In this document: in pieces, positions 1 through 58,608 of the stretch | Layout of the letters: each line of letters starts with the position of its first letter | How positions within the stretch are numbered: the first letter of the stretch is position 1 | Source of the DNA: Chromatiales bacterium | GTDB taxonomy: Bacteria > Pseudomonadota > Gammaproteobacteria > Chromatiales > Chromatiaceae | Assembly: GCA_028280505.1 (NCBI GenBank) | Contig: JANQLO010000080.1 | Location: forward strand, 1 to 58,608 | Length of the DNA stretch: 58,608 nt | Direction of reading: 5' to 3' | The notes under the pieces: model-generated | Told to the model about the DNA's origin: nothing | The model's database searches: none | What the model saw: only the letters and a program-made list of their open reading frames with translations | Made by a program: the position numbers and the translations under genes

Positions 1-46
1 ACGGCAACAACCAGGACTGGAGTTTTGATTATCCCGGACAGCAGTG

Positions 47-99
47 TGGGCAAGCAAAGAAAGGTAACGCTGGCGCGCTGAGCACAGCGCTTTCAAAAA
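47..99 (+). repeat. 53-bp block of a dispersed repeat, left copy
   Basis: This block is identical, in inverted orientation, to 58103-58155 at the other end of the window; the flanks diverge at once except for a short related CGCTCG-GAGC stretch. It holds a GCGCTG/CAGCGC palindromic core and the AAAGAAAGGTAAC word that is repeated in the right-hand copy. Only this part of the element is visible here. Bases 1-46 and 100-159 show no gene. Confidence 0.75.
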
Positions 100-159
100 C
101 AATCCCGCTCGTAGAGCACTCCAAATCAATCTTCCATTTACATCAGGATATCGCGGCGT

Positions 160-801
160 CTAAACCGCCTCACCATCCGAAATATCATGCGCCTCGGCAT
201 GAGTCAGATGAGGATGATTGCGTAACACGAAGCCGGCCTCATGCAGTTGTATCACCGCGTTTTGCAAATTCGTCCGCACGACCGAGTTGGCCGAATCCAG
301 ATGGTTGGCCAACTGCTGTAGCGATACCTCGACATGGCGATCGCGCACCGCAACCGGCATCAATAGACGTTCTGCCAGACTGAGAAAAGGATCGAAGGGT
401 TCGATATCGTCCGCCGTCAAATCGACCTTCGCCGCATGATGTTCAGCCACGGCCTCTTTATCCGACGGCGGTATCTTCTGCCGAAAACGTTCGGCAAGCC
501 GGTCGCTGACCGCGGTCTCACCCCGCTTCACGGCCTCGACAATGTCGACCACGGCCGCCGCACGCACTTTGCTCGGACTGCCCGCCAGGATCAAAGCCAA
601 TAACTCGCGTTGTGTCGCGCTGAGAGCGGCTGCCTTGTAACCGCTCATACTGAAATCGCGATCGGCGATCAGGTTGCGTAAGAAAGCCTCGGTGGCACAG
701 TAGTAACGCGATGTGTAGTGAAACAACTCTTCGGCGAAGCCGCCCCAACCGACGTGAAACGTCGGGTAGAAGCGGCCGCCGATGTTCTTTGCGTCAACCA
801 C
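160..801 (-). CDS. Hypothetical protein with a C-terminal helix-turn-helix-like region
   Basis: I do not recognise this 213-residue protein. It opens with GTG 21 bp downstream of the pckA stop on the same strand, so it may be co-transcribed with pckA, although no strong ribosome site is visible. No signal peptide or membrane segment is evident. The middle is rich in Ala and Glu. Residues about 150-200 (VSLQQLANHLDSANSVVRTN, then a further helix) resemble a winged-helix DNA-binding fold, which would suggest a regulator or a scaffolding protein; this is inference. No catalytic motif is seen. The reading frame is the longest at this place, and the competing frames are short. Confidence 0.5.
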   Translation of the reverse strand: MVDAKNIGGRFYPTFHVGWGGFAEELFHYTSRYYCATEAFLRNLIADRDFSMSGYKAAALSATQRELLALILAGSPSKVRAAAVVDIVEAVKRGETAVSDRLAERFRQKIPPSDKEAVAEHHAAKVDLTADDIEPFDPFLSLAERLLMPVAVRDRHVEVSLQQLANHLDSANSVVRTNLQNAVIQLHEAGFVLRNHPHLTHAEAHDISDGEAV

Positions 802-822
802 GAGGATGGCAGCAGGTTTCGC

Positions 823-2427
823 TCAGACGATTTTTGGCCCGGCCGCCCGTACCGCCTCGGAGACATCCTGCGCAAAGATTTCGAAGTTGTCACGGAACAT
901 GCCCGCGAGCTTTGCGGCCTGGGCATCGTAAGCGGCACCATCGGGCCAACTATCGCGCGGTCTCAACAATTCGGACGGCACCTCAGGGCATGTCTCGGGC
1001 ACATGCAGGCCGAAGGTCGGTTCCTCCCACGTCGGCACATCGTCCAACTTGCCGTCGAGTGCGGCATTGACCATCGCGCGGGTGTGCGGAATCGAAACCC
1101 GTCGACCCACGCCGTGGGGTCCGCCGGTCCAACCGGTATTGATCAACCAGACCTTGGCATCGTGACGCGCAATACGCTCACCGAGCAACTCGGCATAACG
1201 CCGTGGATGCAAGGGCATGAAGGGCGCGCCGTAGCAGGCGCTGAATACCGGTGTCGGCTCGGTTACGCCTTTCTCGGTACCGGCGACACGCGCGGTATAA
1301 CCCGAAATGAAGTGATACATCGCCTGTTCCGGGGTCAAGCGTGAAACCGGTGGCAATACGCCGAAGGCATCGCAGGTGAGGAACAGAATGTTTTCCGGGT
1401 GGCCGCCGACACCGCTCAGCGTCGCATTCGGGATCGCGCTGATGTGATAGGCACCCCTCGTGTTTTCGGTCAACGAGGCATCATCGAGATCGAGCCGGCG
1501 GTCGGGCGCACAAACGGTGACATTCTCCAATACCGTGCCGAATCGCTCTGTGGTCGCGAAGATCTCGGGTTCGTTTTCGGGCGAGAGTTTGATCATCTTG
1601 GCATAGCAGCCACCCTCGAAATTGAATATGCCGTTGTCGCTCCAACCGTGTTCGTCATCCCCGATCAGCGTGCGTGATTGATCGGCCGATAATGTGGTCT
1701 TACCCGTGCCGCTGAGGCCGAAAAACAAGGCCGATTTGCCGTCGCTACCGATGTTCGCCGAGCAATGCATCGGTAAGACGCCGCGATTGGGCAGCAGGAA
1801 GTTCATGACCGAGAAAATGGACTTCTTGATCTCACCCGCATAACTGGTGCCGCCGATCAGCACCAGGCGCCGATTGAAGTTGACGAGAATGAAGGTCTCG
1901 CTTCGAGTGTGATCCTGGGCCGGAATGGCATGAAAACGCGGTGAATTGATTACCGTGAAGTAGGGCTCGTGGTTGGGTAGCTCATCGTCCTTCGGCTGAA
2001 TGAAAAGATTCCGGGCAAACAGGCTGTGCCAGGCATACTCGGTAATGATCCGAATCGGCATGCGGTACTCCGGATCGGCACCGGCATAACAATCCTGCAC
2101 GAAGACGTCTTTCGTCTGCAGATAGGACGACATACGCTCGTGCAAGGTGTCGAAATTATGCTCCGGAATCGGCTTGTTGATGGTGCCCCACCAAATCTGA
2201 TCGTGACTGCCGGCTTCATCGACGATGAACTTGTCGTTCGCGGAACGCCCCGTGTGGTGCCCGGTACGAACGACCAACGGACCGAGATGAGACAGCATCC
2301 CTTCATGCCTCAGCAATGCCTGCTCGTACAGGGCCGGCGTCGGCAGATTCCAAAATATCTCGTTGAGGTTGTGTAGCCCGTGGGCCTCGAGCCCGCCTGA
2401 GGTATGCTGCGATAAATTGTCGGTCAT
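823..2427 (-). CDS. pckA: Phosphoenolpyruvate carboxykinase (ATP)
   Basis: Catalyses oxaloacetate + ATP to phosphoenolpyruvate + CO2 + ADP in the cytoplasm, the first committed step of gluconeogenesis. The 534-residue length is normal for the ATP-dependent family. Visible motifs are the substrate-site RTGHHTGRSANDKF (54-67), YAGEIKKSIFS (196-206), the kinase-1a P-loop GLSGTGKT (237-244), the metal-binding DDEHGW segment just after it, and TARVAGTEKG later. All expected blocks are intact. The gene stands alone upstream (503 bp to the next gene) and is followed after 21 bp by an unknown gene on the same strand. The start is ATG with a GGGAGAC-like ribosome site just upstream. Confidence 0.97.
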   Translation of the reverse strand: MTDNLSQHTSGGLEAHGLHNLNEIFWNLPTPALYEQALLRHEGMLSHLGPLVVRTGHHTGRSANDKFIVDEAGSHDQIWWGTINKPIPEHNFDTLHERMSSYLQTKDVFVQDCYAGADPEYRMPIRIITEYAWHSLFARNLFIQPKDDELPNHEPYFTVINSPRFHAIPAQDHTRSETFILVNFNRRLVLIGGTSYAGEIKKSIFSVMNFLLPNRGVLPMHCSANIGSDGKSALFFGLSGTGKTTLSADQSRTLIGDDEHGWSDNGIFNFEGGCYAKMIKLSPENEPEIFATTERFGTVLENVTVCAPDRRLDLDDASLTENTRGAYHISAIPNATLSGVGGHPENILFLTCDAFGVLPPVSRLTPEQAMYHFISGYTARVAGTEKGVTEPTPVFSACYGAPFMPLHPRRYAELLGERIARHDAKVWLINTGWTGGPHGVGRRVSIPHTRAMVNAALDGKLDDVPTWEEPTFGLHVPETCPEVPSELLRPRDSWPDGAAYDAQAAKLAGMFRDNFEIFAQDVSEAVRAAGPKIV

Positions 2428-2930
2428 TGTTGAGTCTCCCAGCCCTTATCCGTATCGGATTCACCCGCCATCGATAGTCAAGTGTAAACGGCTTGCATCC
2501 CTGTGAAGCCCCCATAAACATCAATGCAGTAGACAAGGGAATAGCATCCGCGCCCATCTCACGGGCCTTGCCAGGCACCCATGTCAGCAAAGTTCTTGCC
2601 AGTCCGGCATCAATGGATGCCCTAAATGAAAATGAATGCGCCTCACTGACCTATAAACGATGCGCGAGGCGTACGGACGTACCCAAGAAATCTATTCGAT
2701 CGGGGCAAGATGGCCTATAACGCCACGAACGACTACACCGATGAATTCCAGAGAACGCTTCGTGGCAATCGTATAACTTATTCTTGCAACACGATCGTCG
2801 GCAGCAGGGGCTCCGGTGTCGGGGCACTGCAACCCGACAATCGGCATGTGAATACCGTCGCCACCGATTCCGGCTTCGGCACCTCTCAATCGAATCGACT
2901 CCACCGCGGCCATCTGCCGAATACCGGCGG
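2428..2930. other. Intergenic region upstream of pckA, no gene recognised
   Basis: About 500 bp between the pckA start and the DUF2853 stop. It must carry the pckA promoter, but I see no convincing -35/-10 pair. Short open frames in both directions lack ribosome sites and have roughly even third-position base use, unlike the GC-rich third positions of neighbouring genes. No repeat or RNA structure stands out. Confidence 0.5.
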
Positions 2931-3275
2931 TTATTGATCGGGAAGACGCGACACACGATGCACCAAACGATCGCCCAGCTTACTCATCTCTTTGGCGACC
3001 GGATAATAGAAAGTGAAACGCTGCTTCTGACGATCATCCTTCATGGTCTCGCAGACTCTGCCGACGACAGCCTCGGCGGCGCCGGCATCGGTCTCACCGA
3101 GTTTGTTCATACACCACTTTTCGCTGACACGATCGAGCTCCGACTTGTCGGAACACGAAACCAATGAGGCATTTTTGCTCCGCAAAGCGATACCGAGGCG
3201 CTTGACTATCCTGTCCACGACGGCAGCGTCGGCACCCTGATCGTAACGCTGTACATCGGCGAGGTAGTCACTCAT
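2931..3275 (-). CDS. DUF2853 family protein
   Basis: A small soluble protein of 114 residues, full length for DUF2853. Family features are the opening MSDYLADVQRY, the central ALRSKNASLVSCSDKSEL segment, a KLG turn and the C-terminal helix with KMKDDR-like and FYYPVAKEM sequence. The family is all-helical and of unknown biochemical role; nothing in the sequence suggests an enzyme. A GGAGAA-type ribosome site lies just before the ATG. It is monocistronic, with long spaces on both sides. Confidence 0.85.
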   Translation of the reverse strand: MSDYLADVQRYDQGADAAVVDRIVKRLGIALRSKNASLVSCSDKSELDRVSEKWCMNKLGETDAGAAEAVVGRVCETMKDDRQKQRFTFYYPVAKEMSKLGDRLVHRVSRLPDQ

Positions 3276-3567
3276 GTAAATTCTCCTATTTGTTTTTTAT
3301 GGCACAGTCGATGGATTGCCGTTCGTTAAGCACACCGGTTTGCTATCCGGTGAAAGCGCGGCCCGCCACGTATTGCGGTCACCGTCGACATGGTTTGCGG
3401 ATTGGGTGACCGAGGTCGAACCATAAACGACCGTTCGAAATATTGCCCGAGCCGCTCAGACATCGCATGATTCGATACCGGAGCGTATCGAAAACATTCC
3501 CTGAACATTCACCTCAAAGCCGGAAGGCGAATAGGGTGCATGAAAGAGAACACGCAGACATGGAACC

Positions 3568-4050
3568 ATGACGACAGCGTTGTCCTTGCTGTTGCTACTG
3601 ATCGTCGCGAACGGCAGTCCGGTGATCGCCCGTGCGGTACTCGGGCGGCGGATGCGTTGGCCGCTCGACGGCGGGCTCAGGCTCCGGGATCGTCATCGTC
3701 TGTTGGGCCGTTCGAAAACCGTGGTCGGTGTCCTGGCCGGCATGACTGTCACGGCACTGATCGCGCCTGCGATAGGCATACCTTGGCAGATAGGTCTGCT
3801 CATCGGTGCCCTCGCGATGCTCGGTGACATCCTGACCAGTCTGCTAAAACGCCGCCTGGGCCTGGCGCCGAGTACCCCCGCACCCGGTCTCGACCAGATT
3901 CCGGAGGCCTTGCTGCCTGTACTGGCCTGCAAACCCCTGTTGGCCCTGTCGTGGCTGGAGGTCGTGTGGCTGCCGCTGGCGTTCATGATCGCCAATCTGT
4001 TGATCTCGCGGATTTTTTATTCTTTGGGGCTACATCATCGTCCGTATTGA
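3568..4050 (+). CDS. CDP-archaeol synthase (CarS)-like / CDP-alcohol synthase family membrane protein
   Basis: A 160-residue integral membrane protein with about four hydrophobic helices. The segment GDILTSLLKRRLGL (about 92-105), followed by PGLDQIPEALLP, matches the CTP-dependent cytidylyltransferase signature of the CarS/CdsA superfamily. In archaea CarS makes CDP-archaeol from CTP and unsaturated archaetidic acid. Bacterial members are annotated by homology only, and their substrate is not established. The 3' end overlaps the convergent metallophosphoesterase gene by 68 bp. An upstream in-phase ATG is not present; the ATG used here follows CATGGAACC without a clear Shine-Dalgarno sequence. 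Confidence 0.75.
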   Translation: MTTALSLLLLLIVANGSPVIARAVLGRRMRWPLDGGLRLRDRHRLLGRSKTVVGVLAGMTVTALIAPAIGIPWQIGLLIGALAMLGDILTSLLKRRLGLAPSTPAPGLDQIPEALLPVLACKPLLALSWLEVVWLPLAFMIANLLISRIFYSLGLHHRPY

Positions 4051-4993
4051 GTCTTGCCGAACGCAGGGTATGGACCGTCATCTCCGGCGGGCAGTTGAGA
4101 CGAACCGGCACGATACTGGTTCCGGCCCCCGCCGAGGTGTAACCCTGCATGGACCGGTAACGCCAACTGCCACGCCCCATCCAGCGCGGGCAACGTGAAT
4201 CCAGGGTCAAAGGGATACCGCCCGGCAGACAAATCTGACCGCCGTGAGTATGTCCACATAGCATCAGATCAAATCCCGCGTGTGCGACCTGTCGATAAAT
4301 CTCGGGAGTATGCGACAACAAAATGGATACCCGGTCCGGGGGCACGCCGGCTGCCGCGGCAGCCAGATTGTCCACTCGATAGTAATGCGCATCGTCCAGC
4401 CCGACGAGGGCGATATGGGCATCGCCTCGGCTCAAAGTCACCGACTCGTTCAGCAGCATGTTGAAGCCCATGGCTTCCATACCGGGCAACATGCGAACGC
4501 TGTCGTGATTACCGAATACGGCATAGACCGGCAGACCGGCGAGTGCCGCCTGTAGCGGTGCGAGATGCGCCAGCGCGGGCTCGAAAGGCCCGAAAGTCTG
4601 TCCGCGATAATCGCCGGTCATCACACAAATATCGGCACTGACATCGTCGATGGCCTCCGCCACCGCGCGCATCGCCGGCGGATTCAAATCACTGTGCAAA
4701 TCCGATAGATGCAGCAGACGAAATCCGTCGAATGCTTTCGGCAGGCACTCGATAGCGACTTCGTTGTGACGCACGCGGATATCCAGCGTGTTGCGGCGAC
4801 CGCGCCAATACAGCCCGCTGAGTTTCAGCGCATAAGCGATAAAGGCATGCGCGGAGTACCAATTCTCCGGATGGAAAAAATTCAGCCCCTGACCGAACAC
4901 CTGCGGATCGTGCTCGGACTCGATACCCAGGCGCTGGCGTGCGTGCACCGCCCCGAGTCGTTCTTCGAGTAATCGCAGGATGTCGTCGTCCAT
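3983..4993 (-). CDS. Calcineurin-like metallophosphoesterase
   Basis: A 336-residue protein with a complete binuclear metal site: LSDLHSD (D-x-H), TGDYRG (GD), FGNHDS (GNHD), SHTPE (H) and GHTHGGQ (GHxH). The order and spacing fit the YkuE/YaeI-type phosphoesterases, several of which act on lipid-linked substrates such as UDP-diacylglucosamine. The substrate here cannot be told. An N-terminal stretch of about 85 residues precedes the catalytic domain, with a weakly hydrophobic helix (WYSAHAFIAYALKLSGLYW) that could lie on the membrane. The 3' end overlaps the convergent CarS-like gene, so both transcripts are complementary at their ends. Confidence 0.88.
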   Translation of the reverse strand: MDDDILRLLEERLGAVHARQRLGIESEHDPQVFGQGLNFFHPENWYSAHAFIAYALKLSGLYWRGRRNTLDIRVRHNEVAIECLPKAFDGFRLLHLSDLHSDLNPPAMRAVAEAIDDVSADICVMTGDYRGQTFGPFEPALAHLAPLQAALAGLPVYAVFGNHDSVRMLPGMEAMGFNMLLNESVTLSRGDAHIALVGLDDAHYYRVDNLAAAAAGVPPDRVSILLSHTPEIYRQVAHAGFDLMLCGHTHGGQICLPGGIPLTLDSRCPRWMGRGSWRYRSMQGYTSAGAGTSIVPVRLNCPPEMTVHTLRSARLNTDDDVAPKNKKSARSTDWRS

Positions 4994-5152
4994 CGCGCCG
5001 GCGTCCGAGAATGCTCACCTTGCCCCGAGTGTAAACCAAGCGACGAACTTGACCCGTGCACAGCAAGCAATACCCATCGGACCGCCACGAAATGGACTCG
5101 GTAGCGGTGCTACCATTAACTGGCCAACCGCCACCGACCGAGGGATCTCGTG

Positions 5153-5602
5153 ATGAAGAAACTGTCTGTTCTGGCCCTGACTGTCTTACTCGGCACCACT
5201 CCGATCGCATTTGCCGACGATGCGGAGAACTACATCAAGTATCGCCAGGCGATGATGAAGGCCATCGGCGGTCATATGGGTGCGACCAGCCAGCTTCTGC
5301 GCGGCAAGGTGTCACCAAAAGGCGATCACCTGGCCATGCATACCTCGGCATTGGCCGCATTGAACGCCAACCTGGCCCAGCTTTTCCCCGAGGGTTCCGA
5401 TTTCGGCGAAACCGGGGCGAAGGCAGAGATCTGGGAACAATGGGATAAATTCGAAAAGGCGGCGAGCGATGCCGAGGCGGCCACCGCCAAACTTGCCGAG
5501 GCTGTAGCCGGCGGCGACCGCGCCAAGATCACCGCTGCGCACAAGGCAGTCGGCAAAACCTGCAAGGGATGTCACGAAGATTTCCGAGAGAAAGACGACT
5601 AG
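5153..5602 (+). CDS. Cytochrome c' family (cytochrome c-556-like) protein
   Basis: A periplasmic four-helix-bundle cytochrome of 149 residues. A Sec signal peptide ends near TPIAFA-DD. The single haem site CKGCH lies at the extreme C-terminus (137-141), as in PF01322, with N-terminal QAMMK helix residues where the distal face lies. Class II cytochromes bind NO or transfer electrons; which applies here is unknown. I chose ATG 5153 because AGGGA sits 8 bp ahead; a GTG one codon upstream (5150) is the alternative. A dihaem cytochrome gene follows after 49 bp, and the two are probably one operon. Confidence 0.9.
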   Translation: MKKLSVLALTVLLGTTPIAFADDAENYIKYRQAMMKAIGGHMGATSQLLRGKVSPKGDHLAMHTSALAALNANLAQLFPEGSDFGETGAKAEIWEQWDKFEKAASDAEAATAKLAEAVAGGDRAKITAAHKAVGKTCKGCHEDFREKDD

Positions 5603-5651
5603 CCCGCTTATCCCACCGATTGCCTAAAACGGCGAGATAAGCAGGCTGGCG

Positions 5652-6479
5652 ATGAAACACCGCTGTGCAATCGTTGTTCTGCTGCTCAGCGCCTGCGCGA
5701 CCGCCGGCACCGACGACGGCGAATACATTTTTCACGCCGCCGGCTGTCTGGCTTGCCATACCGTCGAAGACGGCGAACCGCTGGCCGGCGGCCGGCGGTT
5801 CGAAACCCCGTTCGGTATCTTTTACGCCCCGAATATCACACCTCATGCTCAGCACGGCATCGGCCGTTGGACACGCGAACAGTTCATCGCCGCACTCAAA
5901 CACGGGGTGGCACCGGACGGGCGGGCCTACTTCCCCGTGTTTCCCTATCCGTCATATCGACTCATGCATGACGACGACGCCGGCAAACTCTACGACTATC
6001 TGATGAACCGGCCTGCCGTTGCCGAACCGAATCGCCCGCACGAACTCCCCTGGTGGCTTAGCGACTGGATGATCAAGCCCTGGCAGTGGTGGTTACAAGA
6101 CGAACCGCCGGCCCCACCGGGCGATGCAACGCTTACCCGCGGCCGCTATCTGGTCGACGCCCTCGGCCACTGCGGTGAATGCCACACGCCGCGCGACTGG
6201 GCCGGGGTCAAGGACCGAACACGCTATCTCGGCGGCACCAATGAAGGGCCGGAGGGCGAGAACATCCCCAATATCACACCCCACCGAGACGACGGCATCG
6301 GCAAGTGGCGCGCCGACGACCTCGCCTACTATCTGGAAACCGGGGAGTTACCGGACGGCGACTACGCCGGCAGCCTGATGGCAGAGGTGATCGACAACAG
6401 TACGTCGCACTTGACCCAGCAGGACCGCGAGGCCATGGTCGTCTATCTGCGCTCGATCGAGGCCCTGCCCGATCCCTGA
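5652..6479 (+). CDS. Dihaem cytochrome c, dehydrogenase-subunit type
   Basis: A 275-residue exported protein with two class I haem-binding motifs, CLACH (32-36) and CGECH (174-178), each followed by a domain of about 120 residues with the N-I-T-P-H repeat. This tandem layout is typical of the cytochrome subunits of membrane-bound alcohol, aldehyde and gluconate dehydrogenases and of thiosulfate-oxidation relatives. No dehydrogenase gene is beside it, so its electron donor is open. The N-terminus LLLSAC looks like a lipobox, giving a lipid-anchored periplasmic protein. It is probably co-transcribed with the upstream cytochrome c' gene. Confidence 0.88.
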   Translation: MKHRCAIVVLLLSACATAGTDDGEYIFHAAGCLACHTVEDGEPLAGGRRFETPFGIFYAPNITPHAQHGIGRWTREQFIAALKHGVAPDGRAYFPVFPYPSYRLMHDDDAGKLYDYLMNRPAVAEPNRPHELPWWLSDWMIKPWQWWLQDEPPAPPGDATLTRGRYLVDALGHCGECHTPRDWAGVKDRTRYLGGTNEGPEGENIPNITPHRDDGIGKWRADDLAYYLETGELPDGDYAGSLMAEVIDNSTSHLTQQDREAMVVYLRSIEALPDP

Positions 6480-6488
6480 CACAAGGTC

Positions 6489-7127
6489 TCAATCCGCTCG
6501 ATACAGGCGCAGAAAATCATCGACCACGCGTTCGATATGCGGTTGCAACTCCGACTCGTCGACCGAATCGCGCAGACCCAATAAAAACTGCAATTGATAC
6601 ATGCCGATCGTCATGCTCAATAGCTGCACCGCGGCATAAAGAATCTTGTCCGAATCGATACGCAAGCGACCCGCAGCAACCTGATTGGCCAAAAAGTCGC
6701 AGACCGCCGTCTTGGTGCGTAAGGGGCCGCTATCGAAAAACAATGCGGCTATCCGGGGCTGGCTGGCAGCCTCACCCATGACGACCCGGTGCATCGCGAC
6801 CACCTGCGGATCGAACAACAATTCGGCGAACTGATGGGCAATCGCGAACAAGGCGGCACGCAAATCGCCATCGTCGACCATCGTCATATCCGCGAAACCG
6901 TAGCCGGCCACTTTGTGGCTGATACAGGCCTGGAAAAGTTCTTCTTTATTGGCGAAATGGCTATACACCGTCTGCTTCGAGACGCCTGCACGCTGCGCGA
7001 CCGCGTCCATCGAGGTGCCTTGAAATCCCTGGATCAGAAACAATTCGCTGGCAGCGCATAGAATAGCCCCCGCCTTTTGCTCGCTTTTGGGTCGACCGGC
7101 ACGTATTCGTGCGCCTTCATTCACCAC
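6489..7127 (-). CDS. TetR/AcrR family transcriptional repressor
   Basis: A 212-residue regulator. The N-terminal helix-turn-helix spans about 20-65 (ILCAASELFLIQGFQGTSMD, AVAQRAGVSKQTVYSHFANK), followed by an all-helical ligand domain resembling the AefR/AcrR C-terminal family. It is transcribed divergently from the RND pump genes starting at 7264. The intergenic space carries two related palindromes (7162-7178 and 7195-7213), the likely operators for both promoters. By analogy with AcrR it should dissociate on binding a pump substrate; the inducer is unknown. Confidence 0.93.
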   Translation of the reverse strand: MVNEGARIRAGRPKSEQKAGAILCAASELFLIQGFQGTSMDAVAQRAGVSKQTVYSHFANKEELFQACISHKVAGYGFADMTMVDDGDLRAALFAIAHQFAELLFDPQVVAMHRVVMGEAASQPRIAALFFDSGPLRTKTAVCDFLANQVAAGRLRIDSDKILYAAVQLLSMTIGMYQLQFLLGLRDSVDESELQPHIERVVDDFLRLYRAD

Positions 7128-7161
7128 TTAAAACTCCCTTCCCAAAATTCTGGAAATTCGG

Positions 7162-7178
7162 AACTAGACAGTCTAGTT
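7162..7178. promoter_or_regulatory. Palindromic operator for the TetR regulator
   Basis: AACTAGACAGTCTAGTT is a perfect inverted repeat of 8-bp arms around a central A, placed between the divergent tetR and RND-pump genes. Size and position fit a TetR-type operator. Binding is inferred, not shown. Confidence 0.65.
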
Positions 7179-7194
7179 TCCTTCGCCTATTATC

Positions 7195-7213
7195 AAACCG
7201 TACAGTCCAGTTT
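7195..7213. promoter_or_regulatory. Second, imperfect TetR operator
   Basis: AAACCGTACAGTCCAGTTT keeps the right half of the first site almost unchanged (ACAGTCCAGTTT against ACAGTCTAGTTT) with a weaker left half. The centres are 34 bp apart, about three helical turns, which would let two dimers bind one face. Confidence 0.5.
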
Positions 7214-7263
7214 AGCTTATTTCAAGTTTGTGTCACCCGCCGAACCCCTCACGGAGTCACCCG

Positions 7264-8412
7264 ATGACGGCACATTATCGACAATATCTCTGGCCCGCCG
7301 TCGTGACCGCGTTAACCGCCCTGATCGGCACGGCGGGATTGGTGCTGGCCAAGGTCGAAACCGGACCTCCGCCGACACGCCAGGCCACTGCCGTATTGCC
7401 GGTCGAGGTTGCCCGCGTTCAACCCGAATCCGGCTACACCATGACACGGATCTTCACCGGACGCGTCCAGGCCAAACGCGACAGCGTACTGGGTTTCGAG
7501 CTGGCAGGGCGGCTTGCCAGCGTGAAAGTCGATGAAGGAAGCCGGGTAACGACCGGCATGCTGCTCGCCGAACTGGACGTCGATCGCGTGCAGTCGCGTC
7601 GGGACGAACTACTGGCGGCACTGGCCGAGGCCGAGGCCAATCTGGCGTTGGCGAATGCCACGCTCAAACGTATGCGCGGAATCGTCGATCAGGGCGGTGT
7701 CTCGCGTCAGGGTCTGGACGAAGCCAACGAGGGACAACGCGCCGCCAAAGCAGCCGTCCAACTGGCCGAGCAACGCATTGCCTCGGTCGATGTCGAGCTG
7801 GATAAGAGCCGTTTGTATGCGCCGTTCGACGGTACCGTGGTCTCACGCCTGGCCGACGAAGGCCGGGTGCTCGATACGGGTGAGCCCATCGTCCGCGTGC
7901 AAGAAGGTACGGCCCCTGAGATCCGCGTCGGCGTCGCAGGCAGCGCCGCACACCAACTGGTGCCGGGACGGATTTATCGTCTCATGTGGCAAGACCGCGA
8001 GTTACAGGCCCGGCTACGCGCGGTACTGCCTTTGCGCGAGGCGGCCGCACGCACCATCGACGCTTTGTTCGACCCCGTCGACTCGAACCCGGCTCTGCTG
8101 CCGGGCGACATCGTCACCCTGGCGTTGCCGAGTCATATCGACCAGCCGGGCTTTTGGCTGCCGATTACCGCATTGACCGAAGGCCAACGCGGCTTGTGGG
8201 GCGTATTGGTCGCCGAGCCGCGCGACCAGGCACCCGAGGCGCTCGCCGCAAGCCACCGCGTCGACCGTCGCACCGTCGATGTCGTCCATCAGGCAGCGGA
8301 CCGCGTCTATGTACGCGGGGCATTAAACGAGAACGATCTGATCGTGACCACCGGGCTGCAACGTATCGTCCCGGGCCAATGGGTTCGCACCAGGGACGAG
8401 GGGAATGATTGA
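7264..8412 (+). CDS. RND efflux periplasmic adaptor (membrane fusion protein)
   Basis: About 382 residues with an N-terminal membrane anchor or signal (LWPAVVTALTALIGTAGLVLA), the barrel-sandwich lipoyl half GFELAGRLASVKVDEGSRVT, a coiled-coil hairpin (about 110-175, rich in Ala, Glu and Arg), the second lipoyl half YAPFDGTVVSRLADEGRVL, and beta-barrel and membrane-proximal domains. This is the HlyD/AcrA order. It links the inner-membrane pump to an outer-membrane channel. I chose ATG 7264 with ACGGAG 7 bp ahead; a TTG at 7228 in phase is less likely. Its end overlaps the pump gene by 8 bp (ATGATTGA). No TolC-like channel gene lies nearby. Confidence 0.93.
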   Translation: MTAHYRQYLWPAVVTALTALIGTAGLVLAKVETGPPPTRQATAVLPVEVARVQPESGYTMTRIFTGRVQAKRDSVLGFELAGRLASVKVDEGSRVTTGMLLAELDVDRVQSRRDELLAALAEAEANLALANATLKRMRGIVDQGGVSRQGLDEANEGQRAAKAAVQLAEQRIASVDVELDKSRLYAPFDGTVVSRLADEGRVLDTGEPIVRVQEGTAPEIRVGVAGSAAHQLVPGRIYRLMWQDRELQARLRAVLPLREAAARTIDALFDPVDSNPALLPGDIVTLALPSHIDQPGFWLPITALTEGQRGLWGVLVAEPRDQAPEALAASHRVDRRTVDVVHQAADRVYVRGALNENDLIVTTGLQRIVPGQWVRTRDEGND

Positions 8413-11400
8413 GCATCGCGACAACCTGCTCGGCCTGTTCACCGCCAATCGGCACCTGTTGATACTTAGCATCGCGCTGGTGCTGGTCGCCGGGCTATCG
8501 GCGCTGAACGCCCTGCCCCGGGTCGAGGATCCACGGATCACCACGCGCCACGCCAGCATCATTACGCCGTTTCCCGGCGCCTCGGCATCGCGTGTTGAAG
8601 CGCTGGTATCCAAGAAAATCGAAGATCGTTTACGCGAACTGTCCGAGATAAAAACCATCGAATCGACCTCGCGCAGCGGGATCTCGGTCATTGCCATCGA
8701 ATTACAGGACCGGGTCGGACCGAACGACAACGAGCAGATTTTCTCCAAGGTGCGCGACCGCCTGGACGATGCCATTGCCGATCTGCCGGTCGGTGCGGGC
8801 ACGCCGGCGTTCGATGACAAACGCGGCGCAGTGGCTTATTCGTTGATCCTTGCCTTGTCCTGGCGAGGTGACGGCAACGAACTCGGCATCGTCAACCGTT
8901 TCGCCGAACAGCTCGGCGATCGCTTACGCGCCCTGCCCGGCACGGAACAGATCGTCTTTTTCGGCAAACCCGAGGAAGAAGTCCGCGTAGATGTCGATGC
9001 CGGCGAACTCGCTGCGCTCGGCCTGACGGCCGATACCCTCGCCGCCCGCGTGGCCGAGGCGGACGCCCGCCGCTCGGCCGGCATTCTTCATGATTCGCAA
9101 CGCGATCTGCCACTGGAATTGACCGGCGCACTCGACTCTGCCGCCCGCGTCGCCGCGATACCCTTGGCAGACAACGGCCGTGGTGGGCTGATCGCGCTGG
9201 GCGACATCGCCGAGGTGCGCAAGCACTGGGCCGACCCTCCGGCCCAGATCGCCTTGCACGAAGGCGCGCGCAGCGTTCTACTTGCGGTACGCACCGAACA
9301 AAACATCCGGCTCGATCGCTGGGCGGCGAATGCACGCGAGGCGCTCGCCTCGTTCGAGGCAACGCTGGATCCCGGTGTCGGGCTACAAACCGTATTCGAC
9401 CAGAGCTTTTATACCGGGCAACGGCTGGGCGCGCTGGGTGGCAATCTCATCGCCGGCGCCTTGGTCGTCGTGCTGGTGGTCTGGTTCATGATGGGCTGGC
9501 GACCCGCGCTGATCGTCGGCTCGGCCTTGCCGCTGTCTGCCGGTGCGAGCCTGTTCGGGCTGACCCTGTTCGGCGAGCAAATCCATCAAATGAGCATCTT
9601 CGGCATGATCATCGCGATCGGCCTGTTGATCGACAATGCCATCGTCATGACCGACAAAGTGGTCGAGCGGCGACGTGCCGGCGATCCTGCCGGTATCGCT
9701 GTCGCCTTTGCCATACGTCAGCTGTTTTCCCCTCTGTTCGCGTCGACCCTGACCACCATTCTCGGTTTCATGCCGATCTTTCTGCTGCCCGGCAATGTCG
9801 GCGATTTCGTCGGGCCCATTGCCATCTCGGTAGTACTGGCATTGATCGCATCCTTTGTGCTGTCGATGACCGTGATACCGGCACTCGCCGGCCTGTTGAG
9901 CAATCCGACCGGCGACCGGCACTGGTGGCGCGACGGCATCCGCAACGCCTCTGTCGCACACGGCTACCGCGGTCTGCTACAACAGTCGCTGAGACGGCCC
10001 AAACTGACCCTGGTCTTTACCGCCTTACTGCCGATCACCGGACTGATACTCGCGACCACACTGGGGATGCAGTTCTTTCCCCCGGCGGATCGCGACCAGA
10101 TCGAGATTCAGGTATGGATGCCGAGCGGTACGGGTATTCGGCATACCGCCAAACGACTGAACGACATCGAAAGCGTGTTGCACCGCTACGACAACGTCGA
10201 AGCGGTAACCTGGGTTGCCGGAGCCAGTTCACCGCCGGTCTATTACAATCAGTTACGCGAGCAAGACGACAACCCGAGCTACGCCCGGGGCGTCGTTCGC
10301 GTCAGCGACACGGCAACGGCCAAGGCACTGGAAGCACGGCTGCATGACGATTTGAACACCCGCTTCACCGATGCACAGATCGTGGTCAAGGCATTCGGCC
10401 AGGGTCCACCGATCAGCTCGCCGATCGGATTTCGACTCGTCGGCGAGGAGCCTGACCAGTTGCGCCTGCTCGGTGAGCGACTTCGTGCCCTGCTGCACAA
10501 CCATCCGGCCGTCACCCATTCCCAGGCATCGATTATGGGCGGCGAACCCAAGCTCTGGCTGAATGTCGACGAGCGTGAGGCAAATCTCAGTGGACTGTCG
10601 CTGGGGAACATCGCAGGCCAGTTCCAGGCCGCGCTGGACGGTCGCATCGGCGGCAATATTCTCGAAGACCTCGAAGACTTGCCGGTACGCATCCGTCTGA
10701 CCGAAAACGATCGCGGCAGCATCGACGACATCAGCACCCTGCGTCTGGCCCTGCCGGGTAGCAGCGACTGGGTGCCGGCGGTCGCGTTGGGCGAACTCAA
10801 GCTGCACCCCGAACTGACCAGCATCACCCGTCGCAATGGCGAACGCACCAACGAGATCCACGGCTTTCTGCGCCAGGGTGCGCTGCCCATCGAGGTGACC
10901 CGGGAAGTGCTGCAATCGATCGACGGCGGCGCCGTGCAGTTGCCGCCCGGCTACCGTATCGAGACCGCCGGCGACAGCGCGGAGCAAGCGCAAGCCATCG
11001 GCCAGCTGCTGACCTACGTGCCGGTGCTCGCTACCCTGATGGTGACGACGCTGGTGCTGTCGTTCCGCTCGTTCGCACTGGCTGGGTTGATCGGCATCGT
11101 CGCGGTGTTTTCCGTCGGTTTGGGCATGCTGTCGCTCTGGGCCGGAGGTTATCCGCTGGGCTTCAACCCCATTATCGGCAGCGCCGGACTGATCGGTGTG
11201 GCGATCAACGGCAGCATCGTGGTGCTCGCGGCGATTCGTGCCAATCCCGCGGCGCGTCACGGTGACGCATCGGCAATCGTCGATGAAACGATCGGCGCGA
11301 CACGCCATATCGTCTCGACCACCTTGACCACGGTCGCCGGTTTCATGCCGCTACTGCTGTTCACCGGCGGTGATTTCTGGCCACCGCTCGCCATCGTGAT

Positions 11401-11524
11401 CGCCGGCGGCGTCGGTCTCGGCGCACCCTTGGCCTTGCTGCTGACACCAGCCGCTTACACGCTGATGCACAGGAAGAAAACCCAATTTGCGCCGTCGGGC
11501 GAACCGGCCTTCACGCAAGGGTAG
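8405..11524 (+). CDS. RND family efflux pump permease (AcrB/HAE1 type)
   Basis: A 1039-residue inner-membrane proton-driven exporter, normal length. It has the TM1 start, a large periplasmic loop, the TM2-6 block with GLLIDNAIVMTDKVVER (TM4), a second periplasmic loop and TM8-12. The TM4 pair is Asp-Asn instead of the Asp-Asp of AcrB, and the TM10 region reads GLIGVAINGSIVV, without the Lys of AcrB; both changes occur in other RND families. It probably exports drugs or lipophilic compounds; the substrate cannot be read from sequence. It is translationally coupled to the adaptor gene and is under the divergent TetR repressor by inference. Confidence 0.94.
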   Translation: MIEHRDNLLGLFTANRHLLILSIALVLVAGLSALNALPRVEDPRITTRHASIITPFPGASASRVEALVSKKIEDRLRELSEIKTIESTSRSGISVIAIELQDRVGPNDNEQIFSKVRDRLDDAIADLPVGAGTPAFDDKRGAVAYSLILALSWRGDGNELGIVNRFAEQLGDRLRALPGTEQIVFFGKPEEEVRVDVDAGELAALGLTADTLAARVAEADARRSAGILHDSQRDLPLELTGALDSAARVAAIPLADNGRGGLIALGDIAEVRKHWADPPAQIALHEGARSVLLAVRTEQNIRLDRWAANAREALASFEATLDPGVGLQTVFDQSFYTGQRLGALGGNLIAGALVVVLVVWFMMGWRPALIVGSALPLSAGASLFGLTLFGEQIHQMSIFGMIIAIGLLIDNAIVMTDKVVERRRAGDPAGIAVAFAIRQLFSPLFASTLTTILGFMPIFLLPGNVGDFVGPIAISVVLALIASFVLSMTVIPALAGLLSNPTGDRHWWRDGIRNASVAHGYRGLLQQSLRRPKLTLVFTALLPITGLILATTLGMQFFPPADRDQIEIQVWMPSGTGIRHTAKRLNDIESVLHRYDNVEAVTWVAGASSPPVYYNQLREQDDNPSYARGVVRVSDTATAKALEARLHDDLNTRFTDAQIVVKAFGQGPPISSPIGFRLVGEEPDQLRLLGERLRALLHNHPAVTHSQASIMGGEPKLWLNVDEREANLSGLSLGNIAGQFQAALDGRIGGNILEDLEDLPVRIRLTENDRGSIDDISTLRLALPGSSDWVPAVALGELKLHPELTSITRRNGERTNEIHGFLRQGALPIEVTREVLQSIDGGAVQLPPGYRIETAGDSAEQAQAIGQLLTYVPVLATLMVTTLVLSFRSFALAGLIGIVAVFSVGLGMLSLWAGGYPLGFNPIIGSAGLIGVAINGSIVVLAAIRANPAARHGDASAIVDETIGATRHIVSTTLTTVAGFMPLLLFTGGDFWPPLAIVIAGGVGLGAPLALLLTPAAYTLMHRKKTQFAPSGEPAFTQG

Positions 11525-11626
11525 CGGACGACAAATATCGGGAAAACTTTTTGCCCGATCGCCTGCCTAAGCCAAAATCGACAACTCGATCCGTAGGCGC
11601 ACACCATTTTCATCATACGTTGGCTT

Positions 11627-13651
11627 TTGCTGGGTTTGCTTCTGGCTATGACCGGACCGGTCTTGGCCGCCGATTCGCTGCGCACGCCGCACGTCACCCT
11701 ACAACTCGAATCCGAACGACCGTCAATCACGCCCGGTGAAACCCTCTGGCTGGGGCTGCACTTCGAGCTGGCGCCACACTGGCATGTGTATTGGCGCAAC
11801 CCCGGTGACTCGGGCGAAGCCCCGAAAGTCAATTGGCAACTACCGGACGGCTGGCAGGCCGGCGAGATTCACTGGCCGATACCGAAACGCATCCCGGTCG
11901 GCTCGCTGGTCAACTACGGTTATGAAGACCATGTCACATTGCTGGTGCCGATCCGGGTCCCGACGACGAACCCAACCGCCGGCGAGGTACGCATCGGCGC
12001 CGACATGACCTGGCTGGTCTGTCGCGAACTCTGTATACCCGAGCGCGGCTCGCTCGATCTGACACTGGGCATCAGCCAAACACCGGTCGACGCGACACCG
12101 ACGGTGGCTACCCGTTTCGATAAAGCACGCGGTCAATGGCCGGTGACGCTGGACAAAGTCGCCAACTATCAGGCCACAGATTCCATCACGCTAAAGCTCA
12201 GTAATCTCGAATGGCTGCCCTATCAAATCGACGACGTCTGGTTCGCCGCCAACGTCTGGGGGCCAATCGCACCGTCCGGCAGGCAGTCCTGGCGAATAGA
12301 CAACGGCGATTTGCTGATAACGGCACCGCCGGGCGATCTGCCGCCAAGTGATGAAGAGCCGCTACATGGCCTGCTCGTCGTCAGCGAACGTATCGGTGGC
12401 GAACGCATTACGCGTGGATTCGAGATTGCCGCGAAGCCGGCCGAAATCGCCGCCGCCACACCCGACATGACCTTTTTGCTGGCGCTGGTGTTCGCCTTCG
12501 CCGGCGGGTTGCTGTTGAACCTCATGCCTTGCGTTCTGCCGGTGCTGGCGATCAAGGCCCTTGGCTTGGTGACACATACCGACGACCAAAGGGCGCGTCA
12601 TGGTTTCACCTTCCTGGCCGGCGTTTTACTGACCTTTGCCACATTGGCCGGTCTACTGATCGCGCTTCGCGCCGGTGGCGACGCATTAGGCTGGGGGTTT
12701 CAACTGCAGCAGCCTTTGGTGGTAATCGGTCTCATGTATTTGATGCTGGCCGTGGCTTTGAACCTCTCCGGGGTTTACCAGATCGGCGGGCGCCTGGCCG
12801 GGTTCGGACAATCCGCAGCCAGTCAGTCCGGTTTGCGCGGCACCTTCGCGATCGGCGTGCTGGCGGTCGTGGTCGCCAGCCCTTGCACGGCACCGTTCAT
12901 GGGCGGCGCACTCGGTTTTGCACTAACCCGCCCATCCCACGAATCGCTGGTGGTATTCATCGCCTTGGGTACGGGTTTCGCCCTGCCGGTGCTGCTGCTG
13001 AGCATCTTCCCCACCTGGACACGATTCCTGCCCGCACCCGGCGCCTGGATGGAAAGGCTACGCAACGCCCTGGCCTTCCCCATGTACGGGGCCGCAGCCT
13101 GGTTACTCTGGGTCTTGAGCCAACAGGTCGACGCAACCGGTCTGGCCTTGTCATTGGCCGGCGCACTACTGCTCGCCTTTGCCCTATGGTGGTTGGGCCA
13201 GAACGACAACGGTGCAAGGATACACCGGGTTGCCGTTACCCTGGGTCTGTTGCTCAGCGTCGCCCTAGCCACCCAGGCAGGGCGTCAAGACAACGCGGCA
13301 CTCACAGCCCTTGAAGCGCAGCAATGGAGCCGCGAACGCGTTGCCGATCTTCAAGCCGAAGGCCGACCGGTGTTTGTCAACTTTACCGCGGCCTGGTGCA
13401 TCACCTGCAAAGTCAACGAACAAGTTGCGCTGTCGACCGACGCCGTGCGCGCCGCGTTCCATGCCCGCGACATCACCTATCTCAAAGCCGACTGGACACG
13501 GCAAGACCCGAACATCACACGCGAGCTGCAACGTTACGGACGCAGCGGCGTGCCCCTGTATCTGCTGTATCCCGCCGGTGGCGGCGAACCGCAGTTGCTT
13601 CCGCAGCTATTGACCGAGAGCCTGGTGCTCGCGGCAATCGATCAGACATAA
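11627..13651 (+). CDS. Protein-disulfide reductase, DsbD/ScsB-like
   Basis: Carries electrons from cytoplasmic thioredoxin across the inner membrane to periplasmic thiol proteins. The order is signal sequence; N-terminal periplasmic domain with WLVCRELCIPE (about 129-139); eight membrane helices from about 285 to 545 with paired cysteines in LMPCVLPVLA (about 300) and SPCTAPFMGGA (about 418); and a C-terminal thioredoxin domain with AAWCITCK (about 587-594). The N-terminal domain type is that of ScsB. No ATG fits the start: TTG 11627 leaves a short signal peptide, while ATT 11606 would add Arg and Trp and a better n-region. A redoxin gene follows after 17 bp. Confidence 0.92.
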   Translation: MLGLLLAMTGPVLAADSLRTPHVTLQLESERPSITPGETLWLGLHFELAPHWHVYWRNPGDSGEAPKVNWQLPDGWQAGEIHWPIPKRIPVGSLVNYGYEDHVTLLVPIRVPTTNPTAGEVRIGADMTWLVCRELCIPERGSLDLTLGISQTPVDATPTVATRFDKARGQWPVTLDKVANYQATDSITLKLSNLEWLPYQIDDVWFAANVWGPIAPSGRQSWRIDNGDLLITAPPGDLPPSDEEPLHGLLVVSERIGGERITRGFEIAAKPAEIAAATPDMTFLLALVFAFAGGLLLNLMPCVLPVLAIKALGLVTHTDDQRARHGFTFLAGVLLTFATLAGLLIALRAGGDALGWGFQLQQPLVVIGLMYLMLAVALNLSGVYQIGGRLAGFGQSAASQSGLRGTFAIGVLAVVVASPCTAPFMGGALGFALTRPSHESLVVFIALGTGFALPVLLLSIFPTWTRFLPAPGAWMERLRNALAFPMYGAAAWLLWVLSQQVDATGLALSLAGALLLAFALWWLGQNDNGARIHRVAVTLGLLLSVALATQAGRQDNAALTALEAQQWSRERVADLQAEGRPVFVNFTAAWCITCKVNEQVALSTDAVRAAFHARDITYLKADWTRQDPNITRELQRYGRSGVPLYLLYPAGGGEPQLLPQLLTESLVLAAIDQT

Positions 13652-13668
13652 CCAGAGGAGTATGCGAG

Positions 13669-14268
13669 ATGAACGTCCGGACGATAGTGAGTGGTTTGTT
13701 ACTGGTGGCGGCCGGTTCGGCCTCCGCGGCAGTCAAAATCGGCCAACCGGCACCCGATTTCACCGGGACCGACAGCAATGGCCAACAACAAACACTGAGT
13801 AGCTACCGTGGCAAGTTCGTGGTCCTCGAATGGACCAATCACGACTGCCCCTACGTACGCAAACACTATGGTGCCGGCAATATGCAGGCACAGCAGCGCG
13901 ATGCCGCCGATGCCGGTGTCGTCTGGCTGTCCGTGATCTCGTCGGCACCCGGCCAACAGGGCCATGTCGAGCCGAGCAAGGCCAACGAACTCACCCGGTC
14001 ACGCGATGCCGCACCGCACGCGGTTGTACTCGATCCCAGCGGCGATATCGGTCGTAGCTATGACGCCCGCACCACACCGCATATGTACATCGTCGATCCA
14101 AATGGCACCCTGGTCTACCAAGGCGGCATTGACAGCATCACCTCTGCCGATCAAGACGACATCCCAAATGCCCGTCAGCATGTGCGTATCGCGCTCAATG
14201 AACTGTTGAGCGGCGCCCCCGTCAGCCAGGCCGTGACGCGACCTTATGGATGTTCCGTGAAGTATTGA
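13669..14268 (+). CDS. Redoxin / AhpC-TSA-like periplasmic protein
   Basis: A 199-residue exported thioredoxin-fold protein. The signal peptide ends at GSASA-AV. KIGQPAPDFTGTDSNG and SYRGKFVVLEW are the redoxin opening; the active region NHDCPYVRKHYG has one Cys where thioredoxin has CxxC, as in peroxiredoxin-like proteins; TTPHMYIVDPNG carries the cis-Pro. A conserved C-terminal YGCSVKY adds a second Cys. The AGAGGAG ribosome site 9 bp before ATG 13669 fixes the start; an open frame running further upstream lies inside the DsbD-like gene. It is probably a substrate or partner of that reductase, acting in peroxide or disulfide reduction. Confidence 0.9.
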   Translation: MNVRTIVSGLLLVAAGSASAAVKIGQPAPDFTGTDSNGQQQTLSSYRGKFVVLEWTNHDCPYVRKHYGAGNMQAQQRDAADAGVVWLSVISSAPGQQGHVEPSKANELTRSRDAAPHAVVLDPSGDIGRSYDARTTPHMYIVDPNGTLVYQGGIDSITSADQDDIPNARQHVRIALNELLSGAPVSQAVTRPYGCSVKY

Positions 14269-14488
14269 ATCGCGAGAGGTTTTGCCTTGGGGCCCGGATT
14301 CTTCCCGGCACACAGGCTCCCCACCCGAACCGGGCCCGCCATGGCAAGCGGTCAAATTTCGCTCGCCCCGGCCGATGATATCCCTTGTCCCTAGACGCAA
14401 AAATGCCCCGTTGACCGAAGCGGCGGGGCGAATTTCGGGCGAGGCGTGGTTTAATAGGGGCCAGCCAGCGAACCAGAGACCCCAACGC

Positions 14489-14695
14489 GTGGATGACCGA
14501 GTCGACAACGATATCCCCCATCGGCTTATGGAGCTACGGCTCGAACATCGCGATCTCGATGAAGCGATAACGCGCATGGCGGACGATCCGACCGCCGATC
14601 AATTGCGCCTGCGCCGGCTCAAAAAGCGCAAGTTGCTACTCAAAGACACCATTGCCCGCCTTGAAAGCCGTTTGATTCCCGACCTGGATGCCTGA
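14489..14695 (+). CDS. YdcH-like DUF465 small protein
   Basis: A highly charged helical protein of about 68 residues. Residues from MELRLEHRDLDEAI to RLRRLKKRKLLLKDTIARLE match the DUF465 pattern of two antiparallel helices, ending in the typical SRLIPDLDA. The family is widespread and of unknown function. The frame is open upstream to 14282, but that part has no family similarity and a biased composition, so I place the start at GTG 14489; ATG 14528 is the shorter alternative. No clear ribosome site helps to decide. Confidence 0.7.
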   Translation: MDDRVDNDIPHRLMELRLEHRDLDEAITRMADDPTADQLRLRRLKKRKLLLKDTIARLESRLIPDLDA

Positions 14696-14920
14696 CACCC
14701 GGTAATCCGGAAGGCAGTCGAGTAGTCCTGCATTGTCTCAAGATGTCGAGCCGACTTTCTACCTAACGCGAAATGGACTGCCTCGAGCATTCGTGACAAT
14801 CCGGACCACCAAATTTCGTTGACCGGAAGAAAATCGGGTATCGCTAAAGCTCTTGGGCGAACCGCCCGATAACTCATTGAGCGACAAGGGAAGGCCTCCG
14901 ACCGCAGGAAACCCGGTAAC

Positions 14921-17900
14921 ATGAAAGCACTCAACCGAGGGATACGGCTTGGGCTTGTGATTGCTGCTGTTATTGCCAGCTGTTTCTCCCAAGCGGCTTT
15001 CGCGCGCGACAACACAACCGGGTTTTCCGACAAGCGCATTCTGCTGCTTTTCGCCTACCATCCGTCTTTCCCGACATCCGACAAAGTCCTGCAAGGTGTG
15101 CGGTCCGTGTTCTCCGACCTGCAGCCGGTTATCGATATCGAATACATGGACACCAAGCGGCTGCACGACGAACAGAGTCGTGAAAACTTCAGAACGCTGC
15201 TCGCCTACAAACTCCGTCATCGCGAACGATACGATCTCGTCATTACGGTTGATGACAACGCGCTTGATTTTGCATTGGTCAACGGTAAAACGTTGTTTCC
15301 GGACGTACCCGTCGTCTTTCTCGGCGTCAACGACACGGCCAAGGCCGCTCGGCAAAACACCAATCCGACTACGACGGGTATCGTCGAAGCCTCATCATTC
15401 GCCGAAACCATCGCGCTGATACGCGACCTCCAACCCGAACGAGCCCGGCTCAACATCATTGCCGACGGTACACCAAGCGGACGGGCCGACCTCCAATCCG
15501 TGCTCGCGCTGCGCAGCAATTTCCCCAATATGGCATTTGTCATCCATGCGCTTGATCAACTCAGTTGGTCCGAATTTGCCAAGAAACTCGAAGAACTCGG
15601 TACACAAGACGCAATACTCCTGCTATCGGCATACCGTGACCGCGATTCTGTCGGCCAATCGTTCTCCGACAGCCTCGCTAACATCGTACGTCACACCGAA
15701 GCACCGATTTTTCACCTGTGGGAGCACGGACTGGGTGACGGCATCGTCGGCGGCATACTTATCAGCCATTTTGAACAAGGACGCCAAGCCGCCATGATCG
15801 CCAGGCGCGTTCTGTCAGGTTATCCCATCTCTGAAATTCCCGTCACCGAACGCAGTCCGAACATACCGATGTTCGATAGCCGCCAGTTGGAACGGTATGA
15901 AATCGCCGACAAGGAGTTGCCCGAAGGATCGGTGGTCCACTTCCGCACCGAATCGATCCTCGACATTTATCAACGCGAGATCATTGGCGTTATGGTCGTT
16001 TTGCTCGCGCTGGTTGCACTGTCGCTATACCTCGGCAAGCAAAACGTCTACCGGGCAAAGCTCGCCCATGAGCTAAGAGAAAAGGGCTCATTTCTGCGTC
16101 TTCTCATGGACACGATTCCGGACTTGATCTGGATGAAAGATCCGCAAGGCGCCTACTTGAGCTGCAATCGCCGTTTCGAAGCCATGTTGGGAACGGAAGA
16201 ACGAGACATCATCGGTAAAACCGACATCGACTTGCGCGACAGTGCGCTCTCCAGATCGTTACATAACGGCAGTCGAACGGGAACCCTGGAAGGTGAGCTG
16301 ATCGTAGAGGAACATCTCTTCATCACCGACGACGGCCACCGGAAACTACTTGAGACAATAAAAACGCCCGTATTCGATGCTACGGGCGACTATCTCGGTG
16401 TACTCGGTGTCGGGCGCGATATCAGCCAAAGACGTTTGGCCGAAGAGCAAATCCGCATCCTCTCCCAGGCCATCGACCAAAGCCCCGTGTCGGTAATGAT
16501 CACCGATCCCGACGGCAACATTAACTATGTCAACAAAACGTTCGAACGTATAACGGGTTATCCACTCGAAGAAATCGAGGGTCGAACCCCTCGTTTTCTG
16601 CAATCGGGCGAGACCCCCGATTCCGTTTACCGAAGAATCCGGCAAGCCCTGACGCATGGCAAAGCATGGGAAGGTGAACTGAAAAACCGGAAAAAGAACG
16701 GCGAGACATTTTGGGGTTATGCACACATCGCCCCGGTATTCGACGAATCAGGCGGAATCAGTCGCTATTTGGCCGTTAATGAAGACATTACCCTGCGTAA
16801 GGAGCAAAGCGAGAAGATTCTCTTTCAGGCACATTTCGATAGCCTGACCAAGCTGCCAAATCGCCTACATTCACTCAATAAACTGCATGAGTTGATCGAG
16901 GATGCGGACCACAAGAAAAATCTAACCGCAGTGCTGTTCATCGACCTTGACGACTTCAAAAAAATCAACGACTCGCTGGGCCACGAAACCGGTGACAAAT
17001 TGCTTGTCGCGTGTGCCCAACGCTTCCGTCAGTGTGTTCAACAACAAAATACCGTCGGCCGCCTGGGTGGAGACGAGTTCATCGTCTTGCTGGGCGGTCT
17101 ATCGAACGCCATGGAAGCCGGGCCGGTTGCTCAGAACCTCCTCAAACAACTGCAGTCACCGTTCGCGATCGAAGAACGAGAACTCTTGCTTACCGCCAGT
17201 ATCGGCATCGCGATCTATCCGGATGACGGTCAGTCCGCGACGGACTTGCTACGCAAGGCCGATGTCGCAATGTATCACGCAAAAGACTACGGCCGCGCCG
17301 ACTACGCGTTCTTTACCGCCGAGCTGAATAAACGCGTCACCAGACGATTCACCATCGAGCAGCATCTGCATGGTGCGTTGGATAACCGGGAATTCACGCT
17401 GTTTTACCAACCCCAGGTCGAAATCAAGAGCGGCAAAATCATCGGCCTCGAAGCCTTACTTCGTTGGAACAATCCAACGCTGGGCCAGGTTTCACCCGGA
17501 GAGTTTATCGAAATAGCTGAACAAAACGGCTCGATCATCACGATAGGGCGCTTCGTATTGCAAAAAGCCATGGAGCAAGCCGCATCTTGCGCTCAAAGAT
17601 TCGGCTTGTCATTTACCATGGCGGTCAACCTATCGCCCAGGCAGTTTCGAGACAATGAACTCCTGAGCTTCATCGATACCGCTCTGGCAGAACTGAAGCT
17701 ACCGGCGAGTACGCTTGAACTGGAAATCACGGAGAATGTATTGATGGAATCGCATGTCGATATCGAAACGACCTTGCGGGCCTTACACGAAAAAGGCGTT
17801 CGTATCGCCCTGGATGATTTCGGTACGGGCTACTCGTCCCTGAGCTATCTTCGACAGTATCCGTTCGATACGCTCAAAATCGATCGCAGTTTTACTCAGG

Positions 17901-18127
17901 GTATCGCCACAAACCCGGCGGATCGAGAGCTGGTATTCGCCACTATTGCCATGGCCCACAATCTGGGGCTCAAGGTCGTCGCCGAGGGCGTCGAGAACCA
18001 AGACCAGTTGAACATGTTGGACGGCAGGGGGTGCGAACTCGCTCAAGGCTACCATTTCAGTCGACCGCTACCCACCAACGACTTGGCAAACCTGCTCGAC
18101 GGGCAGAGCGCCATCAGGCCGCACTAG
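14921..18127 (+). CDS. Periplasmic-sensor PAS-PAS-GGDEF-EAL cyclic-di-GMP protein
   Basis: A 1068-residue inner-membrane signalling protein. A signal sequence (1-28) leads to a periplasmic domain resembling ABC substrate-binding proteins of the PF04392 type (about 35-325), then a transmembrane helix (EIIGVMVVLLALVALSLYLG), PAS domains at about 390-500 and 510-630, GGDEF near 715 (GRLGGDEFIVLL) and EAL near 843 (GLEALLRW) with DDFGTGYSSLSYL. Both catalytic signatures are intact, so it could make and break c-di-GMP; no RxxD inhibitory site precedes GGDEF. It is monocistronic. The periplasmic ligand is unknown. The start codon ATG follows CCGGTAAC, a weak ribosome site. Confidence 0.93.
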   Translation: MKALNRGIRLGLVIAAVIASCFSQAAFARDNTTGFSDKRILLLFAYHPSFPTSDKVLQGVRSVFSDLQPVIDIEYMDTKRLHDEQSRENFRTLLAYKLRHRERYDLVITVDDNALDFALVNGKTLFPDVPVVFLGVNDTAKAARQNTNPTTTGIVEASSFAETIALIRDLQPERARLNIIADGTPSGRADLQSVLALRSNFPNMAFVIHALDQLSWSEFAKKLEELGTQDAILLLSAYRDRDSVGQSFSDSLANIVRHTEAPIFHLWEHGLGDGIVGGILISHFEQGRQAAMIARRVLSGYPISEIPVTERSPNIPMFDSRQLERYEIADKELPEGSVVHFRTESILDIYQREIIGVMVVLLALVALSLYLGKQNVYRAKLAHELREKGSFLRLLMDTIPDLIWMKDPQGAYLSCNRRFEAMLGTEERDIIGKTDIDLRDSALSRSLHNGSRTGTLEGELIVEEHLFITDDGHRKLLETIKTPVFDATGDYLGVLGVGRDISQRRLAEEQIRILSQAIDQSPVSVMITDPDGNINYVNKTFERITGYPLEEIEGRTPRFLQSGETPDSVYRRIRQALTHGKAWEGELKNRKKNGETFWGYAHIAPVFDESGGISRYLAVNEDITLRKEQSEKILFQAHFDSLTKLPNRLHSLNKLHELIEDADHKKNLTAVLFIDLDDFKKINDSLGHETGDKLLVACAQRFRQCVQQQNTVGRLGGDEFIVLLGGLSNAMEAGPVAQNLLKQLQSPFAIEERELLLTASIGIAIYPDDGQSATDLLRKADVAMYHAKDYGRADYAFFTAELNKRVTRRFTIEQHLHGALDNREFTLFYQPQVEIKSGKIIGLEALLRWNNPTLGQVSPGEFIEIAEQNGSIITIGRFVLQKAMEQAASCAQRFGLSFTMAVNLSPRQFRDNELLSFIDTALAELKLPASTLELEITENVLMESHVDIETTLRALHEKGVRIALDDFGTGYSSLSYLRQYPFDTLKIDRSFTQGIATNPADRELVFATIAMAHNLGLKVVAEGVENQDQLNMLDGRGCELAQGYHFSRPLPTNDLANLLDGQSAIRPH

Positions 18128-18190
18128 AAACGCCAATTAAGTGCTCGCGAATAAAGCGGTCCTTCCTCGTTCGGTGCCGTCAACCCAGGA

Positions 18191-19198
18191 TCAGCGACTC
18201 AGCGTATTCAATTCGTCTATCAGATCGGCAGGCACACGCAGTCCCTTTTCTTTTGCCTCAGCGCGCAGTGCCACGCGTCGCGCGCCCGGCAGGCGAACAC
18301 CATCCTGAGACAGGATCTCTGCGATCAATGCTTCGAGGCGATCGGCAAAGCCGCCGCCCGACATAAACTCCGGGTCGAACGCCAGTACCATTTGACCGAC
18401 ACCCGGCGGCGGACCGTCGGCAGTGAAAAAGGATGTCGCCTCATAACCAAAATGCGCACCACTCAAGCCGGCAGCCAAGACCTCGACCATCATGACCAAT
18501 GCAGCACCCTTGGCACCGCCCATCGGCAGCATAGTGCCTCGCAAAGCCGCGCTCGGATCGGTTGTCGGACGGCCGTGCTCATCCAATGCCCAATCGTCCG
18601 GGATGAATTCGCCCTTGCGTTGCGCGAACATCACCTTGCCCCTGGCGACCTTGCTCAAGCTCAAGTCGATCAGCAAGGGATCATCGTTACGCCGAGGCGC
18701 CGCAAAGGCGATCGGATTGGTCCCGAAAACACCTCGGTGGCCGCCCCAGGGCGCTATCGCCTGCGGGCTGTTACCGAACACCATGCCGACCAAGCCCTCG
18801 TTGGCAAGACGCTCGGCGTGATAGCCGGCCTGGCCGAAATGATGTGACCGGAAGACCGTCGCGACGGCCACACCGGATTGCGCCGTCAAACGTCGCAGCT
18901 CGGCGATCGCCAGATCAAAAGCCGGGTAGGCAAAACCGTTTGCCGCATCGATACGGACGGAAGCACCCTTCTGCGCATTGACCACCGGTTCGGCCTTACC
19001 ATCGACCTTGCCCGAGGCGGATTGCGCGGCATAGGACGGTACTCGCGACAGTCCATGACCGCGCTGACCATCCATTTCGGCAGCGACCAGTGCATTGGCC
19101 ACGCTATGCGCGTTTTCCGGTGTTGTTCCATGTTTCACCAGAATGTTCTCAACCAAATGCAGCGCTTCGATCGACGTGACGATGCTATCCGTCATCAC
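18191..19198 (-). CDS. comC: (R)-sulfolactate dehydrogenase, Ldh2/malate-lactate family
   Basis: A 335-residue NAD(P)H-dependent oxidoreductase of the malate/L-lactate dehydrogenase (MDH2/LDH2) fold. Family marks are GHGLSRVP, the catalytic-region SHHFGQAGYH and GTNPIAFAAPR. In sulfolactate degraders ComC reduces 3-sulfopyruvate to (R)-sulfolactate. I assign that role from its place as the last gene of the suyAB/slcC operon; the family alone would also allow malate, lactate or ureidoglycolate. Its ATG overlaps the slcC stop by 4 bp, so the two dehydrogenases are translationally coupled. Confidence 0.85.
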   Translation of the reverse strand: MMTDSIVTSIEALHLVENILVKHGTTPENAHSVANALVAAEMDGQRGHGLSRVPSYAAQSASGKVDGKAEPVVNAQKGASVRIDAANGFAYPAFDLAIAELRRLTAQSGVAVATVFRSHHFGQAGYHAERLANEGLVGMVFGNSPQAIAPWGGHRGVFGTNPIAFAAPRRNDDPLLIDLSLSKVARGKVMFAQRKGEFIPDDWALDEHGRPTTDPSAALRGTMLPMGGAKGAALVMMVEVLAAGLSGAHFGYEATSFFTADGPPPGVGQMVLAFDPEFMSGGGFADRLEALIAEILSQDGVRLPGARRVALRAEAKEKGLRVPADLIDELNTLSR

Positions 19199-20127
19199 AA
19201 GCCTCCAAGGTGCGTTGCCACCTTATCGGCAATCAGTGCACTCACTCTGGCATTCGACTGCTCGGTCACGCCCGCGATGTGCGGTGTCAACAACAAATTC
19301 GGCACGTCGGCGAACATGTCACCGGACTGCGCCTTTACCGGTTCATCCGCAAACACATCCAGCGCCGCACCGCCCACACGCCCGGCACGCATGGCCTCTA
19401 TCAGCGCAGATTCATCGATCACGCCGCCCCGTGCGGTATTGACGATCAGGGCACCGGGCTTGATCCGGGACAGCGCATCGGCATCGATCAGATTTCGGGT
19501 ATCGTCGGTCAACGGCACATGCAGACTGATGACATCCGATTCGGTGAGCAATCCGTCCATGTCACCGACGCGACCGATGTCCGACCATATCGGATCGTCG
19601 GCACGGACGAATGGATCGTAGGCGATTGTGCGCATCCCAAGGGCCTGCGCTCTGCGTGCGGTTTCGCGTGCAATACCGCCACAACCGACCAGTCCCATCA
19701 TCAGGCCTTGTATTTCGCGGCCGATACAGGCTTGGCGCGGCCAGTCACCGGCGATCACATTCCGGGTCACCGCATAGGCGTTGCGTGCGAGAAACATCGC
19801 GGCGGCAATGACATATTCCGCCACCGCGACATCGTTGGCGCCGGTTGCCGGGTAAACGGTAACACCTCGCTGCCGGCATGCTTCCATGTCGATGTTATCG
19901 AGACCGACGCCCAAGCGACCGACGACTTTGAGATTGGGCGCCCTATCGAGCAAGGCCGGTCGCACCTGCGTACGATTGCGCACCACGATCGCCCGCGCAT
20001 CAACCAATAGACTGTTCAGCGCATCCGGCTTATCCACCAATTCGGGGGAGTAATGCACATCGAAATCGGCGGAGAGGGTATCCACCGAGGCACGATCCAT
20101 GAACTCGGTGATGACGATATCTGACAC
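19195..20127 (-). CDS. slcC: (S)-sulfolactate dehydrogenase, D-2-hydroxyacid dehydrogenase family
   Basis: A 310-residue cytoplasmic NAD-dependent enzyme related to 3-phosphoglycerate dehydrogenase. It has the Rossmann site GLVGCGGIARETA followed by YDPF, catalytic Arg in TARGGVIDE, Glu in DVFADEP and His in LTPHIAG. In the known pathway SlcC oxidises (S)-3-sulfolactate to 3-sulfopyruvate, which ComC then reduces to the (R) form. The substrate is inferred from its neighbours (comC, a TTT transporter and suyAB). It lies 36 bp after the small transporter gene in one operon. Confidence 0.87.
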   Translation of the reverse strand: MSDIVITEFMDRASVDTLSADFDVHYSPELVDKPDALNSLLVDARAIVVRNRTQVRPALLDRAPNLKVVGRLGVGLDNIDMEACRQRGVTVYPATGANDVAVAEYVIAAAMFLARNAYAVTRNVIAGDWPRQACIGREIQGLMMGLVGCGGIARETARRAQALGMRTIAYDPFVRADDPIWSDIGRVGDMDGLLTESDVISLHVPLTDDTRNLIDADALSRIKPGALIVNTARGGVIDESALIEAMRAGRVGGAALDVFADEPVKAQSGDMFADVPNLLLTPHIAGVTEQSNARVSALIADKVATHLGGL

Positions 20128-20163
20128 TTGAAAAACTCCTGGAGAACACTCACGGATTGGGCG

Positions 20164-20655
20164 CTAGCCGAACAGGGATCCGACAGGCAAGGGAACAAGC
20201 AACAACTCGGCGAAAATCACGTAAAAGCCGGCTACGATGACAATGCCTACCACGGGGAACACCAGTCTCCGGAAGGGCGTCCACTGATCGTACATCGCAA
20301 GCAACATGATCGCGGCAAACGACAAGGCACCGGAAACCAAGAAACCCAACCACGGCATGAGCAAAGCGGCGAGCACCATCGCTGTCACCAGGCCGATGCG
20401 GCGGAGGCTGGACCCACCGACCACGCCGGCCTCCTCATTCGTACCGATCGAGGGTGCGATCATCTGTAGCGCGATGAACAAAATGCAAAAGCCGATCATC
20501 GATATGGCGACCATTCGCGGAAACACGAAGGAGTCCGCATCGGCCATGTTCGTGGTATCCCACAACGCAACGATACCGAGGACAATCAACGCCGCAGCGA
20601 CGATGATGCCGCCGAGATCTATCCCTTGACTCCCCTGTCCTTGCTCAGGCGACAT
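20164..20655 (-). CDS. Tripartite tricarboxylate transporter small membrane subunit (TctB-like)
   Basis: About 163 residues with four hydrophobic helices (IIVAAALIVLGIVALW, MVAISMIGFCILFIALQM, and two pairs near the C-terminus), the TctB topology. It forms the membrane complex with the large TctA-like subunit. The start is ATG 20655, which overlaps the end of the TctA-like gene by 11 bp; a longer open frame upstream lies inside that gene. The order TctC-TctA-TctB differs from the common TctC-TctB-TctA. It is probably the small subunit of the sulfolactate importer (SlcHFG type). Confidence 0.85.
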   Translation of the reverse strand: MSPEQGQGSQGIDLGGIIVAAALIVLGIVALWDTTNMADADSFVFPRMVAISMIGFCILFIALQMIAPSIGTNEEAGVVGGSSLRRIGLVTAMVLAALLMPWLGFLVSGALSFAAIMLLAMYDQWTPFRRLVFPVVGIVIVAGFYVIFAELLLVPLPVGSLFG

Positions 20656-22147
20656 GCGACTTCTCCTTGCGCCGGACCAAGTAGGCCTTGAGCATCGGAT
20701 AGGACAGGGTGAACACGATGAACAACACGATGGCGATACTGATTGGGCGACCAAAAAACATGCCCATGAGATCTTCCGTTGCGCTACCTATTGTCCAGGC
20801 CTGCACGAAACCCTGCTCCGCGATGGTCCCGAGGATAAGTCCCAATACGATCGGCGAAGGGCTGTAGCCGGCCCGGTTCAGTATCCAGGCGAACACTCCG
20901 AGGACAATCATGATGATGACGTCGGAAATGCTGTTGCGAATCGCATAGGTCCCTATGATGGTCATGAAGGCCACCGTGGGCACCAGCATCGCCTTGGGTA
21001 CCGTGATGATGGTCCTGTAGGCATAACGACCGATCAGCAGGCCGGTCGGCAACATCAACAGGGTTGCCAGGATCAGCCCGAAGATGAAGGTGTAGACGAT
21101 ACTGCCCTCACCGGTGAACAGATTGGGACCGGTACGCACGCCCTGGATCAACAGAGCGCCGAGAATCACCGCATCCGGCGGCGTACCCGGAATGCCCAGC
21201 ACCAGCGTCGGAATGAAACCGCCGCCGACCGTCGCGTTGTTCGCGGACTCGGTCGCCTGCACACCTTCCGGTGCGCCTTTTCCGAACTCCCCCTGATTCT
21301 TGGACGTCCGCCTCGCCTCCGAGTACGAGACCAAGCCGGCGATGGAACCGCCCGCACCCGGCAGTATGCCGACCAGCGTACCGATCACCGAACTTCGTAC
21401 CAGATTGAACTTGTATCGCCAGGAAATCTTGAGCGACTCCAGCAAACGAAAGCCGCGCGGTGCATGCGTGACCTTGAGGTGCTTGTCCGACGTCGCCACC
21501 AGATCCATGAGAACCGGTATACAGTAGAGACCGATCAACGCGGACACCACATCGATGCCACCAAGCAAGACCTCACTGCCAAAAGTGAACCGGACATCGG
21601 CGCTGATCTCCGCAACACCGACGGTCGACAACAACAGACCCAGGCAGGCCCCGATCAAGCCCTTGAGCAGATTGCCTTTGGACAATGCGGCGATGAGAGT
21701 CAGCCCGAATATCGCCAACCAAAAATACTCGACGGAACCGAAGGCCAAGGCCACATCGGCCAAGGGTGGCGCGAGAAGCAACAGAAACAGCGCACCGACC
21801 AGGCCGCCGACGACCGACGCCAAACAAGCGAGCGTAACGGCCAAATCGCCGTCACCGCGCTTGGCCATGGGAAAACCATCGAATGTCGTGGCGATCGCCG
21901 ACGGCGTACCGGGTGTATTCAATAGGATGGCCGCATAGGCCCCACCGTATATAGCGCCGGTATAGATGGCGCCCAGCAAAATCAGGGCCGAGGCCGGTGG
22001 CATCGTGAAGGTAATGGGCACGAGCACCGCGACCGCCATGGTCGCGGTGAGCCCCGGGAGTGACCCGATTACGGTACCGGCAATCACACCGCCCAAAGCC
22101 AGGGCGATGTGAAACGGCGTCAACGCCTGCAATAAGTATTCGATCAT
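20645..22147 (-). CDS. Tripartite tricarboxylate transporter large permease (TctA-like)
   Basis: A 500-residue inner-membrane protein with about 11-12 helices. The family-specific loops G(S)LPGLTATMAVAVLVP and GILPGAGGSIAGLVSY appear in both halves, together with LLNTPGTPSAIATTFDGFP and LGIPGTPPDAVILGALL. It couples ion flow to solute uptake after delivery by the periplasmic binding protein. Genomic context (suyAB, slcC, comC) makes 3-sulfolactate the likely cargo. It lies between the binding-protein gene (49 bp) and the overlapping TctB-like gene. Confidence 0.93.
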   Translation of the reverse strand: MIEYLLQALTPFHIALALGGVIAGTVIGSLPGLTATMAVAVLVPITFTMPPASALILLGAIYTGAIYGGAYAAILLNTPGTPSAIATTFDGFPMAKRGDGDLAVTLACLASVVGGLVGALFLLLLAPPLADVALAFGSVEYFWLAIFGLTLIAALSKGNLLKGLIGACLGLLLSTVGVAEISADVRFTFGSEVLLGGIDVVSALIGLYCIPVLMDLVATSDKHLKVTHAPRGFRLLESLKISWRYKFNLVRSSVIGTLVGILPGAGGSIAGLVSYSEARRTSKNQGEFGKGAPEGVQATESANNATVGGGFIPTLVLGIPGTPPDAVILGALLIQGVRTGPNLFTGEGSIVYTFIFGLILATLLMLPTGLLIGRYAYRTIITVPKAMLVPTVAFMTIIGTYAIRNSISDVIIMIVLGVFAWILNRAGYSPSPIVLGLILGTIAEQGFVQAWTIGSATEDLMGMFFGRPISIAIVLFIVFTLSYPMLKAYLVRRKEKSHVA

Positions 22148-22196
22148 TGCGTTACGCCTTTGCCTTTACCGTTGCTCGGTTTGCCAACCAAATCGA

Positions 22197-23141
22197 TTAC
22201 TGAAGAATACCGCCTTCGCGTGCAGCGTTCAGATAGACATCCGTCATCTTGTCGATGAAGGCAGGATACGCCGCCTTATCGATATCCAGCAACGCCATGC
22301 CGTCGTTTTCCATTTTTGCCTTGAATGCCGGATCGGCATTGATCTTACCGATCATGTCGGACAACTTCTGCTGAAGCGCCTTTGGCGTGTCCTTAGGCAC
22401 GGCGATACCACGGTAGGCACCGGATACGAGATCAAACCCCAGTTCCTTGAAGGTCGGCACCTCGGGGAACTTGGGGTGACGCTCATCCATTGCGACCGCC
22501 AGCATACGTACCTTGTCGGCATGCTTGGCGCCGACCGAAGTGTAGCCCCATTCGGCCTTGACCTGCGAACCCAACAATGCGGTCACGGCCTTGCCGGTGC
22601 CCTTGAAGGCAACGTATGTCGTCTGGATACCGGCCATTTTATCGAATCGAACCTGGGCCAGATGATTGGCGGTGCCTTTGCCGGAACCCGAGAAGGTCGT
22701 CTTCTTCGGATTCGCTTTGGCATAGTCGATCAGGTCCTGCAGCGTTTTAAACGGGCTGTCGTTCTTTACGACAATGGCATCGGGTGTGTAATGGAATATA
22801 TAAACGCCGACAATTTCATCGGTCTTGAAACCGACATCCTTCTGCTGGGGCTTGACGATAATATGGGGCAAATTGATACCCATGATGTTGTAACCGTCCG
22901 GCGTCATACGATTCAGCTGAGACCAACCGACCGCCCCACCGCCACCGGGCTTGTAGGAAATGACCAGTTCCTGACCGAACTTGCCCTTGAAGAAAGACTG
23001 CTGGTGACGGGCGGTGATATCGGACTCACCACCGGGGCCGAAGGGAATCACATAGTTAACGGATTTCTCCGGATACTCGGCCACCGACGTCATCGAAAAA
23101 GTTGCGGCCAGCGCGAAGGCTGCCACTGCCATCTTGTTCAT
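22197..23141 (-). CDS. slcH: TTT-family periplasmic solute-binding protein (TctC-like), probably for sulfolactate
   Basis: A 314-residue exported binding protein. The signal peptide is MNKMAVAAFALAATFSMTSVA. The mature part has the BugT/TctC marks VIPFGPGGESDITARH and NKPGGGG-like YKPGGGGAVGWS, which bind a carboxylate, and a long two-domain fold. In TTT systems this protein captures the solute and docks on TctA/B. The gene follows suyB by 123 bp, a gap large enough for an internal promoter or an RNA-processing site that would raise binding-protein levels. The symbol is by context with the SlcHFG systems. Confidence 0.88.
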   Translation of the reverse strand: MNKMAVAAFALAATFSMTSVAEYPEKSVNYVIPFGPGGESDITARHQQSFFKGKFGQELVISYKPGGGGAVGWSQLNRMTPDGYNIMGINLPHIIVKPQQKDVGFKTDEIVGVYIFHYTPDAIVVKNDSPFKTLQDLIDYAKANPKKTTFSGSGKGTANHLAQVRFDKMAGIQTTYVAFKGTGKAVTALLGSQVKAEWGYTSVGAKHADKVRMLAVAMDERHPKFPEVPTFKELGFDLVSGAYRGIAVPKDTPKALQQKLSDMIGKINADPAFKAKMENDGMALLDIDKAAYPAFIDKMTDVYLNAAREGGILQ

Positions 23142-23264
23142 ATTCTCTGCCCTCCTTACGGGTTCTTTGAGTGAACGTCGATCTCGTATTCATACGCTTG
23201 CGGCTTGTTCCTCCGCCACCGGGGTTCTTATGCCCCGGCGTACAACTTCCTCAATAACACCGAC

Positions 23265-24440
23265 TCACGCGCTTTCGTACAATCGGGTCAATACGAACTC
23301 CTGATGCCCCAATGCCTCTGCCGCAGTTGATCTGCCGTTGGCGGTACGTATCAACATCTCCAGCGCGGCATCGCCCGCCTCGTCCGGCGTCATTTCCTTA
23401 CGCAGCAGGCCCGATACATCGACATCGACGTGCTCGCCCATGGTTCTTACCGTACGGGGATTGGCGCACAACTTGATTACCGGCAGTATCGGGTTGCCGA
23501 TGATGTTGCCCTGTCCGGTCGGAAAAAAATGGACGGCGTAACCGGCGGCCGCACACAACGTGACCATCTCGGCCGCCGCCGAAGAGGAATCCATGAACCA
23601 CAACCCGGGTCCCGTCGGAGCCTCTGCCTTGTCGAGCACGCCGTCTACAAGACACTTTTTACCGATCTTCTGAATATTGCCGAGCGCCTTTTCCTCGATT
23701 GTCGTCAAACCGCCGGCGATGTTGCCCTTGGTCGGCTGCGATTCCGACAGATCGCTGGTCTTGTGGCGGTCAATCATCGTCTGATAGCGCTCGAACATGG
23801 CCATGAACTGCCCGCGAACCTCGTCGTTTCGACACCGCGCGGCCACCAGGTGCTCGCCACCGGTGATCTCAGAGGTCTCACCGAACAACAAGGTGTTACC
23901 TTCGGCATAAAGCTTGTCGAAAGCGTTACCCACCGTTGGATTCGCCCCGCAGCCCGACGTGGTATCGGATTCGCCACACTTGGTGGATACCCAAAGCTCG
24001 GAAAGCGGTACTTCCTCACGGAGCTTCTCGGTTGCGAAGTGGACATATTCCTTCGCTACCTTGGAAGCGCGCATGATAGTGTTGTGATCGCCGTGCAACT
24101 CGATACCGAATCCGGTGACCGGCTTGCCGGTCGCAGCGATACCGTCGACCACCTTTTGCGTCCAGCCCTCTTCGATACCGATCACGACGACCGCCGCAAC
24201 GTTGGGGTTGCACCCGGTACCGATCAACGTACGAAAATGCAGATCCAGGTCAGCACCGAACTGCAAACGACCGTAAGGATGCGGCAATGCCATTGTGCCT
24301 TTGACATTGTTCGCTACCGCCTCTACCGCAGCATTCGAGATGTCGTCGACGGGAAGAATGATGACATGGTTGCGCACACCGACCCGCCCGTTTTCACGAC
24401 GATAACCCCAGAAAGTTGCGTTGCTTAAATCAAGTGACAT
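23265..24440 (-). CDS. suyB: (2R)-3-sulfolactate sulfo-lyase, beta subunit
   Basis: A 391-residue UxaA-family large subunit. SuyAB splits (R)-3-sulfolactate into pyruvate and sulfite. The opening [20 protein letters not shown] and the cysteine-bearing blocks [12 protein letters not shown] and CGANPTVGN are typical of the altronate-hydratase/sulfo-lyase group, which uses a metal site. It sits 41 bp after suyA. The pairing of a separate small SAF-domain gene with this large gene, plus two sulfolactate dehydrogenases, favours SuyB over UxaA. No sulfite exporter or sulfite dehydrogenase gene is in the window. Confidence 0.9.
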
Positions 24441-24481
24441 TGAAAACTCCAGAATCGAAATAGGTTAGGTTTTTGTCGGGG

Positions 24482-24763
24482 CTACCAGCGCTTGGTCTTG
24501 ACGTTGTGAACATGCGCATGCTCACCGGTACCGATGTCAGCGACCACACGGCCGATATCCGTGCCGTACTTGATTACCGTATCGCCTTCTTTCAGCGGTT
24601 TGATCGCCAGCTTGTGCCCGATGGGTATATCGCTGGCCGCGGTGAACTTGATGTCCCGGTCCTGATCCATGATCCAACCGGTCAGTTCGTCACCTTTCTT
24701 GACGCCTTCCACCACGACAACACCCACGCTGTCGCCATCGTCATGCACTACGAAATCGATCAT
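24482..24763 (-). CDS. suyA: (2R)-3-sulfolactate sulfo-lyase, alpha subunit
   Basis: A 93-residue SAF-domain protein (DFVVHDDGDSVGVVVVEGVK at the start, then DIPIGHKLAIKPLKEGDTVIKYGTDIG), the small subunit that closes over the active site of SuyB. The C-terminus HAHVHNVKTKRW is His-rich, as in family members. It is the first gene of the operon; a GGGAG ribosome site precedes the ATG. Upstream lies a promoter with a 16-bp palindrome matching one in the promoter of the divergent regulator. Confidence 0.9.
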   Translation of the reverse strand: MIDFVVHDDGDSVGVVVVEGVKKGDELTGWIMDQDRDIKFTAASDIPIGHKLAIKPLKEGDTVIKYGTDIGRVVADIGTGEHAHVHNVKTKRW

Positions 24764-24815
24764 TTGTTTCTCCCGAATATGAATTGCGTACGCGGCAATG
24801 GCCTGATAGCGCTAA

Positions 24816-24844
24816 AGGCTATGCGCAAAAATTTTACTAGTCAA
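24816..24844 (-). promoter_or_regulatory. Candidate promoter of the sulfolactate operon
   Basis: Read on the minus strand, TTGACT (24844-24839) is followed after 17 bp by TAGCCT (24821-24816). The -35 is good and the -10 keeps only the key T, A and final T. It lies about 50 bp before suyA. The palindrome 24847-24862 is directly upstream of the -35, so its protein could act as activator or as an upstream-bound repressor. Confidence 0.35.
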
Positions 24845-24846
24845 GT

Positions 24847-24862
24847 AGTCTTATATAAGACT
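24847..24862. promoter_or_regulatory. Operator 1 of the GntR-type regulator
   Basis: AGTCTTATATAAGACT is a perfect 16-bp palindrome of the GT..TA..AC type bound by HutC/UTRA regulators. Its 14-bp core recurs with 12 of 14 matches at 24990-25003 in the opposite promoter. Confidence 0.6.
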
Positions 24863-24989
24863 TAAGCGAACAGCGTCCAAGTAAAAACCTACCCTCCTGT
24901 TTTTTCTTGTTTTTTCCAAAAAAATAAGATACCGATAATGCCGACATACGAACGAATTTCGGGTAAAATCAGACGTGAAATTAGGCAAA

Positions 24990-25010
24990 TTCTTGTATAA
25001 GACCTATTAT
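24990..25010 (+). promoter_or_regulatory. Operator 2 and promoter of the GntR-type regulator gene
   Basis: TTCTTGTATAAGAC (24990-25003) repeats the core of operator 1. A good -10 TATTAT (25005-25010) follows directly, with a weak -35 near 24981-24987. The site therefore fills the spacer of the regulator's own promoter, a typical autorepression layout. Confidence 0.5.
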
Positions 25011-25069
25011 CTGGCCAATAACGGACCGGCCATCGGGCAGAGGTCGCCACCCATACGAGGACAACGCAT

Positions 25070-25801
25070 TTGGTGCTTTCCACCGGCAAGGGCTCACTAC
25101 CGCTCTACTTACAGATCAAGGAAATGCTGGTCGCAAAAATCAGCGGCGGGGAATGGCTACCCAGTGATCTAATCCCCAGCGAACTACAACTGGCCCAAGA
25201 ACTGAGCGTCAGTCAGGGTACCGTCCGTAAGGCCATTACCGAACTGGTGGAAAACAACATACTGGTGCGCAAACAGGGGCGCGGCACTTTCGTTGCCAAT
25301 CACGACACCCAAAGAGCGCTGTTTCATTTCTTTCACATCGTGAACGACGACGGAGTCAAGGTTCTACCCAACAGCAGAACGTTATCGTGCCGCCGAAAAC
25401 GCGCGACACGCTTGGAAGCCTCACGGTTGCAGCTACCGAGTGGCAGCAGTGTCGTATCGATAGAGAGAGTACGTGAGCTGGAAGGCAGGGCAACCATTGT
25501 CGAGGTCATCACGTTATCCGCAGACCCGTTCAGCAACCTGATCAAACCCAAGGCATGCGATCTGCCGAACATGCTTTATGAACTCTATGAAAAGCAGTTC
25601 GGGATGACGGTGCACACCGCAGAAGAAAAACTGCGCGCCATTGCGGCACCAAAGCGTACCGCTTCATTACTAAACGTACCTGAAGGCTCGCCGCTGCTCG
25701 AAATCGAACGCATTGCACTCGGCTTGGACCGAACGCCTATTGAGCTGCGTATCAGTCAGTGCAGTACGGTAAAACACTACTATCAGAACACCGTCTTTTG
25801 A
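25070..25801 (+). CDS. GntR family regulator with UTRA domain, probable sulfolactate-operon regulator
   Basis: A 243-residue regulator of the HutC subfamily. The winged helix spans about 10-77 (PSELQLAQELSVSQGTVRKA, RKQGRGTFVANH), and the effector-binding UTRA domain follows (about 95-240, with LEIERIALGLDRTPIELRIS). It is divergent from suyA across 306 bp that hold two near-identical operators. The effector is probably sulfolactate or sulfopyruvate (inference). No ATG fits: the start is TTG 25070 or GTG 25073, with CGAGG upstream, so its own translation is likely weak. Confidence 0.88.
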   Translation: MVLSTGKGSLPLYLQIKEMLVAKISGGEWLPSDLIPSELQLAQELSVSQGTVRKAITELVENNILVRKQGRGTFVANHDTQRALFHFFHIVNDDGVKVLPNSRTLSCRRKRATRLEASRLQLPSGSSVVSIERVRELEGRATIVEVITLSADPFSNLIKPKACDLPNMLYELYEKQFGMTVHTAEEKLRAIAAPKRTASLLNVPEGSPLLEIERIALGLDRTPIELRISQCSTVKHYYQNTVF

Positions 25802-25835
25802 ATAATTAGACGGCGAACAGATTACCCGACTTGTC

Positions 25836-27059
25836 TTAGTACCTAGTTCGCATGATCAAAGTCAGCTTGTCATACTCAAAAAACTCGATATTCGAATCCG
25901 TGCGCTCATAGGCAGCACCGAACTCCGGCGTGAAATCAAAAAACCGCCATTGCTGGTTATGTAATACCAAACTCAGCCTTTTGGTACTGTCTTCCCGTTG
26001 CTCGCCAAAAAAAGGATCGACATCACGGTAACGTCTTACGCCAATAGATGCGGACACGTCGGCACCCCAAGATCGCACGAGAGGAAACGACAGAGTGGTA
26101 CCCAAGCCTGCCCCATGGTAGCTGTACGACTGTTCGTCCGTAGCAGCATTTTCACCGTAGAGGTTCCCAACCAACTGCATACCACCCGCCAGTATTCGGG
26201 AACCACGCAGATCGAGGGTTTGAATATGCGCATCCAAGTAATCAAACCCGCTGACATCCAGGTAAGCAAGCTTCAATGCCGTGCTGAAACGGAATTGCTC
26301 AATCGGGTCGGGAAAGTAGGTCATTGAGACATACGGATAATGGTAATGATGATCACCGCCAAAGAAGGACTCTTCCAACCCAAGTCTCGCCTGAAATTTT
26401 CTCAGGCGCCTCGGAAACAACCCGACACCTGTATCGACGATCCATCGATCTAGATCACCGCTTTCGAAGTCCTTCACATTGATGTTGAGATAACCCACCA
26501 GGCTCGCGTCGTCAGTAAACGACTTTGTCGCATTCAATCCGTACTGAAGACCGTAAACCGTATCGTCCCGGGACGGGCGGGAAACGGTGAGCGTCTGACC
26601 AGCAATATTGATCTGATTGTGATCGGTAAAATTGAGTGGATTGGAGTCCGAAACAATCGCTAGAGAGAACTTGACTCTCCCCATGGCCTCGTCGCTCAAA
26701 TCGAGATAACGGTTGACATTCTCGCGTACACCCCAGGGTAACGACGAGTCCGCGAGCACAGCCTCAAATGTCTTTCCTGCCAATTCGTACTGACGATCAA
26801 GAAAATAGGCGCGCGCCAGTTCGAGGCGAACGCGCTGGCTCGGCGTTTCCTTGCTTAGCGCCTTGAAAATCTTGATTGCATTGGCATAGTGTTGTTTATG
26901 TAACTCGATCACACCGATCGAGAACATCACCTGATAAGGATCTATCTCCTGGCTGATTGATGCATTGTCATCGGATGCTCGCGCAATCGAACCGAACACC
27001 CCCATGCCTCCCGCCCATAGCGACAGAAGGCACAAGACAATCCCTATACGATGTTTCAT
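25836..27059 (-). CDS. Slam-like outer-membrane translocon for surface lipoproteins (TPR + DUF560 barrel)
   Basis: A 407-residue exported protein. After a signal peptide ending near SIARA, residues about 40-135 form TPR-like helices (VMFSIGVIELHKQHYANAIK, ARAYFLDRQYELAGKTFEAV); from about 140 on, alternating strands rich in aromatic residues and ending in MRTRY form an outer-membrane barrel. This TPR-barrel order and size fit the surface lipoprotein assembly modifier (Slam, PF04575) family, which moves lipoproteins to the cell surface. The gene starts 3 bp after a TbpB-like lipoprotein gene on the same strand, its probable client. Confidence 0.82.
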   Translation of the reverse strand: MKHRIGIVLCLLSLWAGGMGVFGSIARASDDNASISQEIDPYQVMFSIGVIELHKQHYANAIKIFKALSKETPSQRVRLELARAYFLDRQYELAGKTFEAVLADSSLPWGVRENVNRYLDLSDEAMGRVKFSLAIVSDSNPLNFTDHNQINIAGQTLTVSRPSRDDTVYGLQYGLNATKSFTDDASLVGYLNINVKDFESGDLDRWIVDTGVGLFPRRLRKFQARLGLEESFFGGDHHYHYPYVSMTYFPDPIEQFRFSTALKLAYLDVSGFDYLDAHIQTLDLRGSRILAGGMQLVGNLYGENAATDEQSYSYHGAGLGTTLSFPLVRSWGADVSASIGVRRYRDVDPFFGEQREDSTKRLSLVLHNQQWRFFDFTPEFGAAYERTDSNIEFFEYDKLTLIMRTRY

Positions 27060-27062
27060 TTC

Positions 27063-27989
27063 TCAACGCGTAGCACCATAAGACCCGGTATAAGTTTCTA
27101 CACCAGTACCCGCAAGAGAGAAGACACCGCCAAGCTCTTCGGCACTCGGTCCATAAAACCAACCTTGGCTGGTACCGGTCATCCCTCCGGCTGCATTGAG
27201 CGCGCCGCTGAACGAGTTAGTGGCCGGCGCATAGGTCAGCGTACCGGTCATATTCAGGTTTACCGCAGCTGTTTCAACCGCTGTCGTGGTATTAATTTTT
27301 TGTGTGTTGTTGGCATTAAAGCCCAACGACCTTGCAGCAAAATCTGCGGTTACCGTAAGGTCACTGACGGTAACAAAGCCATCGCCGGTTCCATCGGAAT
27401 AGAAACCCATGGTGGCGCCGGTGAAAGTGGCTCCGCCAGTGGTCGGAATGGCACTGCCGGCGGTCGGCGCACCTATCGATAACGCACCATAACTCCCAGC
27501 TCCCGTCCCGATGCCGGTCTGCCAGGCACCGAAGGTCTGATACTCCCATCCAACATCAATCGCATCCACAGCAAAAGCAATTGATGTTGAAGCAGCGTTG
27601 GTTGCAACAACGACGGCCGGATCGGCATCGTCGATATCATCACCCAACGCTTCGTCCCACACGACTGTACCGTTCGGCGTGGTGATGCTGATCCTACTGA
27701 TGGAGTTATCGGCTCGGTAAGTGATTGACGCGCTGGCGCTTGTACTGGCGCCCTCGTCGGTTATGCTGGTAATCGAAAACCCAGGACCTGGCGCCACATA
27801 GTCGCCATCCTGAGAAACACCAGAAGCCTCGACTGTAGCCGGTGGGGTAATGGCAGACCAACGGACAAAGGGCCCCAGGGTGGCGCTACCACCACCCCCG
27901 CCACCTCCACCACCGCAACCAGTGAGAAGCCCCATCAAGGCTACGAAGGGCAGTAGAAACACGGACGTTAAAAGATTATTAAACTTCAT
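27063..27989 (-). CDS. Surface lipoprotein with TbpB-like beta-barrel domain, probable Slam client
   Basis: A 308-residue lipoprotein. The lipobox is LLTGC (residues about 21-25), followed by a run of nine Gly and one Ser, a flexible tether that is typical of surface-exposed lipoproteins. The C-terminal third carries the transferrin-binding-protein barrel signature: GWFYGPSAEELGGVFSL and then GSYGATR at the end. The rest is rich in Thr, Ser, Ala and Gly. Family members include TbpB, HpuA and factor-H-binding protein, whose ligands are host proteins or haem. No TonB-dependent receptor lies beside it, so the ligand is unknown. Confidence 0.8.
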   Translation of the reverse strand: MKFNNLLTSVFLLPFVALMGLLTGCGGGGGGGGGSATLGPFVRWSAITPPATVEASGVSQDGDYVAPGPGFSITSITDEGASTSASASITYRADNSISRISITTPNGTVVWDEALGDDIDDADPAVVVATNAASTSIAFAVDAIDVGWEYQTFGAWQTGIGTGAGSYGALSIGAPTAGSAIPTTGGATFTGATMGFYSDGTGDGFVTVSDLTVTADFAARSLGFNANNTQKINTTTAVETAAVNLNMTGTLTYAPATNSFSGALNAAGGMTGTSQGWFYGPSAEELGGVFSLAGTGVETYTGSYGATR

Positions 27990-28045
27990 CGGTTTATTCC
28001 TTCTTTAAAACCATTAACAATCTCTATCGGGCGATACCTAAACCA

Positions 28046-28558
28046 TCACGCTTTACAATTCGTAGCGAGCTCGGCATTTGCCTTCTTTCTCTTCTTCTCG
28101 TAAAGATGCTGTATCAAGAGGTATGTCGCGATAACCACAAGCCGAACGTCCCAACGCTCGGTTACAAACAGCAATAACAATGCAGAAGCCATCAGAAACC
28201 CGAGCAGTAAACGGGACACAAGCCTGACTACCCGTGGCCATCTGAATGAGCTTGTCAACAATGTCGGCAGTAGCAGTGCAGCAAAAACCAGCGCCAAGGT
28301 TTCTTCGGGCAAGCCGAATAACCAGCCGGTAACGAGTTGAAACGAAATGCCGGTGACAAAACCGACAGAAGTCATCAAACAACCTTTGCAAAGGTAAAGG
28401 CCGTTAATTTTCCACACATGCTCCCGAAAACACGCACCGGGGGGGTGGTGTGCAAAAATCCACGGTGATTGGATTTTTAGATATTCGACGAAATCCGGTC
28501 GGTTTGGCTGTTCGATCTCTTTCCATGCTTCGAACTGTTGAAGCAGATTGTTACTCAC
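28046..28558 (-). CDS. Small inner-membrane protein, DUF2085-like
   Basis: A 170-residue protein with three or four hydrophobic helices from about 60 to 150 and a basic C-terminus (KKRKKANAEL). Before the first helix lie HHPPGACFREH and LYLCKGCLMTSVGF, a His/Cys pattern like that of DUF2085 membrane proteins, where a similar CxxC sits at the start of the first helix. Function is unknown. It is 56 bp upstream of the lipoprotein-Slam pair on the same strand and could share its transcript, which might hint at a role in lipoprotein or metal handling; that is speculation. Confidence 0.6.
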   Translation of the reverse strand: MSNNLLQQFEAWKEIEQPNRPDFVEYLKIQSPWIFAHHPPGACFREHVWKINGLYLCKGCLMTSVGFVTGISFQLVTGWLFGLPEETLALVFAALLLPTLLTSSFRWPRVVRLVSRLLLGFLMASALLLLFVTERWDVRLVVIATYLLIQHLYEKKRKKANAELATNCKA

Positions 28559-28820
28559 GCCATTCCCTGATTCCCTGTGTTAACCGGCACCGGTCCATAC
28601 TTCGCTGGAAACGGGCTGACTAGTCGGCCCGCTCAATTTGGTGGGTATTTATGCTACCGATCCCACCATTTACAAATGTTGATCAACATCGGCATGAGGC
28701 GTGGAAAAGGGCTTCTCTCAACAACACCCGATGCAAACCCAACACCTAAAAGACAGATAAAGGGTTACCGTTTTACCGATATGACTCTTAGCTTGGGAGT
28801 ACCCGCAAGAAACTCAATCA
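28559..28820. other. Intergenic stretch without a recognised gene
   Basis: Between the DUF2085-like start and the terminator of mrp. One short open frame (28577-28858) reads through the terminator and has no ribosome site or family resemblance. The base composition is more AT-rich than the genes around it. Confidence 0.45.
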
Positions 28821-28856
28821 AACTAAAAGGCCCGCAAATCTGCGGGCCTTTTAGTT
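28821..28856 (-). terminator. Rho-independent terminator of mrp
   Basis: A perfect 16-bp inverted repeat (28821-28836 and 28841-28856) with a 4-nt loop, containing GGCCCGCA/TGCGGGCC and flanked by AAAA/TTTT runs, so it can act in both directions. It begins 26 bp after the mrp stop. Confidence 0.9.
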
Positions 28857-28881
28857 GATCTCGAGAGGGATTGAAAAACAA

Positions 28882-30000
28882 TCAGTTATTCTGAATCACA
28901 ATGTTCGGGAATTTCGACGCATAACTCTTGGCCTGACGCGACAGCTTGGCCGCGGCCTTGCGCGCGATCTCGCGATAGATCATCGACGGACGCGACTCCG
29001 GCTCGGCGACCACGGTCGGCTTACCGGTGTCGGTCTCTTCACGGATACGGGTCTCCAGCGGCAAGGCACCAAGGAAATTGACGCCGTATTCTTCGGCCAT
29101 GCGGTTGCCGCCACCCTCGCCGAAGATATGCTCTTCATGACCGCACTGCGAACAGATGTGGATCGACATGTTCTCGACAATCCCGAGAATGGGCACTTCG
29201 ACCTTCTCGAACATCTTGAAGCCCTTGCGCGCATCGAGCAGCGCAATGTCCTGTGGCGTGGTCACGATGATGGCGCCCGAGACCGGCACCTTCTGCGCCA
29301 GCGTGAGCTGGGTGTCGCCGGTGCCCGGCGGCAGGTCGATGACCAGGTAGTCGAGTTCGTCCCAGTTGGTGTCGTTGAGCAACTGCTCCAGGGCCTGGGT
29401 GACCATAGGGCCACGCCAGATCATCGGTGTTTCCTCGTCGATCAGGAAACCGATGGACATCGCCTGGAGGTGATAGCTCATCATCGGCTCGAGGGTATTG
29501 CCGTCTTTCGATTCCGGCTTGCCCGAGATACCCAGCATGCGTGGCTGCGACGGGCCGTAGATATCGGCGTCGAGCACACCGACCCGCGCACCTTCGGCAG
29601 ACAGGGCCAACGCCAAATTGACCGCGGTGGTCGATTTGCCGACACCGCCCTTGCCGGACGCGACGGCGATAATGTTCTTGACATTGTCGATCGGTTTCAG
29701 CGACTTCTGCACCGAATGCGCGACAACCTTGGTCGACATATCGACATCACAAACATCCACGCCGTCGAGCGCCTCGACCGCGCTCTTCACGCCGGCGATG
29801 ATCGCAGCGTGTGCGCCCTTCGCGGGGAAACCGAGAGAAACGTCTACCTTGACCTTGCCACCATCGATCGCCACGTCCTTTATCGACTTGGCGCTGACCA
29901 GATCGGTCTCCAAATGGGGCTCGATGTAATTTTTGATGGCCGCTTCGACCTGCTCCCTTGTGAGTTCTGCCATAGTAGTTTCCTGCATCACGTTTGCCAT
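28882..30000 (-). CDS. apbC: Iron-sulfur cluster carrier protein Mrp/ApbC
   Basis: A 372-residue P-loop ATPase that carries and delivers [4Fe-4S] clusters to apoproteins in the cytoplasm. The N-terminal MIP18-like domain (about 10-95) is followed by the deviant Walker A SGKGGVGKST (115-124), the DADIYGPSQPRML switch and the cluster-binding CSQCG near residue 280. The length fits the family. The start could also be ATG 29973, nine codons in, which has CAGGAAA just before it; both have ribosome-like sites. It is divergent from metG, the usual arrangement in gammaproteobacteria. Confidence 0.95.
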   Translation of the reverse strand: MANVMQETTMAELTREQVEAAIKNYIEPHLETDLVSAKSIKDVAIDGGKVKVDVSLGFPAKGAHAAIIAGVKSAVEALDGVDVCDVDMSTKVVAHSVQKSLKPIDNVKNIIAVASGKGGVGKSTTAVNLALALSAEGARVGVLDADIYGPSQPRMLGISGKPESKDGNTLEPMMSYHLQAMSIGFLIDEETPMIWRGPMVTQALEQLLNDTNWDELDYLVIDLPPGTGDTQLTLAQKVPVSGAIIVTTPQDIALLDARKGFKMFEKVEVPILGIVENMSIHICSQCGHEEHIFGEGGGNRMAEEYGVNFLGALPLETRIREETDTGKPTVVAEPESRPSMIYREIARKAAAKLSRQAKSYASKFPNIVIQNN

Positions 30001-30286
30001 AAGCCTGCTCCCCGTCCGGCACTGTTTGGCCCGACGAACCGGAGTCCGGCGATTGGAAGTCGGGCGATTCTACACGAAAGCAAAACGCAAAACCTAAGCG
30101 TTTTAGTCGGGTATACAGATTGAACCCTTCCCGTCCGGAATCAACCTCCCAGAAAGAGCGGAAACCGGCCAGCCCCATGACCACGCCACTCACCGGGCGC
30201 GAACGCCATTTCGCCCTGCCAATCACCCGGCCGGTGAGACGTGACATAATTTCGAATTCACGAGTAGCACCAGACCTTGAGACACC

Positions 30287-32326
30287 ATGCCCGACCCTCG
30301 CAAGATATTGATTACCAGCGCCCTGCCCTATGCCAATGGCTCGATCCACCTCGGGCATCTGGTCGAATACATCCAGACCGACATCTGGAGCCGATTCCAA
30401 AAACTGCGTGGTCATGAGTGTTATTACGTCTGCGCCGACGATGCCCACGGCACCCCGATCATGTTGCGCGCCCGGGCCGAAGGCATCGAGCCGGAAGAAC
30501 TGATCGAACGGGTCTGGCAGGAGCACACCGAGGACTTCGCCAGCTTCGCGATCGGTTTCGACAACTATCATTCGACCCATTCCGCCGAAAACCGGGTCTG
30601 CGCGACCACCATTTACGAGCGCAATCGCGACGCCGGGCACATTGTGCGCCGCACTATCTCACAGGCCTACGACCCCGAGGCCGAGATGTTCCTGCCGGAC
30701 CGCTTCATCAAAGGCACTTGCCCACGCTGCGGTGCCGAAGACCAATACGGCGACAACTGCGAGGTTTGTGGCGCAACCTACTCACCGACCGAATTGAAAA
30801 ACCCTGTCTCGGTGGTTTCCGGCGCGACCCCGGTCGAACGTGACTCCGAACACCTGTTCTTCAAGCTCGGCAATTTCGAGAACGTGCTGCGTGACTGGCA
30901 CAAGGCCGGACATGTACAGGCCGAGGTGGCGAACAAACTCAACGAATGGTTCGAGGCCGGTCTGAACGATTGGGACATCTCGCGCGACGCCCCCTACTTC
31001 GGTTTCGAGATACCGGATGCGGAAGGCAAGTACTTCTATGTCTGGTTGGACGCGCCCATTGGCTACATGGCGAGCTTCCGCCACTTCTGCGACAGGACCG
31101 GTGTCGACTTCGACACTTTCTGGAACGCCGACTCGACCGCCGAGTTGTATCACTTCATCGGCAAAGACATCGTCTACTTCCATGCGCTGTTTTGGCCGGC
31201 CATGCTGCACGGCGCCGGCTTCCGCAAGCCAAGTGGAGTCTATGCCCACGGTTTCCTGACCGTCGACGGCGCCAAGATGTCGAAATCGCGCGGCACCTTC
31301 ATCAAGGCCCGCACCTATCTCAGGCACCTGGACCCGGAGTATCTGCGCTACTACTTCGCGGCCAAACTCAGCTCGCGGGTCGACGATCTCGATCTCAATC
31401 TCGACGACTTCGCCCAACGGGTCAACTCAGACCTGGTCGGCAAGGTGGTCAATATCGCCAGCCGCTGTGCCGGCTTCATCAAAAAGCGTTTCGACGGGAA
31501 ACTCAGCGACGCACTCGACCGGCCGGCATTGTTCGATACCTTCGTCAAAGCCGGCGAAGAAATCGCGGACTTGTACGAACAACGGGAGTTCGGCCGTGCC
31601 GTACGTGAGATCATGGCACTGGCCGATCTGGCCAACCAATACATCGACGACAAGGCCCCGTGGGTTATCGCCAAAGAGGAAGGCCGTGATACCGAACTGC
31701 ACGCGGTTTGCAGCCAGGGCATCAATCTATTCCGCGTACTGATCGGCTATCTGAAACCCATATTGCCGCGCATGGCCGAACAGTCCGAGGCCTTTTTGAA
31801 TGTCGAACCCATGACCTGGGATTCACAGGCCGAACCCTTGCTCAATCATGGGATCAACAAATTCAAACCCCTGATGACCCGCGTCGACAAAGACAAGATC
31901 GCGGCGATGATCGAAGATTCGAAAGAAGATCTTGCCGCCGAGGCAAAAGCGACTACCCAGGCGGCGGCCGGTTCGCCGCTGGCCAAGGATCCGATTGCCG
32001 CCACCATCGAATACGACGACTTCGCAAAGCTCGACCTGCGTGTAGTGCGCATCGCCAAGGCCGAGCATGTCGACGGTGCCGACAAGCTACTGCGCCTCAC
32101 GCTCGACCTCGGCGGCGAGACGCGCAACGTATTTGCCGGCATCAAGTCGGCCTACAAACCGGAAGATCTCGAAGGCAAGCTGACGGTAATGGTTGCCAAC
32201 CTCGCACCGCGCAAAATGAAGTTCGGCGTGTCCGAAGGCATGGTGTTGGCCGCCGGACCGGGCGGCAAAGACCTGTTCGTGCTGAATCCGGACGATGGCG
32301 CCCAACCGGGGATGAAGGTGAAATAG
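30287..32326 (+). CDS. metG: Methionyl-tRNA synthetase
   Basis: Charges tRNA-Met with methionine. The 679-residue class I enzyme has the HIGH-type motif IHLGHLVEY near 21-29, a zinc knuckle [17 protein letters not shown] (about 145-161), KMSKS near 331, the anticodon-binding helical domain (about 390-540), and the C-terminal EMAP-like tRNA-binding domain from about 575 ([17 protein letters not shown]), which is the dimerisation region of MetG1-type enzymes. All signatures are intact. The start ATG follows a GAGACACC stretch and is divergent from mrp. Confidence 0.98.
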
Positions 32327-32465
32327 AGCGACCACACGCGATGGGCTCTCCGGACCGGTTCAAGTGACACACGAAGTCCAACTGCACAAAGCAAACACCC
32401 AAGGTTCCGCCAAGCTGGCCGATAAAACCTGAGCCTGTACGCCTGAAGGCAAATGCGGACCTATC

Positions 32466-34304
32466 GTGTCAAACCGGCAAACACTGCTAAGCAAGCTCCT
32501 GGTCTCACTGGCCGTTGCGATCGTGCTGGTCGTATCGGCGGCCGGCTTGCTTTATCTATTCATCGACATCGATGCCTACCGGAATGACGTCGAAACGCAG
32601 ATCGAGGCGCTGACAGGCCGTGCGGTCAAGATCAGCGGCGACATCGATCTGACCTTGTCGCTAAACCCAAGCTTGTCGGTGGAAGATGTCACGTTCGGCA
32701 ATGCGAGCTGGGGTAGCGAACCGCAGATGCTGCACATCGGCCGCCTGACAGGCCAAGTCGCGCTGCTGCCTTTACTGACCGGCAACATCGAAGTGCATCG
32801 ACTGGTATTCATCGATACGACGCTTCTACTCGAAACCGATACACAGGGCCATGGAAACTGGTCGCTGGGCAGCCCAAAGGACACCCCCGCAGCGTCGTCG
32901 GCAAAACTGCCAATCATCGAGCAGCTAAGCATACGCAACCTGCGACTGGCATGGCGAAGTCATAAGGATACGAACGCCACCTTCTATAGACTCGGCCGTA
33001 TGAAGGTATCCGGCATCGGAACGCAACAGCCGATACAGATCGAGGCCAGTGCCGGCGACAATGACACATCACCCATTCCCCTGTGGTCGCTTCGACTAAA
33101 AGTCGACGGCACCGATACCGGTTTCCGGGTGAGCGACATTGCACTGACCACGGACAAAAGCGACATCAACGGTGAGTTGTCATTATCGGTGGATGAAAAT
33201 GGTCAACGTCTGACCGGTACCCTATCGTCCAGTCGATTGAGACCGAACGACATCGTACGGATGATCGCAGAGAGCCTGAGTCCCAATCACGTTTCGCAAG
33301 ATAAGGGAACAAACGCGAACAAAGTCTTTTCGAATTCACCGTTCGAACTGAACCTGCCGCCCGATCTCGCGATTGACCTGACATACGAGGCACAAAGACT
33401 CGGTGACGCATCACTAGTATTGGAAGACCTTTCCACACGTATCACCGCAGAACAAGGCGTCGTCGGTATCGTCGCCAATCAAGCACGCTTAGACGATGCC
33501 GAGATTTCCACGGCACTCAGCATCGATTTGGGCCGGACAAAACCGGCAGCAACGCTGACGCTGACCGGTAAAGCGCTGCAACTCGGGGAGCTTTCCCGGA
33601 AAATCAGCGACAGGAAGTGGGTGGATTCACGCGGTGATCTCGATATCAGACTGACCGGTAGCGGACACTCGCTCGCCGAGATGATGGCCAACGCATCCGG
33701 CAGTGCACGTTTGCTCGTTGGCAAGGGCAAAGCCGATCTGCGAGACGTCGATACCATGATCGGCGGAATCACCGTATTGACGAGCCTGCTTCGAGGTGAG
33801 GGCAACCAAATCGAACTCAATTGCGTTGCCGGCAGCTTCGAAATTGAGAACGGCATTGCCACGAGCCGAGTAATGCTCGCCGACACCCAGAACGCGACAA
33901 TCTACGGTTCGGGTACCGTTAACCTCGGTTCCGAGCGACTGGACCTCATCCTGAAGCCAAAACCCAAGCAGACATCGCTGAACGTCGCCGTTCCGGTCGA
34001 AATCGGCGGCACGCTCAAGCAACCCGTCTTCACCCCGGAAAAAATGGCTACCGCGAAGAAAGGGGCCGGTGTACTGGCCGCGATAGGACTCATCTCTTTC
34101 CCACCCGCCATTCTGCTCGGGTTCGGCGAACTGGGCAGTGAAGACAAGAATCCATGCCTGACAATCGCGGCGCAAACCAACGACGAGGAAAACACGGCGC
34201 CGAAATCCAAGGGAAATCGCCGCTCGACGATCGAGCGTGCGACCCATAACGTCGGCGAAGCCATCGACGACTTAGGCTCCGCCGTCAAAGGCTTATTCAA
34301 ATAA
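32466..34304 (+). CDS. AsmA family protein
   Basis: A 612-residue protein anchored by an N-terminal helix (LLVSLAVAIVLVVSAAGLLYLF). The AsmA N-terminal domain follows (YRNDVETQIEALTGRAVKIS, LTLSLNPSLSVEDVTFGNA), and a C-terminal AsmA_2 domain carries RLDLILKPKPKQTSLNVAVPV. AsmA-like proteins are thought to bridge inner and outer membranes and to take part in phospholipid transport and outer-membrane assembly. The start is GTG 32466. A weak hydrophobic helix lies near residue 545 (VLAAIGLISFPPAILLGFG). It is 139 bp after metG with no visible terminator between. Confidence 0.9.
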   Translation: MSNRQTLLSKLLVSLAVAIVLVVSAAGLLYLFIDIDAYRNDVETQIEALTGRAVKISGDIDLTLSLNPSLSVEDVTFGNASWGSEPQMLHIGRLTGQVALLPLLTGNIEVHRLVFIDTTLLLETDTQGHGNWSLGSPKDTPAASSAKLPIIEQLSIRNLRLAWRSHKDTNATFYRLGRMKVSGIGTQQPIQIEASAGDNDTSPIPLWSLRLKVDGTDTGFRVSDIALTTDKSDINGELSLSVDENGQRLTGTLSSSRLRPNDIVRMIAESLSPNHVSQDKGTNANKVFSNSPFELNLPPDLAIDLTYEAQRLGDASLVLEDLSTRITAEQGVVGIVANQARLDDAEISTALSIDLGRTKPAATLTLTGKALQLGELSRKISDRKWVDSRGDLDIRLTGSGHSLAEMMANASGSARLLVGKGKADLRDVDTMIGGITVLTSLLRGEGNQIELNCVAGSFEIENGIATSRVMLADTQNATIYGSGTVNLGSERLDLILKPKPKQTSLNVAVPVEIGGTLKQPVFTPEKMATAKKGAGVLAAIGLISFPPAILLGFGELGSEDKNPCLTIAAQTNDEENTAPKSKGNRRSTIERATHNVGEAIDDLGSAVKGLFK

Positions 34305-34347
34305 CGAAACAGTGCGTCGACAAGTCGACGGAACCCGTCGCCACCGA

Positions 34348-34791
34348 CTACTCCAAAAGTTCCAATACGATATCGAAGTGGGCCTCGTCGACGCGTTCAT
34401 CGGCAATCCACTGTGTCACCAACGGTCGATAACCGGGCACCTCGACCTGGAAATGAATATGTGGCGGGCGCAATGCGGGCCACTCGGTCTCGAAACGGAA
34501 GGCGCCGTTGTCATCGGTCAGACGCCAAGCGTACAAACGATCGACGTATCGCCCCGCTTCACCGGCCTGCCAGTGAATGAGCTTGATACCGGCGAGCGGC
34601 CTACAACCCTCCGCCGATAACACCCTTCCCCGCATCAGCAAGCCCTTGCCGAGATCACCGGGTTGGTGAGTCGCCTTGCCGATATCGTAATGCGTGCCGA
34701 TGGTCCTACCCGGCGTGACTTCACAATCAGCTGCCGCAACAGAAACAAACGGCAGAAATTGCACCGATAAACACACTATCGATAAACGCAT
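34348..34791 (-). CDS. Secreted intradiol ring-cleavage dioxygenase-like protein
   Basis: About 147 residues with a signal peptide (MRLSIVCLSVQFLPFVSVAAA). The mature part is one beta-sandwich of the intradiol dioxygenase type: RGRVLSAEGCRPLAG, a Tyr in RLYAWRLTDDNGAFRFET and the paired His of RPPHIHFQV, where the Fe(III) ligands of protocatechuate 3,4-dioxygenase lie. It is shorter than the cytoplasmic catabolic enzymes (about 200-240) and has no aromatic-degradation genes beside it. I start at ATG 34791 because the longer frame adds a non-signal leader. Substrate unknown; it may be catalytically active on catechols in the periplasm. Confidence 0.75.
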   Translation of the reverse strand: MRLSIVCLSVQFLPFVSVAAADCEVTPGRTIGTHYDIGKATHQPGDLGKGLLMRGRVLSAEGCRPLAGIKLIHWQAGEAGRYVDRLYAWRLTDDNGAFRFETEWPALRPPHIHFQVEVPGYRPLVTQWIADERVDEAHFDIVLELLE

Positions 34792-34883
34792 GTTCGGCGC
34801 TCCCGTCGGAATCCGAAATACCCGTACAATGATAGTAGCTGTCGTGCGAATTGCTGATTGGCGGACGGAAAAAGAACCGCGAA

Positions 34884-35759
34884 TCAATGCGTATTCCCGG
34901 TATTTCTGCCACTCTCCGTCCTAAGTGCCGCCGTCTTCAACCAATCGGCAAAAGCTGCCGGCAACGGCGTGATCGCCCCGGATCCTGCCCATGCATTATC
35001 TCTTGCCATTTCCTCGATGGCATCCAACCGCTGCTGATCCAAAGGATGGCTGCTGAACATTGCCGGCAGTTCGCCATCACCCATGCGATCGCGTTCTGCC
35101 TTGATCACCTCGAACAACGCTTTGGCCCCGCCGACATGACCGTACAGCCCGTGCACGGCACCCAACGCAGCCGCATCCGCGGCGCGCTCCATATCGCGAT
35201 TGAAATACAGCTGGGTATAAAGCCCGGCGTTACCCAGTACATTCAGATCCGGATTACCCAGCATGGTGCTCAATACAATTTGAATACCCACACCACGCCC
35301 GACACCGACTATGGGGTCACGGTGAACCACATGGGCAATCTCATGCGCCAACAGCATCGACAAGGCATTTTCGTGCGGCAATTGCTCGACCAGGCCACGA
35401 TAAAGCAGCACGTTACCGCCCAAGGTGGCAAAGGCATTGAAAACGTCATCGCCACTGAAATGCACCTTGATCGCGATTTCCTCGGGAATCGCCATGTGTT
35501 TCTGTAATCGTTCACTCAGCTGCGTGAGATAAACGTCGAGTTCGGAATCGGCATCGCTGCTCAGCAGGGCATCCGGCACCAATGCCTGTTCGTATTCGAA
35601 AGGGATCAAACGCGCCAGCCCACCCCCGAACTCCGCAAAGACCCAACTCAAAGCCACGATCAGCAACAGCGCACCGCCGAGCAGTATCAGCAGTTCTTTC
35701 AGCGGGTGTCTTTTGGTGACATTGATCCCTTCCGGGATATGGGGATTGCGATACTTCAC
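34884..35759 (-). CDS. M48 family membrane-anchored zinc metalloprotease
   Basis: A 291-residue protease with one N-terminal transmembrane helix (LLILLGGALLLIVALSWVFA). The zinc site is HEIAH (about 139-143), and the third ligand is the Glu of DMERAADAAAL; SSHPLDQQRLDAI is the conserved C-terminal block of the M48 group. Relatives such as LoiP and BepA act in periplasmic protein quality control. The ATG overlaps the stop of the preceding YbjQ-like gene by 4 bp, so it is translationally coupled to that gene within the egtB-egtD transcript group. Confidence 0.88.
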   Translation of the reverse strand: MKYRNPHIPEGINVTKRHPLKELLILLGGALLLIVALSWVFAEFGGGLARLIPFEYEQALVPDALLSSDADSELDVYLTQLSERLQKHMAIPEEIAIKVHFSGDDVFNAFATLGGNVLLYRGLVEQLPHENALSMLLAHEIAHVVHRDPIVGVGRGVGIQIVLSTMLGNPDLNVLGNAGLYTQLYFNRDMERAADAAALGAVHGLYGHVGGAKALFEVIKAERDRMGDGELPAMFSSHPLDQQRLDAIEEMARDNAWAGSGAITPLPAAFADWLKTAALRTESGRNTGNTH

Positions 35760-36220
35760 CGGTCCGTATCGGCGGCTTGTGGTCGAATCAGCGCGGTACC
35801 ATAGGCAAGCACCTCGATACTGCCGATGGTGTTGCCCCGCCCTTTCGAGATCGACGCCGTCTCGTACTTGACGTTGAACACCATCTCGGCACCCAGTGTC
35901 TCGGCCTGCTGCTTCATACGCAACGATGATTCGCGGCGGGCACGGTCGAGCAAGGATTCGTAGGCGGTAACCCGGCCACCGAACAGATTGCGCAAAGCAG
36001 CGAGAAAACGTTTGAAATAATCGACCGAGATGACCGTGCTACCGATAACCAAGGCCTGATGATGTTGCGGTTCGGTAGGCGGGAAACGGGCGGCGATCGC
36101 CGGCAAGGCATTCAGGCGTTTTTCACGCTCGATGATTGAACGGTAGTGTCGACGCTCGGCATATTGACCAAAACCATACCCCAGCGTGAGCAGCGCCAGA
36201 AAGATCCCCAGTTCGATCAT
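35756..36220 (-). CDS. Membrane-anchored YbjQ-family (UPF0145) protein
   Basis: A 154-residue protein with an N-terminal membrane helix (MIELGIFLALLTLGYGFGQY), a short linker, and a C-terminal YbjQ/DUF74 domain (about 55-145: VIGSTVISVDYFKRFLAAL, GGRVTAYESLLDRARRE, ETLGAEMVFNVKYET). YbjQ proteins are pentameric and of unknown role, sometimes described as heavy-metal binding. The anchor is unusual compared with the soluble form encoded next to it (6 bp gap), which suggests that the two assemble together at the membrane. Confidence 0.8.
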   Translation of the reverse strand: MIELGIFLALLTLGYGFGQYAERRHYRSIIEREKRLNALPAIAARFPPTEPQHHQALVIGSTVISVDYFKRFLAALRNLFGGRVTAYESLLDRARRESSLRMKQQAETLGAEMVFNVKYETASISKGRGNTIGSIEVLAYGTALIRPQAADTDR

Positions 36221-36226
36221 CGCGGT

Positions 36227-36541
36227 TTACTCGAGGACGACCGCGGTGCCGTACACATAGATCTCGGCCGCGCCTTGAGCAACGCTGGATGTCGAGAAAC
36301 GCACGTTGAGAACGGCGTTGGCACCCACCGCTTCCGCCTGTTCCCGCAATCGCTGCATGGCCTCTTCACGCGATTCCTGCAACAATTCGGTGTAACCCTT
36401 CAACTCGCCACCGAAGATATTCTTCAAGCCGGCCATGATATCGCGCCCGACGTGCTTGGCCCGTACCGAACTGCCTTGTACCAAACCCAGGTGCTCGACA
36501 ATTCGGCGACCCGGTATCAACTCCAGATTACTGATCAACAT
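36227..36541 (-). CDS. YbjQ-family (UPF0145) soluble protein
   Basis: A 104-residue protein of the normal YbjQ length: VEHLGLVQGSSVRAKHVGRD, FGGELKGYTELLQESREEAM, EAVGANAVLNVRFSTSS and AEIYVYGTAVVLE. No cysteines or membrane segment. It lies 33 bp after egtD and 6 bp before the anchored paralogue. Function unknown; the layout suggests a mixed complex with the anchored protein and the M48 protease. Confidence 0.85.
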   Translation of the reverse strand: MLISNLELIPGRRIVEHLGLVQGSSVRAKHVGRDIMAGLKNIFGGELKGYTELLQESREEAMQRLREQAEAVGANAVLNVRFSTSSVAQGAAEIYVYGTAVVLE

Positions 36542-36574
36542 CTCGACTATCCAATAGCGACGCCAAACTCATCG

Positions 36575-37546
36575 TCAACGCTCGTTCGACCGATACTCCA
36601 ACAACTGAACGCTGAACAAAGCGTCATCATCCATCCACACCTGCTGTTGCCTGAACCCTGCCCGTGCCGCCAAATCGGCGAATTCCCGCACGGTGTATTT
36701 ATATGAGTTTTCGGTATGGATACCTTCACCGCGCTCGAAAACAAACGAACGGTCTTCGATCCTGACCTGCTGATGCAGTTTGCTCATCAGGTGCATTTCG
36801 ATCCGGCCGGCGATCGGATTGTAAAATGCATAATGTTCGAATGTACGCGGATCGAGATCGCCATCGAGTTCGGACCTGATCCGTTCGAGCAGATTGAGAT
36901 TGAACCCCGCGGTCACGCCGGCACTATCATTGTAGGCCGCATTTAGAATGTCGACAGGCTTCTTCAGGTCGACACCGATCAACAGATGGCCACCCTCACC
37001 GATCATTGCCGCAATATCCGTGAGTAAGCGCTGCACATCATCCGGCTCGAAGTTACCGATGCTCGACCCGGGAAAGAAAGCCACCTTGTGGATCTTGTCG
37101 TCACAGTGCGGAATCTCCAGACCATGGCTGAAATCGACACAGGCCGCATGGACTTCGAGCCAAGGATAGTCGCGCGCCAGCGCTTCGGTCGACGACAACA
37201 GGAATTCCCTGGAAATATCGACACCGACGTAGCCGCTGGGCTTCAACGTCTCCAGCAACAGGCGCACCTTGCGGCTGGCACCGCTGCCCAACTCGACCAG
37301 TACGCACTCCTGCCCGATGTGCTCCACCAGCTCATGCACCGATCGTCGCAGAATGGCCATTTCGGTACGCGTCTGGTAGTACTCCGGCTGATCACAGATT
37401 CGGTCGAAGAGCTCTGAACCACGTTCGTCATAAAAGAATTTGGGCGGTATCGCGCGCGGCTGCCGCGACAGCCCTTCGATCACTTCGTCGCGCAGGCTCA
37501 CCTTTCCGGGGTGGGCGTCGTAAAAGGTAATGGCTTGGGCTTTCAT
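36575..37546 (-). CDS. egtD: L-histidine N-alpha-methyltransferase EgtD
   Basis: Trimethylates histidine to hercynine with S-adenosylmethionine, the first step of ergothioneine synthesis. The 323-residue protein has the family opening SRQPRAIPPKFFYDERGSEL, the SAM site VELGSGASRKVRLLL, VDISREFLL, FFPGSSIGNFEP and the C-terminal HTENSYKYT. The start ATG 37546 overlaps the egtB stop by 4 bp (ATGA); a longer frame into egtB is not used. Gene order egtB-egtD without egtC or egtE fits the proteobacterial type. Confidence 0.95.
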   Translation of the reverse strand: MKAQAITFYDAHPGKVSLRDEVIEGLSRQPRAIPPKFFYDERGSELFDRICDQPEYYQTRTEMAILRRSVHELVEHIGQECVLVELGSGASRKVRLLLETLKPSGYVGVDISREFLLSSTEALARDYPWLEVHAACVDFSHGLEIPHCDDKIHKVAFFPGSSIGNFEPDDVQRLLTDIAAMIGEGGHLLIGVDLKKPVDILNAAYNDSAGVTAGFNLNLLERIRSELDGDLDPRTFEHYAFYNPIAGRIEMHLMSKLHQQVRIEDRSFVFERGEGIHTENSYKYTVREFADLAARAGFRQQQVWMDDDALFSVQLLEYRSNER

Positions 37547-38856
37547 CGGTCTTCTGCGAGTCGGATCCCGGAAAACTGCCATCGGTCTTTGGGATAGAAA
37601 AAGTTGCGATAGCTGGTACGGATATGATCGCCAGGCGTCACACAAGAGCCACCACGCAATACCATCTGGCCCGACATGAACTTACCGTTGTATTCACCGA
37701 CCGGACCGTCGGGTATCCGGAAACCGGGGTAAGCGGTATACGAGCTGGCGGTCCATTCCCAAACGTCGCCATACAACTGACGCAAACCATGGTCGTCGGC
37801 TGTCGCCATCGGCTGCAAAAAACCGGCTTCTCGTAGATTGGCACCGTCTTGCAGCGGCTTGGTGCGCACCGCAGCGGCCTGCGCCGCAACCTCCCATTCG
37901 GCTTCGGTCGGTAGGCGTCGACTCGCCCAACTCGCATAGGCATCGGCCTCGAATTGACTCACATGACAAACCGGTGCCGAGGGATCGACCGGGCGCATGC
38001 CGCCCAGGGTGAATTGCCACCATTCGCCATCACGTCGCTCCCAATACAACGGCGCCTGCCAACCTTCCGCCTTGACGGTGGCCCAACCTTCCGACAGCCA
38101 CCAACGTGGTTCCCGATAACCGCCATCATCGATAAAGGCCAGATAATCGGCATTGCTGACCGGTCGATCGGCCAGCGCGAAATCTTCCAACCAGACACGA
38201 TGCCGCGGTTGCTCGTTGTCATAGGCGAAACCATCGATATCGAGATCGGCGCCGATGTCGTACAGGCCGCCATCGAATTCCGACCAACCCGCCTCTCCCA
38301 CATCATGGTGGCCAACCGAGGGCAGATCCTCGCGATAGGCGGGACGCAGCGGATTATGGGAAAAGGCGTGCTTGAGATCGGTCAGCAGCAATTCCTGATG
38401 TTGTTGTTCATGATGCAAACCGAGCGTGATCAACGGTTGGATACGCGACCGTATCTGATCGTCGCACCGATCGATCAATTCGAGCATCGCCTCGTCGACC
38501 GCGGCACGATACGCATAAACTTCGGCGACGGTCGGACGTGACAGAAAACCACGATGCGGGCGGAGGAAAGGCTCGCCGTGGGTCACGTAATAGGAATTGA
38601 ACAGGTGATCGAATTCGGGACGGTAGAGCCGATAGCCGGCAACGAAACGATTCAGCAGGAAAGTCTCGAAAAACCACGTGGTATGCGCGATATGCCATTT
38701 GGCGGGGCTGACATCGGGCATCGTTTGAACGCCGAAATCTTCATTCGCCAGCGGCCCACACAAAAACTCTGTGGCGTCTCGCACCTGACGATAGCGCATC
38801 GCCATCAACGAGCACGCGTCAAACGCCGTATCCCGGATAGCTTGGGTCTCTGCCAT
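37543..38856 (-). CDS. egtB: Hercynine oxygenase / sulfoxide synthase EgtB
   Basis: A non-haem iron enzyme that joins hercynine and a thiol substrate to form the sulfoxide precursor of ergothioneine. About 437 residues: the N-terminal DinB-like domain carries HHEQQHQELLLTDLKH with the iron ligands H-x3-H-x-E, and the C-terminal formylglycine-generating-like domain has YGDVWEWTASSY, GEYNGKFMSGQMVLRGGS and TSYRNFFYP. A strong GGGGGAGGG site directly before ATG 38856 sets the start, although the frame is open further upstream. No EgtC or EgtE is seen, so the thiol (cysteine or gamma-glutamylcysteine) and the lyase are open. Confidence 0.95.
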   Translation of the reverse strand: MAETQAIRDTAFDACSLMAMRYRQVRDATEFLCGPLANEDFGVQTMPDVSPAKWHIAHTTWFFETFLLNRFVAGYRLYRPEFDHLFNSYYVTHGEPFLRPHRGFLSRPTVAEVYAYRAAVDEAMLELIDRCDDQIRSRIQPLITLGLHHEQQHQELLLTDLKHAFSHNPLRPAYREDLPSVGHHDVGEAGWSEFDGGLYDIGADLDIDGFAYDNEQPRHRVWLEDFALADRPVSNADYLAFIDDGGYREPRWWLSEGWATVKAEGWQAPLYWERRDGEWWQFTLGGMRPVDPSAPVCHVSQFEADAYASWASRRLPTEAEWEVAAQAAAVRTKPLQDGANLREAGFLQPMATADDHGLRQLYGDVWEWTASSYTAYPGFRIPDGPVGEYNGKFMSGQMVLRGGSCVTPGDHIRTSYRNFFYPKDRWQFSGIRLAEDR

Positions 38857-39089
38857 TTTCCCTCCCCCTCTCGACCGATCCATCGTCACACGATGGTTTT
38901 GTGCTGTGTACGGCCACGACCACCCGACACCCTGCCCCAGTGAATGGGAGGGGTCAAGCAAACCGCCAACAGATCACGGAATTACCGGCATGGTAACGGC
39001 GCTATATTGCAGCTTGACGCGCCGCGTGCCGCCATAAGGCCGCACACCGACAGAATGAGGATTATCGGGAAAAGGGGCTGCCGCGTGGA

Positions 39090-40256
39090 TCAATCCTGTT
39101 TTGCTTCGGGCCAAAGAATCAGCTCATCGTCAAGACCGACACACCGGGCACGACCGTTCGTCTTCGCCTGGTACATACGGTGATCGCCGAGTTCGACCTG
39201 GGATTTCCAGTCACGCACATCGCTTTCCGAACTCTCCGCGACACCGACACTCGCCGTCACCGGGGTATCGTCGGGCCGCATACCGATACCCGCATGCATC
39301 ACGCGATCGGCGATCATGCCGGCCTCTTTGCCGTCGGCATTCGGTAACACCACGACGAACTCCTCGCCTCCCCAACGAATGACCGCATCGCCTTTACGCA
39401 GCGACTCGCCCATTTTCTGCGCCGCGGTCTTGAGCACTTTGTCTCCGGCCTCGTGACCAAAACTGTCGTTGATTATTTTGAAGTGATCGAGATCGAGATA
39501 GAGCAGCGACAGCGGCGTTTGATTCATCGTAGCCAGACGGAACTGCAGATCCAGCATCTCTATTCCTGCACGCCGGGTCAGTACCCCGGTCAACACGTCA
39601 TAGCTGGCCCGGCTGACTTGCGACAACATGTAGCGCAACTGGCTGAGTGCGGAAAACAGCGCAACTCCGAGAATCAGCAACATCAGCCAGACGGTCGACA
39701 CGGCCTGCGGCAGTTCGGCGGCGGTTTCCGGAAACGCCGTATAAACCGCAACGAAGAACATCGGCGCCGCATAGGCGACGAACTCGGAAAGGGTCAGGGG
39801 GAACAACGTGAGTCCGGCGACCATGACGAATGGCAGTAGCGCATAGATCTCGGCAACCACGCGGGCCATTCCGGTAAGCTCATCCCCATTGATCACGTGG
39901 TCCGTTACCAAATGAAAAACCGGGGTAACGGCAAGCATGGCGCCCAACAACAGCCGGGCGCGCCAAAGCTCGGGATCTCTTGCGGCCTGCCAGGCAATAA
40001 TCACGAACACGACCGCCGACGACAGACGTACGATCAGCAACTCGATCCATAGCTCGTTGGGCAACAGCCACAGGTCCAACAGAAACCACAGCGGCACCAG
40101 CACCGCGAACACCGCACTGAAGAAAAAGACCCTGGCCTGGATCATGGACGCGCGATGGGTTGAGATTGGTGCCCCGTGTTGCGCGGCAGTGAAAAGTTCG
40201 AACAACTGATCCTTGGTATGAATTCCCAACGACTCGCGAAGATTCATAGGCGTCAT
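39090..40256 (-). CDS. Membrane-bound diguanylate cyclase
   Basis: About 388 residues. Six hydrophobic helices fill residues about 35-205, followed by a GGDEF domain (about 220-380) with YDVLTGVLTRRAG, DLDHFKIINDSFGHEAGD and the active loop RWGGEEFVVVL. An RKGD inhibitory site lies five residues before GGEEF, so product inhibition is expected. It makes c-di-GMP, tuned by an unknown membrane signal. I start at ATG 40256 (or 40247); the frame upstream is open but of different composition. No EAL domain is present. Confidence 0.9.
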   Translation of the reverse strand: MTPMNLRESLGIHTKDQLFELFTAAQHGAPISTHRASMIQARVFFFSAVFAVLVPLWFLLDLWLLPNELWIELLIVRLSSAVVFVIIAWQAARDPELWRARLLLGAMLAVTPVFHLVTDHVINGDELTGMARVVAEIYALLPFVMVAGLTLFPLTLSEFVAYAAPMFFVAVYTAFPETAAELPQAVSTVWLMLLILGVALFSALSQLRYMLSQVSRASYDVLTGVLTRRAGIEMLDLQFRLATMNQTPLSLLYLDLDHFKIINDSFGHEAGDKVLKTAAQKMGESLRKGDAVIRWGGEEFVVVLPNADGKEAGMIADRVMHAGIGMRPDDTPVTASVGVAESSESDVRDWKSQVELGDHRMYQAKTNGRARCVGLDDELILWPEAKQD

Positions 40257-40702
40257 AGATACCCGACAACTTTTATCAAAATAGATACACCGCCACATCG
40301 CAAACAACCGCATTGTCCGCGTGAGCATTCCAACCACCCCGCGCGACCCAGTGCAGCAAAAACCCGAAGGATTAAGCGAGGATACGGGCATCCAGCCGGA
40401 CGTTACCCTCGCAGTTAACACCGATCAAGTACAAGCGCAAAGCACAAAGTTTCTGATCTGGATCGAATTATCCGCTTTCGGACGTTTTCACTCGCCCCAA
40501 GCGGTCATGGCAAAAACGACCGGGTTTTGGCCATCGGCAAAGACGCATGACAATTGTTACACTGCGCGGTTTGACCCTTGGTATTCGTGACAATCGTTTA
40601 TTTCTGCCCTAATCGGCAATTCGCAAGGCGTCGGCCTCAACAACAGGGTACATAGAAACCGTAAAGCCCAAATCGCTGGGTTCACGCAAATACGCGACGG
40701 CA
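40257..40702. other. Divergent intergenic region between the cyclase gene and rnfA
   Basis: About 446 bp with no gene I can support. A short palindromic core TGACAATTGTTA occurs near 40548-40559. A TTGACC near 40570 has no good -10 at the right distance. The region should carry the rnf promoter, but I cannot place it with confidence. Confidence 0.4.
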
Positions 40703-41284
40703 ATGACGGAATACGCGCTCATATTGGTCAGTACGGTCCTGGTCAACAACTTCGTTCTGGTGAAGTTCCTTGGCCTGTGCCCGTTCATGGGCGTGTCGCG
40801 CAAACTGGAAACGGCAATGGGCATGGGACTGGCCACGACTTTCGTTCTGACTTTGTCGTCGGTCAGCAGCTACCTGGTCAACGAATACATCCTGGTGCCC
40901 TTGGATTTGGCGTATTTACGCACCATCGCTTTCATTCTGGTGATCGCGGTCGTGGTCCAGTTCACCGAAATGGTCATGCATAAAACCAGCCCATTGCTGT
41001 ACCAGGTCTTGGGTATCTTCCTTCCGTTGATTACCACCAATTGCGCGGTACTCGGTGTCGCCCTGCTCAACATTCAGGAACAGCACAGCTTTGTCGAATC
41101 GGCACTCTACGGTTTCGGCGCCGCAGTGGGATTCTCGCTGGTGCTGGTACTGTTTGCCGCGGTACGCGAGCGGGTAGCGGTCGCCGACGTACCCGAACCC
41201 TTTCAAGGCAACGCCATCGCCCTGATCACCGCCGGTCTGATGTCGATGGCCTTCATGGGCTTCGCCGGCCTGGTCAGCGGGTAG
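40703..41284 (+). CDS. rnfA: Rnf electron-transport complex subunit A
   Basis: A 193-residue inner-membrane protein with six helices ([40 protein letters not shown] and following). Family marks are the CPFMGVS motif and [14 protein letters not shown], with cysteines that hold a membrane [2Fe-2S] centre together with RnfE. It is part of the ferredoxin:NAD+ oxidoreductase or, in non-anaerobes, the SoxR-reducing Rsx complex. First gene of a tight six-gene operon; rnfB begins 9 bp later. Confidence 0.97.
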
Positions 41285-41293
41285 TCCGAGCGG

Positions 41294-41851
41294 ATGATCG
41301 CCGCCATCGTAACCATCGCCGGCCTATCGACCGTATTCGGCCTGCTGCTCGGCTATGCGGCAATCCGTTTTCGTGTCGAAGGCGATCCCATCGCCGATCA
41401 AATCGACGCCCTGCTACCACAAACCCAGTGCGGCCAATGTGCCTTTGCCGGCTGTCGACCCTATGCCGAAGCGATTGCCGCCGGTGAAGCCGAGATCAAT
41501 CGCTGCCCGCCGGGCGGTGAAGCGACCATGATCGCACTGGCCGAACTACTCGGACGTGATCCGGTGCCGTTGGAAGACGAGGACGCCGCCGAGAAGCCCA
41601 AGGCGGTAGCCTATATCGTCGAAGCCGAGTGCATCGGTTGCACTTTGTGTATTCAGGCTTGTCCGGTCGACGCGATCGTCGGTGCCGCCAAGCAGATGCA
41701 TACGATAATCGACGACGAATGCACCGGTTGCGAACTTTGCCTACCACCCTGCCCGGTCGAATGCATACACATGCATCCGATCGGGGAAACGATACAAACC
41801 TGGCAGTGGCCCTACCCCAAAGAGGCAGCAAAAGGGGCAACGCATGGCTGA
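41294..41851 (+). CDS. rnfB: Rnf electron-transport complex subunit B
   Basis: A 185-residue ferredoxin-type subunit. An N-terminal membrane anchor leads to a 4Fe-4S domain [16 protein letters not shown] with the fourth Cys in INRCPPGG, then two bacterial ferredoxin motifs [12 protein letters not shown] and [12 protein letters not shown]. It receives electrons in the complex. It ends in an 8-bp overlap with rnfC (ATGGCTGA). Confidence 0.97.
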
Positions 41852-43415
41852 GCCACGCAACATCTGGACCTTCCGGGGCGGTTTGCACCTGGACGACCAC
41901 AAGGCCGTCTCGACCGGCCGTACGATCGAGCCGGCATCGATCCCGGAGCGCCTGGTGTTGCCGCTGCAACAGCATATCGGTCAGGCGGCCGAGGTGCTGG
42001 TAAAGCCGGGCGACCCGGTCGGCAAAGGACAATTGATCGCTCGCGCGAGCGACTATGTCAGTGCGTCGATACATGCACCGACGTCCGGAAAAATCGTCGC
42101 CGTTGAACAGCGCCCGGTCGCCCACCCTTCCGGCTTGAGCGATCACTGCATCATCATGGACAGCGACGGTGAAGATACCTGGGGAGAGTTACCACCGGCC
42201 TGGCCGGATTACACCGAACGCAGCGCCGCCGAACTGCGTGAACGCATCCGTTGGGCCGGCGTGGTCGGCCTTGGCGGCGCGGTGTTCCCGACCGCGGTCA
42301 AGGTCAATACCAGTGGCCAGCGTGCGATCGACACCCTGATCATCAACGGCGCCGAATGCGAACCCTATATCAGCTGCGACGATGCGCTGATGCGGGCACA
42401 TCCGGAGGACATCCTCGACGGTATCGCCATCCTGCGGCACATCATCGGGGCACACGAGTGCCTGATCGGTATCGAGGATAACAAGCCCGAAGCCATCGAG
42501 GCCCTACGCCACGCTATAGAGACGCGCGGCGAAAGAGACATCGAGGTGGTCGTTGTACCAACGCTCTATCCCAGCGGCGGCGAAAAACAACTGATCAAAT
42601 TGCTCACCGGACGCGAAGTGCCGACCAACAGCCTGCCGGCATCGGTCGGTGTGCTTTGCCAAAACGTGGCCACCGCGGTGACCGTGGCCAATGCCGTGCT
42701 GCACGGTCGACCGCTGATCGAGCGCATCGTCACGGTCACGGGCCAGGGCATCCGGCAACCGGGTAACTATCGGGCGTTGATCGGCACCTCCGCCGACCGA
42801 CTGGTCGCCAAAGCCGGGGGGTATAGCGAACACATCCACCAATTGATCTTCGGCGGCCCGATGATGGGATTCTCGCTTCGCAGCGATCAAGTACCCATAA
42901 CCAAGGCCACCAACTGCTTACTTGCCGCATCGCAGGCGGAAGCGCCGAACAACGATCCCGAACGCCCCTGCATCCGTTGCGGCGAGTGCGCACGAGTTTG
43001 CCCGGTACAGCTTTTGCCGCAACAAATGTTGTGGCACACGCGCGCGCACGACTTCGACAAAGTCCAGGATTTCCACCTGTTCGAATGCATTGAATGCGGC
43101 TGCTGCGCGTACGTTTGTCCATCGCATATCCCGCTGGTCCAATATTACCGTTTCGCCAAGACTGCAATCTGGACACAGGAACGCGAGCGCGAAAAATCCG
43201 ATCTGGCACGCCGGCGGCACGAGGCCCGACAGACCCGGCTGGAGCGGATCGAGGCCGAGCGCAAAGCCCGCCTGCGAAAAAAGAAAGAGGCCTTGGAAAA
43301 AAAGCCGGCCGCGCAAGATGACGACCCTAAAAAAGCCGCGATCGAGGCCGCGATGCAGCGCGTCGCGGCCAAAAAGGCGGCGCAACAAAATCCCGAACCG
43401 GCGGGCAAAGACTGA
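41844..43415 (+). CDS. rnfC: Rnf electron-transport complex subunit C
   Basis: A 523-residue peripheral subunit that carries the NAD(H)/FMN site and two 4Fe-4S clusters. Visible are the [12 protein letters not shown] nucleotide loop, [14 protein letters not shown], the cluster motifs [12 protein letters not shown] and [12 protein letters not shown], and a Lys/Arg/Glu-rich coiled C-terminal tail (about 440-520) of the type seen in gammaproteobacterial RsxC, here only about 80 residues long. It is followed after 2 bp by rnfD. Confidence 0.97.
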
Positions 43416-43417
43416 GT

Positions 43418-44461
43418 ATGGAATTCGCAACCGGCAGTTCTCCACACAAAATCGGCCCGCAGAACGTCACCCGGGTCATGGGCATGGTACTGCTCGCACT
43501 GGTCCCCGGCACCTTGGCGATGTGGTGGTACTTCGGCTGGGGCGTATTGATCAATCTGATGATCGCGGTTACCGCCGCCGTCGTCGCCGAAGCCGCCGTC
43601 ATGAGCCTGCGCGGTCGCGACGCACGCCCGGTGTTACTCGACTTGAGCGCAGTGGTCACCGCCTGGTTGCTGGCTCTGGCTCTACCGCCCCTCCTACCCT
43701 GGTGGCAGACCGTGCTCGGCAGCATGTTCGCGATCGTCGTAGTCAAACAGCTATTCGGCGGCATCGGTTACAACCCTTTCAACCCGGCAATGGCCGGTTA
43801 TGTGCTGCTGCTCGTTTCCTTTCCGGTCACCATGACGCGCTGGTTGCCGCCGGATGTCGTGAGTGGCCAGGCACTGTCGCTGGCCGACTCGCTGCACATT
43901 ATTTTTAGCGGCACACCGCCGCTGGGCCAGACCTGGGATACCCTGTCGAGCGCAACGCCATTGGACCAGATGCGCAGCGAGCTGTCGGAAAATCGCATGA
44001 TCAGCGAGATCCGCCAGAGCCCGCTGTGGGGCGACTTCGGGGGTCGCGGCTGGGAATGGATCGGTAACTGGTTTCTGCTCGGCGGACTGTTCCTGCTGTG
44101 GCGGCGCGTGATCAATTGGCGCATTCCGGCGAGCATGTTGGGTTCGCTGTTGCTGGTGTCGGGTCTGTTCTGGGCAATCGACCCGGAAACCCATCCCTTC
44201 CCGGCATTCCATCTATTCAGCGGCGCGGCCATCCTCGGTGCCTTCTTCATCGCCACCGACCCGGTTTCCGCCAGCACCACACCGAAAGGCCAACTGATCT
44301 ACGGTGCACTGATCGGTTTGTTCGTATTCATTATCCGCACTTGGGGCGGTTACCCGGACGCCGTCGCCTTCTCGGTACTGTTACTCAACATGGCCGCGCC
44401 GACCATCGATTACTACACCCAACCCAGGGTGTTCGGTCAGCGGAAGCACGACGATGCATAG
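43418..44461 (+). CDS. rnfD: Rnf electron-transport complex subunit D
   Basis: A 347-residue inner-membrane protein with about nine to ten helices. The covalent-FMN threonine is in LSSATPLDQ. GGIGYNPFNPAMAGYV and ATDPVSASTTPKG are NqrB/RnfD-family blocks. With RnfG it carries electrons through the membrane and is thought to drive ion transport. It ends in an 8-bp overlap with rnfG. Confidence 0.97.
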   Translation: MEFATGSSPHKIGPQNVTRVMGMVLLALVPGTLAMWWYFGWGVLINLMIAVTAAVVAEAAVMSLRGRDARPVLLDLSAVVTAWLLALALPPLLPWWQTVLGSMFAIVVVKQLFGGIGYNPFNPAMAGYVLLLVSFPVTMTRWLPPDVVSGQALSLADSLHIIFSGTPPLGQTWDTLSSATPLDQMRSELSENRMISEIRQSPLWGDFGGRGWEWIGNWFLLGGLFLLWRRVINWRIPASMLGSLLLVSGLFWAIDPETHPFPAFHLFSGAAILGAFFIATDPVSASTTPKGQLIYGALIGLFVFIIRTWGGYPDAVAFSVLLLNMAAPTIDYYTQPRVFGQRKHDDA

Positions 44462-45092
44462 CCTATCGGTGCTCATCTCCGGCGCCCTGCTTGGTGTATT
44501 CGGCATTATCGGCGCCGGTTTGGTCGGCTTCAGCCATGTGCTCACCGACGAGCGCATCGAGCGCAACGAGCGCGAGGCATTGCTGCAACAACTGCAGGTC
44601 ATGGTGCCGGCCGGGCGTATCGACAACGATCTGCTGACCGACGTGGTCGACATCAGCGCACCGGAGCAGCTCGGCAGCGAAACCACCCGTGTCTATCGCG
44701 GCCGGCAAGACGGCCGGCCGGTCGCACTGGTACTCAGCCCGGTCATCACTCAAGGCTACAGCGGACCGATCCGGATGATCGTCGCGGCGAATATCGACGG
44801 TAGCCTGGCCGGGGTACGTATCCTGGCACATCGCGAAACCCCCGGCCTGGGCGATAAAATCGAGATCGAGCGCTCGGATTGGATTCTCGGCTTCGATGGC
44901 AAATCGCTGTTGCGGCCCTCGGCCGGCGAATGGAAAGTCAAACGCGACGGCGGGGTATTCGATCAGTTCACCGGCGCGACCATTACGCCGCGTGCCGTGG
45001 TACGTGGCGTGAAAAACAGTCTCGATTATCTGCACGACAACAAGTGGCGTTTGTTCGAATCACAACCGCCGGCGGAGAACAGCGATGGATGA
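44454..45092 (+). CDS. rnfG: Rnf electron-transport complex subunit G
   Basis: A 212-residue protein with one N-terminal helix ([20 protein letters not shown]) and a periplasmic FMN domain; the flavin-bearing Thr is in [24 protein letters not shown] is the conserved preceding block. It shuttles electrons on the periplasmic face. It overlaps rnfE by 8 bp. Confidence 0.96.
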
Positions 45093-45777
45093 CGGTTACC
45101 GCAGAATCTGGCTCGACGGACTCTGGAGCAACAACCAGGCCCTGGTCGCGCTACTCGGCCTCTGTCCGCTACTCGCGGTATCCAATACGCTGATCAACGG
45201 ACTCGGTCTCGGCCTCGCGACCACCTTGGTGTTGACCTTGTCCAATGTCTCGGTCTCGCTGATACGTAATTGGGTCAGACCGGAGATCCGACTACCGGTA
45301 TTCGTACTGATCATCGCGTCTTTCGTGACCACGGTCGAACTGGTAATGAATGCCTACTTCCATGGTTTGTACAAGGTACTGGGCATCTTCATCCCGTTGA
45401 TCGTCACCAACTGCGCCATCATCGGACGCGCCGAAGCCTTTGCGTCGCGAAACCCGATACCGCGCGCATTGCACGACGGCCTGGCCATCGGCATCGGGTT
45501 CACCCTCGCATTGGTCGTGCTCGGTGGCGGGCGTGAATTGATCGGTCAGGGCACCTTGTTCGACGGCGCCCACCTGATGTTCGGCGAAGTCGCGCGCGAC
45601 TGGCGTTGGAGCGTCGGCGAGGCTTATCCGGGTCTGTTGATCGCGATTCTGCCGCCGGGTGCCTTCATCGGTCTCGGCCTGATGATCGCGCTGAAAAACA
45701 TCATCGACAAACGACTGACCGGTGCCAAACCAGTGCCGACCGACCAGCCCGAACAGGCCGTACCGACCTCTGCCTGA
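45085..45777 (+). CDS. rnfE: Rnf electron-transport complex subunit E
   Basis: A 230-residue inner-membrane protein, homologous to RnfA in inverted topology: [50 protein letters not shown] and [16 protein letters not shown]. The cysteines of CPLLAV and TNCAII help to bind the shared [2Fe-2S] cluster. Last gene of the operon. The convergent sensor-kinase gene stops 2 bp away, so no separate terminator is seen. Confidence 0.96.
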
Positions 45778-45778
45778 T

Positions 45779-47902
45779 TCAGTGTGGCTTACAGTCGACG
45801 CCATAGCGCAGGATCAACTCGCTTAGTACCTGCGGATCGACTGGTTTAGCGACGAATTCGTCCATGCCGGCCCGCAAACAGGCGGCCCGGGTCTCCTCCG
45901 CGGCATTCGCGGTCAGCGCGACGATCGGCAGATGGTGGCCGGATTCTTCCTGAGCGCGATAGGCCTTGGTGAAATCGATACCATCCATATGCGGCATGCG
46001 TAAATCGACGAAAGCCAAATCGAACGCGGTTTCGGTCGCCGCGGCGAGCGCGGCCTGGCCGTCTCTGGCCAGGGTTACCTGACAACCGACCTGACCAAGC
46101 AACTTGGTAATCAGCTTGGCGTTGATATCGTCGTCCTCCGCCACCAGTACGCGACCACCGCCGGCAGGTATCTGCGGCATAGTGAGATCATCACCCGCCT
46201 CGGCCGCGATCACCGGTCGCAAACAATCGGCCATTGCCCGCCAAAGCTGTTGGGCATCGACGGGTTTGAACACGCTGGCAGCGGTAAAGTCCGCATTTGC
46301 CGGCTTACGGCGCGGATAACGCAAGTAAAGCAACGAGGTTCGTTCGCCCAAGAGCTTGCTTACCAAGGCACCGGTCTGCTCGAGATCGATCGCTCGCGGC
46401 CCGTCGGCGATCACCGCCAACCGGTCATGCGTTATCGCATCGTCACGGACCAACTTGCCCAAACGGTCGATACCGGAAGCCACGTGCACATTCATCTGCG
46501 CGGCCTCACACAATTCCGCGATCACACCGGCACTGTACGATTGCGGCTCCAGTATCACGACGTCATAGCCCCGCAGAATTTCCGGGGCCGTTGGCGGAGC
46601 GGTTTCGACATGGCCCAGCAAGGGCAATTCCACCGTGAAGGTACTGCCTTCGCCCTCGGCACTCTCGACACCGATGGTGCCACCCATCAGCGCCACCAGA
46701 TCGCGTGAGATTGCCGTGCCGAGACCGGTCCCGCCATGCCGTCGAGTCGAAGAATGGTCGGCCTGCCAGAAACTGTCGAACACATGTCCCACGCGATCGG
46801 CCGGAATGCCGATGCCGGTATCGCTGATCTGAATCCGCAAATAAGGCTCGGCGAAGCCATCGGCCGCGGGCATTGCACGCGCGTCGACCCGAATGTGTCC
46901 GCTGTCGGTGAATTTGACCGCATTGCCGATCAGATTGAAAAGGATCTGGCGAAAACGCAGCTGATCGCCATGCACCTGCTGCGGCAGATCGGGCGCAACC
47001 CGGCAAATCAGTTCGACGCCTTTGTCCAATGATTGATTGCACAAGGCCCAACAGGTCTCACTCAAAGTCTCGCGTAACTCAAAGGTCACCGGCTTGAGTT
47101 CGAGCTTGCCGGCGTCAATCTTCGATAAATCGAGAATGTCACCGATCAGGCCCTGCAAAACCCCTGCAGAGGTATTGATCGAATCGACATACTCGCGCTG
47201 CTCGCTGTCCAGTCGCGTGCGATTGAGCAGACCGGCCATGCCGATCACACCGGACAACGGGGTGCGCAGTTCATGCGTCATGGTCGCGAGAAAATCGCCA
47301 CGCGCTCGATTTGCCGTCTCGGCGGCCTGTTTGGCGTTTTGCAGCTTACGCAACAGGTTGTATTCGTAAGCCGGCAGTACCACCAACACCAGCGCGATAA
47401 ACGAAACCTCTAAGGTTTGCGCCTGCCAATCGCCGAGAATCGCGGCCACTACCGTGAATGCCAGCAAACTGCACAAAGACGCCAACAACAGATTGAGCGC
47501 ACCGTATCGCATGCCTTGCGACAGAAACGAAACCGCATACAACAAATAGAAGGGAACGGTGGAATCCCCGGTGAGATAAATGGCGCCCGTGGTGCCGCTC
47601 AGATCGGCCAGGATGCTGACATAGGTCCGGCCGCGCCAGAGCCCCGGGCGCTTGAGCACGCTGATCAAGATACCGCCGTACCAGACCAGATGCACGCCGA
47701 ACAACAATGCAAACTGTTGCCAAGTGAAGTCGTATTCGCCGAAATAGCCGGACAAACCGAGCATCGGCACCATGAATGCCCAGATCGACAATCGAATGAC
47801 CGCCGACTGGAACTCCTGAGACGTGCGGATCTCAGGACGAATACGCGACTCAAACATCCTCTGCCCCGGGGTAAACAGCGCCGTACCGGTAAACGCTGTC
47901 AT
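45779..47902 (-). CDS. Hybrid sensor histidine kinase, RpfC-like
   Basis: A 707-residue membrane kinase. Five to six hydrophobic helices occupy about 35-185, then the dimerisation domain with the phospho-accepting His in MTHELRTPLSG (H210), an ATPase domain (NLIGNAVKFTDSG, DTGIGIPADR, GGTGLGTAIS), a second segment without a clear receiver aspartate (about 450-560), and a C-terminal receiver with Asp near 630 (LAFVDLRMPHMDG). The membrane part, with SDTVPFYLLYAV-like and MRYGALNLL sequence, resembles RpfC, the fatty-acid-signal sensor; no RpfF or RpfG gene is nearby. It separates rnfE from nth, which are usually adjacent. Confidence 0.9.
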   Translation of the reverse strand: MTAFTGTALFTPGQRMFESRIRPEIRTSQEFQSAVIRLSIWAFMVPMLGLSGYFGEYDFTWQQFALLFGVHLVWYGGILISVLKRPGLWRGRTYVSILADLSGTTGAIYLTGDSTVPFYLLYAVSFLSQGMRYGALNLLLASLCSLLAFTVVAAILGDWQAQTLEVSFIALVLVVLPAYEYNLLRKLQNAKQAAETANRARGDFLATMTHELRTPLSGVIGMAGLLNRTRLDSEQREYVDSINTSAGVLQGLIGDILDLSKIDAGKLELKPVTFELRETLSETCWALCNQSLDKGVELICRVAPDLPQQVHGDQLRFRQILFNLIGNAVKFTDSGHIRVDARAMPAADGFAEPYLRIQISDTGIGIPADRVGHVFDSFWQADHSSTRRHGGTGLGTAISRDLVALMGGTIGVESAEGEGSTFTVELPLLGHVETAPPTAPEILRGYDVVILEPQSYSAGVIAELCEAAQMNVHVASGIDRLGKLVRDDAITHDRLAVIADGPRAIDLEQTGALVSKLLGERTSLLYLRYPRRKPANADFTAASVFKPVDAQQLWRAMADCLRPVIAAEAGDDLTMPQIPAGGGRVLVAEDDDINAKLITKLLGQVGCQVTLARDGQAALAAATETAFDLAFVDLRMPHMDGIDFTKAYRAQEESGHHLPIVALTANAAEETRAACLRAGMDEFVAKPVDPQVLSELILRYGVDCKPH

Positions 47903-47981
47903 CGTTGTTATGATTCGCGGCGATCATAACAGTACGGGGTGCCGCTTGCGCCACCTCGACCCGAAATCGGAATCAAATCAC

Positions 47982-48614
47982 ATGAACAAGGCCAAGCGCC
48001 AGGCGATCTTCGAGCGGCTCAGGGAAGCCAACCCGAACCCAACCACGGAGCTGAATTTCTCGACCCCGTTCGAACTATTGATTGCGGTGATCCTATCGGC
48101 CCAGGCCACCGACAAAGGCGTCAACAAGGCGACCGCCAAACTGTTCCCGGAGGCGAACACCCCGCAGGCGATCCTCGGCCTGGGTGTCGACGGCCTCAAG
48201 CGCTATATCAAGACCATCGGCCTGTTCAACAGCAAAGCGGAAAACATCATCAAAACCTGCCGCATACTGCTCGATGAGCACGACGGCGAGGTACCGGCCG
48301 AGCGCACCGCGCTCGAGGCCCTGCCCGGCGTTGGCCGTAAAACCGCAAATGTCGTTCTCAATACCGCATTCGGCCAGCCGACCATGGCAGTCGACACCCA
48401 CATTTTCAGGGTCGCCAATCGCACCGCTATCGCACCGGGCAAAACGGTGCTGGAGGTGGAAAAGCGATTGCTGCGGTTGGTACCGGAGGAATTCCTGCAC
48501 GATGCCCACCATTGGCTGATCCTGCACGGCCGGTACACGTGTGTCGCGCGTAAGCCGCGATGTGGCGCCTGCCTGATCGAAGACCTGTGTGAGTTTCGTC
48601 ACAAAACCGAGTAG
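47982..48614 (+). CDS. nth: Endonuclease III
   Basis: A 210-residue bifunctional DNA glycosylase/AP lyase for oxidised pyrimidines. The helix-hairpin-helix LPGVGRKTANVVL carries the catalytic Lys, VDTHIFRVANR holds the catalytic Asp, and the C-terminal cluster site is C-x6-C-x2-C-x5-C (CVARKPRCGACLIEDLC). I start at ATG 47982; a longer in-phase frame overlaps the divergent kinase gene and is not part of the family. nth commonly follows the rnf operon in gammaproteobacteria. Confidence 0.97.
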   Translation: MNKAKRQAIFERLREANPNPTTELNFSTPFELLIAVILSAQATDKGVNKATAKLFPEANTPQAILGLGVDGLKRYIKTIGLFNSKAENIIKTCRILLDEHDGEVPAERTALEALPGVGRKTANVVLNTAFGQPTMAVDTHIFRVANRTAIAPGKTVLEVEKRLLRLVPEEFLHDAHHWLILHGRYTCVARKPRCGACLIEDLCEFRHKTE

Positions 48615-48744
48615 CCGACACGCCGCACTACACGAGACAACGCAATCTGCGGGGTTATTGTCGCCCACAAGTCGTTTCCAAGCGCTATTGATAGCTTTGA
48701 CTGCTGTGGCACCATGACCCGCGACGAGTGGGAATGAAAGTGCC

Positions 48745-49170
48745 ATGTTCGGACAAGACCGAGAACAACTCCGCCGTTTTTTTAAAACCGCCTGGGACAA
48801 ACGCCAGAGCGGTGAAGCCCTGCAACCGCTGGAACGGATGGTGGTGCAAGTGATCGAACAACATCCGGAGTATCAGCGTCAAATGAGTGACGACGATCAA
48901 CTGCTGCGGGACTTCACGCCGGAACTGGGTGAGACCAATCCCTGGCTGCATATGGGAATGCACATCGCTCTTGCCGAACAACTGGGTAGCGATCGACCAC
49001 CGGGCATCCGAGAACATTATCGCAACATCGTCGGCCGTTACGGCGACCGACACAGCGCAGAGCACGCGATGATGGAATGTCTCGGCATGAGCCTTTGGGA
49101 GGCACAGCGCAGCGGCGCACAACCGGACGAAAAGGCCTATCTGGCCTGCCTGTCCAGGCTGACGCGATGA
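48745..49170 (+). CDS. DUF1841 family protein
   Basis: A 141-residue soluble protein, full length for the family: MFGQDREQLRRFFKTAW, PLERMVVQVIEQHPEY, NPWLHMGMHIALAEQLG, HSAEHAMMECLGMSLWEAQR. The His-rich helices (HMGMHIAL, AEHAMMECL) hint at a metal-binding or DinB-like fold, but no function is known. It has an ATG with GGAATGA ahead. It precedes the RiPP operon by about 215 bp on the same strand and is probably a separate transcript. Confidence 0.85.
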   Translation: MFGQDREQLRRFFKTAWDKRQSGEALQPLERMVVQVIEQHPEYQRQMSDDDQLLRDFTPELGETNPWLHMGMHIALAEQLGSDRPPGIREHYRNIVGRYGDRHSAEHAMMECLGMSLWEAQRSGAQPDEKAYLACLSRLTR

Positions 49171-49305
49171 AATGTTTTGTACCGTTTCCCGGTCTTAGCC
49201 GAGGAACCAGGAAGGGCCCGAGCACTGGCATCGGGACACCCGGTGAAACTAACTAAATATTCAGGTTTTATCGCCACTTACGCAACAATTTAAATCCGCG
49301 GAGTG

Positions 49306-49383
49306 ATGATGAAAGAAAAACTGGCGATCCACCGGCATCTAGTCACCGGCGTCCCAGTTCGTGTTAACTCATTAGGAGAGTGA
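49306..49383 (+). CDS. Candidate 25-residue leader peptide before the RiPP precursor
   Basis: A short frame from ATG 49306 (or ATG 49309, which has GCGGAG 5 bp ahead) to TGA 49381-49383, reading MKEKLAIHRHLV and so on to SLGE. Its stop lies 2 nt before the precursor ATG, and the precursor's AGGAGAG ribosome site lies inside its last codons. This is the layout of a translationally coupled leader. It could equally be a chance frame; there is no similarity evidence. Confidence 0.25.
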   Translation: MMKEKLAIHRHLVTGVPVRVNSLGE

Positions 49384-49385
49384 AG

Positions 49386-49838
49386 ATGTCGAAGAAATCC
49401 ATGAAACCTGTCGCCGCCGCCATCGGTGCCGCTTTCGCCGGTTCAATGATGCTCGCAGGCGCCGCGAGCGCATCCAGCGCCACCGGCAATCCTTTCGGTC
49501 TCACCGAACTGAACGGTGGCTACGCGCAAATCGCCAGCAACCATGGCGAAGGCAAATGTGGTGCCGGCAAATGTGGCGGCTCATCGGGCGGCGGTGAAGG
49601 CAAGTGCGGCGCCGGCAAATGCGGCGGCTCCAAGGCCAGCGGCGGTGAAGGCAAATGCGGTGCCGGCAAGTGCGGCGGCTCCAAGGCCAGCGGTGGCGAA
49701 GGCAAGTGCGGCGCCGGCAAGTGCGGCGGCTCGTCCAGTGCCGGTGAAGGCAAGTGTGGCGCCGGTAAGTGCGGCGGCTCCAAGGCCAGCGGTGGTGAAG
49801 GCAAATGCGGTGCCGGCAAGTGCGGCGGCTCCAAGTAA
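49386..49838 (+). CDS. hvfA: Exported Cys-rich RiPP precursor, HvfA/bufferin-like
   Basis: A 150-residue precursor peptide. A Sec signal peptide (MSKKSMKPVAAAIGAAFAGS to about AGAASA) is followed by a conserved NPFGLTELNGGYAQIA stretch and then six EGKCGAGKCGG units with 12 cysteines, all spaced C-x4-C, and no other Cys. EGKCG is the recognition and modification motif of HvfA-type peptides, whose cysteines are oxidised by MNIO enzymes and bind copper. The next genes encode that enzyme, its partner and a DoxX protein. I start at ATG 49386 with AGGAGAG upstream; a GTG at 49380 is less likely. Modification here is predicted, not shown. Confidence 0.88.
   Translation: MSKKSMKPVAAAIGAAFAGSMMLAGAASASSATGNPFGLTELNGGYAQIASNHGEGKCGAGKCGGSSGGGEGKCGAGKCGGSKASGGEGKCGAGKCGGSKASGGEGKCGAGKCGGSSSAGEGKCGAGKCGGSKASGGEGKCGAGKCGGSK
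49548..49835 (+). repeat. Six tandem 48/51-bp units within the precursor gene
   Basis: Units begin at 49548, 49596, 49647, 49698, 49746 and 49797. Each encodes EGKCGAGKCGGS plus a short linker of the GGG, KASGG or SAG type; the last is cut to 13 codons before the stop. Units 2, 3 and 5 encode identical residues, while third positions vary a little (AAA/AAG, TGC/TGT). Expansion by unequal exchange is likely. Confidence 0.9.
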
Positions 49839-49939
49839 GCCGCTAACCCGCTAAGCAAGACCGCGGGCATCCTCCAACCGCGGTCGAGCCCTCTACGGCG
49901 GATCCCTGTACGGGATCCGCTGCTCTCAGGAACATCGCC

Positions 49940-50812
49940 ATGCAGACCGAACCCACCCAACAAACCCAGCCCAAAACCGCACTCAGCGGCGCCGGTCTCG
50001 GTTTTCGCCTCGCGCTGATCGACGAGATGAAGGAAACACCGCCGACGAATGTCGATTTCTTCGAGGTCGCCCCGGAAAACTGGATCAACGTCGGCGGCGC
50101 GCGCGGCAAATCGCTGCGCCACTTTACCGAGCGCTATCCGCTAGTATGCCATGGGCTGTCGCTGTCGATCGGAGGCCCGGCACCCATCGACGACGCGTTT
50201 CTGCATGACGTCAAGGCCTTCCTGGATCTTCATCAGGCGAAAGCCTATACCGAACACCTTTCATACTGTGGCGACAGCGGTCAGATGTACGACCTCATGC
50301 CGATCCCGTTCACCGAAGAGGCGGTGAGCTATGTCGCCGCACGCATTCGCCACGTGCAGGACGTGCTGGAACGTCGCATCGGGGTGGAGAACGTGTCTAC
50401 TTACGCCGCACCGACCGGAGAGATGACCGAACTCGAGTTTCTGAATGCCGTGGTCAACGAGGCCGATTGCGGCTTCCACCTCGACATCAACAATATCTTC
50501 GTCAATAGCAAAAACCATGGCTTCGACGCACGCGAATATCTGGCGGGCATACCGGCCGACCGAATCATTTATGCGCATATCGCGGGTCATCTTTGCGAAG
50601 AGGACGACCTTCGGATCGACACGCACGGCGAGGACGTGTTGCCCGAAGTGTGGAGCCTGCTGGACGAGGCCTACTCGCGCTATGGCGTCTTTCCGACCTT
50701 GCTCGAACGTGATTTCAATATTCCGCCACTCGCCGATTTGCTATTGGAAGTCGACGAAATCGTAAAACGCCAACAACGCTGGCAGGAGGTCAAGGGTGTC
50801 AACGTCGCCTGA
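49940..50812 (+). CDS. hvfB: Multinuclear non-haem iron oxidative enzyme (MNIO, DUF692), HvfB-like
   Basis: A 290-residue TIM-barrel enzyme of the MbnB/DUF692 family, which uses a two- or three-iron site to oxidise cysteines of ribosomal peptides. Likely metal ligands are all present: H71 (CHGLSLS), E105-H106 (TEHLSY), E150-N151 (VENVS), H180 and D182 (FHLDINN), H213 and H217 (AHIAGH), D228-H229 (DTHGED) and E256 (LERDFN). The opening GLGFRLALIDE and FFEVAPENW are typical. Its target is the precursor encoded 101 bp upstream, and its partner is the overlapping DUF2063 protein (17 bp). Confidence 0.93.
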   Translation: MQTEPTQQTQPKTALSGAGLGFRLALIDEMKETPPTNVDFFEVAPENWINVGGARGKSLRHFTERYPLVCHGLSLSIGGPAPIDDAFLHDVKAFLDLHQAKAYTEHLSYCGDSGQMYDLMPIPFTEEAVSYVAARIRHVQDVLERRIGVENVSTYAAPTGEMTELEFLNAVVNEADCGFHLDINNIFVNSKNHGFDAREYLAGIPADRIIYAHIAGHLCEEDDLRIDTHGEDVLPEVWSLLDEAYSRYGVFPTLLERDFNIPPLADLLLEVDEIVKRQQRWQEVKGVNVA

Positions 50813-51575
50813 GATGTCGCTACCGGAATTCCAGCGTCAGCAACTCGCGTTCACGGCACACATTCGCGACCCGGAAAACAATCCGGTACCGGATGGCATA
50901 CCGGCGCGGCGCATGGGCATCTATACCGAGCTGTTCTTCAACAATATCGACGATCAGCTGTCGACCAATTTTCCGATACTGCGCCAAATCAGCAGTGACG
51001 AACAATGGTACGCGATGGTGCGCGACTTCATGATTCGTCACCGCGCCGAAACACCCTTGTTCACCGAGGTCGGCCAGGAGTTCCTGGAATATCTCCGGCA
51101 GGAACGCAAACCACACGCCAACGACTGGCCCTTTATGCTCGAACTGGCTCATTACGAATATGTCGAACTCGCGGTCTATATCAGCGAGGAGGATGACGAA
51201 CTGGCGGATATCGACCCGAACGGCGATCTGCTCGAAGGTCGCCCGGCGGTCGCGGCAACGGCATGGAACCTGAGCTATCAATGGCCCGTACATCACATCG
51301 GGCCGGACCATCTACCGGATGAGCAGCCGAACGAACCAACACACCTGGTCGTCTATCGCGACCGGCTCGACGAGGTGCATTTCCTGGAGATCAATGCCGT
51401 TACCCAACGCCTGCTGCAACTCCTGAAAGAAAACCCGAAGCTCAGCGGTCTCGATGTACTGAAAACGATCGCCGAGGAACTCGCTCATCCCGATGTCGAT
51501 ACCGTAATCAAGGCAGGCAAGGATATTCTCGACGATTTACGTCAGCGCAATGTCATTTTGGGCAGCCGCGCCTAA
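50796..51575 (+). CDS. hvfC: DUF2063 partner protein of the MNIO enzyme, HvfC/MbnC-like
   Basis: A 259-residue protein. The N-terminal DUF2063 domain (about 8-100: FQRQQLAFTAHIRDPE, RRMGIYTELFFNNIDDQLST, FPILRQISSDEQWYAMVRDF) binds the precursor leader or core in related systems and forms a complex with the MNIO enzyme. A C-terminal domain of HvfC type follows (about 125-255). The GTG start 50796 has a strong GGAGGT site 5 bp ahead and overlaps hvfB by 17 bp; ATG 50814 is possible. The overlap implies a 1:1 complex. Confidence 0.9.
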   Translation: MSTSPEMSLPEFQRQQLAFTAHIRDPENNPVPDGIPARRMGIYTELFFNNIDDQLSTNFPILRQISSDEQWYAMVRDFMIRHRAETPLFTEVGQEFLEYLRQERKPHANDWPFMLELAHYEYVELAVYISEEDDELADIDPNGDLLEGRPAVAATAWNLSYQWPVHHIGPDHLPDEQPNEPTHLVVYRDRLDEVHFLEINAVTQRLLQLLKENPKLSGLDVLKTIAEELAHPDVDTVIKAGKDILDDLRQRNVILGSRA

Positions 51576-51617
51576 GCATGGTTAAAAAACTTCAAACGCG
51601 TCGTACCGAGGATAACA

Positions 51618-52184
51618 ATGATTGGATTGCTCAACCGTCTGCAGGATCTGCTCGACAGCTTCCGCGCAATCGATTTTCTTGCTCCCCTGGCCCTAAGGCT
51701 CTATCTCGTTCCGGTATTCTGGATGGCCGGCACCAACAAGCTCGGCGATATGGAAAACACCATTGCCTGGTTCGGCAACCCGGACTGGGGACTGGGCCTA
51801 CCGATGCCGGCGCTTATGGCCTGGGCCGCGGCATTGACCGAGGCCGCGGGCGCCATACTGCTGCTGATCGGTCTTGCAACCCGCTGGATCTCCATCCCGC
51901 TGATGATCACCATGGTGGTCGCTGCGGTTACCGTACACCTGGAAAACGGCTGGGCGGCAATCGCCGAGACACCGGAATCGGCGGAACGCCTGAATGCGGC
52001 AAATTCCATCCTGCAGGAACACGGTAACTTCAGCTGGTTGACGGGCTCGGGAGAGTTCGTGGTACTGAACAACGGCATAGAGTTCGCCGCGACTTACTTC
52101 ATCATGCTGTTGGCGCTGTTCTTCATCGGCGGCGGCAAATACCTCAGCGTCGATTACTGGATTGCCCAACGCTTCCGCGACTGA
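51618..52184 (+). CDS. hvfD: DoxX family membrane protein, HvfD-like
   Basis: A 188-residue inner-membrane protein with four helices (PLALRLYLVPVFWMAGTNKL, LTEAAGAILLLIGLATRW, PLMITMVVAAVTVHLENGW, FAATYFIMLLALFFIGGGKY). DoxX proteins accompany MNIO/DUF2063 pairs in most HvfABCD and bufferin operons and may pass electrons or quinones to the modification step or help export; the role is not established. It is 42 bp after hvfC and the last gene before a terminator. Confidence 0.88.
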   Translation: MIGLLNRLQDLLDSFRAIDFLAPLALRLYLVPVFWMAGTNKLGDMENTIAWFGNPDWGLGLPMPALMAWAAALTEAAGAILLLIGLATRWISIPLMITMVVAAVTVHLENGWAAIAETPESAERLNAANSILQEHGNFSWLTGSGEFVVLNNGIEFAATYFIMLLALFFIGGGKYLSVDYWIAQRFRD

Positions 52185-52205
52185 AATCGTCGTCGCGATA
52201 AGGAT

Positions 52206-52237
52206 AAGGCCCGGCAGATCCCGGGCCTTTCGTTTTT
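52206..52237 (+). terminator. Rho-independent terminator of the RiPP operon
   Basis: A 9-bp stem (AAGGCCCGG/CCGGGCCTT, 52206-52214 and 52221-52229) with a 6-nt loop, followed by TCGTTTTT. It lies 21 bp after the DoxX gene and 4 bp before the stop of the convergent metA, and may serve both. Confidence 0.85.
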
Positions 52238-52241
52238 ACGC

Positions 52242-53309
52242 TTACCGAGCCAAACCCAGCGGATTCTGCGGGTCGACGCCATCCATGAAGGGCAGACGCC
52301 GGTCGCTGTGGGTCAATTGATAAACCAAACCGACCCAGTTGCCGACCACCGCGTGCGCCGTGTCACGCCAAGTATTGTCCAGCCCCTGGGTCACCAAGGT
52401 ATCCGGAAAATCCGGAATGGCCCGGCCGGCAGCACGTGTACTATCCAATCGTGCACGGTACTCGCGCAGTACGGCCTTGTCGCGGGGGGAAAAGTAATGA
52501 TCGACGAACGGCGGATAAACACCGGCCTCACCCGCGGCATAACGCATCACCTCACGTTTGTACTCCTTCAGCAGCGAGATGGTGTCGTATTCCGGATGCC
52601 CTTGGAAAAACACAAAACGAAAGCCGTCGGGACTGGTCGCCAAATGCACCCCGACCTCACTCTCGGCAAGCACCTGTAGACCGGCCTCGTCGAACTGCGC
52701 ACGCGAAACGTCATTCCAGCGCGAGTGCGGTACATCGAAACGTGTGTTGACGTCATGCACCAGGGGATGGTGCTTATCGACCACCCGGTGTGGAAACACC
52801 CCCCAGGTCTTGCGCGGTCGTGGGGTACGCCGCTGGCCATAGCGAAAATCCAATACCGCATGGGTCGCCAAACAGCTGCACAGCGTCGACGTGACATTCT
52901 CGTATGCCCAATCGATAACGTCGATCAGCGGCGCCCAGAACGGTTCCTCCGACAACGCCGGACCGGTCACGTTGGCGCCGGTGATGATCAGCGCATCCAG
53001 CCCCTGGCCACGCACCTGCTCGAAAGTGTCGTAATACGCATCGATATGGGCACGCGCCCCGGCGTCACGCGTCAGTTCGGGCAAAGTGAACGGATGCATA
53101 TAGAACTGAGCAATCGGATTACTCTCACCGATCAGACGGAAGAACTGACGTTCCGTCGCAGCCAAGGCCTTGTCCGGCATCATGTTGAGCAGGCCGATAT
53201 GCAGTTCGCGGATATCCTGGTGCAAGGCACGATCCGGCGGCAACACATTGAGGCCTTCCTGGCGCAAGCGTCCGAAGGTTGGCAACGCATTGTGGGCGAC
53301 GATAGGCAT
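52242..53309 (-). CDS. metA: Homoserine O-acyltransferase (MetA family; probably O-succinyltransferase)
   Basis: A 355-residue enzyme of methionine synthesis that transfers a succinyl or acetyl group to homoserine. The glutamine-amidotransferase-like fold is seen in LHIGLLNMMPDKALAATERQ, ALIITGANVT, the nucleophile region STLCSCLATHAVLDF, WGVFPHR and the His of FFQGHPEYDT. Acyl-donor choice cannot be told with confidence from motifs alone. The start is ATG 53309, 4 bp after the stop of an ATPase gene on the same strand, so the two are probably co-transcribed; a longer frame into the ATPase gene is not used. Confidence 0.9.
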   Translation of the reverse strand: MPIVAHNALPTFGRLRQEGLNVLPPDRALHQDIRELHIGLLNMMPDKALAATERQFFRLIGESNPIAQFYMHPFTLPELTRDAGARAHIDAYYDTFEQVRGQGLDALIITGANVTGPALSEEPFWAPLIDVIDWAYENVTSTLCSCLATHAVLDFRYGQRRTPRPRKTWGVFPHRVVDKHHPLVHDVNTRFDVPHSRWNDVSRAQFDEAGLQVLAESEVGVHLATSPDGFRFVFFQGHPEYDTISLLKEYKREVMRYAAGEAGVYPPFVDHYFSPRDKAVLREYRARLDSTRAAGRAIPDFPDTLVTQGLDNTWRDTAHAVVGNWVGLVYQLTHSDRRLPFMDGVDPQNPLGLAR

Positions 53310-53313
53310 AGGC

Positions 53314-54159
53314 TCAGTTGCTACGGGCGATGGCCGTCTCCAACAAATCGAGAAAATCCCGTTCGTCACGCACCTCACCGATGTCGCGCGACGTTACCGT
53401 ATATCCCCGCTTGGCAATCTCCTCGTAGCGCGGCACGCGGGAACGGAACAGCCGCGGGAACACCCAACGGGTGAACGCGTCCGGATCCATCTCGGCCGCG
53501 TAACGGATGCCGTTCTCCTCAAGATAGACCGCCAATTGCTCGGTGAGAAATTCAGGCCGATAGTACAAAGGCTTGGGATCGCTTTGCGCACGGGCGATCA
53601 GCTTTTGTTCCTCTTCCTCATCGGTCACCTGGATGTACAAGATCAGCGTATGTTCGGCCAACAGCTCGATCACACCCGGCTCTTCGAGTTCGCACAGCGA
53701 GCCACCGACGTCGTTGACGAAATGAGGATACCCATAGATCTGGCGCCCCTTTTCGATAAATGCCGGCACGTCGCGCATTGCGGCAATCTCGGCATCACGG
53801 TATCGCGCCTGGCGCTGTTGGAAATCTTCCAGCGGCACACCGCCCCGCTCCGGATCGCCAAGCTTGCCGACAAACGATAGCACCGGTCCCAGATCGGAGA
53901 CCTTGATGTTGTTACGGATGTAGATCCAATCGTTGCGCAGCAACTCGCTCAGGAAAGGCACCTGCATCGCCTGACCCTTGATCAAATCGAGTATCGCCTC
54001 ATCGAGATAGCGGGTGCCGATTCGATAGTCACCCGAATAGTGATACCACTGGTGATGACGCAGCATCGCGGAAATATGGGTCTTACCCACGCCGGACATC
54101 CCGACCAGGGTGACCTTCTTGTACTTCCAGTTACGGAATTCCTCGACGCTGAACTTCAC
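53314..54159 (-). CDS. P-loop ATPase of unknown function
   Basis: A 281-residue soluble protein. A Walker A GMSGVGKTH lies at 19-27, after KKVTLV, in a nucleotide-kinase-like fold. VNDVGGSLCELEEPG is a candidate Walker B or substrate loop, and the rest is helical with many charged residues (DEEEEQKLIARAQ). I do not recognise a named family function; similar genes are annotated only as ATPase. It is directly upstream of metA with a 4-bp gap, which may mean a link with methionine or C1 metabolism or only shared transcription. Confidence 0.75.
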   Translation of the reverse strand: MKFSVEEFRNWKYKKVTLVGMSGVGKTHISAMLRHHQWYHYSGDYRIGTRYLDEAILDLIKGQAMQVPFLSELLRNDWIYIRNNIKVSDLGPVLSFVGKLGDPERGGVPLEDFQQRQARYRDAEIAAMRDVPAFIEKGRQIYGYPHFVNDVGGSLCELEEPGVIELLAEHTLILYIQVTDEEEEQKLIARAQSDPKPLYYRPEFLTEQLAVYLEENGIRYAAEMDPDAFTRWVFPRLFRSRVPRYEEIAKRGYTVTSRDIGEVRDERDFLDLLETAIARSN

Positions 54160-54238
54160 GATATGCTCCGGCTAGGCGATCCAAGCCGGATATTATCCGT
54201 CATGCGGGCCGCCGGAGGAAACCGGCCCGGCCGGCAGG

Positions 54239-54997
54239 TCAGGCCGCGCGGGCGGCCGACGCGGCGAGTGCAAAGACATCCCCGGCCTGCGCGGTACGAT
54301 AACCACGCGAACGCAGCACGGCCGCCGCGGCTTTGGATTCATAATGGTAAAGCACCAAACGTTCACGCAGCTCGCGTGGATAATGGGCCGCCAAATCGTC
54401 GACCCCGGTATGCGAGGGATTAGCGACCAGGCCGCAATCGTGAAACACCGTCTCGCCATCGGCTGCGAAGGTCGTCAGTACCTCGGGAACGGGCCGCGTA
54501 TCGCCGGTATACACGAAACAGCCCTTGAGGCCAAAACCGAAGGCCGTGCGGTAAGCATGATGGTTCACCGCGAAAACGTCGAAGCAATGACCGGCATGCC
54601 AAAAACGCTCACCCACCGGCATCAGCTGAAAACGCTCCCAAAAGTTCACCCCACCCTCGGCCAGCTTGTAAGGGTCTTCGGCCAGACGCTGATGTAAACG
54701 GGCGACGATCTCGACGGGCACATAAAGACGCGGCGGCGACAAATCGGGAAACTCACAGGCTAGACGATAAAACAGATTCTCCAGACCGCCGACATGATCC
54801 AGATGGGTGTGAGTAATAAAAATCGCCTGCGGCAAGGCACCGTAGCGCGAAAGATAGGCCGGCAACACGGTGGGGCCACAGTCGATCAACAGCAATGGTC
54901 GACCTGCCGGATCTTCCAGGACCGCTGCGGCATTCCCCAGTTCGTGCGCAGCGGCATTGCCGGCGCCGAGAAAGCGCAACTGCAGATTGTTCGGCAT
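54239..54997 (-). CDS. MBL-fold metallo-hydrolase
   Basis: A 252-residue metallo-beta-lactamase-fold protein. The metal motif THTHLDHVGGLENL, an Asp in VYTGDTRPVPEVL and a His in HDCGL supply ligands. The opening LRFLGAGNAAAHELGNAAAVL and the D-C-G in LIDCGPT are as in ribonuclease-Z-like and phosphodiesterase-like members. The substrate is unknown. ATG 54997 has TTGGAG 8 bp ahead; the frame upstream adds an unrelated leader. Confidence 0.85.
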   Translation of the reverse strand: MPNNLQLRFLGAGNAAAHELGNAAAVLEDPAGRPLLLIDCGPTVLPAYLSRYGALPQAIFITHTHLDHVGGLENLFYRLACEFPDLSPPRLYVPVEIVARLHQRLAEDPYKLAEGGVNFWERFQLMPVGERFWHAGHCFDVFAVNHHAYRTAFGFGLKGCFVYTGDTRPVPEVLTTFAADGETVFHDCGLVANPSHTGVDDLAAHYPRELRERLVLYHYESKAAAAVLRSRGYRTAQAGDVFALAASAARAA

Positions 54998-55134
54998 CGA
55001 CGAACTCCAATGGATGCAAAGCAAACGCCAGTATAGTCGGGCAAAGATGTCCATCGGGTGACGATTGATAAATTATCCAGGAGCAAAACCGGCGACCGCC
55101 CTATACTGCGCGTTCGATCATCGCCGGAACCGTC

Positions 55135-56277
55135 GTGGGCAGCCGTAACCTCAGCATTGTCGTCTATTGCACCGTGATTGGTTTCGCGGTCTTGTACGCC
55201 ACCCAGCCTTTGTTGCCCTTGTTCGCCCAAGAATGGGACCGGTCGATCGACGATATCGCGCTGCTGACCACCGCCACCATGATTCCGCTGGCGCTCGGCC
55301 CGCTGCTATATGGCTATGTGCTGGAGCACGTCTCGACCAAGCACATGCTGACCGCGGCGTTCAGCGTGCTTACGCTGGCCCAGTTCGCACTCGCGACAGG
55401 CCCCGACTACCCGTTGTTTCTCGCCCTGCGCACCCTTCAGGGCCTGATGCTCCCGGCAATTTTCACCGCGCTGATGACCTACAGCTCCGCCGCGGGTGGC
55501 CAGCATAAAACGCGCAAGAACATCACCATCTATATCGCTGCAACCATCCTCGGCGGCTATTGCGGGCGTGCGATCAGCGGTCTGCTGACCGATCTGTTCG
55601 ATTGGCAAAGCGCCTTTTTATTCTGGGCGGTTGCCGCATTGCTGGCGACCTGGGCGACCACCCGCCTCGCCTCCGACCCACGGCTTCGCCTGGGCAGAGT
55701 GAAACTGGTCGAGATCCGCGCGCTGGCGCGCCGCCCGGTGTATGCCGAGGGCCTGGCTTCGGCCTTTCTCCTGTTCTTCGTCTTCGCCGCAATGCTGAAC
55801 TTCCTGCCGTTTCACATGCGAGACAACGATCCGGGCATCTCGCAAAGCGAGATCGCGCTGGTCTATACCGGCTATCTGGTCGGTATCGCCATATCCCTGG
55901 CGTCACTTCGCTTGATCCGACTGTTCGGCGGCGAGCGACGGACCCTGGTCGTCGGCAGCCTGGTCTATCTGGCCGGAACCGCAGCCTTCGCGTTACCGGG
56001 CAACCATCTGGCCTATCTGTCGATGCTGGTATTCGCGGCCGGCATGTTCACCCTGCACAGTGTACTGTCGGCCTTCCTGAATCACCTCGAGACGGAACGA
56101 AAAGGGCTGATCAACGGTCTGTATGTATCGTCCTACTATACCGGTGGCGCACTCGGCTCTTATCTGCCGGGCTTTTTGTATCAGGCGCACGGTTGGTCGC
56201 TGTTCGTGCTGTTTCTACTGGCTCTGCTCACGCTGTTGACCCTGCTGAGCTGGCTGCTGAGACACTCCGGCGAGTGA
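55135..56277 (+). CDS. MFS transporter
   Basis: A 380-residue inner-membrane transporter with 12 predicted helices. GPLLYGYVLEHVSTKHML matches the loop 2-3 signature of the major facilitator family, and FLALRTLQGLMLPAIFTAL is helix 4. The overall pattern is like the YnfM/AraJ type of small-solute or drug exporters. Substrate unknown. The start is GTG 55135; upstream lies 137 bp before the divergent MBL gene. Confidence 0.88.
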   Translation: MGSRNLSIVVYCTVIGFAVLYATQPLLPLFAQEWDRSIDDIALLTTATMIPLALGPLLYGYVLEHVSTKHMLTAAFSVLTLAQFALATGPDYPLFLALRTLQGLMLPAIFTALMTYSSAAGGQHKTRKNITIYIAATILGGYCGRAISGLLTDLFDWQSAFLFWAVAALLATWATTRLASDPRLRLGRVKLVEIRALARRPVYAEGLASAFLLFFVFAAMLNFLPFHMRDNDPGISQSEIALVYTGYLVGIAISLASLRLIRLFGGERRTLVVGSLVYLAGTAAFALPGNHLAYLSMLVFAAGMFTLHSVLSAFLNHLETERKGLINGLYVSSYYTGGALGSYLPGFLYQAHGWSLFVLFLLALLTLLTLLSWLLRHSGE

Positions 56278-56329
56278 TGGGCCTCTCCAATGGCAGCGTC
56301 CATAGGGCACGCGAAGGAAACATACCGAT

Positions 56330-56884
56330 ATGCGTTGGCGGAACTCCCGGTCGGGCTACGGACTGATACATATCCTGCTGCATTGGCTGATGGCGGCGAT
56401 GTTGGTCGGTTTGATCTCGCTCGGCCTGTGGATGACCGAACTGGACTACTACCACCCCTGGTATCACCAGGCCCCCGACATACATCGTGCGATCGGCGTG
56501 TTATTGGCCATCCTTCTGGTGCTACGGATCGTATGGCGCCTGTCGCATACCATGCCCATTCCCTTGATACAGCACGATTGGGAAAGACGCGCCGCCGTTG
56601 CCGCTCACCTGTTGCTGTATCTCTTGCCCGTCGCTCTGGTGATCAGCGGCTATTTGTTATCGACAGCCGACGGCCGCGCAGTCGACGTATTCGGCTGGTT
56701 CGAAATACCGGCATGGATTCACGGCCTCGACGGCCAGGAGGACATCGCCGGTGACGTGCATTTCGTGCTGGCAATGATCCTAATCGCCGTCGCGGCATTG
56801 CATTTGCTGGCTGCGCTGCGCCACCATTTCGTACTCGGCGACAACACCCTGCGCCGTATGCTCAAACCGCTCGATACCCGATGA
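56330..56884 (+). CDS. Cytochrome b561 family protein
   Basis: A 184-residue dihaem membrane cytochrome with four helices. Conserved haem-ligand His lie in LIHILLHWLMAAML, DIHRAIGVLLAIL, AVAAHLLLYLLPV and DVHFVLAMILIAVAALHLL. It transfers electrons between quinol and periplasmic partners. Its stop overlaps the start of the YceI gene by 4 bp, a frequent pairing; YceI binds polyprenyl quinones. Confidence 0.92.
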   Translation: MRWRNSRSGYGLIHILLHWLMAAMLVGLISLGLWMTELDYYHPWYHQAPDIHRAIGVLLAILLVLRIVWRLSHTMPIPLIQHDWERRAAVAAHLLLYLLPVALVISGYLLSTADGRAVDVFGWFEIPAWIHGLDGQEDIAGDVHFVLAMILIAVAALHLLAALRHHFVLGDNTLRRMLKPLDTR

Positions 56885-57477
56885 AAAGGAGATCCGTCAT
56901 GACCGTTTCCCGTAACGCCGTGCTCGCCGGCTGTCTCGCCTTGTTGCTATCGACCACCGCCCAGGCGGCGGATTACGAAATCGATACCAAGGGCGCCCAT
57001 GCCTTCATTCAGTTTCATATCAAGCACCTGGGCTATAGCTGGCTCGTCGGCCGTTTCAACACCTTCAGTGGCGAATTCAGCTATGACGAGAACGACCCGG
57101 GCTCGGCCAAGGTATCGGTACTGATCGACACCACAAGCATCGATTCGAATCATGCCGAGCGTGACAAGCATCTGCGTGACGAAGATTTTCTCGACGTTAA
57201 AAAATACCCCGAGGCACGTTTCGTCAGTACCGGCTATCGCGACCTCGGTGACGGCAAGGGTGAATTGGTTGGCGACCTCACGTTACACGGCGTGACCCGC
57301 TCGATCACCATTGACGTCAATCACATCGGTGCCGGAAAAGACCCTTGGGGCGGCTATCGACGCGGTTTCGAAGGCCGTACCGGTTTCGCTCTGGCCGACT
57401 TCGGTATCACCCGCAATCTGGGACCGGCATCACGAAACGTGAACCTCTGGCTCGGTGTCGAGGGCATACGCAAGTAG
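56881..57477 (+). CDS. YceI family periplasmic protein
   Basis: A 198-residue exported lipocalin-like protein. The signal peptide ends at TTAQA-AD. YEIDTKGAHAFIQFHIKHLGYSWL opens the barrel, with SIDSNHAERDKHLRDEDFLD and LTLHGVTRSITIDV later, all YceI hallmarks. YceI proteins bind isoprenoid lipids such as ubiquinone precursors. The ATG 56881 overlaps the b561 stop; ATG 56899 with GGAGATC ahead is the alternative. Confidence 0.93.
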   Translation: MKRRSVMTVSRNAVLAGCLALLLSTTAQAADYEIDTKGAHAFIQFHIKHLGYSWLVGRFNTFSGEFSYDENDPGSAKVSVLIDTTSIDSNHAERDKHLRDEDFLDVKKYPEARFVSTGYRDLGDGKGELVGDLTLHGVTRSITIDVNHIGAGKDPWGGYRRGFEGRTGFALADFGITRNLGPASRNVNLWLGVEGIRK

Positions 57478-57549
57478 AAACAACGGGTCGTTCAAGCCGA
57501 CACCGGTCAAGCCGACTATGTTTGGGTGAAGACTTGGAAACCCGATCCG

Positions 57550-58065
57550 ATGCACAGCACCCAAACCCAAAGGCCGTTTCGCTCAATCGCATTGCTGCTC
57601 GCCGGCCTGGCACTGGCGGGCTGCTCGTCGACCGTCACCAAACAGGAATACCCGACAACGCGAAGTGGCGATGCGCAAACCGGTTACACACAATCGGACC
57701 AGCGTCGCGAACTCATCGCCGTCGCCCGTTCATTGCTGGGTACGCCCTATCGCTACGGCGGCAGCGACCCCGGCGGCTTCGACTGCAGCGGTCTGGTGCA
57801 GTATGCGCACGGCAAGGCCGGCATCAGGGTACCCAGGACCACCGGTCAGCAATGGCGTCATGCCAGCCGTTTGAACCGCGACCATTTATTGCCCGGTGAT
57901 CTGGTGTTCTTCAGGCTGAGCGGCAACAAATCAAACCATGTCGGTATCTACGAAGGCCGTGGAGTCTTCATTCATGCGCCGTCATCGGGGAAACGGGTCA
58001 GTCGTGCATCGCTTGATAATCCTTATTGGCGCGACCGTTTGATTGGTAGTCGTTCTTTTCTCTAG
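57550..58065 (+). CDS. NlpC/P60 family lipoprotein, peptidoglycan endopeptidase
   Basis: A 171-residue lipoprotein with lipobox LALAGC and a C-terminal NlpC/P60 catalytic domain: Cys in GGFDCSGLVQYAH, His in SNHVGIYEGRG and the third polar residue His in FIHAPSSGKRV. It probably cuts the peptide crosslinks of murein, like Spr/MepS. I use ATG 57550; GTG 57526 adds a non-signal leader. Downstream lies the dispersed repeat. Confidence 0.92.
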   Translation: MHSTQTQRPFRSIALLLAGLALAGCSSTVTKQEYPTTRSGDAQTGYTQSDQRRELIAVARSLLGTPYRYGGSDPGGFDCSGLVQYAHGKAGIRVPRTTGQQWRHASRLNRDHLLPGDLVFFRLSGNKSNHVGIYEGRGVFIHAPSSGKRVSRASLDNPYWRDRLIGSRSFL

Positions 58066-58102
58066 ACCGATTATTGCTTTTGATACGCTCTTCGAGCGGT
58101 TA

Positions 58103-58608
58103 TTTTTGAAAGCGCTGTGCTCAGCGCGCCAGCGTTACCTTTCTTTGCTTGCCCAAAGAAAGGTAACCCAAAGAAAAGGCACCCCAAGGCTTGGTCTCCG
58201 CTACGCTTCGACTTCCCTGTGCTCCTCGGTCAAAACCGGCGCTGCGGAACTCGCGATCGTCGATCGCTCAGACAGTCCTCGCTTCTCCCGGTTTTGTCCT
58301 GCGGTGCTCGGCTGCACCAAGGGGGGCGGGGGACTCCGTAGCCAGATCAATGTACCCTGGTCCCGTTGACGCCGCCGAGCATCGCAGCCTTTTCCGGAGA
58401 TAAGCGCGTGCATGTTTGACCGACCGAAGGGAGCGATAAACCAGGCAGGAGCCTGGTTGTCGCCACGTGTGGCGCCCGAAGGGCGAGGGCCATGGATGGC
58501 CCGAGACAATTCACGCGCGCCGGAAAGGGCGAGAAGCGCAGGGAACCCCTTGCGTTAGCAAGGGGCAAGTCGTCGGGTGTCGTTTTCTTTGGTTTCTTTC
58601 TTTTGGAC
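58103..58608 (+). repeat. Dispersed repeat element, right copy (continues past the window)
   Basis: Begins with the 53 bp that are inverted at 47-99. It contains the word AAAGAAAGGTAAC followed by CCCAAAGAAAAGGC, and near 58586-58608 the related inverted pattern TTTTCTTTGGTTTCTTTCTTTTGG, so imperfect terminal inverted repeats are likely. Open frames in it, with CPKKGNPKKRHPKAWSPLR-like sequence, recur as spurious short proteins in many proteobacterial genomes. It has no transposase gene. Its edges cannot be set from this window. Confidence 0.7.
58134..58167. repeat. Hairpin in the dispersed repeat
   Basis: GTTACCTTTCTTTG (58134-58147) and its exact complement CAAAGAAAGGTAAC (58154-58167) flank a 6-nt loop. 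It could end transcripts from the NlpC gene or be a mobile-element end. The left copy at 47-99 keeps only one arm. Confidence 0.6.

Follow-up and report, generated by a model that had tools for sequence, protein, structure and literature searches.

A probable captophorin operon with alternating EGKCG and AGKCG motifs in a Chromatiales bacterium, from a lineage that has changed at the Arg16-equivalent of HvfB

Introduction

Operons of the EGKCG captophorin/oxazolin type turn Cys residues into copper-binding 5-thiooxazoles (PMC13097082, PMC12452194). The class combines Sec-signal precursors with EGKCG repeats, an MNIO enzyme, a PME1 partner and often a DoxX protein, its 5-thiooxazoles form on the Cys of KCG, its products bind copper, and it counts about 2,000 Buf_EGKCG proteins (PMC13097082, PMC12452194, PMC13419390). 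Fontiphorin, oxazolin and gonophorin all carry 5-thiooxazoles, the first and the last of these are reported to bind Cu, and PMC13097082 concludes that the characterised products generally bind Cu.

How does such an enzyme read its peptide? An AlphaFold model in PMC13097082 sets Glu1 of the motif between Arg15 and Arg16 of FonB, and from model and mutants that paper proposes that Arg16 pairs with the Glu before the modified Cys, leaving open why Glu6 matters more. The FonB-R16A enzyme showed lower turnover with charged residues at position 1 and still made product. Among the Glu-to-Ala single variants of FonA named in the cited text, E6A, which removes the second-motif Glu, is the impaired one, with diminished turnover, and E1A and E11A were modified twice. 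When position 1 was changed in both motifs at once, only Pro and Arg failed among the variants tested, and an AKCGA substrate was modified once (PMC13097082).

We analysed a window of 58,608 nucleotides, which is one whole contig (G000:C11) of the 4.65-Mb genome of a Chromatiales bacterium. The operon in it is of a kind already described and ordinary for its class, and its departure lies in the second motif of each repeat and in the enzyme residue at the Arg16 place. In the literature searched we met neither AGKCG repeats nor an HvfB clade without Arg16; the string AGKCG is absent from the main text of PMC13097082, and supplements may list it.

Results

A four-gene operon of the EGKCG/oxazolin branch

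The genes hvfA, hvfB, hvfC and hvfX follow one another on the forward strand, with a terminator-like hairpin behind them (Table 1). A sequence-only reading of the window had placed the operon at 49386-52184, which proved exact, and its ordered set of four genes ending in a terminator is borne out by the genes and the terminator-like hairpin. Its label of a bufferin-type operon holds in so far as this is an MNIO-DUF2063 peptide operon. It fails for bufferin 1, which shares the logic of MNIO plus DUF2063 (plus DoxX), because the window precursor is not DUF2282 and HvfB stays under the cut-off of the MNIO_BufB model (265 of 310 bits). Judged by family models, the operon instead belongs to the EGKCG/oxazolin (captophorin) branch.

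Table 1. Features of the operon and of related loci in the same genome (positions are those of the window unless another contig is named)
Feature	Position	Strand	Description
hvfA	49386..49838	+	precursor, 150 aa, 12 Cys; signal-peptide-like start; six EGKCG-AGKCG pairs; NF050137 match
Cys-repeat core	49548..49835	+	period 51 nt, 5.8 copies
first hvfA-hvfB hairpin	49859..49885	+	8-bp stem
second hvfA-hvfB hairpin	49896..49922	+	11-bp stem, without T-run
hvfB	49940..50812	+	MNIO (DUF692) enzyme, 290 aa; R23-L24 where most relatives have Arg-Arg
hvfC	50796..51575	+	DUF2063 + NGO1945_C partner, 259 aa; PME1, RRE type
hvfX	51618..52184	+	DoxX-family membrane protein, 188 aa
intrinsic-terminator-like hairpin	52206..52229	+	9-bp stem + T-run
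orphan EF-hand-type precursor	G000:C14:46249-46629 (L202:1333-1713)	+	one EGKCGAGKCG; no MNIO adjoining
DUF2282 bufferin operon	G000:C14 ~27.9-30.3 kb (L002:1165-3567)		precursor, BufB-type MNIO, DUF2063 partner, sigma-70-family factor

The matches to PF05114 and to the HvfB, HvfC, HvfX and KCGExKCG models lie far beyond chance. HvfB matches PF05114 at 1.1e-100 and the HvfB equivalog NF003818 with 409 bits (cut-off 360), which confirms the DUF692/MNIO family proposed earlier; against the MbnB model of methanobactin it reaches 33 bits, under the cut-off of 325. HvfC matches PF09836, PF22106 and NF050145, which makes it a PME1 (DUF2063, RRE) partner beside the MNIO, and its sole solved relative by sequence is 3DEE. 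That this DUF2063 partner overlaps the enzyme gene was rightly seen: hvfC passes the HvfC equivalog (311 bits, cut-off 142) and shares 17 nt with hvfB, its GTG start standing behind an AGGAGG that ends 6 nt upstream. An in-frame ATG lies within hvfC at 50814. The DoxX protein was also rightly recognised (HvfX equivalog, 239 bits, cut-off 80), and its earlier name hvfD gives way to hvfX, as in the NCBI model.

On the hvfA side the operon is flanked by a DUF1841 gene (48745-49170) and on the hvfX side by a homoserine O-succinyltransferase gene on the opposite strand (52242-53378). The 4.5 kb scanned for terminator-like hairpins hold six sites, against a shuffle mean of 4.6, and the one behind the operon has the longest stem of the six and follows hvfX directly. 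Upstream, beyond endonuclease III-like and DUF1841 genes, lies a hybrid histidine kinase with a receiver domain (45779-47902, minus strand). A metallo-beta-lactamase-fold protein (54239-55054, minus strand) scores 53.3 bits with the Anti-Pycsar Apyc1 model (Pfam cut-off 50) and is probably an ordinary hydrolase. A minus-strand ORF at 49520-50122 overlies the repeats; it is probably a mirror image of the array and no gene.

The precursor and its place among described systems

Every Cys of HvfA sits inside a KCG, and the 12 KCG sites fall into six EGKCG and six AGKCG, arranged as units of 16-17 residues in which an EGKCG-AGKCG pair is followed by a linker of 6-7 residues; the alternation is strict in 6/6 pairs. 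The KCGExKCG domain model NF050137 matches with 61 bits (cut-off 19.5), and Pfam gives no match. Of the Sec-exported Cys-repeat precursor claimed before, the Cys repeat is borne out by these sites and this model, and the signal peptide is a judgement by eye, from a start with KK, a hydrophobic run and ASA that looks Sec-like. The description as an EGKCG-containing peptide suits six motifs and misses the other six. Usual in EGKCG captophorins and oxazolins, and not stated as a requirement of the class, is a Glu at position 1 of both motifs together with Arg15-Arg16 in the enzyme; the window has AGKCG in 6/6 second motifs, and R23-L24. A leader motif PF..EL..GY was tried and dropped; it fitted 85 of 134 precursors.

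With fontiphorin (fonABC, PMC13097082) the window has in common a KCG-repeat precursor, an MNIO, a DUF2063/RRE partner, and the catalytic Asp with its neighbouring Phe (window D258 and F259); it differs in its AGKCG second motif, in the Leu at the Arg16 position and in having hvfX, since the cited text describes fon as precursor, MNIO and PME1 only. The maturation protein families are also those of the Haemophilus influenzae oxazolin (hvf, PMC13419390), whose HvfB, HvfC and HvfX models are all passed, whereas the window precursor has 12 KCG sites against six modified ones there and reaches only 48 bits with the HvfA equivalog NF050188 (cut-off 95). The Buf_EGKCG/oxazolin family of PMC12452194 shares repeats of ~17 residues with two motifs and a four-gene core, but both motifs of its repeat are EGKCG.

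Metal site and model of HvfB

Twelve polar residues of HvfB (H71, H106, E150, N151, D182, N185, N189, H213, H217, D227, H229 and E256) are conserved in 98% or more of the 179 relatives, and all lie inside the stretch aligned with 3BWW, the best of the solved relatives by sequence, ahead of TglH and MbnB. The earlier statement that all expected metal ligands are present agrees with these residues. At the place of H217 the sequence alignment gives MbnB a Phe; that alignment spans only HvfB residues 134-277, and the one with TglH only 108-256. Which of the conserved residues are the iron ligands is partly our assumption. PMC13419390 predicts N175, D242 and H244 of its HvfB as site-3 ligands, and these would correspond to N185, D227 and H229 of the window enzyme. 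An AlphaFold2 model built from a three-row alignment (mean pLDDT 71, pTM 0.76) retrieved 3BWW first in a structure search (TMq 0.75), followed by TglHI and Mbn entries. L24 stands at the start of the helix after the first strand in this model, and T154 comes four residues past a strand whose last residue is E150; both predicted placements agree with strand ends of the barrel.

A clade changed in both motif and enzyme

The comparison started from 193 HvfB-type matches, 74 from the window's family, 120 from a class sample (E <=1e-75; three shared with the family) and two from Kangiella; 179 were aligned and used, and 14 were left out. A split hvfB match in one genome (G115:C1:533062-533911) fell short of the E limit and was left out; the hvfB match L027 (genome G016) has an in-frame TAA, and both copies may be broken or mis-assembled. 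Any ORF with two or more [KR]C[GA] that ended no further than 900 bases upstream was taken as a precursor. By this rule 31 of the 179 rows have none, and a few passing rows with 2-4 [KR]C[GA], for example L059 and L068, are probably chance. FonB Arg15/16 were equated with window positions 23/24 through the conserved Arg pair, not through the FonB sequence; no other N-terminal Arg pair has ~90% Arg in both columns (92% and 89% here). The Neisseria gonorrhoeae enzyme has Arg-Arg there, with EGKCGEGKCG.

The window enzyme falls in a clade of 18 in which this position has come loose. Of the 161 rows outside the clade, 159 carry Arg at position 24 and the other two a gap and an Asp; inside, Arg occurs once in 18, and the rest have L, M, S, F, N or Q. 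Y154 and Y195, kept at ~97% outside, change in the same clade, to T in 17/18 at 154 and to F, L or S at 195. The peptides have changed as well. The first motif of each tandem pair keeps its Glu, and the second begins with a non-acidic residue in 47/47 pairs of the clade (A, T or S throughout) against 13/268 elsewhere. Per locus, a non-acidic second motif accompanies all 15 enzymes without Arg24 and 7 of the 109 with it, the remaining 102 having a mostly acidic motif. Behind these counts are the 124 rows that have a tandem pair, apart from L134 and L193, which were omitted; non-acidic here means at most half acidic, so that L151 and L153, with one of two acidic, count as non-acidic.

A quick tree of 114 rows, of which 88 have a tandem pair, was made after removal of the two Arg columns. 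It gives the clade an SH-aLRT of 100 on a branch of 0.55 and allows a single origin of its changes. By parsimony, a single step suffices for the motif change and two steps for that of Arg24. Since supported branches yield one independent pair of enzyme and peptide changes (sign test, p = 1), the association has no independent statistical support. Three loci that branch off beside the clade (L036, L037 and L044) retain Arg24 with A or T in the second motif, so the peptide probably changed before the Arg was lost; this order is tentative, with deep branches weak or open and separate gains possible. Together with L014, a locus of the same genus that has Arg with S/A second motifs, they indicate that an enzyme with Arg can go together with a second motif that is not acidic.

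The strongest alternative is that Arg24 drifted away with no bearing on the peptide, any HvfB-type enzyme taking AGKCG, and we give it a substantial chance that still falls short of even. The small number of steps and the four Arg-bearing loci just named suit it, as do the reports in PMC13097082 that position 1 tolerated all the residues tested except Pro and Arg, that E1A and E11A were modified twice and that FonB-R16A was active. Against it stand the near-constancy of position 24 outside the clade beside seven residues (Arg included) inside it, the change of Y154 and Y195 in that same clade, and the impaired FonB turnover with E6A (PMC13097082). Because a single origin is possible and FonB is known from published work to accept most variants at position 1, co-evolution of the repeat motif and the Arg16-equivalent is plausible, not proven, and functional coupling of the two changes comes out a little under an even chance.

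Across 398 genomes of the phylum, the string GKCGAGKCG turned up at seven places, all in the window's genome; the others listed are from outside the window's family, so the search neither supports nor opposes the association. A promoter motif shared 5' of hvfA was sought in 16 clade members. With one mismatch allowed the best 10-mer occurred in 8/16, where 30 shuffles reached at most 4-6, but it was rejected because most of its places seem to belong to the tail of the upstream gene.

Hairpins between precursor and enzyme genes

The stretch 49836-49942 folds with a z of -3.47 as a whole, into two stems with no T-run. Hairpins were scored in 48 hvfA-hvfB gaps of 45-199 nt, with 50 stretches upstream of hvfA as controls: z is below -2 in 29/48 gaps (13/14 in the clade, 16/34 in other relatives) against 5/50 controls, and stems of at least 7 pairs occur in 25/48 gaps against 6/50 controls. 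A T-run stands behind such a stem in 1/48 gaps, and the stem sequences differ among the example gaps printed. RiPP operons often make more precursor than enzyme, and these hairpins may serve that end as a block to 3' decay or as a partial terminator.

A second candidate substrate in the same genome

The seventh GKCGAGKCG, found by the pattern search at C14:46417, belongs to a 126-aa protein, the orphan precursor of Table 1. It has a signal-peptide-like start and an EF-hand-like stretch (PF00036 under its cut-off; NF050137 21.4 bits against 19.5). Its neighbours, identified by eye, are an apparent AraC-type regulator on one side and a spermidine-synthase-like gene on the other. The genome has two MNIOs only, one on C11 and the other on C14, 17 kb from the orphan and part of the DUF2282 bufferin operon of Table 1. 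Relatives of this protein (E <=1e-6) occur in 2/8 other members of the genus (G007 and G002), on contigs other than that of hvfB, and the EF-hand-type precursors of the genus are non-acidic at the second-motif start in 3/3 cases (A, S and Q). As an independent test of the association these precursors were set aside as weak: L151 and L153, which have Arg enzymes and EF-hand-like precursors, show Q and P in the first pair. The orphan resembles the Buf_EGKC|EF-hand type of PMC12452194, a source in which modification of unlinked precursors by enzymes from other loci is raised as a possibility, and it is possibly a second substrate of HvfB in trans.

Discussion

We consider it likely that the product of this operon is a captophorin, a RiPP metallophore of the EGKCG type, and that the shift in motif and at the Arg16-equivalent is part of its lineage's version of the system. 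The four genes very probably yield a secreted peptide whose Cys are turned into copper-binding rings, and the probable copper-binding role assigned to the peptide in the first reading stands by homology with the captophorins (PMC13097082). We infer the chemistry, the copper binding and the export of the product, and likewise any causal link between the motif and Arg changes. HvfA would start with a Sec signal peptide, and HvfC, the DUF2063/RRE partner, would bind it; the iron enzyme HvfB would oxidise the KCG Cys to 5-thiooxazoles, with a loss of 4 H at each and up to about 48 Da for 12 sites; HvfX would play some helping part; and the exported peptide would bind Cu(I) in the periplasm or outside. 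The lineage would have lost the second Glu of each pair (Glu6 in FonA numbering), probably ahead of the Arg16-equivalent that is thought to read this position, and the window HvfB should accept AGKCG without that salt bridge.

Might the product answer oxidative stress or another metal stress, such as gold or sulfur redox, in place of copper? The DoxX partner would suit such a role, and among the six neighbouring ORFs scanned with Pfam (one without a match) none is an evident copper gene; the general Cu binding of the characterised products (PMC13097082) points the other way, and this reading is improbable. Slightly more improbable again is that only the EGKCG Cys are modified and the AGKCG Cys stay thiols, giving alternating thiooxazole/thiol copper sites, a notion in keeping with the strict order of the two motifs in the window, with the uniform A, T or S of the clade and with the diminished turnover of E6A, but opposed by the processing of the tested position-1 variants other than Pro and Arg, by the single modification of AKCGA (PMC13097082) and by a KCG, the part that is oxidised, intact at 12/12 sites.

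A captophorin operon with a changed repeat and a changed enzyme thus remains our preferred reading, and a further step from it is doubtful, if less so than either of the last two alternatives. On that account the lineage would have re-set the substrate reading of a thiooxazole-forming MNIO, the second Glu being lost in peptides at two unlinked loci and the enzyme losing Arg16 and two Tyr that are otherwise conserved; the outcome would be an enzyme relaxed enough to act on both precursors, or else alternating modified and unmodified Cys with mixed copper sites.

What sets this lineage apart from the published class is a double change, in the repeat of the peptide and in the enzyme residue proposed to recognise it. 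The clade is a natural variant at both the Glu6 and the Arg16 places, and some Arg-bearing relatives share the peptide change, so the recognition rule proposed for these enzymes could be tested with natural enzyme-peptide pairs.
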